Source: Bacteroidales bacterium (GTDB taxonomy: Bacteria; Bacteroidota; Bacteroidia; Bacteroidales; Marinilabiliaceae). From it: a DNA stretch of 46,897 bases. A program made the position numbers and the translations under genes. Shown in pieces: positions 1 to 46,897 of this stretch; positions within the stretch are counted from its first letter, which is position 1, and the number at the start of each line of letters is the position of its first letter. The stretch covers positions 1 to 46,897 of the forward strand of contig JAKSBD010000372.1 of the NCBI GenBank assembly GCA_022361295.1, given 5' to 3'. The notes beneath the pieces were generated by a model. It made no database searches, had not been told where the DNA came from, and worked only from the letters and a program-made list of their open reading frames with translations.

Positions 1-2
1 AT

Positions 3-1097
3 TACAAAGCAGGACACTTTGTAAAACGTGAATTTGTTGGTGACCTCGATTTGATGAGTTCAACATTTGACCGTGAAGAAAACCTTGAAGAAATTGCAGG
101 TAATTTTGAAGCGAAAGAAAATGTAACAGCCGGTTTTATTCGTTGGGATCAAAAAATTAATGAACGTTTAATTGCAGTTGCCGGTATTCGTTATGAAATG
201 ACTGATGTGCAGTATTCAGGTTATGTATTTGATCCAGATAATGATATTTTCGAGTCTACTGGTACTCAATCAAGCAACTATAATAATGTTCTGCCAAGCT
301 TACTTATTAAATATGATTTATCCCAAAACACCAAATTAAAGGTTGCATGGACCAATACTATGGCACGGCCAAAGTATTTTGATCTTGTTCCTTATGCAAT
401 AATCAACCAGGAAGATGAAGAAAAAGAGCTTGGAAATCCTGACTTAAATGCGACCAGCTCAATGAACTTTGACCTGATGGTCGAACACTATTTCAAATCA
501 ATTGGTTTGGTATCAGCAGGCGTATATTACAAGAATATTAAAGATTACATAGCTACACAAAACACATCAATTATAGAAGAGGGAACTGAGTGGGAGGTAT
601 ATCAGCCTATTAATGCGGGAGATGCCGACTTATACGGTTTTGAAGCAGCCTTCCAGCGTCAGTTTAACTTTCTTCCGGGTTTTCTTAAAAACATTGGATT
701 ATATGCCAACTACAGTTACAATTATAGCAAGGTAAGTAATATCAAACTGGAAGGCAGAGAAAATGAAGATCTTAAATTAACAGGAACACCTGAACATACA
801 GTTAATGCATCATTATTTTATGAGAGTAAGAAGTTGACTCTTCGTGCATCATTAAATTACGCTGGTGATTTTGTTAATGAGTATGGCGAAGAAGCCTACG
901 AAGATCGTTACTACGATAAAGCTACACATGTTGATTTAAGCGGATCTTACGATATTACTAAAAGCCTGAAATTCTTTGCAGAAGTTAATAACTTACTGGA
1001 TCAGCCACTTCGTTATTATCAAGGAGAATCTAAATTTACAATGCAGGAAGAATATTACGGCATACGTATGCAGGGTGGAATTCGCTTTAACTTCTAA
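3..1097 (+). CDS. TonB-dependent receptor, C-terminal part (5' end outside window)
   Basis: Outer-membrane TonB-dependent receptor that would import a ligand into the periplasm. The frame is open back to base 3, so the TTG start in the ORF track (base 51) is only the first start-like codon inside a truncated gene. About 364 residues are visible, all of the beta-barrel: alternating aromatic strands, a TMARPKYFDLVPYA segment followed by ELGNPDLNATSSMNFD as is usual in this family, and a terminal strand ending in GGIRFNF with a final Phe. The plug and TonB box are upstream of the window. The next gene, a phytase lipoprotein, starts 5 bases after the stop, so the two are almost certainly one operon. 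Inference: the ligand may be an inositol phosphate or a metal-phytate complex. Confidence 0.93.
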   Translation, partial: YKAGHFVKREFVGDLDLMSSTFDREENLEEIAGNFEAKENVTAGFIRWDQKINERLIAVAGIRYEMTDVQYSGYVFDPDNDIFESTGTQSSNYNNVLPSLLIKYDLSQNTKLKVAWTNTMARPKYFDLVPYAIINQEDEEKELGNPDLNATSSMNFDLMVEHYFKSIGLVSAGVYYKNIKDYIATQNTSIIEEGTEWEVYQPINAGDADLYGFEAAFQRQFNFLPGFLKNIGLYANYSYNYSKVSNIKLEGRENEDLKLTGTPEHTVNASLFYESKKLTLRASLNYAGDFVNEYGEEAYEDRYYDKATHVDLSGSYDITKSLKFFAEVNNLLDQPLRYYQGESKFTMQEEYYGIRMQGGIRFNF

Positions 1098-1102
1098 ACT
1101 CT

Positions 1103-2311
1103 ATGAAATCAACACTTTTTATACTTACTATATTTATTATTGTATTGACGGGTTGTCGACATAAATCTGCAACCACCGCTCAAAAAGAGCCAGTTAATAC
1201 ATTAGATAAACTGGACGGTAGTACAGAAGCTATCGAAGATTCAGTAAAAAAAGCTAATGCCCTTGCGCTACAGGCACAATTTAGCCGCACTGTTATACCT
1301 AAGGCACAAACACATCCTGTTGATCAGCATCACTTAATTGATGCAGCTGATGATCCGGCCATTTGGTATAATGAACTTAATCCTGATGAGTCGCGCGTAT
1401 TAGGTACCGATAAAAAAGCAGGTTTGGCACTTTATAACCTTGAAGGAAAACTAATTGAATTTTTAGCTGCTGGTCGTGTTAATAATGTAGATCTTCGTTA
1501 TAATTTTCCATTGAATGATAGAAAAATAGCAGTAGTTGCAGCATCTGAACGCAATGAAAATGCAATAGTATTGTTTAAAGTAAATGCTGATAGTTTACGC
1601 TATATCCATACACAACCAACACTGTTGGATACTAATATTATTGATGATGCATATGGATGCTGTATGTATTACAGCCGCAAGAGAGAAGCCTACTATACGT
1701 TTGTTGGTGGTAAAAATGGTAATGTACAGCAATGGAAACTTGTTTCAGAGAAGAACACAATTAGCCTTCAGAACGTCAGAACTATTTCATTAAATTCACA
1801 GTGCGAAGGAATGGTAGCCGATGATGAAAGCGGTACATTATTCATCGCCGAGGAAGGAAATGCTATATGGAAACTAAGTGCCGAAGAAGACGCCGGTAAT
1901 GAAATGACTAAACTGGCAGATAGCGATAGCCTTAATCAGAATATAGCCTTCGATATAGAAGGCCTGGACATTTATTATGCAGGAAATGGAAAAGGCTATT
2001 TAATTGCATCGGTACAAGGTAATTTCTCATATGCTGTATTTGAGAAAGAGGGCAACAACAACTATTTAGGAAATTTCATTATTCAATCTTCAATTAATAT
2101 TGATGGGGCAGAAGAAACGGATGGTTTAGCAGTTTCTAACATAGCTCTTGGTCACAATTTCCCGAATGGCATATTGGTAGTTCAGGATGGTTTTAACGAG
2201 GAAAACGGCCTACCAAAGGCTCAAAACTTTAAATTTATTGACTGGAAAGATGTATCAACAGCATATTCTCCTAATTTATTGGTTAACCCTGATTACCTTT
2301 GGTATCAATAA
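1103..2311 (+). CDS. Beta-propeller 3-phytase, lipoprotein
   Basis: Secreted phytase of the beta-propeller (BPP) family, which releases phosphate from myo-inositol hexakisphosphate in a calcium-dependent reaction. The 402-residue product starts with a lipoprotein signal (lipobox LTGC, Cys around residue 18), so it is probably anchored to a membrane surface. Family hallmarks are DDPAIWYN near residue 85, GTDKKAGLALYNLEGK near 103, and GRVNNVDLRYNF near 128; later blades include EGMVADDESGTLFIAEE and DIEGLDIYY. The acidic residues that bind calcium and phosphate in this fold are therefore largely present. It follows the receptor by 5 bases. Receptor-phytase pairs are known in Gram-negative bacteria. 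Family assignment is firm; the exact substrate is inferred. Confidence 0.92.
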   Translation: MKSTLFILTIFIIVLTGCRHKSATTAQKEPVNTLDKLDGSTEAIEDSVKKANALALQAQFSRTVIPKAQTHPVDQHHLIDAADDPAIWYNELNPDESRVLGTDKKAGLALYNLEGKLIEFLAAGRVNNVDLRYNFPLNDRKIAVVAASERNENAIVLFKVNADSLRYIHTQPTLLDTNIIDDAYGCCMYYSRKREAYYTFVGGKNGNVQQWKLVSEKNTISLQNVRTISLNSQCEGMVADDESGTLFIAEEGNAIWKLSAEEDAGNEMTKLADSDSLNQNIAFDIEGLDIYYAGNGKGYLIASVQGNFSYAVFEKEGNNNYLGNFIIQSSINIDGAEETDGLAVSNIALGHNFPNGILVVQDGFNEENGLPKAQNFKFIDWKDVSTAYSPNLLVNPDYLWYQ

Positions 2312-2394
2312 TATTCTTTTACCATTAAATAAATGTTGATAGTTCTTTTTCGAAGAAACACTATAACATTTAATAAAATGTTTTTGTAAATAAA

Positions 2395-2427
2395 AAAGGA
2401 GGATGTTTGAATCAAACATCCTCCTTT
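2395..2427. terminator. Bidirectional terminator between phytase and Na/Pi symporter genes
   Basis: Perfect 16-bp inverted repeat, AAAGGAGGATGTTTGA / TCAAACATCCTCCTTT, separated by one base. It lies between two convergent genes and has A/T-rich flanks on both sides, as expected for a shared intrinsic terminator. Confidence 0.88.
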
Positions 2428-2453
2428 AATATTCTTCAAACGTCTATAACTTT

Positions 2454-4145
2454 CTATGCATTAACCTCGGCTAAAGCCTCGGTAACATTTATTGAATAAT
2501 CGGCCAGCTTTTCACATTCAGAGAATAAATCGTTGAATATTATACCGGCTTCATAAGTATAAACACCGTTTTTCAAATTATCAAGGTGTTCTACTTTAAG
2601 CTGATTTCGGTAATTGTTGATTTCATCTTCCAGCTGTTTCGCTTTAGTTATATGAATATCTTCATTAGCATCATCAAGGTTGGTAATCATAACAGCTAAA
2701 GACTCATCAACCAGGTTAAACATCAACTCAAGCTTTTTTAGAATATTCTCATCAAACTTAATGTTGGCATTACGCATTCTGTTTATAGTCTTAGCTAAAT
2801 TATAGTTGCAGTCACCTATACTTTCAAGGTCATCTACCAGTTTAAGCATCGAGCGAACTCGTCGTCGGCCCAAATCACTTAATTTACCCTGATTAACCTG
2901 AGCCAGATAATTAGCAATTTCAACCTCTATATTATCACAAATGCCTTCATACTTTTCAATACGGGCAAATTGTTTACTGAACTTACTATCCTTATTCTGA
3001 TTCATCAGCTTGCGAATAAAACCAAACATTTTTTGGCTGTGTTTACCAAACCAATGTACCTCTTTTCGAGCCTGTAAAATAGATAATTCGGAAGTGGATA
3101 ACATGCCGGTTGTAATAAATTTCAACCTGAATTCTTCTTCTTCAATCTCTGACGCAGGCACCATTCTAACCACAACCTTCTTAAATACTGGAACAAACCA
3201 AATGAATATTAGAACATTCAGCACATTAAATGTAGTATGGAATATGGATAAAGCCGTGGGAATAGCTGCAACAGATTCGGATGGTGATGCTCCATTACTT
3301 TTTGATACGAAATGATCAATCGCATCAACAAACCACGGAAATACCATTAACATCCAGGTTACTCCCATTAGGTTGAACAGTAAGTGAACGCGTGCGGCCC
3401 TCTTTGCAGAAACATTACCAACCGCGGCAGCAATATTTGCTGTGATTGTTGTACCTATATTTTCACCCATTACCATTGCTGCAGCCAGGTGGAAAGGAAT
3501 CCAACCCTGATTACACATCACAAAGGTTAAGGCCATTGTGGCACTTGATGATTGAATAACAACAGTTAAAATGGCCCCAATAATCAGGAAAATGAGTGTA
3601 GAACCAAAACCGAGATTTGTGTAGTTTTGCAGGAAGCTTAATACCTCAGGACTTTCCTTAATATTAGGCACTGAACCTTTTAATGCATCCAAGCCCATAA
3701 ATAGTAAGGCAAAACCAACAAGAAATTCACCCCACGAACGTCGTGTAGAGTTTTTAGAAAAAATAAGCGGTAAGCCTAAACCAATCATTGGTAGGGCATA
3801 GGCACTTATTTTTACTTTAAATCCAAGTAGGGTTATCATCCAGCCTGTTATAGTGGTACCAATGTTAGCACCCATTATAACACCAATGGATTCAACCAGA
3901 GAAATCAGGCCTGCATTTACAAAACTCACTACCATTACGGTAGTTGCAGACGATGATTGAATAGTTGCCGTAACCAAAAATCCTGTTAACACGCCTAAAA
4001 ACCGATTCGAAGTCATAGCAGACAGAATCTTACGCATACGAGCCCCGGCAACTTTCTGTAATGCCTCGCTCATCATCTTCATTCCGAAGAGAAACAACCC
4101 TAATGAACCTATCAGGGTTAGAAAATCAAAAAGTGAGTAATTCAT
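2454..4145 (-). CDS. Na+/phosphate symporter, NptA/PNaS family with PhoU-like tail
   Basis: Sodium-coupled inorganic phosphate transporter of the inner membrane (563 aa). The first 330 residues or so form two inverted Na/Pi repeats, each carrying the diagnostic QSSSAT motif (around residues 62 and 199), among about nine hydrophobic helices. Residues 350-560 are a charged helical region resembling PhoU (for example SMLKLVDDLESIGDCNYNLAKTINRM), typical of bacterial members. The gene is convergent with the phytase gene, so the products could release and then take up phosphate, although they are separate transcripts. A possible minus-strand -7 element TATTTTTG (4174-4181) lies just upstream, with TTTG only 17 bases further up, so that promoter is tentative. 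Phosphate import rather than export is inferred from the family. Confidence 0.93.
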   Translation of the reverse strand: MNYSLFDFLTLIGSLGLFLFGMKMMSEALQKVAGARMRKILSAMTSNRFLGVLTGFLVTATIQSSSATTVMVVSFVNAGLISLVESIGVIMGANIGTTITGWMITLLGFKVKISAYALPMIGLGLPLIFSKNSTRRSWGEFLVGFALLFMGLDALKGSVPNIKESPEVLSFLQNYTNLGFGSTLIFLIIGAILTVVIQSSSATMALTFVMCNQGWIPFHLAAAMVMGENIGTTITANIAAAVGNVSAKRAARVHLLFNLMGVTWMLMVFPWFVDAIDHFVSKSNGASPSESVAAIPTALSIFHTTFNVLNVLIFIWFVPVFKKVVVRMVPASEIEEEEFRLKFITTGMLSTSELSILQARKEVHWFGKHSQKMFGFIRKLMNQNKDSKFSKQFARIEKYEGICDNIEVEIANYLAQVNQGKLSDLGRRRVRSMLKLVDDLESIGDCNYNLAKTINRMRNANIKFDENILKKLELMFNLVDESLAVMITNLDDANEDIHITKAKQLEDEINNYRNQLKVEHLDNLKNGVYTYEAGIIFNDLFSECEKLADYSINVTEALAEVNA

Positions 4146-4442
4146 AATTTCTTCAAAACAGAGGTGTATCCCTCAAAAATAAACCGATTCAATTATCTCA
4201 AAATAGAGGGCCCAAAGATGTCATTTTTTTTGATCTCTTAATGTTTATTTGATATTTAATTAAGGTTTTTTTAACATGTTACTACTCATTTTAGAATTGG
4301 TCTAATTAACAGTTCAATAGAGTGTGGTAATATTTTCCAATTAGAGTTAAAAACATACCAAATTGAACCTCCGACTACCTTCGCAATGCACCTGGTATAT
4401 TTTCTTTGTAAATTAACACATTGCGTCAGAAAATACTCTTAT
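4146..4442. other. Divergent intergenic region
   Basis: About 300 bases between the minus-strand phosphate symporter and the plus-strand GH92 gene, so it should hold both promoters. It is AT-rich. I see the tentative minus-strand -7 element at 4174-4181 and a plus-strand TTTCTTTG at 4401-4408 (7 of 8 to TAnnTTTG) without a convincing -33 partner. No RNA gene or clear operator was seen. Confidence 0.4.
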
Positions 4443-6695
4443 ATGAAAAACATTACAATTCTATTTTTCGCATTTCTGCTTTCTGTTTTGCTTTCATGTA
4501 GCACTAAAACACCACAAACTGCAGAAAGATTGACATCGTATGTTAATCCGTTTATGGGAACAGATGGACCAGGTAATACATACCCCGGAGCTACTGTTCC
4601 ATTTGGAATGGTGCAGCTAAGTCCAGACCACGGTATCGGGGGGTGGGATCGTATAGCAGGCTACTTTTATCCCGATACAATTATAACGGGTTTTAGCCAC
4701 ATGCACTTAACCGGTACCGGAGCAGGTGATTTATACGACATCCTTGTTAGCCCAATTAACTCTAAAGCCACCAAGACTATAGCAGAAAATGGACATCGAC
4801 CATACAGCACATTCTCACATGATAATGAGCATGCTGAGCCGGGATATTACCAGGTATACCTGCAGGATTATGATATTAATGCGGAATTGACTACCACCAA
4901 AAGAACGGGAATACATCAGTAAACATTTCCGAAAGATGAAAATTCAGGCTTTATAATTGATTTAGGATATGCCCTGAATTGGGACGCTCCAACTGATACA
5001 TATCTTAAAATTGTTGATGATACAACTATTGAAGGGTATCGTTTCTCAACCGGTTGGGCAAAAGATCAACGCGTTTTTTTTACTGCTAAATTCTCAAAAC
5101 CATTTGAAACCACTGAGCTTTTTGCTGATAATAAACCATCTGAAGCAAGTTCAGTAACAAATAAAAACACAAAAGTAATAGTCCGGTTTTCTACAAGTAA
5201 TAATGAAAAAATACTGGTCAAAGTTGGTTTCTCAACGGCCTCAAATATCGGTTCAAAAAAGAGTCTTGAACTTGAAGCCAAACACGATGATTTTAACGCT
5301 TATCGAAAAGCTGCCTCAGATGTTTGGGAGAATAAATTATCTAAAATTAAAATTGAAACCGATAATAACACCTGGAAAAAAACTTTTTACACCACTCTTT
5401 ACCAGTCGATGCTGGCACCAACCTTATTGAGTGATACTGATGGCAGATATAAAGGTGCAGATGGTGAATATCACGTGGCCAATGATTACGACAAATACGA
5501 TACATTTTCATTATGGGATACGTTTAGAGCAGCGCATCCTCTTTACACTATTATGCATCCCGACAAGGTTAAAGATTTTGTCAGCAGCATGATTAGCCAT
5601 TATGAGCAGACAGGATTATCACCCGTATGGTCAATGCAGGGCAACGAAACAGATATGATGATTGGTTATCATGCAGTCCCTGTTATCGTCGATGCCTATT
5701 TTAAAGGCTTATTAAATGATTTTGATCCTGAACTGTTATATGCAGCCTGCAAGTCAAACGCCATGGATGATGCTCACGGTATAAAAGAATACCGCGAAAT
5801 GGGTTATGTGCCTGTTTCTTATGACCACGAAAACTGGTCAGTTTCAAAAACTGTTGAATATGCCTATGACGATTGGTGCATCGCACAACTTGCTAAAGCA
5901 TTAAATAAGAATGATGATTATAACTACTTTATGCAACGAGCCGGTAATTGGCAAAATCATTACGATAGTGAGTCTTCATTTTTACGCCCTAAAAAGGCCA
6001 ATGGCGAGTTTCTGGAAGGCTTTGTCGCAAAAGACTATACCGATCACTTTTGCGAAAGTAATGCCTGGCATTACTTCTGGTTTGTACCTCATAATATACA
6101 GGGACTAATAGATAAAACAGGTGGGTATAACCGTTTTGAAGAAAAGCTGGACAGTATGTTTACTTATCATCCTAAAGAGGAGGATGATTTACCAATTTTC
6201 AGTACGGGTATGATTGGTCAATATGCGCATGGTAATGAACCTAGCCATCATGTGGCCTACTTATACAACTATTTAGGCAAACCATGGAAGACACAGGAAC
6301 GTGTCAGGGAAATTTTAGAAACTCAGTATGCACCCGTTCCTAATGGTCATTGCGGTAACGAAGACTGTGGTCAAATGTCGTCCTGGTATATTTTTAGTTC
6401 AATGGGATTCTACCCGGTAAATCCGGCAGATGGTATTTATGTAATTGGAACACCATTGTGGAAAAAAGCCAGTATTAAACTCCCTGATGGCAAAACATTT
6501 GAAATATCAGCCAATAATGCATCGAGTTCAAACAAGTATATAAAGAGCGTAAAATTAAATGGTAAGCCTTTAAACAGGACTTATATTTATCATCACGAGA
6601 TAAGTGCAGGAGGAATTCTGGAGTTTGAAATGTCAGATAGCAAGAATAAACAATTGTGGAACGACAGCACTGGTTTTCCACCATCAAATCCATAA
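4443..6695 (+). pseudogene. GH92 alpha-mannosidase lipoprotein, interrupted by one in-frame TAA
   Basis: Glycoside hydrolase family 92 exo-alpha-mannosidase, which trims alpha-linked mannose from glycans. Start chosen at ATG 4443 because it gives a clean lipoprotein signal (lipobox VLLSC); the ORF track start at 4386 adds a poor leader. N-terminal domain motifs: YVNPFMGTDGPGNTYPGA, GFSHMHLTGTGAGDLYD. The frame hits TAA at 4920-4922 (codon 160), where the family usually has Tyr (RTGIHQ-stop-TFPK). The same frame then continues without another stop or frameshift to 6695, giving 750 codons in all, the normal family length. The C-terminal (alpha/alpha)6 domain keeps its motifs: WSMQGNETDMMIGYHA, YAHGNEPSHH, HCGNEDCGQMSSWYIFSSMGFYPVNP. 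A Tyr TAT or TAC to TAA change explains everything. It is a very recent pseudogene or an assembly error; readthrough is less likely. Confidence 0.88.
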
Positions 6696-6696
6696 A

Positions 6697-6745
6697 AAAA
6701 AACTGGTTGGAGTATGTTTTTCATACTTCAATCAGTTTTCTTTTA
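6697..6745. terminator. Terminator hairpin, best oriented for the minus strand
   Basis: Stem AAAACTGGTTGGAGTATG (6699-6716) pairs with CATACTTCAATCAGTTTT (6722-6739), 16 of 18 positions plus wobble, with a short T-rich loop. Read on the minus strand it ends in a run of T (the A-run 6694-6700), a strong intrinsic terminator for the small minus-strand ORF at 6749-6868. On the plus strand the T tail is weaker (TTTTCTTTT) but could also end the GH92 transcript. Confidence 0.8.
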
Positions 6746-6748
6746 ACC

Positions 6749-6868
6749 TTATAAGGCAAGGCTTAAGGCGATTACAGTCAGAATAAAAATCTGCAAAATC
6801 AGGAACCTTACAGGAATATCAATTCCTCTGACCCATTCTCTAATGGTTAATAACTTTCGAGTCATCAT
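6749..6868 (-). CDS. Possible 39-residue membrane peptide
   Basis: Too short for the ORF track. On the minus strand ATGATG (6868) opens a 39-codon frame ending in TAA at 6749. The product starts MMTRKLLTIREWVRGIDIPV, basic and possibly amphipathic, and ends in a hydrophobic stretch rich in Leu, Ile and Ala, so it looks like a small single-helix membrane peptide. Support for a transcription unit: a strong terminator starts within about 10 bases of the stop, and a promoter-like TTGACA-N17-TATGTT lies about 70-110 bases upstream on the same strand. I do not recognise the peptide. The transcript could instead be a small non-coding RNA of about 250 nt. Confidence 0.5.
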   Translation of the reverse strand: MMTRKLLTIREWVRGIDIPVRFLILQIFILTVIALSLAL

Positions 6869-6948
6869 AGTTTACTGGTTTTGTAATTAATTCTCAGTTT
6901 CTAGTACTATTCCAACTCCCGATTCATTCCTCTAGACGTAACATATCG

Positions 6949-6978
6949 CTTAAGGTTGCGTTTGTCAAGAGGAAAATT
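6949..6978 (-). promoter_or_regulatory. Promoter-like element for the minus-strand small ORF
   Basis: Read on the minus strand, CTTGACAAACGCAACCTTAAGCGATATGTTACG contains TTGACA, a 17-base spacer and TATGTT. It can also be read as the Bacteroidota form CTTG-N20-TATGTTAC (6 of 8 in the -7 box). Coordinates are approximate. Confidence 0.4.
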
Positions 6979-7049
6979 ACTTTTCAACTATCTTTTGCAA
7001 TTATAACGATTTGATTTTCTTTTTATTATACAAATAAATATTTTTTATT

Positions 7050-7080
7050 TTTGAATTTAAGAGTAAATTCTCTTTATTTG
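7050..7080 (+). promoter_or_regulatory. Bacteroidota-type promoter of the metY leader
   Basis: TTTG at 7050-7053, a 19-base spacer, then TTTATTTG at 7073-7080 (7 of 8 to TAnnTTTG). Spacing and sequence fit the Bacteroidota housekeeping consensus. The expected transcription start falls only a few bases before the leader ATG at 7087, so the leader peptide would be nearly leaderless. Confidence 0.65.
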
Positions 7081-7086
7081 TACTCA

Positions 7087-7188
7087 ATGAAAGAGCAATT
7101 ATTTCATATTACTTCTATCGTATTAATAGCTGACAAGGCTATTAATATCTCTTCACATATGATGATGTGTATGATGATGACGCGCTAA
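7087..7188 (+). CDS. Methionine-rich leader peptide upstream of metY
   Basis: A 33-codon ORF too short for the ORF track, starting ATG at 7087 and ending TAA at 7186-7188. The product ends in SSHMMMCMMMTR: six Met codons in a seven-codon window. The next full gene, 110 bases downstream, encodes a methionine-biosynthesis enzyme, and a good promoter sits immediately upstream. This is the classic arrangement of an amino-acid-sensing leader peptide, in which ribosomes slow at Met codons when charged Met-tRNA is scarce and alter RNA folding or downstream translation. The Met run and position are seen directly; the regulatory role is inferred. I see no T-tailed terminator between it and metY, so control may act on translation or through another kind of stop signal. 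Confidence 0.7.
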   Translation: MKEQLFHITSIVLIADKAINISSHMMMCMMMTR

Positions 7189-7278
7189 GTGTCACAACGC
7201 ATCGTATCTGAAAATCAAACAAAAAAACAGTACAGACCGGTGCGTTTAGCACGGGTAGAGGTTAAAGAAGAACATTAA
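7189..7278 (+). other. In-frame continuation ORF after the leader stop
   Basis: Directly after the leader TAA, the same frame stays open for 29 more codons (GTG at 7189 to TAA at 7276-7278). The encoded peptide would be hydrophilic and basic, ending RPVRLARVEVKEEH. It could be a second leader ORF translated by restart, a former C-terminal half of the leader, or a by-product of RNA structure constraints. No independent start signal supports it. Confidence 0.3.
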
Positions 7279-7280
7279 CC
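7236..7280 (+). promoter_or_regulatory. Putative regulatory hairpins between leader ORF and metY
   Basis: Two short hairpins: ACC-G-GTGC / GCAC-G-GGT (7236-7256, loop GTTTA, one G-G mismatch) and GGTTAA / TTAACC (7260-7280, 9-base loop) ending 17 bases before the metY ATG. The 3' side of the first (TTTAGCAC, 7245-7252) can instead pair with GCGCTAAG at the leader stop (7182-7189), giving mutually exclusive folds. Not a terminator by sequence, because no T-run follows. Confidence 0.4.
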
Positions 7281-7291
7281 ATAAAAACTAA

Positions 7292-8593
<1,302 letters not shown>

Positions 8594-8608
8594 ATTATTT
8601 CAATATTT

Positions 8609-8644
8609 CAAACCATCTGATTAGCCAGTACATTGGATGGTTTG
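8609..8644 (+). terminator. Hairpin after metY, possible attenuating terminator
   Basis: CAAACCATC (8609-8617) pairs perfectly with GATGGTTTG (8636-8644) across an 18-base loop, followed by TATTTTCC. It overlaps the -33 side of the likely hom promoter. The modest T tail makes full termination uncertain. Confidence 0.45.
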
Positions 8645-8662
8645 TATTTTCCTTTACTTTTG
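8632..8662 (+). promoter_or_regulatory. Promoter for homoserine dehydrogenase gene
   Basis: A perfect -7 box TACTTTTG at 8655-8662 (consensus TAnnTTTG), with ATTG at 8632-8635 (3 of 4 to TTTG) 19 bases upstream. The coding start is at 8721. Confidence 0.5.
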
Positions 8663-8720
8663 TAGAGCAAAACAAAATAACCACTATCAGGCTTTTTAAG
8701 ACTTGATAAAAAAGACAACC

Positions 8721-9917
8721 ATGAAACAAAAACTAAACATTGGTCTTTTCGGCTTCGGCATAGTTGGACAAGGCTTATATGAGGTATTAAAGACCAGTCC
8801 GGCGTTTGATTCTGAAATTTCAAAGATTTGTGTAAAGAACAAAAAAGAACGTTCATTACCCGATAACTTCTTTTGCTATAATGCTGATGATATCCTGAAT
8901 GATCCTAATATCAATACAGTTGTAGAATTAATAGACAATGCAGATGAAGCCTATCACATTGTAAAGAAGGCTTTACAAAATGGGAAACATGTCGTTTCGG
9001 CCAATAAAAAAATGCTGGCTGAAAACATGGCTGAGATGATTCAACTACAAAAGGAAAACAATGTTTCTCTGCTGTATGAGGCTTCTGCTTGCGGCAGTAT
9101 ACCGGTAATCCGTAATCTTGAGGAGTACTACGATAATGATTTACTATTGTCGGTTACAGGCATTCTAAATGGTTCTTCTAATTATATCTTATCAAAAATA
9201 TTTGACCACAACCAATCTTATGACACTGCACTAAAAGATGCTCAGGATTTAGGCTTTGCTGAAAGCGATCCAACATTTGATGTGGAAGGTTTTGACTCAC
9301 TTTACAAACTGATAATTTTAACCTTACATAGTTTTGGATCCGTTATCAATCCTGATGATGTATTGACATATGGTATCTCAAATATATCTGATTTTGATAT
9401 CCAATATGCTCGCGAAAAGCGCTATAAAATTAAGTTGGTTGGACAAGTAGAGCGCTTATCTGGAAATAACATTACTTTATTTGTATTACCACGTTTTGTT
9501 AGAAAAGACAAATACATCTATAGTGTTGAAGATGAATTCAATGGCGTAGTAATAAAAGGAAAAGCCTACGACAAACAATTTATGTTTGGTAAAGGGGCAG
9601 GAGCACATCCAACCGGATCAGCAGTCTTATCAGATATAACCGCATTGGCACATAACTATGCCTATGAATACAAAAAAATGAATTATGCTGATGATTTCAA
9701 TTACTCAAAAGAACACCAGGTAGAACTTTACCTGAGATACTCTGACGACATCGTTCTGGAAAAATTCAATTTTGAATCGATAACAGAAGAATACAAAGGT
9801 CCGGAGTATAGTTATAAAATTGGCTATATAAAGCTGTCTCAATTATTATCTATTAAAGACCAGTTGCGTAAATTGGATATATTCATGGCAATAACAGGAG
9901 CCTCTTTGAATTACTAA
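8721..9917 (+). CDS. hom: Homoserine dehydrogenase
   Basis: NAD(P)-dependent reduction of aspartate semialdehyde to homoserine, the branch-point precursor for methionine and threonine. Start set at ATG 8721 rather than the TTG at 8703, giving 398 aa. Residues 5-15 form the Rossmann loop (GLFGFGIVGQGLYE). Conserved segments follow: HVVSANKKML, GSIPVIRNL, GILNGSSNYILSKI, and the active-site stretch DLGFAESDPTFDVEGFDSLYKL. HPTGSAVLSDI near residue 300 matches the family PTxSAVxxD motif. It is a monofunctional form with no aspartokinase domain. It has its own likely promoter, 127 bases after metY. Sequence is somewhat divergent (VELID instead of the more usual VELIGG). Confidence 0.93.
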   Translation: MKQKLNIGLFGFGIVGQGLYEVLKTSPAFDSEISKICVKNKKERSLPDNFFCYNADDILNDPNINTVVELIDNADEAYHIVKKALQNGKHVVSANKKMLAENMAEMIQLQKENNVSLLYEASACGSIPVIRNLEEYYDNDLLLSVTGILNGSSNYILSKIFDHNQSYDTALKDAQDLGFAESDPTFDVEGFDSLYKLIILTLHSFGSVINPDDVLTYGISNISDFDIQYAREKRYKIKLVGQVERLSGNNITLFVLPRFVRKDKYIYSVEDEFNGVVIKGKAYDKQFMFGKGAGAHPTGSAVLSDITALAHNYAYEYKKMNYADDFNYSKEHQVELYLRYSDDIVLEKFNFESITEEYKGPEYSYKIGYIKLSQLLSIKDQLRKLDIFMAITGASLNY

Positions 9918-9934
9918 GACAACTATAGAAAACA

Positions 9935-10792
9935 TTAATCTTCCAGCGAATCAATATGCACAGTTGCTTGTATATTGGTTCGCTTTTTTATTAGTATTTC
10001 GTAATTAGTAGCAATTTCATGTGCGTTATGAATAGTAAAATCAGCCGGTAATCTGATATGAAACGTCATTTCGGTATGGTTACCATATTGGTGAACCAGG
10101 AAATGATGGGGATACAACTCAAAATCAGCCACTTCTTTTGCCAATAGCACAATTTCATCTCGTAAGTCATTTTCAATTCCTTCTCCTAATAAATGACTTA
10201 TATTTTCTTTTAAAATAGAATAAGTAGTAAAGAACAACAGTAATGAAACAATAATTCCCAAAACGCCATCGATCCACCAATAGTACTGGCCAATAAATAT
10301 TCCTACTAATATAACTAATGATGATATAGCATCAGATCGGTGATGCCATCCGTCGGCAATCATTGACTTTGAATTGGTTCGTTTACCAATGATGATAGAA
10401 TATTGAGCCATAAATTCTTTCACAACAAGTGAAATAACAGTAACCACTATGGCTAAAGTACCATAATCAACTTCACTGCGCGTTTGTAATTTGAGTATAG
10501 ATTCTTTCAAAAAACTAAAACCTATAATTGCCAGCAGCATGCTAACAATTATAGAAGCAATAACTTCGGCACGACCGTGCCCGTATGGATGTTCCTTATC
10601 TGCAGGTTTGGCAGATACCTTAAGTCCAATCAATACTGCTACAGATGATATACTATCACTTAAAGTGTGCCAGGCATCTGCAATAATTGCAACTGATGAA
10701 CTAACGATACCAGCCCACAGCTTAATAGCAAACAAAAAAATATTTAACAAGATGGAGCCGTATGTGGCTAAAATCCCTGTCTTATTTTCCAT
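9935..10792 (-). CDS. Cation diffusion facilitator family transporter
   Basis: Inner-membrane divalent metal/proton antiporter of the CDF family, usually exporting Zn(II), Fe(II), Mn(II) or Co(II). Start placed at ATG 10792 (MENKTGILA); the tracked start at 10810 is TTG. Six membrane helices span roughly residues 10-200. Metal-binding motifs are seen in helix 2 (IIADAWHTLSDS) and helix 5 (MIADGWHHRSDA), i.e. H-x3-D and H-x3-D pairs, with the KEHPYGHGRAE loop between helices 2 and 3. Residues 210-285 form the cytoplasmic domain with several His residues (YPHHFLVHQYGNHTEMTFHI). Convergent with hom, 17 bases apart. Metal specificity cannot be read from the sequence. Confidence 0.93.
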   Translation of the reverse strand: MENKTGILATYGSILLNIFLFAIKLWAGIVSSSVAIIADAWHTLSDSISSVAVLIGLKVSAKPADKEHPYGHGRAEVIASIIVSMLLAIIGFSFLKESILKLQTRSEVDYGTLAIVVTVISLVVKEFMAQYSIIIGKRTNSKSMIADGWHHRSDAISSLVILVGIFIGQYYWWIDGVLGIIVSLLLFFTTYSILKENISHLLGEGIENDLRDEIVLLAKEVADFELYPHHFLVHQYGNHTEMTFHIRLPADFTIHNAHEIATNYEILIKKRTNIQATVHIDSLED

Positions 10793-10858
10793 AAAATTCA
10801 ATGTTTTCAAGGATTAAGACAATCTAATTAATGATTTGTTTATTTGGTAAGTTGATTG

Positions 10859-11986
10859 TTAGTCAACGTAGAAAAAATCAGATATAATACTATCTGTAAT
10901 CATCTTTTTATCTTCTGATATATAGCAATAACCCTTATCAACTGTTACATTATTCTGCTCCAACTGATGCCTTAACTCATTACTGAAGTATTGTTTAATT
11001 ACTGAATTAAAAGCCTCCATTAAATCCAGTCTAAAACCTATTTGGGTACGTAAGCCAAGCATTATAAATTCATTATACCTATCTGTATCAGTAAGGCTTT
11101 CCATTTCAGAATATGTCTGTTCATTCATTAAAGCATGGCAATATTTCCTTATATCTCTGACATTCCATATTCTATTATTTCCATCAAAAGAATGAGCAGA
11201 AGGGCCTAAACCTAAATATTTTACACCGCTCCAGTAATTACTATTGTGTTTTGACTCTAATCCTTTTTTTGAGAAGTTAGAAATCTCATAATGTACAAAT
11301 CCTGCATTCTTTAGCTTTGAGACCAGGTAGTTAAACTGTTCAACACTGGATTCTTCCGGTACTTCTCTAAGCTTACCTTTCTTTAAATAGTCGTAGTAAA
11401 GAGTTCCTTTTTCAAACGTAAGATGATAGGCAGAGATATGTTGAACATCACTTTCAATGGCCAGGCGTACATTTTCTTTCCATTCATCGAAAGTCATATA
11501 GGGCAAGCCATAAATTAAATCAATACTCATGTTTTCAATACCATTCTCTTTAGCGACCTTAATAGCCTTTTGAGCTTGTTCAGCATTGTGTCGCCGGTTC
11601 ATTTTTCTAAGGTGTCCATCAAAAAAGCTTTGTATACCCATACTTAACCGATTGACTCCTAAATCAACTATACTCTTAATATAATCTGTACTTACATCAT
11701 CGGGATTTACTTCAAGCGTTAACTCCTTTAAATTTTCAAAAGAAGTATAATTCTTCAAGGTTTTAAGAATAGTATCCAGCTCATCAATAGATAAAGTTGA
11801 GGGAGTACCGCCACCAAAGTATATGGTTTGAATATCTTCTTTTAACAAAAAAGAATAATTTAGCTCTATTTCTTTACAAAGAGCTTTAATATATTCGTCT
11901 TTTAATTGTTGATCTGTCGTTTTGTAAAAATCACAATATGAACATCGTGTATAACAAAACGGAACATGTATGTAAATGCCTGCCAT
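10859..11986 (-). CDS. hemW: Radical SAM heme chaperone HemW
   Basis: Radical SAM protein long annotated as an oxygen-independent coproporphyrinogen III oxidase, now known in several species as a heme chaperone (HemW). The 375-aa product begins MAGIYIHVPFCYTRCSYCDFY, with the 4Fe-4S motif CxxxCxxC. It has the family-typical YFGGGTPSTLS near residue 55, EVNPDD near 100, NRLSMGIQSF near 118, and YEISNFSKKG near 233. It lacks the extra N-terminal region of true HemN enzymes, consistent with HemW. The gene starts 10 bases from a perfect parS-like palindrome and is divergent from the VanZ-like gene. Confidence 0.93.
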   Translation of the reverse strand: MAGIYIHVPFCYTRCSYCDFYKTTDQQLKDEYIKALCKEIELNYSFLLKEDIQTIYFGGGTPSTLSIDELDTILKTLKNYTSFENLKELTLEVNPDDVSTDYIKSIVDLGVNRLSMGIQSFFDGHLRKMNRRHNAEQAQKAIKVAKENGIENMSIDLIYGLPYMTFDEWKENVRLAIESDVQHISAYHLTFEKGTLYYDYLKKGKLREVPEESSVEQFNYLVSKLKNAGFVHYEISNFSKKGLESKHNSNYWSGVKYLGLGPSAHSFDGNNRIWNVRDIRKYCHALMNEQTYSEMESLTDTDRYNEFIMLGLRTQIGFRLDLMEAFNSVIKQYFSNELRHQLEQNNVTVDKGYCYISEDKKMITDSIISDFFYVD

Positions 11987-11995
11987 TACTAGGAT

Positions 11996-12011
11996 TGTTT
12001 CACGTGAAACA
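11996..12011. other. parS-like ParB binding site 1
   Basis: TGTTTCACGTGAAACA, a perfect 16-bp palindrome matching the bacterial parS consensus TGTTnCACGTGAAACA. It lies in the short gap between hemW and the VanZ-like gene. ParB would bind here to load onto DNA for chromosome segregation. Confidence 0.85.
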
Positions 12012-12037
12012 CTGAAGAACAGTCGTTTATTAACCGG

Positions 12038-12078
12038 TTATCAACAGTTTTTAAACATTAAAATCAAACTTATCAACA
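12038..12078 (+). other. Two DnaA-box-like 9-mers
   Basis: TTATCAACA occurs twice (12038-12046 and 12070-12078), each one mismatch from the DnaA box TTATCCACA, in an AT-rich stretch next to parS site 1. Two imperfect boxes are not enough to call an origin. Confidence 0.3.
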
Positions 12079-12092
12079 TATAAAACCACCAG

Positions 12093-12515
12093 ATGTATTA
12101 TTTAAAAAAATACCACAAAACTTTAAGTATAATTTTAATAATTACAGCCTTAAGCCTTGTAAATACCTCCAAAATAGAACCGGATAACCTGCCAGTTATA
12201 CCACATTTTGACAAAATTGTTCATTTCCTGATGTATTTCACATTGGGATTTGTGTTTATGTTTGAATATTACATTCACCATCATAAGACCATCACACGCA
12301 TTTCAAAAATTTTAATTCTTCCTCTAATATATGGCGGAATAATGGAGATTTTACAATATACAATTACGCCATACCGCAGTGGTGACTGGTGGGATATGTT
12401 GGCTAACGGCTGCGGTATTTTTGCAGCATTTGGTGCTGTAGCTTATTTCAGGAATAACATCTTTTTTAAAAAGTGGATGCTATTCCCATTAAAGCAGCCA
12501 ATGTTTAAAGCTTAA
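12093..12515 (+). CDS. VanZ-family membrane protein
   Basis: Small integral membrane protein (140 aa) of the VanZ-like family; function in most bacteria is unknown, and teicoplanin resistance applies only to enterococcal VanZ. It has about four hydrophobic helices. Family landmarks are IPHFDKIVHFLMYFTLGF near residue 38 and the polar TPYRSGDWWDMLANGCGI near 94, where the Glu and Asp residues typical of the fold are present (GGIMEILQY, SGDWWDM). The 3' end overlaps the convergent Rrf2-family gene by 11 bases. Confidence 0.85.
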   Translation: MYYLKKYHKTLSIILIITALSLVNTSKIEPDNLPVIPHFDKIVHFLMYFTLGFVFMFEYYIHHHKTITRISKILILPLIYGGIMEILQYTITPYRSGDWWDMLANGCGIFAAFGAVAYFRNNIFFKKWMLFPLKQPMFKA

Positions 12516-12948
12516 TGTAATCAGATTTTTCTTCCATATTTTCGAGAATCTTAGCGATTGTCTCATTTGAAAAGAAATCGAACATTTGTTTACGAATAGA
12601 GCTGTACTGATCATGTACCGGGCAAGCATAACCTTCATCACTATTGCTTTTACATGAGTGCATACCAATTAAACAATTGGTAAATACATCACTTCCATCA
12701 ATAATAGATACGATATCGTAAAGTGTAATTTCTTCAGCCGGACGCCCAATACTAAAACCACCATGAGGCCCTTTTGTACTTTTCAATAGTTTTTGCTTAG
12801 CCAGGCTTTGCAGAATTTTACCAAGAAAAGGTGTTGGAATATCCAGATCTTTGGAAATCTGTTTAATACCAATTTTTTTTCCATCTTCATCATTTACAGC
12901 CAAATAAATAACTGCACGAATGGCATATTTACAAGTGTTTGATAACAT
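12505..12948 (-). CDS. Rrf2-family transcriptional regulator with Fe-S cysteines
   Basis: 147-aa winged-helix regulator of the Rrf2 family (IscR/NsrR/RsrR type). The N-terminus MLSNTCKYAIRAVIYLAVN and the recognition region DIPTPFLGKILQSLAKQKLL are diagnostic. Residues 93-125 carry three cysteines (NCLIGMHSCK and YACPVHDQ), the spacing region that binds an iron-sulfur cluster in IscR and NsrR, so it probably senses Fe-S status, oxygen or nitric oxide. The gene starts 45 bases after lutB and likely belongs to the rpiB-lutB-rrf2 transcript. Regulation of that operon is a plausible but unproved target. Confidence 0.9.
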   Translation of the reverse strand: MLSNTCKYAIRAVIYLAVNDEDGKKIGIKQISKDLDIPTPFLGKILQSLAKQKLLKSTKGPHGGFSIGRPAEEITLYDIVSIIDGSDVFTNCLIGMHSCKSNSDEGYACPVHDQYSSIRKQMFDFFSNETIAKILENMEEKSDYIKL

Positions 12949-12993
12949 TTTTATTGAGTTTGTGGCTAAGGTAATAAAATCATTAAAAAACCT

Positions 12994-14364
12994 TTATCTC
13001 TTTATATGCTTTTTCCACTGCTCGTTAAATGTTTTTGGCGCAAAAGGGGATAATGCCTTTCTTCTTCCAATAAATTTATTCTTGACTATTGATAACAGTT
13101 TACTCTTTAACTTACCACCCAACCAATTCATGTGTTGCCGACTTGATAAAATTTTGAATAAAACAGAACTTGTTCCTTTATCAAATGAAGATTGGTATGC
13201 CTGAGCAGCCTGACGATTGGATAGTAACATATCGGTCAGTGGTATTTTAACCGGACAAACCTCTTCACATTTTCCACATAATGAAGAAGCAAAACTAAGA
13301 TGATTATATTCTCCGAAGTTTTTGAAATGTGGTGATAATACCGATCCTATTGGTCCGCTATAGGTTGTACTATAACTATATCCTCCTATGTTTTTGTATA
13401 CAGGACAAGCATTAAGGCACGCTCCGCAACGAATACATTTTAGTGAATTTTGAACAGATGTGTTCTTATAGATATCTGAACGCTTATTGTCCAACAGAAA
13501 TATAATCATCCGCTCAGGACCATCAACTTCATGCTTCTTTTTGGGGCCAAAGAATAAATTACTGTATACAGTTAATTGCTGACCAGTTCCATGGGCAGCC
13601 AACAATGGCCAGAAGAGTGGCAATTGGTCTACTCCTGGAATTATTTTCTCAATACCGGCAATGACAATATGAAGTTTAGGAAATGAAGCAGATAAAAGGG
13701 CATTTCCTTCATTTTCGGTAACAGCCACAGCTCCTTCATTGGCACACAAAAAATTAGCACCGGTAACCCCTGCATCAGCATTAATAAACTTCTCTCTTAA
13801 CAAGTTTCTAACAAAACCTGTTAATTCCTCAGCTGATAAGGATTTATCGGTATCAAAATGCTCATTAAATAAATCAGCTATATCTTGCTTTGACTTATGC
13901 ATTGCCGGAGTTACAATATGATATGGCTTTTCTCCGGCAACTTGCACTATAAATTCACCTAAGTCTGTTTCAACAGATTCAATACCTCTATTCTCGAGGT
14001 GGTGATTTAATTCAACCTCTTCCGTCACCATCGATTTACTTTTTACAAGCATCCTGGTATTCTCTGCTTGTAAAATAGCGGATAACTGTTGAATTAAATC
14101 AACTGAATTTTCGGCCCACAGAACTTCAGCACCATTACTGGTCGCATTATTTTCAAAAGATTCCAGATAATAAGAAAGATTTGCAATTACATTATCCTTT
14201 ATTGCTGAAGCGGTTTCTTTAGCGAGCGATAAATTGTCATACCTTTTTTTCCCCGCAATAACCGCCGTATCATATTTTGACATATTAAAATGGATAATAC
14301 GACGATGGCTTATATCGGCTGAAACTCGGGCAGCGTCCTTTTTAAAAGTATGAACAGTACTCAA
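12994..14364 (-). CDS. lutB: LutB-like iron-sulfur protein (lactate utilisation)
   Basis: 456-aa cytoplasmic protein of the LutB/LldF family, the electron-transfer subunit of the LutABC L-lactate oxidising complex. Residues 60-290 form the LUD domain (SMVTEEVELNHHLENRGI, TGANFLCANEGAVAVTENEGN). Two ferredoxin-like 4Fe-4S motifs follow: CIRCGACLNACPVY near 312 and CGKCEEVCPVKIP near 362. The family usually sits with lutA and lutC; neither is in the window. Here it follows rpiB by 6 bases and is followed by the Fe-S type Rrf2 regulator. Lactate as substrate is inferred from the family only. Confidence 0.9.
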   Translation of the reverse strand: MSTVHTFKKDAARVSADISHRRIIHFNMSKYDTAVIAGKKRYDNLSLAKETASAIKDNVIANLSYYLESFENNATSNGAEVLWAENSVDLIQQLSAILQAENTRMLVKSKSMVTEEVELNHHLENRGIESVETDLGEFIVQVAGEKPYHIVTPAMHKSKQDIADLFNEHFDTDKSLSAEELTGFVRNLLREKFINADAGVTGANFLCANEGAVAVTENEGNALLSASFPKLHIVIAGIEKIIPGVDQLPLFWPLLAAHGTGQQLTVYSNLFFGPKKKHEVDGPERMIIFLLDNKRSDIYKNTSVQNSLKCIRCGACLNACPVYKNIGGYSYSTTYSGPIGSVLSPHFKNFGEYNHLSFASSLCGKCEEVCPVKIPLTDMLLSNRQAAQAYQSSFDKGTSSVLFKILSSRQHMNWLGGKLKSKLLSIVKNKFIGRRKALSPFAPKTFNEQWKKHIKR

Positions 14365-14370
14365 TAAGAT

Positions 14371-14811
14371 CTATTTTACAGGAATTTTATCTATACGATT
14401 TTGGTGTCTACCACCTTCAAATTCGGTATTAACAAACTTATCAACAATATTGATAGCAAGTTCTTCAGTCACATAACGACCTGGAACAGTGCAGATATTA
14501 GCATTATTATGCAGGCGGGCCATCTCAGAGATTTCAACATTCCAACAAAGAGCTGCACGAATTCCCTGATGTTTATTAACAGTCATGTTAATACCATTTC
14601 CACTACCACAAACAGCAATACCAATTTCATATTCTTTGTTTTCAACGGCACTGGCCATAGGGTGAGCATAATCGGCATAATCAGTACTCTCCTCTGAATA
14701 AGTACCATAGTCTTTTACTTCAACACCTTTTTCAACTAAAAAACGTTTAATGGCTTCTTTGGCCGGGTAACCAGCATGGTCAGCCGCTAATGCTACAGAT
14801 TTAAAAATCAT
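14371..14811 (-). CDS. rpiB: Ribose-5-phosphate isomerase B
   Basis: RpiB/LacAB-family sugar-phosphate isomerase, interconverting ribose-5-phosphate and ribulose-5-phosphate in the pentose phosphate pathway. Start placed at ATG 14811 (MIFKSVALAADHAGY), because the tracked start at 14850 lies upstream of a perfect -7 promoter box. The 146-aa product has the active-site segments ALAADHAGYPAKE, DYADYAHPMA, and AVCGSGNGINMTVNKHQGIRAA with the catalytic Cys (around residue 69), then HNNANICTVPGR. Six bases before lutB, so the first gene of that operon. Confidence 0.94.
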   Translation of the reverse strand: MIFKSVALAADHAGYPAKEAIKRFLVEKGVEVKDYGTYSEESTDYADYAHPMASAVENKEYEIGIAVCGSGNGINMTVNKHQGIRAALCWNVEISEMARLHNNANICTVPGRYVTEELAINIVDKFVNTEFEGGRHQNRIDKIPVK

Positions 14812-14826
14812 CTTATTTTTTTTTGA

Positions 14827-14834
14827 CAAAGATA
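14827..14834 (-). promoter_or_regulatory. -7 promoter element for rpiB operon
   Basis: Minus-strand TATCTTTG, a perfect match to TAnnTTTG, 15 bases before the rpiB ATG. The -33 position holds only TTTT/GTTT. It decides the choice of the 14811 start. Confidence 0.45.
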
Positions 14835-14850
14835 GTGATGCTTTATGCAT

Positions 14851-15270
14851 TTTAAAACATGTTAAAAAACCTGTTGTTTAATGTTAACAACCTGTGAACT
14901 TTCTTTGATTAATATTTAAAACTTTGACTTGTTAATCTGAGGGATAATTACAATACAAACATGTATTTCAATTTGTGATGTTGGTAAGCGATTAATTTTA
15001 TCTTGATTTTTAAACCGTTTTTAACCCCGCTTTAAACATTAACAAACAAAGAAATTATTAAATTTGAACCCTATTAACAGTTTGTTGAAATAGTTTAAAA
15101 TCTAATTAATATCAATGAATTAACAGAATATAAACATGTTAATAAGCAGTTAGTAATCGTTAGATTTATGGTAATAACCAGACAAACAAACTTTATTAAT
15201 TAAAAATACTAACCTTACTAACAGGATATCATTATTACTATATTTTTAAAATTTCTTTTTACTATATAAT
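14851..15270. other. 420-base AT-rich intergenic region upstream of nadA
   Basis: No ORF or RNA gene seen. It is very AT-rich and contains many TTAACA/TGTTAA words (near 14860, 14883, 15041, 15075, 15119, 15137), including AAACATGTTAA at both ends. It separates the minus-strand rpiB operon from the long plus-strand gene run, so it must hold promoters in both directions; I see no good -33/-7 pair for nadA. Confidence 0.45.
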
Positions 15271-16266
15271 ATGAATATAAAAGATAGTTGGTTGAAAAGT
15301 GGATATGTGAATGAACCGGTTCCAACCGATATAGATATTAAAAAAGAAATCGTTCGTTTGAAAGAAGAGAAGGATGCTATAATTATGGCTCATTTCTATC
15401 AGACAGACGAAATTCAGGACATTGCGGACTTTGTTGGGGATAGTTTAGCCCTGGCACAAGAAGCGGCTAAAACAGACGCTAAAATCATTGTTTTGGCAGG
15501 TGTTCACTTCATGGGTGAAACTGCAAAAATTCTCTCGCCTGAAAAATTAGTATTGGTTCCGGATTTAAATGCAGGTTGTAGTCTTGCTGACAGCTGTCCT
15601 CCGGAAGAGTTTAAAGCTTTTGTTGATAAACATCCGGACCATACAGTACTAACGTATGTTAATACTACAGCGAAAATTAAAGCTTTATCTGATATTGTGG
15701 TAACTTCAACCAACGCTAAAAATGTTGTTGACAGTCTACCGAACGATCAAAAGATAATTTTTGGACCTGACCGTAATCTTGGTAATTATTTAAATAGTAT
15801 TACGGGAAGAGAGATGATACTTTGGGATGGTGCCTGCCATGTACATGAAAAGTTTTCTGTTGAAAAGATTGTTGATTTAAAAAAGGAGCATCCTGATGCT
15901 GTTGTATTAGCACACCCAGAGTGTAAAAAGCCTCTTTTATTACTGGCTGACTTTGTTGGTAGTACTGCAGCTCTGCTTAAGCACACTATTAATAGTGACG
16001 CCACTAAATTTATTGTTGCCACTGAATCTGGTATTATTCATCAGATGCAGAAGGAGAGTCCAGATAAAGAATTTATTCCTGCTCCCCCTAATGATTCAAC
16101 ATGTGCATGCAACGATTGTGAGTACATGAAATTGAATACACTTGAAAAATTGTATAACTCCTTAAAATTCGAATGGCCTTCAATTGATGTAGAAGAGGAT
16201 ATTCGAGCAGAGGCTGTTAAACCAATTAATAGAATGCTGGATATTTCAAAGAAAGCCGGCCTTTAA
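15271..16266 (+). CDS. nadA: Quinolinate synthase A
   Basis: 4Fe-4S enzyme that condenses iminoaspartate with dihydroxyacetone phosphate to quinolinate for de novo NAD synthesis. 331 aa, normal for the class lacking an N-terminal extension. Diagnostic segments: IIMAHFYQTDEIQDIADFVGDSL near residue 38, FMGETAKIL near 85, NAGCSLADSC near 104 with the first cluster Cys, HPECKKP near 213 with the second, ATESGIIHQM, and CACNDCEYMKLNTLEKLYNSL near 274 with the third. nadB and nadC are not in the window. First gene of the plus-strand run. Confidence 0.96.
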   Translation: MNIKDSWLKSGYVNEPVPTDIDIKKEIVRLKEEKDAIIMAHFYQTDEIQDIADFVGDSLALAQEAAKTDAKIIVLAGVHFMGETAKILSPEKLVLVPDLNAGCSLADSCPPEEFKAFVDKHPDHTVLTYVNTTAKIKALSDIVVTSTNAKNVVDSLPNDQKIIFGPDRNLGNYLNSITGREMILWDGACHVHEKFSVEKIVDLKKEHPDAVVLAHPECKKPLLLLADFVGSTAALLKHTINSDATKFIVATESGIIHQMQKESPDKEFIPAPPNDSTCACNDCEYMKLNTLEKLYNSLKFEWPSIDVEEDIRAEAVKPINRMLDISKKAGL

Positions 16267-16289
16267 ACCTTTAATGAACCCAACCTGTA

Positions 16290-16679
16290 ATGGAAAAGCT
16301 TGAACATCCTGTATCTGTTTTATTGGTAGAAGATAATGTGTTGAATCAGAAACTGATTTTTCTAAACCTTTCAAAGTATGGGTTTAAGATTGATATAGCT
16401 AACCATGGTCGTGAAGCCATGGAAAAGCTCGAACATGGTCAATATGATTTAATCCTTATGGATTTAATGATGCCGATTATGGACGGTTTGGAAACGACAG
16501 TTGCTATACGTGAAAAGGAAAAAGTAACTAAACAACATATGCCTATTGTCGGCTTAACAGCTAACACTTATGATGCTGATCGTGAAAAGTGTTTGTCATA
16601 TGGAATGGATGAGTACATGGCAAAACCTTTTGATCTTCAGGAATTCTTCAATAATTTAAAAAAATTGAATATAATTTAA
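16290..16679 (+). CDS. Stand-alone response-regulator receiver protein
   Basis: 129-aa CheY-like receiver domain with no output domain. The acidic pair is in VLLVEDN (residues 10-16), the phosphoacceptor Asp in [14 protein letters not shown] near residue 56, the conserved Thr/Ala in VGLTANTYD near 89, and the Lys in MAKPFD near 111. The pattern resembles receivers cut from hybrid histidine kinases, so it probably takes phosphate in a phosphorelay or binds a partner. No kinase is nearby. It lies 23 bases after nadA and 7 before ruvB. Confidence 0.9.
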
Positions 16680-16686
16680 GCTGTTT

Positions 16687-17700
16687 ATGACTTTCGACAT
16701 AAGAGGTAATGGAGATACTGAAAAAGAGTTGGAAAAGGCATTGAGGCCGCTTTCTTTCTCTGATTTTAAAGGACAGGATAAAATTGTCGAAAATCTTGAA
16801 ATTTTTGTACAGGCTGCAAAAATGCGTGGTGATGCACTTGATCATGTTTTACTTCATGGACCTCCTGGATTAGGTAAAACTACCTTATCAAATATTATTG
16901 CTCACCAATTAGGAGTAGGGTTTAAATTAACCAGCGGCCCAGTGTTGGATAAACCTGGTGACCTGGCCGGTATATTAACTAGTCTTGAAGAAAACGATGT
17001 GTTGTTTATTGATGAAATTCATCGATTAAGTCCTGTTGTTGAAGAGTATTTGTATAGTGCTATGGAAGATTTCAGAATCGATATTGTTATAGACAAAGGT
17101 CCTGGAGCACGAAGTATTCAAATTGATTTAAATCCTTTTACACTAATTGGGGCTACAACAAGAAGTGGTTTACTTACTGCCCCTTTAAGGGCCAGATTTG
17201 GAATTAACAGTCACCTGGAATATTACAATTCAGAAACTATAGCTCATATCATTGAACGTTCAGCTGATATTTTAGAAGTGAGAATTCATCAGAATGCTGC
17301 TGACGAAATTGCGCGTCGTAGCCGAGGAACTCCGCGTATTGCTAATGCATTGCTTCGTAGGGTCAGGGATTTTGCCCAGGTTAAAGGTGATGGAACTATA
17401 AATATCGATATCAGTAAGTTGGCGCTTAATGCATTAAATATTGATACTTTTGGATTAGACACGATGGACCATAAGATCTTGTTAACACTTATTGATAAGT
17501 TTAACGGCGGTCCTGTTGGAGTTAATACAATAGCTACTGCTGTGGGTGAAGACGCCGGTACTATTGAAGAAGTTTATGAGCCTTTTTTAATTATGGAGGG
17601 ATTTATAAAACGTACACCCCGGGGCCGAATGGCTACAGCGCATGCATATGAGCATTTGGGCCGAGAAACGAATTTAAACCAGGGAACCCTATTTTCTTAA
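16687..17700 (+). CDS. ruvB: Holliday junction branch-migration helicase RuvB
   Basis: AAA+ motor of the RuvAB complex that drives Holliday junction branch migration in recombinational repair. 337 aa, standard length. Walker A is GPPGLGKTT near residue 58, Walker B is [10 protein letters not shown] near 106, sensor 1 is [19 protein letters not shown] near 154, which includes the arginine region, and the C-terminal winged helix ([28 protein letters not shown]) begins near 273. ruvA and ruvC are absent here, which is common in Bacteroidota. Confidence 0.97.
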
Positions 17701-17704
17701 TATT

Positions 17705-19174
17705 TTGAGTAAACTAAAAAAGCTAGCCGGTGATACAATCATCTATGGACTTAGTACTATTCTTGGAAGATTGTTGAATTGGCTTTTGATGCCATTCTAC
17801 ATTCGAACACTCGATAAGGTGGAGTTCGGAGGTGTAGTTAATATTTACAGCTATATAGCAGTTGTTCTTGTATTACTGACACTAGGTTTTGAAACAGGAT
17901 ACTTTCGATTTATCAAGGAACATAAGCGAGAGGTATTACTGAAGAACCTTGGAGCTGTCATAACTCTTTTCAGCCTTGTATTCGTTTGTTTGGTTTATGT
18001 ATTTATATCTTCTATTACCCAGGTGCTTGGAAATGAGTATTTAATTGAAGATTATTTCGTTATTGCTGCTGCTATTGTTGCTATTGATGCTATTACGAGT
18101 ATCCCATTTGCCGATTTAAGAATTCAAAATCGAACTACTCGTTTTGCTACTTTAAAGTTCGTTTCAGTTCTTTTAAATATCGGATTTAACGTTTTCTTCC
18201 TTGTTATTTGCCCTTATCTGCTAAAAGAGGGATATGACTCCATTGAGGTAATATTTGATCAAAATAACAAGCTCTATTACGTTTTTGTATCAAATCTTTT
18301 GAGTTCACTTATTATTAGTATTTTCTTAATCCCCAAAATGCTGTTTGTAAAAGCTTCTTATAAACCGGATTTAATTAAGAAAGTAGTACATTATTCCTCT
18401 CCAATTATGGTTGTTGGATTATTTGGAATGCTAATACAGAATATTGATAAGATACTGATGGTTCACCTGATCAATTATGATTTTATGGATCCTTTGGAAG
18501 CGCTTGGTATATATGGGGCAAATTATAAAATAGGAATACTGATGGCCTTATTTATTCAATCTTATCGTTTAGCTTTTGAACCCTTCTTTTTTAAAGAAGG
18601 TAAGCAAAATGCATCCAAAGAATTGTATGCAAGAATCATGAAGTATTTTGTCATTTTTGGATGTATTATATATGTTGGAGTTCTTGTCTTTATTGACGTG
18701 GTAAATATCCTTTTACTGCCTGAATATTATGAAGGAAATATTATTATTCCTTTCATCCTTATGGGACAATTATTTTTTGGTATTTATTATTCTTTATCGT
18801 TGTGGTATAAATTAACAGACCGGACGAATTATGGTGCATTGATTAGTGGAATTGGGGCTATATTGGTTATAATTGGTAATATTGTTTTAGTACCACTTAT
18901 CGGATATATTGGTGCAGCTATTAGTTCGTTTTGTTGTTTCTTAATTATGACTTTAATTTCCTATTTCTTAGGACAAAAATATTATCCTATTGATTATCCT
19001 GTTTTCAGGATAATATTACATATAATAGTTGCCATTTTAATTGTTTATGTAAGTAATCAATTGGGTTCTGATAATCTATTATTTCATTATGCCATCAAAG
19101 GCACTATATTTGTTAGTTATTTTGCTTTTCTTTATATAATTGAAAGAAAAGAGTTCATTAAAATTTTGTCATGA
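17705..19174 (+). CDS. Polysaccharide flippase (Wzx/MATE-like)
   Basis: 489-aa multi-pass protein of the polysaccharide-transporter (MviN/MATE/Wzx) superfamily, likely moving a lipid-linked glycan across the inner membrane. TTG at 17705 is taken as the start, 4 bases after the ruvB stop, since the product then begins [22 protein letters not shown], the usual first helix of this group. Roughly 12-14 hydrophobic helices cover the whole length. It lies in a tight ruvB-flippase-dut run, with the stop overlapping dut by 4 bases (ATGA). The substrate is unknown and no glycosyltransferases are near. Confidence 0.88.
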
Positions 19175-19608
19175 CACAAGTTCAAATCATTAATAAAAGT
19201 AAACACGCATTACCGGGGTATAGTACAGAACATTCTGCTGGTATGGATCTAAGGGCTAATATTGATGGTCCTGTTGTATTAAAACCTTTACAACGTGTTT
19301 TAATTCCAACAGGTTTATTTATTCAATTACCTGATGGTCACGAAGCACAAATTCGCCCGAGAAGCGGTTTAGCTGCTAAATATGGAGTTACTGTGTTGAA
19401 TACCCCCGGAACTATTGATGCTGATTACAGAGGCGAAATAAAAGTCATTTTGGTTAACTTGTCTAATGAGGATTTTACCATTAATGATGGGGAAAGAATC
19501 TGCCAAATGGTAATTGCTCAGTATACAAAAGTGAGCTTAAAAGAAGTTGAAATTCTTGAAGAAAGTGTTAGAGGCAGTGGAGGCTTTGGGCACACCGGAA
19601 CTAATTAA
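19171..19608 (+). CDS. dut: Deoxyuridine 5'-triphosphate nucleotidohydrolase
   Basis: Trimeric dUTPase that hydrolyses dUTP to dUMP and pyrophosphate, keeping uracil out of DNA and feeding dTMP synthesis. 145 aa with the five family motifs in order: [37 protein letters not shown] with the catalytic Asp, [12 protein letters not shown], and the flexible C-terminal GSGGFGHTG arm. Translation is probably coupled to the flippase through the ATGA overlap. Confidence 0.97.
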
Positions 19609-19634
19609 TTTTCACTGTTTAATTAACTATTGCA

Positions 19635-21380
19635 ATGTATATTAGATTCTTGTTTGTGGCCATTCTGTCATCCTTATTGATTGGATGTAATACTTTAAAG
19701 CCTGCCTCAGATGTTGACGTTAGTAAGGAACAAATTAAAAAGGTACAGCTAACGGATATACAAAAACGAAAGTTTGATTACTTTTTTTACGAAGCCAATC
19801 GTGAAAAAATGAAGGGTAATCTTGAGAAATCAGCTATGTATCTAACTGAATGCCTTAAGATTGATGCAACAAGTAGTGCGTCAATGTATGAGCTTGCAAA
19901 TATTCTGGTTGCTGGAAATGAGGTTGTAAAGGCTCAGGGTTTATTAGAAAGAGCTATTACAATTGAGCCACAGAATATTTGGTACCGATTAATGTTGGCT
20001 GAATTATACCAACAAAATAAAATGGGATTCCAGGCCATTAAATTATATGAACAAATTGTTACTGACTATCCTAATAATGACGAATATCTATACGGTTTAG
20101 CGCAAGTATACCAAAGAAATGGTGAAAATGATAAAGCTTTATCGGCTTATAATAAACTAGAGAAGCGTATTGGGTTAAATGAAGTAATTATTCTAGAAAA
20201 AGAAAAGATTCTGCTTGGTATTGGCAAGAAGAAGTCGGCATTGCAAGAGCTTAATAAATTGATTAAAAAGTATCCTGATGAAGCACGTTACTATGGTTTT
20301 ATAGCTGATTACTATCTGTACCTCGAAGATCATGAGAATGCGCGTCAATATTACAACATTGTGTTAGACAAAGATCCAGGGAATGTAACTGCCTATTTTA
20401 GCCTTGGTAATCTATCATTTCAATCTAAGGATACAGTACAGTTTGTCAATTATTATAAAAAAGGATTAGAGTCTAAGACTACTCCTTTTGAGCTAAAATT
20501 TCAGCGTATATTGCCCTTTTTAATGGATAGTAAAAACATTGAAAAGTATAAAGGCTTTTTAATTGAATTTTTAGATACAATAATTGAAGCTCATCCATAT
20601 GAAGCTATGGCTTATGTATACAAGGGTAATTTTTACCGTGCACTGAACGACAATGCAAATGCCTTGCTTGCCTACAAGGACGCTCTGTCCATTGAGGAGA
20701 AAAATGAATTAATCTGGCAGGATTATCTTCTTTTAATGCTCGACGGTCAGGATTTTAGTAAAATTTATGGTAATGCAAATGTTGCTTTAACTCATTTTCC
20801 CGATAATGCTTTCTTTTATTTAATTGCAGGAAGTTCAGCAGGTCAGTTAGATGACAATAAGGAGGCAATACGACTTCTTGAATTAGGGTTGACTAAAGTT
20901 GGTGAAAATAAGGCAATGGAAGCTCAGTTTTATGCCAATATTGGTGACATTGCCTATTCTGATGGTAATCCTGAAAAGGCATTTGATTCGTACGAGAAAT
21001 CGCTTAAAATTGATGAGCTTAATATTGTTGTGCTTAATAATTATAGCTATTACCTGACTCTGGAGGGCAAGGATTTAGATAGAGCTGAGCGTATGAGTAG
21101 TAAATGCGTTGAACTTGAACCAGGTAACTCTACCTACCTCGACACATATGCCTGGGTACTTTTTAAAAGAGAGCGTTATTTTGAAGCAAAATATATTATT
21201 GAAAGAGCCATTGATAATGGAGGTGGTGAAAGTGCTGTTATCGTTGAGCATTATGGTGATATTTTGTATAAAAATGGTAACGTGGATGGAGCTGTTATAC
21301 AATGGGAGAAGGCACTTAAAATGGGAAGTGAAAGCGCAACCATTAAAGAAAAGATAGAGACTAAAACATATATTGAGTAG
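19635..21380 (+). CDS. TPR-repeat lipoprotein
   Basis: 581-aa lipoprotein (signal residues 1-17, lipobox LLIGC) made of tandem tetratricopeptide repeats from about residue 50 to the end, for example KSAMYLTECLKIDATSSASMYELA and KAFDSYEKSLKIDELNIVVLNNYSYYL. TPR proteins scaffold other proteins, here at the envelope. The next gene starts on the last base of the TAG stop, so the TPR protein, the DUF4292 lipoprotein and the EnvC-like protein form one operon. I recall this order as common in Bacteroidota, but its function is not established. Confidence 0.9.
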   Translation: MYIRFLFVAILSSLLIGCNTLKPASDVDVSKEQIKKVQLTDIQKRKFDYFFYEANREKMKGNLEKSAMYLTECLKIDATSSASMYELANILVAGNEVVKAQGLLERAITIEPQNIWYRLMLAELYQQNKMGFQAIKLYEQIVTDYPNNDEYLYGLAQVYQRNGENDKALSAYNKLEKRIGLNEVIILEKEKILLGIGKKKSALQELNKLIKKYPDEARYYGFIADYYLYLEDHENARQYYNIVLDKDPGNVTAYFSLGNLSFQSKDTVQFVNYYKKGLESKTTPFELKFQRILPFLMDSKNIEKYKGFLIEFLDTIIEAHPYEAMAYVYKGNFYRALNDNANALLAYKDALSIEEKNELIWQDYLLLMLDGQDFSKIYGNANVALTHFPDNAFFYLIAGSSAGQLDDNKEAIRLLELGLTKVGENKAMEAQFYANIGDIAYSDGNPEKAFDSYEKSLKIDELNIVVLNNYSYYLTLEGKDLDRAERMSSKCVELEPGNSTYLDTYAWVLFKRERYFEAKYIIERAIDNGGGESAVIVEHYGDILYKNGNVDGAVIQWEKALKMGSESATIKEKIETKTYIE

Positions 21381-22225
21381 TGGGAAAGTTTGGGATTGTA
21401 CTGATTGGGATTTTCATATTGTTTCTTTCTGGTTGTAAAACGTCAAAAGAATATTACACAAAAAAAGGGACGCTAAAAAATATTGCTGATTATAAACTAA
21501 TTAATGCAACGACAGATTATTATATTGCCTATAATTCTGTATTCTACAAAAGATTTAAAGCTAAATACGAAGATGCCAGCAATTCATTATCTTTTACAGG
21601 TAACTTATATATTCAAAAGGATTCTTCTATTATTATTTCTGTATTAAAAGGAATCGAGTTGTATCGAGTAAGGCTAACGAAAGAATCTGTTGAAATTCTT
21701 GATAAGAAAAAGAAGACTTATACGTATGGCGATTACAAGTTGCTTTGGGATAAATTTTTAGTAGAACTTGATTATCATACGCTGCAAAGTATTCTAACGA
21801 ATGAACTTTTTGTATATCCTATCAATAGTGATCAAAAATTGATTAAGCGTTATAAACATGAAGTTGGCAAAGATGACTATCAATTACAATCTTTAAAGAA
21901 GGGCCGATTTGAAAGAAAATACAGGAAAGAGAAAACTACGAATATAATATACCATCAGTTTTCTATTATGCCTGATGTCTTTAAGATTTCTAAAGTCAAT
22001 ATTAAAGATTTCGATGTTAATAGTGAATTGAATATATCGTACGACAATTTTATTGATATCAATGAGAAATTGTATCCTTCTATGATTAATATAGAGGGAA
22101 ATAGAGGCAGTGACAAGTTTTTAATTAATTTGCGTTTCGAACACATTGATATAGACGGGGATAATTCTCTTGGTTTTAAATTTTCTGATAAGTATAAAAA
22201 AGTAGACTTTAATAATGAAAATTAA
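21380..22225 (+). CDS. DUF4292-family lipoprotein
   Basis: 281-aa lipoprotein with GTG start at 21380 sharing one base with the previous stop. Signal and lipobox LFLSGCK are clear (Cys near residue 20). The body is beta-rich with SFTGNLYIQKDSSIIISVLKGIELYRVRLT near residue 70, the pattern of the DUF4292 family and reminiscent of LolB/LolA-like folds, which bind lipids or lipoproteins. Function is unknown. The 3' end overlaps the envC-like gene by 11 bases. Confidence 0.82.
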   Translation: MGKFGIVLIGIFILFLSGCKTSKEYYTKKGTLKNIADYKLINATTDYYIAYNSVFYKRFKAKYEDASNSLSFTGNLYIQKDSSIIISVLKGIELYRVRLTKESVEILDKKKKTYTYGDYKLLWDKFLVELDYHTLQSILTNELFVYPINSDQKLIKRYKHEVGKDDYQLQSLKKGRFERKYRKEKTTNIIYHQFSIMPDVFKISKVNIKDFDVNSELNISYDNFIDINEKLYPSMINIEGNRGSDKFLINLRFEHIDIDGDNSLGFKFSDKYKKVDFNNEN

Positions 22226-23363
22226 TGCTTGGTTTATTGTTAGTTTGTTCTTGCTCATCTCGTTTCAAGCAAGTGCCCAGTCATTGGAACAGCTTGAAAA
22301 TGAAAAAAAGCAATTAAATCAACGTATTAAAAATGCTAATGCACTTCTTGTATCTTATAGCAAGCAAAAAAGCACTAGTATTAAAAATATTAATCTTTTA
22401 AATCTGCAAATTAAAGACAGGGAACGCTTAATTAATCTCTACGAAGATGAAATAGTTTTACTGGAATCTGATATTAGGAGTTTGGAGTCAGAAATCGATG
22501 ATACCAAAGAAAGTTTGGAGCAACTTAAAATACAGTATGCCAAGCTTATTTCTGAAACATATAATAATAAGAAACGTTACAATGAACTTTCTTTTTTCTT
22601 TGGTGCTGAATCATTTAATGAAGCTTATAGAAGATATTCAATGCTTAAGGAATACAATAGGTTTCGTCATAATCAAGGTGTTTTAATAGAGAAAAAATCA
22701 AATGATTTGGATAATTCATATGAACTTCTCAATACTAAATTGAAGGTTCAAAATAATGCCTTAAACAGCGTGCGAACACAGCATAACAACTATGTTTCTG
22801 ATAAATTAGCCGTCAATAGAAAAATACAGGATTTAAAGCGCAAAGAATCCTCAGTTAAACAAGATATTCGTCGACAAAAGAAAGCCCTGAAAAAGCTTGA
22901 GGATGCAATTGTTAAGGTTATTGCTGAAATGTCTAAAGAGAAAGCTGAACCTTCTGATTTTCATCTGGCGAAAGGGCAGTTGATATGGCCAGTCAATGAT
23001 GGTATTGTCGTAAGTCAGTTTGGTGAACATCAACACCCTGTTTTGAAATATGTTAAGGTAAATAATAATGGGATTGATATTCAAAGTACATCAGACAATA
23101 TTGCTAAGGCTGTATTTAATGGAAAGGTAAGCAGAATTGTTCCTATTCCTGGATATAATAAAGCTGTATTGGTTCGTCATGGAAGATTTTTGACTGTTTA
23201 TGCCAATATTGAGGAAGTTCATGTAAATCCTGGGCAAAATGTAACCAAAAACACAAATATTGGTACTATATACAACGGAAAAGGTGAAAATTCTGGTGTT
23301 CTACACTTTGAAATTTGGGAGGAAAGTGTGAAATTGAACCCTGAGCATTGGTTATTGAATTAA
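22215..23363 (+). CDS. EnvC-like murein hydrolase activator (degenerate M23 domain)
   Basis: 382-aa secreted protein: signal peptide (residues 1-21, ending ASAQ), long coiled coil (about 25-245), then a LytM/M23-type domain (about 255-380, from LIWPVNDGIVVSQFGEH). Active M23 enzymes bind zinc through HxxxD and HxH; here the first His position reads NNNGIDI and the last motif reads GVLHFEI, so metal ligands are missing. That matches EnvC/NlpD-type proteins, which activate cell-wall amidases during septum splitting instead of cutting peptidoglycan. No amidase gene is in the window. Role inferred from architecture. Confidence 0.87.
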   Translation: MKINAWFIVSLFLLISFQASAQSLEQLENEKKQLNQRIKNANALLVSYSKQKSTSIKNINLLNLQIKDRERLINLYEDEIVLLESDIRSLESEIDDTKESLEQLKIQYAKLISETYNNKKRYNELSFFFGAESFNEAYRRYSMLKEYNRFRHNQGVLIEKKSNDLDNSYELLNTKLKVQNNALNSVRTQHNNYVSDKLAVNRKIQDLKRKESSVKQDIRRQKKALKKLEDAIVKVIAEMSKEKAEPSDFHLAKGQLIWPVNDGIVVSQFGEHQHPVLKYVKVNNNGIDIQSTSDNIAKAVFNGKVSRIVPIPGYNKAVLVRHGRFLTVYANIEEVHVNPGQNVTKNTNIGTIYNGKGENSGVLHFEIWEESVKLNPEHWLLN

Positions 23364-23484
23364 TTATTAATTGATCTTATAACTATTTCATATTTATTTC
23401 GTATAAAACGAATGAGTTTAGTAGATTATTGAATAAAAGGCTTTTAAATAAGGCCAACTCTTTCTAATTTTAAGCTTTTATATA

Positions 23485-23892
23485 ATGGAATTGACCGTGA
23501 ATAAATTAGAATTCAACTCCGAAACCAAAAATATTAATATCGTCGAAAAATTAATTGACGATCTGTCAAGTCAACATGATTTACATAGCGATATTTATGG
23601 GAAACTATTACTGGCTGTAGTTGAAGGGGTTAATAATGCAATTGTTCATGGTAATAAACTCGATAAAGAAAAGATTGTAACGGTGGAATATTCCATTGAT
23701 AATGACAAAGTTGAGTTCACTATTATGGACGAAGGTATAGGTTTTGATTACACCAATATTCCCGATCCAACTAAGCCTGAGAACCTCGAAAAAACTCACG
23801 GTAGAGGGATTTTTCTGATGCACCATCTTGCTGATGAAATCGAATTTGAAGAGGAAGGTAGTATTGTTAAAATGACCTTCAACATCGTTTAA
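23485..23892 (+). CDS. RsbW-like ATP-binding protein (anti-sigma/serine kinase type)
   Basis: 135-aa single-domain GHKL ATPase. N box AVVEGVNNAIVHGN near residue 47, G1 box DEGIGFD near 83, and G2 box HGRGIFLMHHLAD near 107 are intact. This size and architecture fit RsbW/SpoIIAB-like serine kinases, which control anti-anti-sigma factors, rather than sensor kinases. No STAS or sigma partner is adjacent. Its TAA stop ends at 23892 and ybeY starts at the next base, so the two genes are cotranscribed. Confidence 0.86.
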   Translation: MELTVNKLEFNSETKNINIVEKLIDDLSSQHDLHSDIYGKLLLAVVEGVNNAIVHGNKLDKEKIVTVEYSIDNDKVEFTIMDEGIGFDYTNIPDPTKPENLEKTHGRGIFLMHHLADEIEFEEEGSIVKMTFNIV

Positions 23893-24315
23893 ATGATAGA
23901 ATTTTTTAATGAAGACTTACCATTGCCTGAAGTTTTAAATGAAAAAACTAAGCGATGGATTGAAAATGTTATTACCGCGCATGGTAAACATAAGGGTCAT
24001 ATAAATTATTTATTCTGTTCAGATCATCACATTTTAAAGGTTAATCAACAGTATTTAGATCACGATTACTACACAGATATTATCACATTTGACTATTGTT
24101 CTGGAAATGTAATATCAGGTGATTTAGTTATTAGTTTAGATACAGTAAAAAGTAATTCAGAACTATTTGATACTACTTATGATACTGAATTACATCGTGT
24201 TATAATACACGGTATTCTTCATTTGCTTGGATTTAAGGATGCAACTGACAGTGAAAAAGCTATCATGCGTAAAGAGGAAGATAAGGCTTTATCATTGTTA
24301 TCAACTTTTCATTAA
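23893..24315 (+). CDS. ybeY: Endoribonuclease YbeY
   Basis: 140-aa zinc-dependent endoribonuclease needed for 16S rRNA 3' maturation and ribosome quality control. The body has TDIITFDYCSGNVISGDLVIS near residue 56 and the signature region HRVIIHGILHLLGFKDATDSEKAIM near residue 98. In the classical H-x3-H-x5-H zinc motif the third His is replaced (GFKD instead of GYDH). I recall the same change in other Bacteroidota YbeY proteins. It directly abuts the RsbW-like gene and is followed by mnmG after 41 bases. Confidence 0.9.
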   Translation: MIEFFNEDLPLPEVLNEKTKRWIENVITAHGKHKGHINYLFCSDHHILKVNQQYLDHDYYTDIITFDYCSGNVISGDLVISLDTVKSNSELFDTTYDTELHRVIIHGILHLLGFKDATDSEKAIMRKEEDKALSLLSTFH

Positions 24316-24356
24316 TTTTGCTGTTTATCTAACAGTGAACGCATAATTTTTAACTT

Positions 24357-26234
24357 ATGGATTTTAATTACGATGTTATTGTCGTAGGGGGAGGGCACGC
24401 TGGTTGTGAAGCTGCTGCTGCTGCTGCAAACCTGGGTAGCAAGGTTTTGTTGATTACAATGGACATGGGTAGGTTTGCACAGATGTCATGTAATCCAGCA
24501 ATTGGTGGAATTGCAAAAGGGCAAATTGTTAGGGAGATTGATGCTCTTGGTGGATATACCGGTATTATTACCGACAAATCGTCAATTCAATTTCGTATGC
24601 TTAACAGATCGAAAGGACCTGCAATGTGGAGTCCTCGTGCTCAATGTGACCGGATGGTTTTTTCATCCGAATGGCGTACTCAGTTGGAAAGTATTGAAAA
24701 TGTTTATTTCTGGCAAGATTCAGTTGTTCAACTAATTTTTCAAGATAACATAATTAAGGGTGTTAGAACGGCAAATAATGTAGAGTTCTTATCAGAGGCC
24801 GTGATTTTAACTACAGGAACCTTCTTAAATGGTTTAATGCACATTGGATCAGTAACTTCCGAGGGTGGTCGCGTTTCTGAACCAGCTTCTAAAGGCATAT
24901 CAGAACAACTTTTCGAGCGTGGTTTTACTGTTGGACGAATGAAAACGGGTACTCCTGTTCGTATTGATGAAAGAAGTATTAATTTTGATAAGTGCGAAGA
25001 GCAAGAGGGTGATAAAGGTGATTATTATTTCAGTTATCTACCACATTCTCACAATGGATTAAAAAAGCGTAGTTGTTATATAACTTATACTAATCCTGAT
25101 GTGCATAAAAAATTAGAAGAGGGTCTCGATGAGTCTCCAATGTATAATGGTACTATACAAAGTATAGGGCCCAGGTATTGTCCGAGTATTGAAACTAAGA
25201 TTGTTACCTTTGCCGAAAAGGAGCGCCATCAATTGTTTTTAGAACCAGAAGGAGAGACAACTATTGAATACTACTTAAATGGCTTCAGCTCATCTTTACC
25301 TTTGCAAACTCAAATTGATGCACTTAAACTTGTTCCTGGTTTAGAAAATGTTAAGGTATTTCGTCCTGGGTATGCAATTGAATATGATTTTTTCGAACCT
25401 ACTCAATTATATCATACGTTGGAAACTAAATCTGTGTCTAATTTGTACTTTGCAGGTCAAATTAATGGAACTACAGGTTATGAAGAAGCTGCTGCTCAAG
25501 GTTTAATGGCTGGTATTAATGCTCATCAAAAAATTAATAGAAAGAAAGATTTCGTACTAGGAAGAGATGAAGCATATATTGGTGTTCTTATTGATGATCT
25601 TGTAACTAAGGGGGTTGATGAACCTTATCGAATGTTTACCTCTCGGGCTGAATTTAGAATTCTTTTGAGACAAGATGATGCAGATACTCGTCTAACGCCA
25701 AAAAGTTTTCAAATTGGTTTAGCGTCTAGAAAGAGAATGGAACATCTTGAAGAAAAAATTAAGATAAGAAACTCTGTAATAGAATTTCTTAAAGATTTTA
25801 GTGTCAAACCTAAATTTATTAATGATTGGTTAATCTCTATGGGAACGACACCTTTAAAACAAGGTGTAAAATTAGTTGATATACTTATGCGTCCACAAAT
25901 TGGAATCAAAGATTTGATTGATGGTGTTGAACCTTTTAAAGAATTTTCTTACAAGTTAAGGGAAGATAGAAGAGAAGAGATTCTCGAATCAGCAGAGATC
26001 ATTTTAAAATATTCTGGATACATTAATCGCGAAAAAATACTTGCTGATAAATTTAAAAGGCTTGAGAATTTGAATATTCAAGATAAGTTTGATTACGAAT
26101 CTATTAAGTCATTATCTACTGAAGCCAGGCAAAAGCTTCAAAAAATTCAACCAGAAACCATTGGTCAAGCAAGTAGAATTTCTGGAGTGTCTCCTAGTGA
26201 TATAAATGTTCTTTTAGTACTAATGGGGCGTTAA
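24357..26234 (+). CDS. mnmG: tRNA uridine-5-carboxymethylaminomethyl synthesis enzyme MnmG (GidA)
   Basis: FAD-dependent partner of MnmE that installs the cmnm5 group on wobble uridine 34 of certain tRNAs. 625 aa, full length. FAD motif VIVVGGGHAGCEAA at residue 6, substrate and NADH segments SCNPAIGGIAKGQIVREIDALGG, TGTFLNGLMHIG and FTVGRMKTGTPVRID, and the catalytic Cys region RYCPSIETKIV near 277 are all present; the C-terminal helical MnmE-binding domain follows. In many bacteria mnmG lies near the origin, and a parS-like palindrome begins at the mnmG stop codon here. Confidence 0.97.
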   Translation: MDFNYDVIVVGGGHAGCEAAAAAANLGSKVLLITMDMGRFAQMSCNPAIGGIAKGQIVREIDALGGYTGIITDKSSIQFRMLNRSKGPAMWSPRAQCDRMVFSSEWRTQLESIENVYFWQDSVVQLIFQDNIIKGVRTANNVEFLSEAVILTTGTFLNGLMHIGSVTSEGGRVSEPASKGISEQLFERGFTVGRMKTGTPVRIDERSINFDKCEEQEGDKGDYYFSYLPHSHNGLKKRSCYITYTNPDVHKKLEEGLDESPMYNGTIQSIGPRYCPSIETKIVTFAEKERHQLFLEPEGETTIEYYLNGFSSSLPLQTQIDALKLVPGLENVKVFRPGYAIEYDFFEPTQLYHTLETKSVSNLYFAGQINGTTGYEEAAAQGLMAGINAHQKINRKKDFVLGRDEAYIGVLIDDLVTKGVDEPYRMFTSRAEFRILLRQDDADTRLTPKSFQIGLASRKRMEHLEEKIKIRNSVIEFLKDFSVKPKFINDWLISMGTTPLKQGVKLVDILMRPQIGIKDLIDGVEPFKEFSYKLREDRREEILESAEIILKYSGYINREKILADKFKRLENLNIQDKFDYESIKSLSTEARQKLQKIQPETIGQASRISGVSPSDINVLLVLMGR

Positions 26235-26250
26235 TGTTCCACGTGAAACA
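26235..26250. other. parS-like ParB binding site 2
   Basis: TGTTCCACGTGAAACA immediately after the mnmG stop, an exact match to the parS consensus TGTTnCACGTGAAACA. It lies in the 22-base gap between mnmG and ade. Confidence 0.85.
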
Positions 26251-26256
26251 GATTTT

Positions 26257-27894
26257 ATGATTGTAGAGGGAAATATTGTTGATGTATTTAGTCGGTCTAT
26301 TTATCCAGGTAAAATTATAATTGAGGATGGAAAGATAAAAACTATTGAAAAGACAAATTTATTTTATTCTAACTATATTCTTCCTGGTTTAATAGATAGT
26401 CATGTTCATATCGAGAGTAGCATGTTGGTGCCATCTCGATTTGCAGAATTAGTTGTTCCACGTGGAACGGTAGCTGTTGTTTCAGATCCACACGAAATTG
26501 CAAATGTACTCGGAGTAGAGGGGGTTGAGTATATGGTAAAGGACGGAGATCAAGTTCCACTAAAGTGTTTTTTTGGTGTACCTTCTTGTGTGCCTGCAAC
26601 TGATTTTGAAAGTTCGGGAAGTCGTTTAGATAGTGAAGATGTAGATTATCTACTTCAGAAAGGGGCGCCTTTTTTAGCTGAAATGATGAATTTTCCAGGA
26701 GTTATTTATAATGATAAAGAGGTTTGGAATAAATTAAATTTAGCAAAAAAATATAATGTTCCAATAGATGGACATGCTCCTGGACTTAAAGGTGATGATT
26801 TGGTTAAATATTCTCAGGGAGGAATAACTACCGATCATGAATCTTTTACAATAAATGAGGCTTTGGAGAAGATTAATTTGGGTATTAAAACTCAGATTAG
26901 AGAAGGTAGTGCAGCCAGAAATTTTGAGGCTTTACATGAATTAATTGTAAAGAAACCTTATGATACTATGCTTTGTACAGACGATAGTCATCCTGATTTG
27001 ATAATTGAAAAAGGGCATATAGATCGTTTAATTCGTCTTGGATTAAGTAAAGGATATACGATTTTTGACATGTATCAAACAGCAGTAATTAATCCGGTAA
27101 AGCATTATAAATTACCAGTAGGGTTGTTGCAAGAAGGTGATGTTGCCGATTTTATTATTGTAGATTCATTAGAAACTTTCAATGTTTTGGCGACTTATAT
27201 TGATGGAAAGAAGGTGGCAGAGGCAGGAAAAGTGTTGTTTAATATTCCTAAAACAAACGTTATTAATAAGTTTAACTGCTCATCTTTAGTGATAAATGAC
27301 CTGAATATATCAGCACCATTTAAAAATACCAAGGTAAAAGTAATGCTTGCTGAGGACGGTGAATTATTAACAGACGAATATATTTGGGAGACAAATAGTC
27401 TTGAAGGAGATAGTTTACAATCAAATATCGAAGAAGATATTCTTAAAATTGTAGTAGTTAACCGTTATTCACCTGCTAAACCTGTTGTTGGTTTTATTAA
27501 AAATTTCGGATTAAAACAAGGCGCATTGGCTAGTTCTGTGGCTCACGATAGTCATAATATAGTCGCTATTGGGTGTGATGATGACTCATTATTAGATGCT
27601 ATAAATGGTATTATAGACTCTAAAGGTGGTATAATTGCAAGTAATTCTGAACAGAAATTATTACTTAAATTGCCTGTTGCAGGGTTGATGAGTACAGAAC
27701 CCGGTGATGAAATTGCACAAAAATATAGTGAGATAAACTCGTTTGTTAAAGAAATGGGGTGTAGTATGAAAGCACCATTTATGACTTTAGCTTTTATGTC
27801 ATTGTTAGTTATTCCATCGTTAAAAATAGGAGATAAGGGGCTTTTTGATGTGAATAAATTCACCTTTACCAGTTTGTTTATTGATGAAAAATAA
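26257..27894 (+). CDS. ade: Adenine deaminase
   Basis: Amidohydrolase that converts adenine to hypoxanthine and ammonia for purine salvage. 545 aa. Metal-binding HxH in LPGLIDSHVHIESSM near residue 48, VSDPHEIANVLGVEG near 79, the GHAPGLKGDDL segment near 174, and LCTDDSHPDLI near 243 with the catalytic Asp match the Ade family; the C-terminal part (SSVAHDSHNIVAIGCDD) is the conserved second domain. The third parS-like palindrome lies inside codons for VPRGT, a conserved stretch of the enzyme. Overlaps uvrC by about 11 bases. Confidence 0.94.
   Translation: MIVEGNIVDVFSRSIYPGKIIIEDGKIKTIEKTNLFYSNYILPGLIDSHVHIESSMLVPSRFAELVVPRGTVAVVSDPHEIANVLGVEGVEYMVKDGDQVPLKCFFGVPSCVPATDFESSGSRLDSEDVDYLLQKGAPFLAEMMNFPGVIYNDKEVWNKLNLAKKYNVPIDGHAPGLKGDDLVKYSQGGITTDHESFTINEALEKINLGIKTQIREGSAARNFEALHELIVKKPYDTMLCTDDSHPDLIIEKGHIDRLIRLGLSKGYTIFDMYQTAVINPVKHYKLPVGLLQEGDVADFIIVDSLETFNVLATYIDGKKVAEAGKVLFNIPKTNVINKFNCSSLVINDLNISAPFKNTKVKVMLAEDGELLTDEYIWETNSLEGDSLQSNIEEDILKIVVVNRYSPAKPVVGFIKNFGLKQGALASSVAHDSHNIVAIGCDDDSLLDAINGIIDSKGGIIASNSEQKLLLKLPVAGLMSTEPGDEIAQKYSEINSFVKEMGCSMKAPFMTLAFMSLLVIPSLKIGDKGLFDVNKFTFTSLFIDEK
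26454..26469. other. parS-like ParB binding site 3 (inside ade)
   Basis: TGTTCCACGTGGAACG, containing the perfect 14-bp palindrome GTTCCACGTGGAAC. Two mismatches from the parS consensus (positions 12 and 16). Lies about 220 bases from site 2 and inside the ade coding region. Confidence 0.65.
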
Positions 27895-29701
27895 TCTTTC
27901 TGAAAGAGAAAAAAGATTGAAATTATTAGTTCAGTCATTACCATCTTCGCCTGGTGTTTACCAGTATTTTAACGAAGATGGTATTATTATATATATAGGT
28001 AAAGCCAAAAATTTAAAAAAAAGAGTATCATCGTATTTCTCAAAACAGCATAATGATGGGAAAACGCGTATTCTTGTTCGTAAAATTTTTGACATCAAAC
28101 ATATCGTTGTTGATACAGAGGAGGATGCTTTGCTGCTCGAAAATAACCTGATTAAAAAGTATCAACCACGTTATAATATTCTTTTAAAGGATGATAAATC
28201 CTTTCCTTATATAGTTATAAAAAACGAGCGCTATCCACGGGTTTTTCAAACACGAAATTTTATACGAGATGGGAGTGTCTATTTTGGTCCTTATACTTCT
28301 GTTGGGATGGTACGTACTTTAATCGAGTTGTTTCGACAGATATATCCCATAAGAACATGTAAGCATAATTTGAGTCAGGAAAATGTTTCAGAAGGTAAAT
28401 TCCGTGAATGTTTAGAGTTTCATATTGGTAAATGTAAGGCCCCTTGTGTTGGTAAATATGAAGAGGAAAATTACAAGGAAAACATTCAAGCCATTAAAGA
28501 TATACTGCAGGGAAATATTTCTACAGTGCTTAGGTATATGCACAATGTAATGATGAAATATGCTGCAGATTTAGAGTTCGAAAAAGCTGAAGAGATTAAG
28601 AATAAGATAGAATTGCTAAAAGGTTATCAATCAAAATCAACTGTTGTTAATCCTAAAATAACCAATATTGATGTGTTTAGTATTATAGATGATGATAAAG
28701 CTGGCTATGTAAATTTTATCAGAGTAGTTAATGGAGCTATTATTCAGTCGCACACTATGGAGTTCCGTAAACGTCTGGATGAGAGTCAAAGTGAGATTTT
28801 ATTATTGGCGATTACTGAAATTCAAACTCGTTTAAAACTGCTGGCGAGAGAAGTTTTAGTGCCATTTAAATTAGATGTTGAATTTGAAAGAGTTCATTTT
28901 AGTGTACCTAAAATAGGAGATAAGAAAAAGTTAATGGATTTATCTGAACGAAATGTTAAGTACTTTCGACTAGATAAACTAAAGCAACAATCATTACATA
29001 AAAAAGAACCTAAGGAAGAACGATTAATGAAAGTAATGCAATCTGATTTGCGTCTAAAAGTACTTCCTCGTCATATTGAGTGTTTCGATAATTCAAATAT
29101 TCAGGGCACAAATCCTGTCGCTGCTTGCGTTGTTTTTAGAAATGGTAAACCGTATAAAAGGGATTATCGTCATTTCAATATTAAAACTGTTGAAGGACCA
29201 AATGATTTTGCATCGATGGAAGAAGTTGTTTACAGGCGTTATAAACGGCTTAAAGAAGAAGGGCAGGGCTTACCTCAATTAGTTGTTATTGATGGTGGAA
29301 AAGGTCAGCTGGGAGCCGCAGTGAAAATATTAAGAGATTTAGATTTAACAGATCAGATTTCTGTTATTGGGATAGCAAAACGTTTAGAAGAGATTTTTTA
29401 CCCTGGAGATCCTGTTCCTTTGTATCTGGATAAAAATTCAGAAACCTTAAAAATTATTCAGCATTTAAGAAATGAAGCTCACCGATTTGGAATAACTTTT
29501 CACAGGCAAAAAAGATCGATAAGTTTTATCCAATCCGAATTGAATAATATATCTGGTGTTGGTGACAAAACGATCGAGTTGCTATTTAAGAAGTTTAAGT
29601 CATTTAACAATATAAAGGCTGCTACAATTGAAAATTTGACTCTTGCTGTAGGGCGCGATAAGGCTATTAAAATATATTCATATTTTAATAAAGGTAAATA
29701 G
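27884..29701 (+). CDS. uvrC: Excinuclease ABC subunit C
   Basis: Dual-incision nuclease of nucleotide excision repair, acting with UvrA and UvrB. Start at ATG 27884 (a TTG precedes it). About 605 aa, full length. Domains: GIY-YIG nuclease at residues 20-95 (PGVYQYFNEDGIIIYIGKAKNLKKR), Cys-rich loop near 160-185 (RTCKHN, CLEFHIGKCKAPC), UVR UvrB-binding motif near 220 (LEFEKAEEIKNKIELLKGY), RNase H-like 5' nuclease from about 395 (IECFDNSNIQGTNPVAACVVF, VIDGGKGQLGAA) and the C-terminal helix-hairpin-helix (ISGVGDKTIELLFKKF). Overlaps ade by 11 bases. Confidence 0.96.
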   Translation: MKNNLSEREKRLKLLVQSLPSSPGVYQYFNEDGIIIYIGKAKNLKKRVSSYFSKQHNDGKTRILVRKIFDIKHIVVDTEEDALLLENNLIKKYQPRYNILLKDDKSFPYIVIKNERYPRVFQTRNFIRDGSVYFGPYTSVGMVRTLIELFRQIYPIRTCKHNLSQENVSEGKFRECLEFHIGKCKAPCVGKYEEENYKENIQAIKDILQGNISTVLRYMHNVMMKYAADLEFEKAEEIKNKIELLKGYQSKSTVVNPKITNIDVFSIIDDDKAGYVNFIRVVNGAIIQSHTMEFRKRLDESQSEILLLAITEIQTRLKLLAREVLVPFKLDVEFERVHFSVPKIGDKKKLMDLSERNVKYFRLDKLKQQSLHKKEPKEERLMKVMQSDLRLKVLPRHIECFDNSNIQGTNPVAACVVFRNGKPYKRDYRHFNIKTVEGPNDFASMEEVVYRRYKRLKEEGQGLPQLVVIDGGKGQLGAAVKILRDLDLTDQISVIGIAKRLEEIFYPGDPVPLYLDKNSETLKIIQHLRNEAHRFGITFHRQKRSISFIQSELNNISGVGDKTIELLFKKFKSFNNIKAATIENLTLAVGRDKAIKIYSYFNKGK

Positions 29702-29707
29702 CTTTAA

Positions 29708-29748
29708 ATATCAGATAATGAGGCTATAACGAGTGTGATATATTTTTT
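29708..29748 (+). terminator. Weak hairpin after uvrC
   Basis: ATATCA pairs with TGATAT across a 22-base loop, followed by six T residues. It sits between the convergent uvrC and lplA genes. Short stem and long loop make this tentative. Confidence 0.3.
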
Positions 29749-29762
29749 ATGTAAATAATCAT

Positions 29763-30749
29763 CTAGCTAAAAAAACCATCAACTAGTTCAGAAATAATAT
29801 AAGGAGGTAATTTTACTTTATTAACTGTACATAATAAATTATTTATTATTTCTTTATCATGCTGTACTTCCAAAATTAAATTTGACACTTCCGCTATTAA
29901 TTTTGCCATCGATTGATCAGAAGATTTTAAACTACATTCAGTAATTAGTCCCTTTTCGACTTTTATACGACTTATAATTCTCACACCGTTTTTAAGCTTA
30001 TAGCGCTTCTTTAATTCAAAGTTAGGACTGTATCCATAGTTCCATTCCCAGGTATTGTATTTATCCTTAGAAATGGCATTAATTTGCTCTTTTTCTTCAT
30101 TTGTAAGTAAGACCTCGGTAGAGTTGGTATAATAGCTTAAGAGTGCTTTAAATATATATTTAACGAAACTTGTGTAATCGTATGAAGAATCCAGGTAGTT
30201 TGAAATGTTAGCCACTTCACTTCTTACCGATTTAACAGCTTTGTCTTTTATTATTAAAGGGTTGTTTTTGAGTGAATTATTTAAAATACTTAAATCAGAA
30301 TTAAAAAGTAATGTACCATGGTGCATTACACGATTTTTATAAACGTGAGAAGCGTTACCAGATATCTTTTTGCCTTCAATCTGGATATCGTGCCTCTTCC
30401 CAAATGTTGCATTAATACCCAATGATCTAAGTGCAAGGAGTATAGGTTCTGAATATTTTGCAAAATTCACTAAGTCACCTTTCTTCCCAGTTTGTATAAA
30501 GCAAAAATTTAAGTTGTAATTATCGTGGTATACAGTTCCACCGCCCGATAATCTTCTAAACACCGGTATTTTATTATCGTTCACATATCGGTAATTAATT
30601 TCTGATAAGGTATTTTGGTGTTTACCTACTATTATAGAAGGTGAATTAGTGTATAAAAAAAAGACATCATTATTTGAGTGTCTTAATAGGTATTCTTCGG
30701 TAGCAAGATTAAAAGCAGGGTTGGTTGTGGTGCTTAATAGTCCGTTCAT
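29763..30749 (-). CDS. lplA: Lipoate-protein ligase
   Basis: Attaches lipoate to the E2 and GcvH lipoyl domains by ATP-dependent activation, allowing use of external or salvaged lipoate. 328 aa. LplA motifs: NPAFNLATEEYLLRH at residue 10, IIVGKHQNTLSEINYRYV near 40, FRRLSGGGTVYHDNYNLNFCF near 68, and ISGNASHVYKNRVMHHGTLLFNSDL near 130 with the conserved Lys before ISGNA. The C-terminal accessory domain covers about 240-328 (WEWNYGYSPNFE and after). Divergent from dtd; no lipA or lipB in the window. Confidence 0.93.
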   Translation of the reverse strand: MNGLLSTTTNPAFNLATEEYLLRHSNNDVFFLYTNSPSIIVGKHQNTLSEINYRYVNDNKIPVFRRLSGGGTVYHDNYNLNFCFIQTGKKGDLVNFAKYSEPILLALRSLGINATFGKRHDIQIEGKKISGNASHVYKNRVMHHGTLLFNSDLSILNNSLKNNPLIIKDKAVKSVRSEVANISNYLDSSYDYTSFVKYIFKALLSYYTNSTEVLLTNEEKEQINAISKDKYNTWEWNYGYSPNFELKKRYKLKNGVRIISRIKVEKGLITECSLKSSDQSMAKLIAEVSNLILEVQHDKEIINNLLCTVNKVKLPPYIISELVDGFFS

Positions 30750-30896
30750 TTTTATTCAGTGGTTTTGTAATCTCTTATTAACCTTCAATCTAATGATTTT
30801 GTTTAAGAAAATAGATAGACCAAATGGTCGGTTTTTAAATATTTAATGTGAACTATCGAAAGATATATTGTATTTTCGGTTTCTAAAATTCATTAT

Positions 30897-31349
30897 ATGC
30901 GTTTGGTAATTCAAAGAGTTAGTGAAGCTTCCGTTTCAATTGCCGGTCAGGTTAAATCGTCTATTGAACAAGGCTTAATGATATTGGTTGGAATTGAGTC
31001 TGAGGATTCTTCAGATGATATTGACTGGTTGGTTAAAAAGGCCGTTAACCTGCGTATTTTTGATGATGAAGATGGTGTTATGAATAAGTCTGTACTGGAT
31101 GTTAATGGTGGTTTATTGGTTATTAGTCAGTTTACACTTCAGGCACGTACAAAGAAGGGAAACCGACCATCGTATATAAATGCAGCAGGACCTGATATTG
31201 CGATTCCTTTGTATGAGGAATTTGTTCAAAAGCTGGAAATTGATAGTGGTATTAAGGTAGGTACAGGTGAGTTTGGTGCCAATATGCAGGTGCAACTGAT
31301 TAATGATGGACCAGTAACAATTATTATTGATTCAAAAAGAAAAGAATAA
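30897..31349 (+). CDS. dtd: D-aminoacyl-tRNA deacylase
   Basis: Hydrolyses D-aminoacyl-tRNAs (and mischarged Gly-tRNA(Ala)), protecting translation. 150 aa. Starts MRLVIQRVSEASVSI and carries LLVISQFTLQARTKKGNRPSYINAAGP near residue 77 with the SQFTL and cross-subunit Gly-cisPro region, plus the C-terminal NDGPVTIIID. A possible promoter (TATTTTCG at 30871, TGTG 20 bases upstream) precedes it. The next gene starts on the last base of the stop. Confidence 0.95.
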   Translation: MRLVIQRVSEASVSIAGQVKSSIEQGLMILVGIESEDSSDDIDWLVKKAVNLRIFDDEDGVMNKSVLDVNGGLLVISQFTLQARTKKGNRPSYINAAGPDIAIPLYEEFVQKLEIDSGIKVGTGEFGANMQVQLINDGPVTIIIDSKRKE

Positions 31350-31675
31350 TGGAATTATCTGAAGCTCAAAAGCAGGTTGATGAATGGATTAAGACCTTTG
31401 GAGTTCGCTACTTTAGCGAGTTGACCAATATGGCAATACTAACTGAAGAGGTAGGTGAATTGGCCAGTATAATTGCACGAAAATATGGTGATCAATCTTT
31501 TAAAAAATCGGACTTAGAAGCTAATATGGCTGATGAAATGGCTGATATATTATGGGTTTTGATTTGCCTTGCTAACCAAACTGGGGTTAATCTTGAAGAA
31601 GCTTTCGTAAAAAATATGGCCAAAAAAACAGAGCGAGATAATAAAAGGCATTTAAATAACGATAAACTTAAATAA
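31349..31675 (+). CDS. MazG-like nucleotide pyrophosphohydrolase
   Basis: 108-aa all-alpha NTP pyrophosphatase. The metal-binding signature is EEVGELASIIARKYG near residue 33 and MADEMADILWVLICLANQTGV near 62 (E-x-x-E and E-x-x-D pairs). Such small proteins hydrolyse non-standard or excess nucleoside triphosphates. TAATG overlap with dtd suggests coupled translation. Exact substrate unknown. Confidence 0.9.
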   Translation: MELSEAQKQVDEWIKTFGVRYFSELTNMAILTEEVGELASIIARKYGDQSFKKSDLEANMADEMADILWVLICLANQTGVNLEEAFVKNMAKKTERDNKRHLNNDKLK

Positions 31676-31723
31676 CGATAACCAGCTGATGGCGAATAGC
31701 TAACAGCTTTAAGCTTTTACAAT

Positions 31724-32614
31724 ATGGAAGGATTATTGGATAAGTTCAAATTTACGATTTCAGATGAGCAAATTGCCCAGGGTATAGAGAGTGCGAAGCT
31801 GGAAGCAAATGCATTACTACAAGATAAGGAAGTATTGCGACTCTTATTTAATTGTATTGATCTTACATCTTTAAACACAGAGGATTCTGCTGACGGAATT
31901 AGGGAGTTTGTGGAGAAAGTGAATGGCTTACCTGTACATTTTGATTTTGTTCCACAAGTTGCTGCCATGTGTGTATATCCTGCTTTTGCAGCGGTTTTAA
32001 AAAGTGGTTTGAAGGATAAAAATATCGGACGTGCCGTTGTTTCAGCGGGTTTTCCTTCATCTCAAACTTTTCTTGATGTGAAAAAGTTGGAAACTCAACA
32101 TGCTGTAGATTTTGGAGCGACTGAAATTGATATTGTACAGTCGGTTGGCGAATTTATTGAAGGCAACTATGAGTTTGTAGGAGAGGAGATAAAAGGTATT
32201 AAAAGTGTAATGGGTGACGCGCATCTTAAGGTTATCCTTGAGTCAGGTACTTTTGACAAACAGGAAGATGTATGGTTTTCTGGTATTATAGCTATGGAAT
32301 ATGGCGCAGACTTCATTAAAACATCTACAGGTAAACAGCAACCGGCAGCAACTTTTGAAGCGGCTTATACCATGCTTTCGGCCATTAAAATGTTTCATAA
32401 AGAAACAGGAAAGAAAATTGGATTTAATCCTGCGGGTGGAATATCTACAGCCAAGGATGCTTTGATATACTACTGCCTGGTTAAGCAAATTTGTGGGGAA
32501 GAATGGTTGAATAACAAATTATTCAGAATAGGAGCCAGCCGTCTTGCAAATAACTTGCTGAGTGATGTTTTTGAACTGGAAAATGGCTATAGAAAAGAAA
32601 TAAAGTACTTCTAA
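31724..32614 (+). CDS. deoC: Deoxyribose-phosphate aldolase
   Basis: Class I aldolase that splits 2-deoxyribose-5-phosphate into acetaldehyde and glyceraldehyde-3-phosphate in deoxynucleoside breakdown. 296 aa, longer at the N-terminus than E. coli DeoC. The acid/base Asp is in FGATEIDIVQSV near residue 131 and the Schiff-base Lys in ADFIKTSTGKQQPAAT near 192. The second catalytic Lys (Lys201 in E. coli, in GFKPAGG) is Asn here: KIGFNPAGGIS, codon AAT. The rest of the family pattern is intact (YYCLVKQICGEEWL, FRIGASRLANNLL). The change could lower activity, reflect a lineage variant or be a sequence error. Confidence 0.93.
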   Translation: MEGLLDKFKFTISDEQIAQGIESAKLEANALLQDKEVLRLLFNCIDLTSLNTEDSADGIREFVEKVNGLPVHFDFVPQVAAMCVYPAFAAVLKSGLKDKNIGRAVVSAGFPSSQTFLDVKKLETQHAVDFGATEIDIVQSVGEFIEGNYEFVGEEIKGIKSVMGDAHLKVILESGTFDKQEDVWFSGIIAMEYGADFIKTSTGKQQPAATFEAAYTMLSAIKMFHKETGKKIGFNPAGGISTAKDALIYYCLVKQICGEEWLNNKLFRIGASRLANNLLSDVFELENGYRKEIKYF

Positions 32615-32635
32615 TCAGAAGCCAGATTTATAAAA

Positions 32636-32684
32636 AAACGCTTCTTATTTCCTTTGATAGTGAGATAAGAAGCGTTTCTTTTTT
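32636..32684. terminator. Bidirectional terminator between deoC and polyprenyl synthase
   Basis: AAACGCTTCTTAT (32636-32648) pairs with ATAAGAAGCGTTT (32665-32677), a perfect 13-bp stem with a 16-base loop, T-rich tail CTTTTTT on the plus strand and an A-run on the other side. Serves two convergent genes. Confidence 0.9.
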
Positions 32685-32697
32685 ATATAGTAGGATA

Positions 32698-33672
32698 TTA
32701 CTTTTTACGCTTGAGCGTGTAATCAACCATTGTTAACAAGGCTGTTTTAGCATCAGAATCTTCATAATTATTTAAGGTATCTTTTGCTCTTTGCGCATAT
32801 GCTTCCATTTGCTCATTGGCGTATTCGATACCACCGTTGGCCTTAACAAAGGCTATTATTTCCTGAACTTTCTTTTCATTTTTATGATGGCGGCGAATCA
32901 TTCGAAGTATGCGACGTTGTTCGATCTTATCTACATTATTAAGCGCATAAATCAATGGTAATGTTAATTTCTTCTCTTTTATATCATTACCAGTAGGCTT
33001 TCCAATTAAACCATTTTGCTCATAGTCAAATAAGTCGTCACGAATTTGAAATGCAATACCAAGGTTTTCTCCAAAATCGGCCATACTCTGAAATTTATCG
33101 CCGTTAGCGCCTACCGACAGGGCACCTGCTTTAGTGCAAGCGGCAATTAGAGTCGCAGTTTTCTTTCTGATAATTTCGTAATAAACCTCTTCTGTAATAT
33201 CCAGTTTGCGCGATTTTTCAATTTGAAGCAATTCGCCTTCGCTCATTTCTGTAACAGCTTCTGAAACTACTTTTAATACACCAATTTGGTCTGTTTTTAA
33301 TGATAAGCTTAATCCTTTCGATAGAAAGAAATCACCTACTAAGACCGCAATTTTTGATTTCCACAGGGCGTTAATGCTAAAAAAACCGCGTCTTTGATAG
33401 GTTTCATCCACTACATCATCATGAATAAGAGTTGCGGTGTGTAATAGTTCTATAAGTGTAGCTGAAATATAACTGGCTTCTGATATTTCTCCATTTAATT
33501 TTGCTGTTAAAAAAACCAGCATTGGACGCATCTGTTTCCCTTTACGGCGCAGAACGTAATTTGTAATAATATCAAGAAGAGGAATCTTAGACTTTAATTG
33601 CTCCTTAAAAAAAGGCTCAAACTGCTTCATTTCCTCCTTTATAGGAGCCTTTATAATTGATGTATCTGACAT
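32698..33672 (-). CDS. Polyprenyl diphosphate synthase
   Basis: All-trans polyprenyl diphosphate synthase, probably making the long side chain of menaquinone from IPP. 324 aa. First Asp-rich motif LIHDDVVDETYQRRG near residue 92, second FQIRDDLFDYEQNGLIGKPTGNDIKEKKLTLPL near 210. The KGKQMRP IPP-binding motif is near 43. Chain length is set by the region before the first Asp motif and cannot be called confidently; the IspB-like octaprenyl group is most similar by eye. Confidence 0.93.
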   Translation of the reverse strand: MSDTSIIKAPIKEEMKQFEPFFKEQLKSKIPLLDIITNYVLRRKGKQMRPMLVFLTAKLNGEISEASYISATLIELLHTATLIHDDVVDETYQRRGFFSINALWKSKIAVLVGDFFLSKGLSLSLKTDQIGVLKVVSEAVTEMSEGELLQIEKSRKLDITEEVYYEIIRKKTATLIAACTKAGALSVGANGDKFQSMADFGENLGIAFQIRDDLFDYEQNGLIGKPTGNDIKEKKLTLPLIYALNNVDKIEQRRILRMIRRHHKNEKKVQEIIAFVKANGGIEYANEQMEAYAQRAKDTLNNYEDSDAKTALLTMVDYTLKRKK

Positions 33673-33851
33673 ATAAGCTTTGTTCTAATACCAATCATTT
33701 TCGATGGATGCCAAATTTAATTATTATTCAGGATTTTTATCCATCATATTGATATTATCTAAATATTTAAATATTTTTGCCCGTTCGTAATACTAATATA
33801 ACAAGATAGTTATATATTTGTATTTATAAGTATTTTATTTAGATAAGCTCA

Positions 33852-34157
33852 ATGATGAAGATTAAAGATTTAGATACGGAGATGCTGGACAGGGCAGCAG
33901 GAATGCTTAAAGCAATTGCTCACCCAATGCGTATCGCTATTTTAAGCCATTTGGAAGATGGTAGTAAATTGACTGTCACTGAAATTCATAAATTGCTGAA
34001 AATTGAACAATCAACCACATCTCATCATTTAGGAATTTTAAAGGATAAGGGAGTATTAGCCAGTGAACGTCAAGGGAAGAATACTTTTTATTACCTTAAA
34101 CACAATAGTTTACGCAATATTGTTGATTGCGTAAGTAAGTGTACAATAGTAAAGTAA
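33852..34157 (+). CDS. ArsR-family winged-helix regulator
   Basis: 101-aa ArsR/SmtB-type repressor. The helix-turn-helix runs over residues 15-85 (AIAHPMRIAILSHLEDGSKLTVTEIHKLLKIEQSTTSHHLGILKDKGVLASERQGKNTFYYL, here summarised from shorter landmarks STTSHHLGILK and RQGKNTFYYL). No Cys pair of the classical ArsR metal site is in helix 3; only one Cys pair lies near the C-terminus (DCVSKC). A perfect -7 box TATATTTG is at 33813-33820 without a clear -33. No obvious target gene is adjacent except queD, 53 bases downstream. Confidence 0.88.
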   Translation: MMKIKDLDTEMLDRAAGMLKAIAHPMRIAILSHLEDGSKLTVTEIHKLLKIEQSTTSHHLGILKDKGVLASERQGKNTFYYLKHNSLRNIVDCVSKCTIVK

Positions 34158-34216
34158 CAAAGTAAGAAGTTGATGATATTAAGGCTGATTTATTCAGTCT
34201 TTTTTTTTAAGTGAAG

Positions 34217-34666
34217 ATGGCAAAGATACGATTGACAAAGGAGTTTAGATTTGAGATGGCGCATGCCTTATGGAACTACGATGGTTTATGTAAGAACCTG
34301 CATGGACATTCATACATTTTGAATGTTACGGTAATAGGCGAGCCTATTGCAGATGAAGGTAATCCAAAGTTAGGCATGGTAATGGATTTTGGTGACTTAA
34401 AGCAAATTGTCAATGAAGAAATAGTAGATAAGCTTGATCATGCAGTTGTACTCAGTAAAAACGCCCCTTCGGAGCAGTTACTGGCATTACCTCAAATGGG
34501 AGAACGTCATGAAATAGTGGATTATCAGCCTACATGTGAGAACATGCTGATTGATTTTGCTGAACGAATCCGAAAGCGTTTACCTGACAATATTCAACTA
34601 TTCAGTTTAAAACTAAATGAAACAGCCACCAGTTATGCCGAATGGTATGCCACTGATAATGAATAA
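34217..34666 (+). CDS. queD: 6-carboxytetrahydropterin synthase QueD
   Basis: Converts dihydroneopterin triphosphate to 6-carboxytetrahydropterin in queuosine precursor (preQ0) synthesis. Start at ATG 34217 (a GTG two codons earlier is tracked). 149 aa. Zinc His residues in EMAHAL and NLHGHSY, catalytic Cys in YDGLCKN, plus MDFGDLKQIVN, LDHAVVL, ENMLIDFAERI and LNETATSYAEW. Other que genes are not in the window. Confidence 0.93.
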   Translation: MAKIRLTKEFRFEMAHALWNYDGLCKNLHGHSYILNVTVIGEPIADEGNPKLGMVMDFGDLKQIVNEEIVDKLDHAVVLSKNAPSEQLLALPQMGERHEIVDYQPTCENMLIDFAERIRKRLPDNIQLFSLKLNETATSYAEWYATDNE

Positions 34667-34706
34667 GAAGAGCTGATAGCAATATTTATATTGCCATAAG
34701 ATTTAC

Positions 34707-34761
34707 CCGCAAATCCACAAAGAACACAGGAATATTACTGATGTTCTTTGTGGATTTGTGG
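34707..34761. repeat. 20-bp near-perfect inverted repeat between queD and polA
   Basis: CCGCAAATCCACAAAGAACA (34707-34726) and TGTTCTTTGTGGATTTGTGG (34742-34761) are complementary except for one G-T wobble, with a 15-base spacer. No T-run follows directly on either strand, so it is not a clean terminator; it could be a dispersed palindromic repeat or a stable RNA hairpin at the end of the queD transcript. Confidence 0.7.
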
Positions 34762-34898
34762 TTTAGACATAGGCATTACGAGAGGTAATTAAATCATGCC
34801 TGCCATGTATTGTTTGCTGTGGGCAGTAAATTAGCTATCCGTGATCAGGTAACAGCCGGAAGCTTTTTTTATCTTTAGCAAAAAAACACAACATAGCT

Positions 34899-37676
34899 AT
34901 GGCAGAAGAAAAGAAGGATTTGTATTTGTTAGATGCTTATGCATTAATATTCAGGGCGTATTATGCATTTATTCGTAACCCTCGCATTAATTCCAAAGGA
35001 TTTAATACCTCCGCCATATTTGGTTTTACCAACTCATTATTGGAAATATTAACCAAGGAAAATCCTTCGCATATTGCTGTTGTTTTTGATCCGCCGGGAC
35101 CCAATTTTCGTCACGAGGAGTTTCCTGAATACAAGGCCAACCGAGATGCTACACCAGAAGATATAAAAGCATCTGTTCCATATATCAAGCAATTTATTGA
35201 AGCGATGAATATTCCGGTTATTGTCAAAGATGGTTTTGAAGCCGATGATGTGATTGGTACGTTGTCGGCTAAGGCGTCACAAGCCGGATTTAAGACATTT
35301 ATGGTAACGCCAGATAAAGACTATGCTCAGCTGGTTAAAGACAATGTGTTTATGTACAAACCACGAAGCAAAGGTGGTGGAATAGACATTTGGGGTATCG
35401 ATGAAGTGAAAGAGAAATTTGATATTGAAAATCCTCTACAGGTGATTGATATTCTTGCTCTTTGGGGGGACGCAGCTGATAATATTCCAGGATGCCCTGG
35501 AGTAGGAGAAAAGCGTGCTAAAGACCTTATTAGAGCATACGGAAGTATACCGGGTATTTATGAGCATATTGAAGAGTTGAAAGGAAAGCAGAAGGAGAAT
35601 ATGATCAATTTCCGCGAACAGGTTGAATTATCATATCGCCTTGCAACAATCAGATTGGATGTACCTGTTGAGTTGGACGTAGACGCTTTGAAGAAAGATA
35701 AACCAAATATGGATGCCATCAATCAATTGTTTGATGAGCTGGAGTTTAAAAATCTGATATCACGGATTAATTCTCTATACGGCACTAAACCGGTACAGGG
35801 TGATTTATTTGGCATGGCAGCGACATCAGCCGAAGAAGTTGTTGAAGAGACCTATACATCCCGACAATCCTTAAAAAATATCGTTCATCATTACTACCTG
35901 GTAGATAATGATCAAAAGCTGGCTTCTTTAAGGGCAGAATTAAGCACTAAAAAGCAATTTTGTTTTGACACTGAAACAACATCTGTCAATGCAATGGAGG
36001 CTGAATTAGTTGGTATGTCATTCTCATGGAAAGCCAACGAGGCATACTATGTACCTGTAATGAATAATGGATTGGTTAACAGTTCTGTTATCTCATCATT
36101 TAAAGCTGTTTTTGAAGATACTAAAACAACTAAAATAGCGCAGAATCTTAAATACGATTTACTGGTATTGAAAAACTATGGTATTGATGTAAAAGGAGCT
36201 TTTTTCGACACTATGGTGGCGCATCACTTGTTGTACCCGGGTTTGAAGAACGGCATGGATTTTATGGCTGAAACATACCTGAATTATTCGCCAATATCCT
36301 ACGAGTCGATAGTTGGACCGAAAGGGAAGAAACAAAAGAACATGCGTGATATTGCCCAGGAAAACATTCTTGATTATGCCGCTGAGGATGCAGATATAAC
36401 ACTTCAGTTAGCTGAAAAATTCCAGGAAGAACTAAAAGGTAGCGATGTTGAAAAGCTTTTCTATAATATTGAAATGCCTTTGATTGATGTTCTCGCCAAT
36501 ATGGAGTTTGAAGGTGTTAAACTTGACGATGGGGCTTTAAAAGACTTTGCTGGAAAATTAAGGGAGCAAATCATAGCTTTAGAGAAAAAGATTGAAGAAC
36601 TGGCTGGTATGCCATTTAATATTTCAAGTCCAAAGCAGGTGGGAGAAGTCCTGTTTGAGCTTTTGAAAATTGATGCAAAAGCTAAGAAAACCAAAAGTGG
36701 CCAATACAGTACTGGTGAAGAGATTCTGCAAAAACTAAAAGACAAACACGATATTATACCGGCTATTCTTGAATATCGTGGTTTGGTAAAATTATTGAAT
36801 ACCTATGTGGAAGCTTTACCAAAACTTATAAATGAGAAAACCGGTAAGATACATACAAGCTATAGTCAGGCCACAGTGGTAACCGGACGGTTAAGTTCTA
36901 ATAACCCTAACCTCCAGAATATTCCGATACGCGACGAAAACGGTAAAGAGATTCGGAAGGCCTTTACTGCATCTGATGATGAGCATGTGTTCTTATCGGC
37001 TGACTACTCGCAGGTTGAGTTGCGTCTGATGGCTCATTTCAGCAAAGACAAACATTTGATTGACGCTTTTAATCGTGGAGAAGATATTCATGCGGCAACT
37101 GCTTCAAAAATATTTAAGGTACCGTTGGAGGAGGTAACAAGTGATATGCGTCGTAAAGCCAAAACGGCCAACTTTGGTATTATCTACGGTATTTCTGCTT
37201 TTGGATTAGCTGAGCGCCTTACAATATCACGTAAAGAAGCCAAAGAGATAATTGATGGATATTTTGAGAGTTTCCCCGGTGTGAAGGAGTTTATGGACGG
37301 CAGTGTCGCCAAAGCACGTGAAAATAACTATGTTGAAACGATGTTTGGACGTAAGCGTAATCTGAGTGATATTAACTCGCGTAATGGTGTTGTACGCGGA
37401 ATGGCAGAAAGAAATGCTATTAACGCGCCAATTCAGGGCACTGCAGCAGATATTATTAAACAGGCTATGGTGAACATCCAAAAACGTTTTGAAGATGAAA
37501 ATATCGCCTCTAAAATGATTCTTCAGGTGCATGATGAATTAAACTTTGATGTGATTAAGTCGGAGGAGGAGCAGGTGAAAAGCATTGTAAAAGAGGAAAT
37601 GGAAAATGCAATCAGCTTATCTGTGCCCTTTGATGTTGATATGGGTGTTGGTGTTAATTGGTTGGAAGCACATTAG
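34899..37676 (+). CDS. polA: DNA polymerase I
   Basis: Repair and Okazaki-fragment polymerase with three domains in 925 aa. 5' nuclease at about 1-290 (LLDAYALIFRAYYAF, KANRDATPEDI, DGFEADDVIGTL, GDAADNIPGCPGVGEKRA). 3'-5' exonuclease at about 345-530 with its acidic residues in FDTETTS, NLKYDLLVLK and YAAEDADITLQL, so proofreading looks intact. Polymerase from about 560: motif A in LSADYSQVELRLMAHFS, motif B RRKAKTANFGIIYGISAFGL, motif C LQVHDELNFDV. A possible -7 element TATCTTTA lies at 34870. Confidence 0.97.
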   Translation: MAEEKKDLYLLDAYALIFRAYYAFIRNPRINSKGFNTSAIFGFTNSLLEILTKENPSHIAVVFDPPGPNFRHEEFPEYKANRDATPEDIKASVPYIKQFIEAMNIPVIVKDGFEADDVIGTLSAKASQAGFKTFMVTPDKDYAQLVKDNVFMYKPRSKGGGIDIWGIDEVKEKFDIENPLQVIDILALWGDAADNIPGCPGVGEKRAKDLIRAYGSIPGIYEHIEELKGKQKENMINFREQVELSYRLATIRLDVPVELDVDALKKDKPNMDAINQLFDELEFKNLISRINSLYGTKPVQGDLFGMAATSAEEVVEETYTSRQSLKNIVHHYYLVDNDQKLASLRAELSTKKQFCFDTETTSVNAMEAELVGMSFSWKANEAYYVPVMNNGLVNSSVISSFKAVFEDTKTTKIAQNLKYDLLVLKNYGIDVKGAFFDTMVAHHLLYPGLKNGMDFMAETYLNYSPISYESIVGPKGKKQKNMRDIAQENILDYAAEDADITLQLAEKFQEELKGSDVEKLFYNIEMPLIDVLANMEFEGVKLDDGALKDFAGKLREQIIALEKKIEELAGMPFNISSPKQVGEVLFELLKIDAKAKKTKSGQYSTGEEILQKLKDKHDIIPAILEYRGLVKLLNTYVEALPKLINEKTGKIHTSYSQATVVTGRLSSNNPNLQNIPIRDENGKEIRKAFTASDDEHVFLSADYSQVELRLMAHFSKDKHLIDAFNRGEDIHAATASKIFKVPLEEVTSDMRRKAKTANFGIIYGISAFGLAERLTISRKEAKEIIDGYFESFPGVKEFMDGSVAKARENNYVETMFGRKRNLSDINSRNGVVRGMAERNAINAPIQGTAADIIKQAMVNIQKRFEDENIASKMILQVHDELNFDVIKSEEEQVKSIVKEEMENAISLSVPFDVDMGVGVNWLEAH

Positions 37677-37759
37677 AGTTTTATAAGTTCAAAGCTCAGG
37701 GTTCAAGGGATTAAATAAAATGATCAATAAAAAATCAACAATAATTAATTACCAAAGCT

Positions 37760-37984
37760 ATGTGGATCAAAACAAAAGACAAAAAGACGCTTGTAAATGT
37801 GTCGAGAGTAAGCATTGAAAAATCCTTTGGAAAGTATCATTTAACTGGAACGATAATTGGTCAGGGTAGTTTTGATGCTGCTGAAGAAATTGGTAAATAC
37901 GAGTCACAAGCGCTGGCCGAGACAGAATTAAAGGCCATTGAAAACTGTATAAGAAACGGAGAGAATTTTTATGAGATGAAGTGA
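37760..37984 (+). CDS. Small conserved-looking protein of unknown function
   Basis: 74-aa soluble protein beginning MWIKTKDKKTLVNVSRVSIEKS and ending in an acidic/helical part AETELKAIENCIRNGENFYEMK. The pattern (MWIKT, short beta strands, then a helix and a NGE-x-x-Y-E tail) resembles a widespread small-protein type known only as hypothetical. A strong terminator follows about 90 bases downstream, so it is probably expressed. No function is proposed. Confidence 0.72.
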   Translation: MWIKTKDKKTLVNVSRVSIEKSFGKYHLTGTIIGQGSFDAAEEIGKYESQALAETELKAIENCIRNGENFYEMK

Positions 37985-38071
37985 TATGTTTGTCAGGATG
38001 TCTTTGTTTTCATGATATGAAAAATGATAGGACTCAATTTAATGGATTGTATTAAACTAAATGCTATACAT

Positions 38072-38108
38072 GACCTAAACGCTCTAAAAGCCTTTAGGTC
38101 TTTTTTTT
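38072..38108 (+). terminator. Intrinsic terminator after the 74-aa gene
   Basis: GACCTAAA (38072-38079) pairs with TTTAGGTC (38093-38100), 13-base loop, followed by eight T residues. A textbook plus-strand terminator. Confidence 0.9.
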
Positions 38109-38200
38109 ATACTATTTGTTCAAAAGAGCATTAAATCAACAAATCATAACTGGCATATCCTGATATTTTACGATATTACATCAATCAAACCAGCTGTTTT

Positions 38201-39373
38201 ATGAATGAAGCGATTAGTATAGGTGTTTTTGATGTGATCATTTTCCTCGGGGTAGTACAGGGCATTTTTTTGTCATTCATGTTGCTAAAAAGGGGTAGAC
38301 AGGAGAATCAGGCCAACCTGCTGCAGGGGTTATTGTTGCTTTTTTTGTCATTTACTATTCTTGAGGAGTTGCTCAATAACACCGGTTACATCGTTCAGCT
38401 TTTACCTTTTTCCGATTTTTCGGAACCCATGAATTTCACCTTTGGTCCGCTGTTTTATTTGTATTGTAAAGAAGTTATCAATCAGGATAAATCCCGGAGA
38501 AAATGGATACATCTTGTTCCTGCAGTGTTCTGGTTAATGTATATGACGTTCTACTTTATTCAGCCGGATGCACTTAAATACAACTCTTATTTAGAAACTA
38601 AGCATCCCGATTGGCAATATATTACTGTTGATCGCATTTATCCTGAAGATCCTTTAGGATTAAGAAACTATGTCAATGAAATGACTTTGGTTCATTTTAT
38701 TATTTACATCACATTATCATTAGCTTTAATATTTAATAATTTAAGGGTATTAAATCAATCTGTTCTAGCGCCAAAAAACGAAGTGCTTCGTATGTTGCGT
38801 AATACCATGTTCCACTTTCTTATCATCGTGGTAATATTTATGGGTACTAAGTTTTATTTTGGCATGGATAGCGATATAGGCAGCTATTTTATTGCTACTT
38901 ATATTTCTTTCATGTTCTTTATAACCAGTTATCAGGTAATGCAAAAATCAGTGTATTTTGATACGCCGCATTTATTTCCTGAAATTTCATTGGTCAAATA
39001 CCAGCGTTCGTCGTTAAATGAGGTCGATAAAGAGCGTATTTTATCAAAACTGAGGATCATATTGGAAGAGGAGAGTTATTATAAAAATAACCTTGTTTCG
39101 CTCTTAGGACTGGCTAAAAGTATTCATGAGAACAAACATCATGTTTCGCAGGTAATTAATGAAAAATATGAGAAGAACTTTTTTGAGTTGATTGCCTGGT
39201 ATCGAATAAAAGAAGCTTCGCAGATTTTACTTGGAGATAAAGAGAAGAAATTAACCATTGAAGAGATAGCTGACATGGTTGGTTATAATTCTAAATCGTC
39301 ATTTAATACTGCTTTTAAGCGTTATACAGGTCATACACCTTCAGAATTCAGACAACTTAATAAGAGTGTGTAA
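38201..39373 (+). CDS. AraC-family regulator with N-terminal membrane domain
   Basis: 390-aa protein with about seven hydrophobic helices over residues 1-250 (VIIFLGVVQGIFLSFMLL, LLQGLLLLFLSFTILEELL and others) and an AraC-type DNA-binding domain at about 285-388. The second helix-turn-helix is LTIEEIADMVGYNSKSSFNTAFKRYTGHTPSEFR. Such membrane-bound AraC proteins are frequent in Bacteroidota and probably sense an envelope or external signal. The following acyltransferase gene is a likely target, but there is no direct proof. Confidence 0.9.
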   Translation: MNEAISIGVFDVIIFLGVVQGIFLSFMLLKRGRQENQANLLQGLLLLFLSFTILEELLNNTGYIVQLLPFSDFSEPMNFTFGPLFYLYCKEVINQDKSRRKWIHLVPAVFWLMYMTFYFIQPDALKYNSYLETKHPDWQYITVDRIYPEDPLGLRNYVNEMTLVHFIIYITLSLALIFNNLRVLNQSVLAPKNEVLRMLRNTMFHFLIIVVIFMGTKFYFGMDSDIGSYFIATYISFMFFITSYQVMQKSVYFDTPHLFPEISLVKYQRSSLNEVDKERILSKLRIILEEESYYKNNLVSLLGLAKSIHENKHHVSQVINEKYEKNFFELIAWYRIKEASQILLGDKEKKLTIEEIADMVGYNSKSSFNTAFKRYTGHTPSEFRQLNKSV

Positions 39374-39412
39374 TATACACAATATCAGTCTTATAGGCGT
39401 GTATTAAATGGA

Positions 39413-39437
39413 CGGGCCGTTAATATCGAACGGCCCG
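39413..39437. repeat. Palindrome between AraC-type gene and acyltransferase gene
   Basis: CGGGCCGTT / AACGGCCCG, a perfect 9-bp inverted repeat with a 7-base AT-rich loop. GAACGGCCCGATGAACGGCTC also gives a short direct repeat GAACGGC. No T tail follows. GC-rich against an AT-rich background. Operator or hairpin; undecided. Confidence 0.6.
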
Positions 39438-39506
39438 ATGAACGGCTCAGTCGTTTAATTGGCTATTTGCGCCCTAGATTTGTTTCGTCATCAAAAACAA
39501 ATCAAA

Positions 39507-40709
39507 ATGGAAAAGCTACCAACTACTCAAAAACAACGTTTGTATTATATCGATTGGCTACGAATTATCCTTATTGTCAGTGTTTTTTTGTTCCATATAG
39601 GCATGATCTTTAATTCTTGGGACTGGCACATTAAGAATGATGAAACTTTTGCGCACAAAAGCACGCTCTGGTACATTATGGAATACCTTGGTCAATGGCG
39701 CATGCCATTACTCGTATTGGTTTCAGGTGCAGGTACCTTTTTAGCTCTGGGGACAAAGAGTGTCAAACAATATTTATCGGAGCGTTTGAAGCGCTTATTT
39801 ATTCCTTTAACAGCTGGTATATTTATATTGGTACCTATACAGGTTTACCTGGAGCGGGCAGATCAGTATAACTCATTGATTGATTATTATCCTCACATGT
39901 TTGAAGGCATTTACCCGGTCGGTAACTTTAGCTGGCATCATTTGTGGTTTATTGCCTATTTATTCTTTATTGTATTAGTTATCTCTCCTTTTCTTAACTT
40001 TATGAGAAGCAGACGATTTAAAAGCTGTATTGAAAGTATTGCTCCGTTAGCTGAAAAGCGCTTTGGTGCCAACCTTTTTTTAATACCAATAATGTTATCA
40101 CAACTTATACTTCGACCATACTTCCCGGATAATACACATGATTTTATTAACGACTGGGCAGCAATTGCTTATTACATATTATATTTCCTGTCGGGTTATA
40201 CCATCGTGTCTAATCATCGTTTAATGAATAGTATTGAACGGCAAAAGCGCATTTATTTGACAGAATCAATACTGGCAGCAGTAGTCATGTTTGTTTTACC
40301 ATACCAGATAGAATCAGAGGCAATAGCAACACTAGTATGGCGATTAGCAAGTTATACACTGGCGTGGACTTGTGGCCTGGCTGCCTTAGGCTATGCGCGT
40401 AGATACCTGAATCATAATACACCCTTCAGGAAAATAGCTAATGAAGCAATCTACCCATTTTACCTGATTCATCAGCCGATAATTGTACTATTGGCATATT
40501 TTATAGTTAATTTGGATATTCCATTGATATGGAAAGCTATAATTGTTACAGTTTCATCATTTAGTTTAACCATTCTATTGTATTGGTTTGTGGTACGACC
40601 GTTTAATGCTGTGCGTATAATATTTGGCATGAAACCCAAGATGACATTACCATCAATTGAAGTGTCAGTAGCCGATTTAAAGCCAGAGCCACAACGTGTG
40701 AAAGGATGA
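39507..40709 (+). CDS. Acyltransferase family 3 membrane protein
   Basis: 400-aa integral membrane acyltransferase (MdoC/OafA-type). Start at ATG 39507 (MEKLPTTQKQRLYYIDWLRI); the tracked start at 39459 adds a non-conserved leader. About ten membrane helices. YYIDWLRIILIVSVFLFHIG carries the conserved early Asp/Arg and His, and RMPLLVLVSGAGTFLALG and WHHLWFIAYLFFIV are typical. Family members add acetyl or succinyl groups to periplasmic glycans or lipids; the acceptor here is unknown. Placed after the membrane-bound AraC regulator with a palindrome in front. Confidence 0.87.
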   Translation: MEKLPTTQKQRLYYIDWLRIILIVSVFLFHIGMIFNSWDWHIKNDETFAHKSTLWYIMEYLGQWRMPLLVLVSGAGTFLALGTKSVKQYLSERLKRLFIPLTAGIFILVPIQVYLERADQYNSLIDYYPHMFEGIYPVGNFSWHHLWFIAYLFFIVLVISPFLNFMRSRRFKSCIESIAPLAEKRFGANLFLIPIMLSQLILRPYFPDNTHDFINDWAAIAYYILYFLSGYTIVSNHRLMNSIERQKRIYLTESILAAVVMFVLPYQIESEAIATLVWRLASYTLAWTCGLAALGYARRYLNHNTPFRKIANEAIYPFYLIHQPIIVLLAYFIVNLDIPLIWKAIIVTVSSFSLTILLYWFVVRPFNAVRIIFGMKPKMTLPSIEVSVADLKPEPQRVKG

Positions 40710-40881
40710 TCCTTGTTGGCGGGTGTACAGGCTTGGTCTTAAGCGGCGGATGAAGGGAATCTTCTTTTAAACTATGCACCGAACAAATACCCGTATTAAT
40801 AAAATTACCAAATCAGCATATTAATAAATGTCTTCGATATTTTATACCTTAAGCGAATAAATTAAACCAAACCAATGTGTT

Positions 40882-41466
40882 ATGAAGAAGGTGCTGATCA
40901 TTAATGGTCATCCTGACAAGAATAGCTTAAGTACTGAATTGGCTAATCGATACCGTGCCGGGACTGAAAAGGCTGGTGTTGACAGTGAACTTATTAATCT
41001 GTGCGATTTAGAGTTTTCGCCTATTTTAAAACATGGTTATCGGCAGCGCACAGATTGGGAACCTGACCTGATAAAAGCCTGGGCAGCTATTAAATCCGCT
41101 GATCAACTGGTATTTGTCTATCCAACATGGTGGGGCACGCAGCCTGCTTTGCTCAAAGGATTTATCGAGCGCGTATTTTTGCCGGGCTTTGCTTTTGCCT
41201 ATCGCAATGACTCGGTTTGGTGGGATAAATTACTGAAAGGTAAAAGTGCCCGTCTGATAGTGACCATGGATACTCCGTCGTGGTATTATCGCTGGATATA
41301 CAAGCAACCTGGCCACAATGCCATGAAAAAAGGCATCCTCAACTTCTGTGGTGTTAAACCGGTTAAAGTGACGTCCTTTTCTCCGGTTAAGGGCTCCTCT
41401 AAAACAACGCTCTCTAAGTGGCTGAATAAGGTTGAAGATCTGGGGTATAAGGATATGAAAAGTTAG
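40882..41466 (+). CDS. NAD(P)H-dependent oxidoreductase, flavodoxin fold
   Basis: 194-aa FMN-binding quinone-reductase-like protein of the Flavodoxin_2 (MdaB/KefF/YwrO) family. It starts with the phosphate-binding loop VLIINGHPDKNSLSTELANRY; the VFVYPTWWGTQPALLKGFIERVFLPGFAF segment near residue 76 is the family signature. It likely reduces quinones or electrophiles with NAD(P)H. No KefB/C potassium channel is adjacent. Monocistronic by spacing. Confidence 0.9.
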   Translation: MKKVLIINGHPDKNSLSTELANRYRAGTEKAGVDSELINLCDLEFSPILKHGYRQRTDWEPDLIKAWAAIKSADQLVFVYPTWWGTQPALLKGFIERVFLPGFAFAYRNDSVWWDKLLKGKSARLIVTMDTPSWYYRWIYKQPGHNAMKKGILNFCGVKPVKVTSFSPVKGSSKTTLSKWLNKVEDLGYKDMKS

Positions 41467-41634
41467 CGTTTTCGTTATGTTTGGTAATAATTCACAACAA
41501 CTATAGGAATACATAAAACTGAATTAAGAGTATTATTAAAAGTGAGTCGAATTATTTAATTCAAATAAGTTGCGTATGTGCTTAGCTATGAGGTATTATG
41601 CGTACTTGTTTATTTGCCCAAATTAAATTATTGT

Positions 41635-42495
41635 ATGAATATTTTACCATTAACTGATTTCAAGTTTGAAGAGATATATAAAGCGTTTAGTGAAGCCTTT
41701 CAAGATTATGATTTTCAACTAACTAAAAATGAATTGAAAAATATGCTGCAACGTCGTGGATTCGTAGCCGATCTGTCCTTTGCAGCTGTTGAGGGTGACA
41801 CCATCGTATCGTTCACCTTAAATGGCATTGGCCTGTTCAATAACCTAAAAACGGCCTACGATACCGGTACAGGAACCATACCTGCTTTTAGAGGAAAAAG
41901 TCTGGCAACAAAAATATTTGAATACTCACTACCATACCTTAAGAAAGCCGGGATTAATCAATACCTGCTCGAAGTATTGCAACATAATTCAAAAGCTGTG
42001 AAGATCTATAAAAATATAGGTTTTGAAGTATCTCGTGAGTTTAATTATTTTGTGAAGGAAACAACGGGTATTAACTTTAGAAACAAACAGTTTAATAATT
42101 CTATAATGTGTCAATTGATTGATTTTGAACAATGTGGTTTATTAACAAGTCAAATGGAGTTTAATCCTTCATGGCAGAATAGTTTTGAAGCCATAGGACG
42201 ACAAGCCGATAAGTTTATATCGATAGGCGCTTTTATAGATGAAATGTTTGTTGGTTACTGTATTACAGAACCTCAATCAGGTGATATAACCCAACTGCTA
42301 GTTAAGTCTGATCATAGGAGGAAAGGAGCGGGGACCATACTTCTAAAAAATGCATTGAAGCATAACAAATGTAATTCAATTAAATTGATTAACGCTGATG
42401 TGGAGTGTCAATCCCTAACAAGTTTTTTGGCAAACTTCTCTGTAAGGGCAAGTGGTAAGCAGTTTGAAATGATAAAGCAACTAAACGAAAAGTAA
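41635..42495 (+). CDS. Double GNAT-domain N-acetyltransferase
   Basis: 286 aa from ATG 41635 (MNILPLTDFKFEEIYKAFSEAF); the tracked start at 41578 adds an unlikely extension. Two GNAT folds in tandem: the first at about 45-150 with the acetyl-CoA loop FRGKSLATKIFEYSLPYLKKAG, the second at about 175-285 with SDHRRKGAGTILLKNALKH. The substrate is unknown; it could be an amino group of a small molecule or a protein. It stands alone between unrelated genes. Confidence 0.85.
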   Translation: MNILPLTDFKFEEIYKAFSEAFQDYDFQLTKNELKNMLQRRGFVADLSFAAVEGDTIVSFTLNGIGLFNNLKTAYDTGTGTIPAFRGKSLATKIFEYSLPYLKKAGINQYLLEVLQHNSKAVKIYKNIGFEVSREFNYFVKETTGINFRNKQFNNSIMCQLIDFEQCGLLTSQMEFNPSWQNSFEAIGRQADKFISIGAFIDEMFVGYCITEPQSGDITQLLVKSDHRRKGAGTILLKNALKHNKCNSIKLINADVECQSLTSFLANFSVRASGKQFEMIKQLNEK

Positions 42496-42568
42496 TCTCT
42501 TATAATTGTCAACTGGAAATATATAGTAAAAATTGAATACTGACACACATTTAAAATCATTATAATCT

Positions 42569-42931
42569 ATGAAAAAAACGAGTATTATTATTGTCCTTAT
42601 CATGGCCTTTATAGGTGCATTAACTTTAACAGCTTTAAAAACTCCTCAGGAGGATAAAATTCCATCATCGGATAGTTCCATCATAATTGTCAGAACACTT
42701 GAGATTTATGGTATGAAACCTTCAAGTATGGTAACTATTTATCCTGATGGCACTGTTGAGAAAAACTCTTTGGGGAAATTAAATGCCACTAAGCCGGAAG
42801 AGAACCTGTTGACTATTCATGCTAAAATAGGAGAAATAGAAAATAAAGGATACTTGCTGGTGTCAACAACGGGAGGTAATTCAGATAATATTATTAGCAC
42901 CACTTATATTTTTAAGAAGGTTGAGGAATAA
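42569..42931 (+). CDS. Secreted or anchored hypothetical protein
   Basis: 120 aa with an N-terminal hydrophobic signal (KKTSIIIVLIMAFIGALTLTALK, no lipobox Cys) and a small body with beta-strand pattern and a C-terminal STTYIFKKVEE. I do not recognise a family. It may be periplasmic or anchored by the uncleaved helix. About 70 bases after the GNAT gene, with its own start context. Confidence 0.62.
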   Translation: MKKTSIIIVLIMAFIGALTLTALKTPQEDKIPSSDSSIIIVRTLEIYGMKPSSMVTIYPDGTVEKNSLGKLNATKPEENLLTIHAKIGEIENKGYLLVSTTGGNSDNIISTTYIFKKVEE

Positions 42932-43134
42932 ATCTTACACGATCTGCTTCTTTCCATAATTCTTCTGGTTGTAAAAAAAAACCACGTAACAGTATAATTT
43001 GCCGTTTCATGGAATGAATATGGCAAATTATAAATCAATCTAATTCATTATTATAACAGTTTGGTTACAGTGGCAATATTATATACCTGGTTAACGATGA
43101 CTGTTAATGGTTGATAAAAGATTTAATAAAGCAA

Positions 43135-43164
43135 AAAAGCGCTTGCCATTTGGCAAGCGCTTTT
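43135..43164. terminator. Bidirectional terminator
   Basis: AAAAGCGCTTGCCA / TGGCAAGCGCTTTT, a perfect 14-bp stem (two-base centre, effective loop CATTTG), A-rich before and T-rich after. Sits just downstream of the minus-strand S41 protease gene and downstream of the plus-strand hypothetical. Confidence 0.88.
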
Positions 43165-43188
43165 ATCTTATCTCTGTCATCCCTGTTG

Positions 43189-44910
43189 TTAGCTTTTCTT
43201 AGAAGCAGCACGTCGATCGCCTGCATGGCTCGCAACGGTGCCATCCAATAAACCATTGTACTGGTTCATATCTTTCAGCAGCTTTTTAGCTTCTTCTAAT
43301 TCAATATCGTTCTGCAGGCTGGCTTTAATGGCTCCTTTTTGGTAGTAGTAGCGCTTTACTATCTCCATCACCATTAACTCCTTAATTTCGTCCTCAAATT
43401 GGCGCATATCCTTTTCTACGTCCAGCTTTAATAATTCTTCCATGGCTGTAAAGTCAGCTTTAGATTTCTCGTAGTAACCTTCGCGCTTGGCTGTTTTTAC
43501 CAAATCCTTGAATTTCTCCTGTGATAATGACTCGTATTTAAAGTCTTCTTTAGCCTTTACAAACTCAATAAATTCATTGTACGCTTCTTCTGACAGAGCA
43601 AATGATTCAGGAGCATCAATGGTTTTGTTTTTTAAAACAAATTCGGTAGCATAATCAAAAATCATACTCTGTACCACCAACGCAAAAGTTACATTGGCAT
43701 ATTTAGGCGATTTAACTTTGATATCGGGCGAAATACCACCTCCATCGAATACCGATCGTCCATTTAGTGTTTTATATTCGCTAATAAGTGAATCAGCAAC
43801 CAAACCAACGGCACCATCTTCGTCGCGGTGTGTATAATCCAATGCCTGTATGCATCGGCCCGATGGAATATAGTATTTAGCAGTTGTCACCTTTAATTTA
43901 GCATTGTAAGATAAATTACGGGTGGTCTGTACTAATCCTTTACCAAACGAGCGTTGACCGATAACAACGCCACGATCCAGATCCTGCATAGCCCCGGATA
44001 CAATTTCTGAAGCCGAAGCAGAACCACGACTGATCAAAACAGCTAAAGGCATTACTGTGTCAATTGGTTGACGCATAGCCTTATAGGTTTTATCCCATTG
44101 TTTTACTTTTCCGCGGGTGCTAACCACTTCTGACCCTTTAGGAACAAAAAGGTTAACGATTTTCACAGCTTCATCTAATAAACCACCCGGGTTAGCACGC
44201 AAGTCTAACACAATGCTTTCAGCTCCTTGGTTATCACGCAAATCAAGAAACGCTTTTTCAATCTCACGTGAGCAATCCTGGGTAAAGTTGTTTAACTGGA
44301 TGATACCTGTTCGATCATTTACCATACCATAGTATGGCACAGGATTTATCGAAATCTTTTTACGCTCAAGCTCAATATTAATAGGCTTTTCAACACCAGG
44401 GCGCTGTACTTTAATTTTTAATTCGGTATTGGCAGCGCCTTTTAGGTTATCGCTCACATCAGGGGTGTTTTTACCCACCATGTTTTTTCCATCGATTTCC
44501 AGAATTTTATCACCAGCTTTTAAACCTGCCATTGCCGCCGGAAAACCCTCATAAGGCTCAGCAATTACAACGTATTCGCCACGCTTGGAAATCAATGAGC
44601 CAATACCGGCATATTCTCCTGTTGTCATAAAACGGAAGTCTTCCATGTCTGACTCTGGAATATAGGTAGTGTAAGGGTCAAGTGATTCAAGCATGTTGTT
44701 AATCCCTTCAGTAATTAGCTTTTCCGGATCTGTTTCATCCACATAGTAGCTGTTTACTTCGCGAAAGAGGGTGTAGAAAATATCGAGGTTTTTAACGACT
44801 TCGAAATTTCGTTTATCATCGTTAAAACTGTAAAGCCCTAACGTCATCACCAGCACAAGTGATACTCCTGCAATCCATCTTACTTTACGTGTTCTAAAAA
44901 ACTTATTCAT
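43189..44910 (-). CDS. S41-family C-terminal processing peptidase
   Basis: Periplasmic CtpA/Prc-like serine protease, 573 aa. An N-terminal hydrophobic segment (VRWIAGVSLVLVMTLGLYSF, residues 10-29) acts as signal or anchor. A PDZ domain covers about 85-170 (GIGSLISKRGEYVVIAEPYEG, AGLKAGDKILEIDGKN). The catalytic core follows with LDLRANPGGLLDEAVKI, the nucleophile Ser in SRGSASASEIVSGAM near residue 300, and the base Lys in GQRSFGKGLVQ about 25 residues later. The extra 150 C-terminal residues are charged and helical. Such proteases trim or degrade periplasmic and peptidoglycan-linked proteins. Confidence 0.94.
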   Translation of the reverse strand: MNKFFRTRKVRWIAGVSLVLVMTLGLYSFNDDKRNFEVVKNLDIFYTLFREVNSYYVDETDPEKLITEGINNMLESLDPYTTYIPESDMEDFRFMTTGEYAGIGSLISKRGEYVVIAEPYEGFPAAMAGLKAGDKILEIDGKNMVGKNTPDVSDNLKGAANTELKIKVQRPGVEKPINIELERKKISINPVPYYGMVNDRTGIIQLNNFTQDCSREIEKAFLDLRDNQGAESIVLDLRANPGGLLDEAVKIVNLFVPKGSEVVSTRGKVKQWDKTYKAMRQPIDTVMPLAVLISRGSASASEIVSGAMQDLDRGVVIGQRSFGKGLVQTTRNLSYNAKLKVTTAKYYIPSGRCIQALDYTHRDEDGAVGLVADSLISEYKTLNGRSVFDGGGISPDIKVKSPKYANVTFALVVQSMIFDYATEFVLKNKTIDAPESFALSEEAYNEFIEFVKAKEDFKYESLSQEKFKDLVKTAKREGYYEKSKADFTAMEELLKLDVEKDMRQFEDEIKELMVMEIVKRYYYQKGAIKASLQNDIELEEAKKLLKDMNQYNGLLDGTVASHAGDRRAASKKS

Positions 44911-45221
44911 ATTCAGTATTTATTATTTTTTACCCGAGTTAACTGGTCTTTTGTGGCATTTAACAAAGACCTTACCATAGCGTGGTTCACAAAGTTAATA
45001 TTTCATACAAAAGAATCAAGATGTTAGCTTGATGAGGGACGGGACTTTAACTTATTATTAACCAATCAGGAGGGGAGAAGGTTCAAAATTGTTGAATTGT
45101 GACACCCTTGAAATGCATATTCAATTTTACACTACATATACATTTTCACATCCCTAAATTATATATCAAACATCGTCATTCGAACATGCAACCATCTCAC
45201 ATCGTATATCCAAATCCAAAC
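44911..45221. other. Intergenic region between pbpC and the S41 protease gene
   Basis: About 310 bases, both flanking genes on the minus strand. No ORF or RNA gene seen. It holds an inverted repeat GGTCTTTTGT / ACAAAGACC (44945-44971, one bulge), about 35 bases upstream of the protease start, in the promoter zone. A minus-strand TTTG-N18-GGTCTTTG combination there is a weak promoter candidate. Confidence 0.4.
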
Positions 45222-46897
45222 CTATTCGCCTTTTCCTAAAGATTCAAAACGACAAGACACGGAATTTCCATCTGCATCAGTGATGATAAGGGTATGCCAG
45301 CCTTTCTCTGGATTGATAGCCATTTGATGATGGTGAATTGTTCGGCCTAAATACTCATTGTCCAAATGCCAGAACAAGTGAGAAGCAGCTTTTTGGTGTG
45401 TAGCTTTGCAAATAATTCGTCCCAGACTACCATCCATTTCTTTAGGTACAAATAGTTGTGCGTTTGCCTGAGGGTAAATAATTTCAATTGCCTGTTGTTG
45501 TTCAAAACAATCGCTTTTAAATGGGGGGAGCGATTTGTACAGAGGATCACGAAACTGATAATACCAGGCCATTACCGGTGGAAGAACAAACCAACTTTGA
45601 TGCTGTATTTCGTTTGCTGGATAACAGTCTGCATTGACACGATATTTTCTATCGGCACTCAAATGAACCAGCTGATGGTAAGGGCATACCGGTAAGTCGT
45701 GTTCAATATTGGTGATGTATGTGGTGTCTGTTTCAGAGCAAAACTGCGATGCTTTATAACCACTTTGTTTACAAATGGCGATTTGTTGCATGTCGTCATA
45801 TGGTTTTGTAAACCATGTTGTGGGAGGTAGCTGGCGATATATTTCAAACATAACAGGAGCGGCGGCACTTCCGCCTGTTATCCCAGGTCGGCCTTCTCCA
45901 CTGGCATTTCCAACCCAAACGCCAACTGTATATTCTGGTGATACACCAACAGCCCATGCGTCCCTGAAACCATAGCTGGTGCCGGTTTTCCAACCAATTT
46001 TCCGTCCTGATGAAAAGTTCTCCCAGCCGGTTTCTTCCTCGGGGCGTTGCACATTGGTTAAAGCCTCAAAGGTGTGGTAAACAGATGCGGCAGATAAAAC
46101 TTGCGGCTGGAAACTATATGCAACTTCAGTAAAACCATCATTTAGTGTTAAGTGAGCTAATCGAAAGTCATTTTTGTCATACTGAGCCGATTGCGAGGTA
46201 TAGGTCATCAGGCAGCGAGCCAGTGAAGAATAGACTGAAGATAACTCGTACAAAGATGTTTCGGCACCACCTAATATTAACGATAAACCATAGTGTGAAG
46301 CCGGCTTATTAATAGTACTTATGCCCAATTTACGTAGTAAGGTATGAAATTTCTCCGTTCCGTAATCATCCTGCATACGAACAAATGGTACATTTAGAGA
46401 ACGGGATAGTGCCGTATGGGCCGGTACGGCGCCATCAAACTGTTTGTTGTAGTTCTGAGGAGAAAAATCGCTGTAATATGTTGGTACATCAGATAGAAGC
46501 ATATGTGGCAAGATCAAACCGTCATCTAAAGATGCTGCATAAAGAAACGGTTTCAAAGTACTTCCTGTACTTCGTTTGGCTTGTATGATATCTACATCGT
46601 GACCATGACCATGGGTGTTAAAGGATGAATTGCCAACATAGGCCTTCACCTGTGCTGTTTTATTGTCAATAACAATAGCTGCTATGTTGTTGATTTCATT
46701 GTGCCTGTTTACGCTGTAAAAATTCTCAATAATCTGATTAGTTTTCTCCTGAAGGTCTTTATTGAGGCTAGAGGTAAAGCTGTTGTCTGTGAAGTTTTTG
46801 ATAAGTGTATTAAGCAGGTGAGGAGCATCCTGAGGAAGTGGCAGGGGGTTATCGGGTAACGGTTCTGCACAGGCCAGATAATATTCTGTTGAATCAA
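45222..46897 (-). CDS. pbpC: Penicillin-binding protein 1C, C-terminal part (5' end outside window)
   Basis: Bifunctional peptidoglycan synthase of the PBP1C type; only the part after the glycosyltransferase domain is in the window. The tracked ORF starts at an internal GTG (46649), but the frame is open without a stop to the window edge, giving about 558 codons. Upstream residues (LPDNPLPLPQDAPHLL, IAAIVIDNKTAQVKAYVG) fit the PBP1C linker. Transpeptidase motifs: SxxK in RSTGSTLKPFLYA, SxN in ALSRSLNVPFVRM, KTG in GWKTGTSYGFRDAWAVG. The last 100 residues match the BiPBP_C domain specific to PBP1C (IIYPQANAQLFVPKE, LFWHLDNEYLGRT). Confidence 0.93.
   Translation of the reverse strand, partial: DSTEYYLACAEPLPDNPLPLPQDAPHLLNTLIKNFTDNSFTSSLNKDLQEKTNQIIENFYSVNRHNEINNIAAIVIDNKTAQVKAYVGNSSFNTHGHGHDVDIIQAKRSTGSTLKPFLYAASLDDGLILPHMLLSDVPTYYSDFSPQNYNKQFDGAVPAHTALSRSLNVPFVRMQDDYGTEKFHTLLRKLGISTINKPASHYGLSLILGGAETSLYELSSVYSSLARCLMTYTSQSAQYDKNDFRLAHLTLNDGFTEVAYSFQPQVLSAASVYHTFEALTNVQRPEEETGWENFSSGRKIGWKTGTSYGFRDAWAVGVSPEYTVGVWVGNASGEGRPGITGGSAAAPVMFEIYRQLPPTTWFTKPYDDMQQIAICKQSGYKASQFCSETDTTYITNIEHDLPVCPYHQLVHLSADRKYRVNADCYPANEIQHQSWFVLPPVMAWYYQFRDPLYKSLPPFKSDCFEQQQAIEIIYPQANAQLFVPKEMDGSLGRIICKATHQKAASHLFWHLDNEYLGRTIHHHQMAINPEKGWHTLIITDADGNSVSCRFESLGKGE

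Follow-up and report, generated by a model that had tools for sequence, protein, structure and literature searches.

A methionine-codon leader ORF before metY in Marinilabiliaceae: a probable leader-peptide attenuator with candidate counterparts across Bacteroidota

How might a bacterium sense methionine at a methionine gene that bears no sign of a riboswitch? The regulators generally credited with methionine control in bacteria are SAM riboswitches, MetJ/MetR, and Met T-boxes. The question is raised by a 46,897-nucleotide contig of a Bacteroidales bacterium of the Marinilabiliaceae (assembly GCA_022361295.1, JAKSBD010000372.1), the whole of which is referred to here as the window. It carries metY on the forward strand at 7298-8593, the presumed regulated gene, whose product, an O-acetylhomoserine sulfhydrylase/homocysteine synthase, matches TIGR01326 at 680 bits (cut-off 495), with cystathionine gamma-synthase models giving weaker matches. 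Some enzymes of the MetY family serve homocysteine as well as cysteine synthesis, as the title of TIGR01326 also indicates. No Rfam family was found in the window at gathering score and none between 6900 and 7400 at E<=5, so that metY here shows no sign of a SAM riboswitch, as an earlier note made from the sequence alone had claimed; nor did any Rfam T-box model match the window or the 6900-7400 interval. The only SAM riboswitch found in the organism's own genome precedes an aspartokinase gene (G000:C84:14-111, L179), an arrangement also present at L181-L185 of the same genus. In the genus, the SAM signal is thus used at the entry of the pathway, while metY has a leader peptide.

The leader is a 33-codon ORF on the forward strand at 7087-7188, with metY following 109 bases downstream. 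The ORF list starts this frame at an upstream TTG at 7051; read from the ATG at 7087, it comprises 33 codons plus TAA and encodes MKEQLFHITSIVLIADKAINISSHMMMCMMMTR*, ending in MMMCMMMTR. The run ATGATGATG TGT ATGATGATG (7159-7179) consists of Met codons at 7159-7167 and 7171-7179 with a Cys codon, TGT, between them, making six Met codons in seven, and its positions 7162-7170 are termed region 1 below. The short ORF with its methionine run in front of metY is therefore as the earlier note had described it. The run is unique in the 46.9 kb window for at least five Met in seven codons, counting both strands and all frames, and runs of this density were absent from 60 dinucleotide-shuffled copies of it. 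Elsewhere in the same genome, sequences resembling the Met run were rejected because they fall within genes in a different frame or lack a met gene as neighbour. No convincing NCBIfam or Pfam family was found for the peptide and its relatives.

Ahead of the ORF lies a putative promoter (7050-7080, forward strand), in which TTTG (7050-7053) is followed by a 19-base spacer and TTTATTTG (7073-7080). A promoter-like element, as claimed by the earlier note, is thus present, with one mismatch to the consensus TAnnTTTG. Six bases separate the end of this element from the leader ATG, and in 16 of 18 relatives it stands 6-13 bases ahead of the start codon. Since the element lies so close to the start codon and the genus retains this arrangement, the leader mRNA is predicted to be leaderless or nearly so. 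The promoter spacer also holds an imperfect inverted repeat, AAGAG-TAAATT-CTCTT (7059-7075), retained in many Carboxylicivirga genomes and absent in L319, L322, and L325; it is a possible repressor operator.

The closest named relative is Carboxylicivirga sp. A043, whose MetY is 95% identical. When searched with a covariance model built on the leader region, 14/14 genomes of the genus Carboxylicivirga yield exactly one match apiece, each time before metY. The earlier note had looked to relatives for a conserved short ORF with clustered ATG codons, and would have given up its reading had close relatives lacked the run or the ORF; all 14 genomes have both. Conservation is concentrated in the last ten or so residues, which are near-invariant in the genus (MMMCMMMT, with MMYMMMT in one and TMMCMMMT in two), the first 24 residues being variable. 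The ORF of relatives is 33-37 codons long, and its frame is open in 18/18 of them, as against 0/18 and 2/18 for frames +1 and +2. Runs in sister genera stay Met-rich, reading MMWNMMM (L011), MMDMMCMM (L012), and MMDMMCRMMM (L013), with MMCRMMMM in Plebeiobacterium (L026), MMCCMMM in Labilibacter (L031), and MMMGRMSM in Thermophagus and Marinilabilia (L025, L027). In 295 genomes of the order, a covariance-model search placed the window-type leader in the family alone and also led to L175, a locus of another family discussed below; two weak matches away from metY (L176, L177) look like chance. In the genus genomes, no Met leader was found before metA, and a convincing metX was not found.

The leader RNA is predicted to form a hairpin around the stop codon and three competing pairings, between the Met codons and region 2 (1:2), between regions 2 and 3 (2:3), and between regions 3 and 4 (3:4), with compensatory changes. 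The stop-codon hairpin, TGACGC-GCTAA-GTGTCA (7178-7194), encloses the TAA at 7186-7188; 90% of its cells are paired, and two of its pairs have changed on both sides, C-G to A-U in six sequences and U-A to C-G in two. Region 2 (7196-7210), made up of AACGCATCG (7196-7204) and TCTG (7207-7210), may pair with either region 1 or region 3. In most members of the window's group its ACGCATCGT is complementary to the Met codons ATGATGTGT, giving helix 1:2, and its GCAT core lies 9-11 bases past the leader stop codon in 17/17 loci, a constancy that would be expected if the edge of the ribosome matters. Region 3 (7233-7246) consists of CAGA (7233-7236) and CGGTGCGTT (7238-7246). The core of helix 2:3 is 98-99% paired across 16-21 sequences, with both-side changes at three pairs, and shifting the partner by one to three bases abolishes it. 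Helix 3:4 (7236-7256), ACCGGTGC-GTTTA-GCACGGGT, is the least uniform of the helices, with 71% of cells paired; both-side changes occur at three pairs, one of them G-C to A-U in four sequences. Unprompted, RNAalifold recovers the stop-codon hairpin and helix 2:3. Within the ORF, a further hairpin (TATTAATAGC / GCTATTAATA, 7121-7147) recurs at a similar position, just ahead of the run, in most members of the genus, although its sequence differs almost completely between species; its mean folding z is -2.4 (14 genus members), and it is weak in some, such as L324. One guess is that this candidate pause hairpin holds RNA polymerase until the ribosome catches up.

Taken together, these features make it quite probable that the window leader is a ribosome-dependent leader-peptide attenuator that senses the charging of elongator Met-tRNA and takes Cys as a second input, a reading drawn from comparative sequence analysis. 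The ORF would be translated from a predicted nearly leaderless mRNA. When methionine is short, ribosomes would dwell on the AUG run, a slowing that we infer, covering region 1 and freeing region 2, which could then pair with nascent region 3, blocking hairpin 3:4 so that metY is expressed. When methionine is ample, the ribosome would run on to the stop codon, where its leading edge would just touch region 2; with region 2 hindered, or taken up in 1:2 once the ribosome has departed, 3:4 would form and metY would be turned down. In other lineages, Cys would act as the second input. Which way the control runs is inferred, as is the output step in the window. The earlier note's proposal that methionine is sensed by ribosome stalling is strengthened by the conserved run, by leaders in other families, and by the terminator/antiterminator pairs described below.

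The putative sensor and switch are well supported by comparison, and it is at the output that readings diverge. The window shows clustered codons for the pathway product in a short ORF and the mutually exclusive helices 1:2, 2:3, and 3:4 of an attenuator. No intrinsic terminator or U-tract follows 3:4, either in the window or in any relative of its group; the window leader is therefore not classed with intrinsic-terminator attenuators and would only work like them. Because 3:4 has no U-tract, Rho-type termination in the C-over-G stretch that follows the leader stop (7189-7238; 12 C, 7 G) is considered about equally likely as translational control of metY. Folding calculations are indecisive and do not prove the switch, which would have to be kinetic. 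In the full-length equilibrium fold, 3:4 usually outcompetes 2:3 even with region 1 masked; before region 4 exists, the fold favours 2:3 almost regardless of ribosome position; and masking the ribosome in equilibrium folds failed to tell the states apart. A standard ribosome footprint at the leader stop reaches just the edge of region 2.

Translational attenuation would share the switch and differ in the output step alone, with 3:4 hindering 30S loading on metY, and it is a serious contender that falls somewhat short of an even chance. Consistent with it are the missing U-tract, the spacing of 54-62 bases from region 3 to the metY start in 16/17 loci, and the high conservation of the metY initiation region. 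The predicted openness of that region is, however, nearly constant across ribosome positions, and 3:4, whose end is 41 bases short of the metY ATG, lies beyond the reach of the usual 30S footprint; relatives outside the group, moreover, have transcription terminators. A GGTTAA...TTAACC hairpin that might sequester the metY initiation region was rejected as a general output, since it is confined to one subclade. The probable initiation region itself is an A-rich stretch conserved in the alignment (ACATTAACCATAAAAACTAAAT, 7271-7297, forward strand); the AACATTAACCATAAAAACYAAAT stretch at these positions is also seen elsewhere in other genomes (L014; L016 at about 1501-1525) and may serve Bacteroidota as a strong initiation region for translation. 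Beyond metY, a hairpin and a promoter-like element were seen by eye at 8600-8720, ahead of the following homoserine dehydrogenase gene, so that leader control may be limited to metY. On the other side of the leader, a GH92 glycosidase gene appears split between 4386-4922 (part of the N-terminal domain) and 5409-6695 (catalytic domain), apparently through frameshift, assembly error, or decay.

Outside the window's group, Met/Cys leaders, defined as short ORFs in which Met or Cys take up five or more of eight codons (at least two of them Met) in the 700 bases before metY, occur in 50 of 248 metY upstream regions; the corresponding figures are 3 for the antisense strand and 0.3 for a shuffled set. 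Among the named carriers are Pedobacter segetis, Labilibaculum, and MAGs of Chitinophagaceae, Saprospiraceae, and Flavobacteriales. Most Bacteroidales metY genes have no such leader (10/107 do). Across the leaders, that of the window included, residues and spacing vary freely and the Met/Cys content is kept, as in MMMCMMMTR, GMMMGRMSMA, IMPLMPMCMR, and MCMCCCCMC. At 13 loci, comprising 20 leader-terminator units, an intrinsic terminator lies 20-45 bases past the leader stop. The intrinsic terminator missing from the 3:4 position in the window's group is thus found at L036, L104, L138, L145, L149, L158, L175, and others, the seven named carrying two complete units in tandem. The run and the stretch following it can pair with the 5' arm of the terminator in an antiterminator geometry (mean z -2.3, below -2 in 11/20 units and weak in the other 9/20). 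The clearest case comes from a different family within the window's order: at L175, the units MKLNKNMMMSMMMSKEIYAKDIII and MNSMMMGMMQMMMHIMLLYYPD, each with its terminator, stand before metY; there, MKLNKNMMMSMMMSKEIYAKDIII is followed by AAGCCTTTGCGAGAGCAAGGGCTTTTTT, with ACGCAAAGG of the leader as the candidate antiterminator strand, then by the second unit and metY.

The relation of these leaders to the SAM riboswitch differs with their build. In an Rfam scan, a SAM riboswitch was found at 0/13 terminator-type leader loci and at 20/33 other leader loci (Fisher p 1e-4, uncorrected for relatedness of the loci), and at the scanned loci of the window's group, metY is preceded neither by a SAM riboswitch nor by an intrinsic terminator. 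SAM riboswitch and Met/Cys leader stand together before metY in many Bacteroidota. Loci with a SAM riboswitch and a Met/Cys-rich sORF include L042, L051, L052, L055, L117, L137, L142, and L237, among others; no intrinsic terminator was found after the sORF in these, and two-input control is possible there. The recurrence of Met- and Cys-rich mini-genes before metY suggests that the phylum probably senses methionine by the speed at which ribosomes read the leader run. We lean, by a modest margin, towards a phylum-wide, hitherto unrecognised class of Met/Cys-tRNA attenuators on metY in three builds, namely terminator units, often in tandem, that would replace the SAM riboswitch, leaders placed after the riboswitch, and the terminator-less build of the window.

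Three further explanations concern the sensor itself. The leader peptide might arrest the ribosome as a nascent chain in response to a ligand, for example SAM, in the way that the MTO1 peptide of plant cystathionine gamma-synthase does. The C-terminal position of the run and the relationship of MetY to cystathionine gamma-synthase would suit this explanation, which is nonetheless unlikely given that Met/Cys content alone is kept, with residues and spacing free, and that the first 24 residues are unconserved. Slightly less probable still is that the AUG run acts as an RNA element or, with its many start codons, as an initiation trap rather than as regulatory codons. The Met codons do double as region 1 of helix 1:2, and because Met has a single codon, codon and RNA constraint are inseparable within the genus; relatives, however, keep in-frame Met/Cys richness by differing sequences (ATG, TGT, TGC), and in terminator-type leaders the antiterminator strand comes after the run. 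Copper, which Met/Cys-rich motifs bind, might instead be sensed by a metal-binding nascent leader peptide. PMC9973294 offers a precedent in another system, in which a nascent exported protein senses copper. Copper sensing is the most improbable of the three, as the leader peptide has no signal-sequence-like stretch and the element invariably lies before metY.

If tRNA-charging attenuation is the correct reading, Bacteroidota would monitor tRNA charging in addition to SAM, the end product, and where a leader follows a SAM riboswitch, one mRNA would read both. Methionine, with which every protein also starts, could then be sensed by elongation speed. The metY leaders, with a terminator, with a riboswitch, or alone, form a natural series for studying the exchange of sensors. 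Leader-peptide attenuators are a known kind of control, and strong clues of them have been described before amino-acid operons of Flavobacterium psychrophilum, Met being unnamed in the main text (PMC9723704). Among open full texts, to which the search extended, no earlier description of Met-codon leaders in Bacteroidota was found, and within that limit the Met-codon version in this phylum is apparently undescribed.

The leader shares with the classical attenuators (trp, his, thr, ilv, leu) a short ORF of product codons, helices 1:2, 2:3, and 3:4, and a pathway gene downstream. It differs from them in its Met (and Cys) codons and its predicted near-leaderless ORF and, in the window's group, in having additional hairpins, one within the ORF and one around its stop, and a 3:4 without U-tract. 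The SAM riboswitch RF00162 found before metY in other Bacteroidota likewise subjects the same gene to control by the methionine pool, but it binds SAM directly and is absent at the window metY. Streptomyces lividans has one predicted leader, metL, before metNIQ (PMC8079986); this short ORF is leaderless, as the window leader is predicted to be or nearly so, and it too has Met and Cys close to its end (...ARCMCRRMCAF) and no clear intrinsic terminator. It differs in belonging to Actinobacteria and to a transporter operon, in being a single predicted case, and in having fewer Met codons. The Cys-responsive polycysteine sORFs of mycobacteria (Canestrari 2020, cited in PMC9031893) are leaderless, as is predicted, at least nearly, for the window leader; they resemble it in repeating the codons of a sulphur amino acid, and they attenuate by elongation speed, as it would. 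They read Cys rather than Met and belong to another phylum and other genes; the window run has one Cys among six Met, and Cys-rich versions occur in other Bacteroidota.
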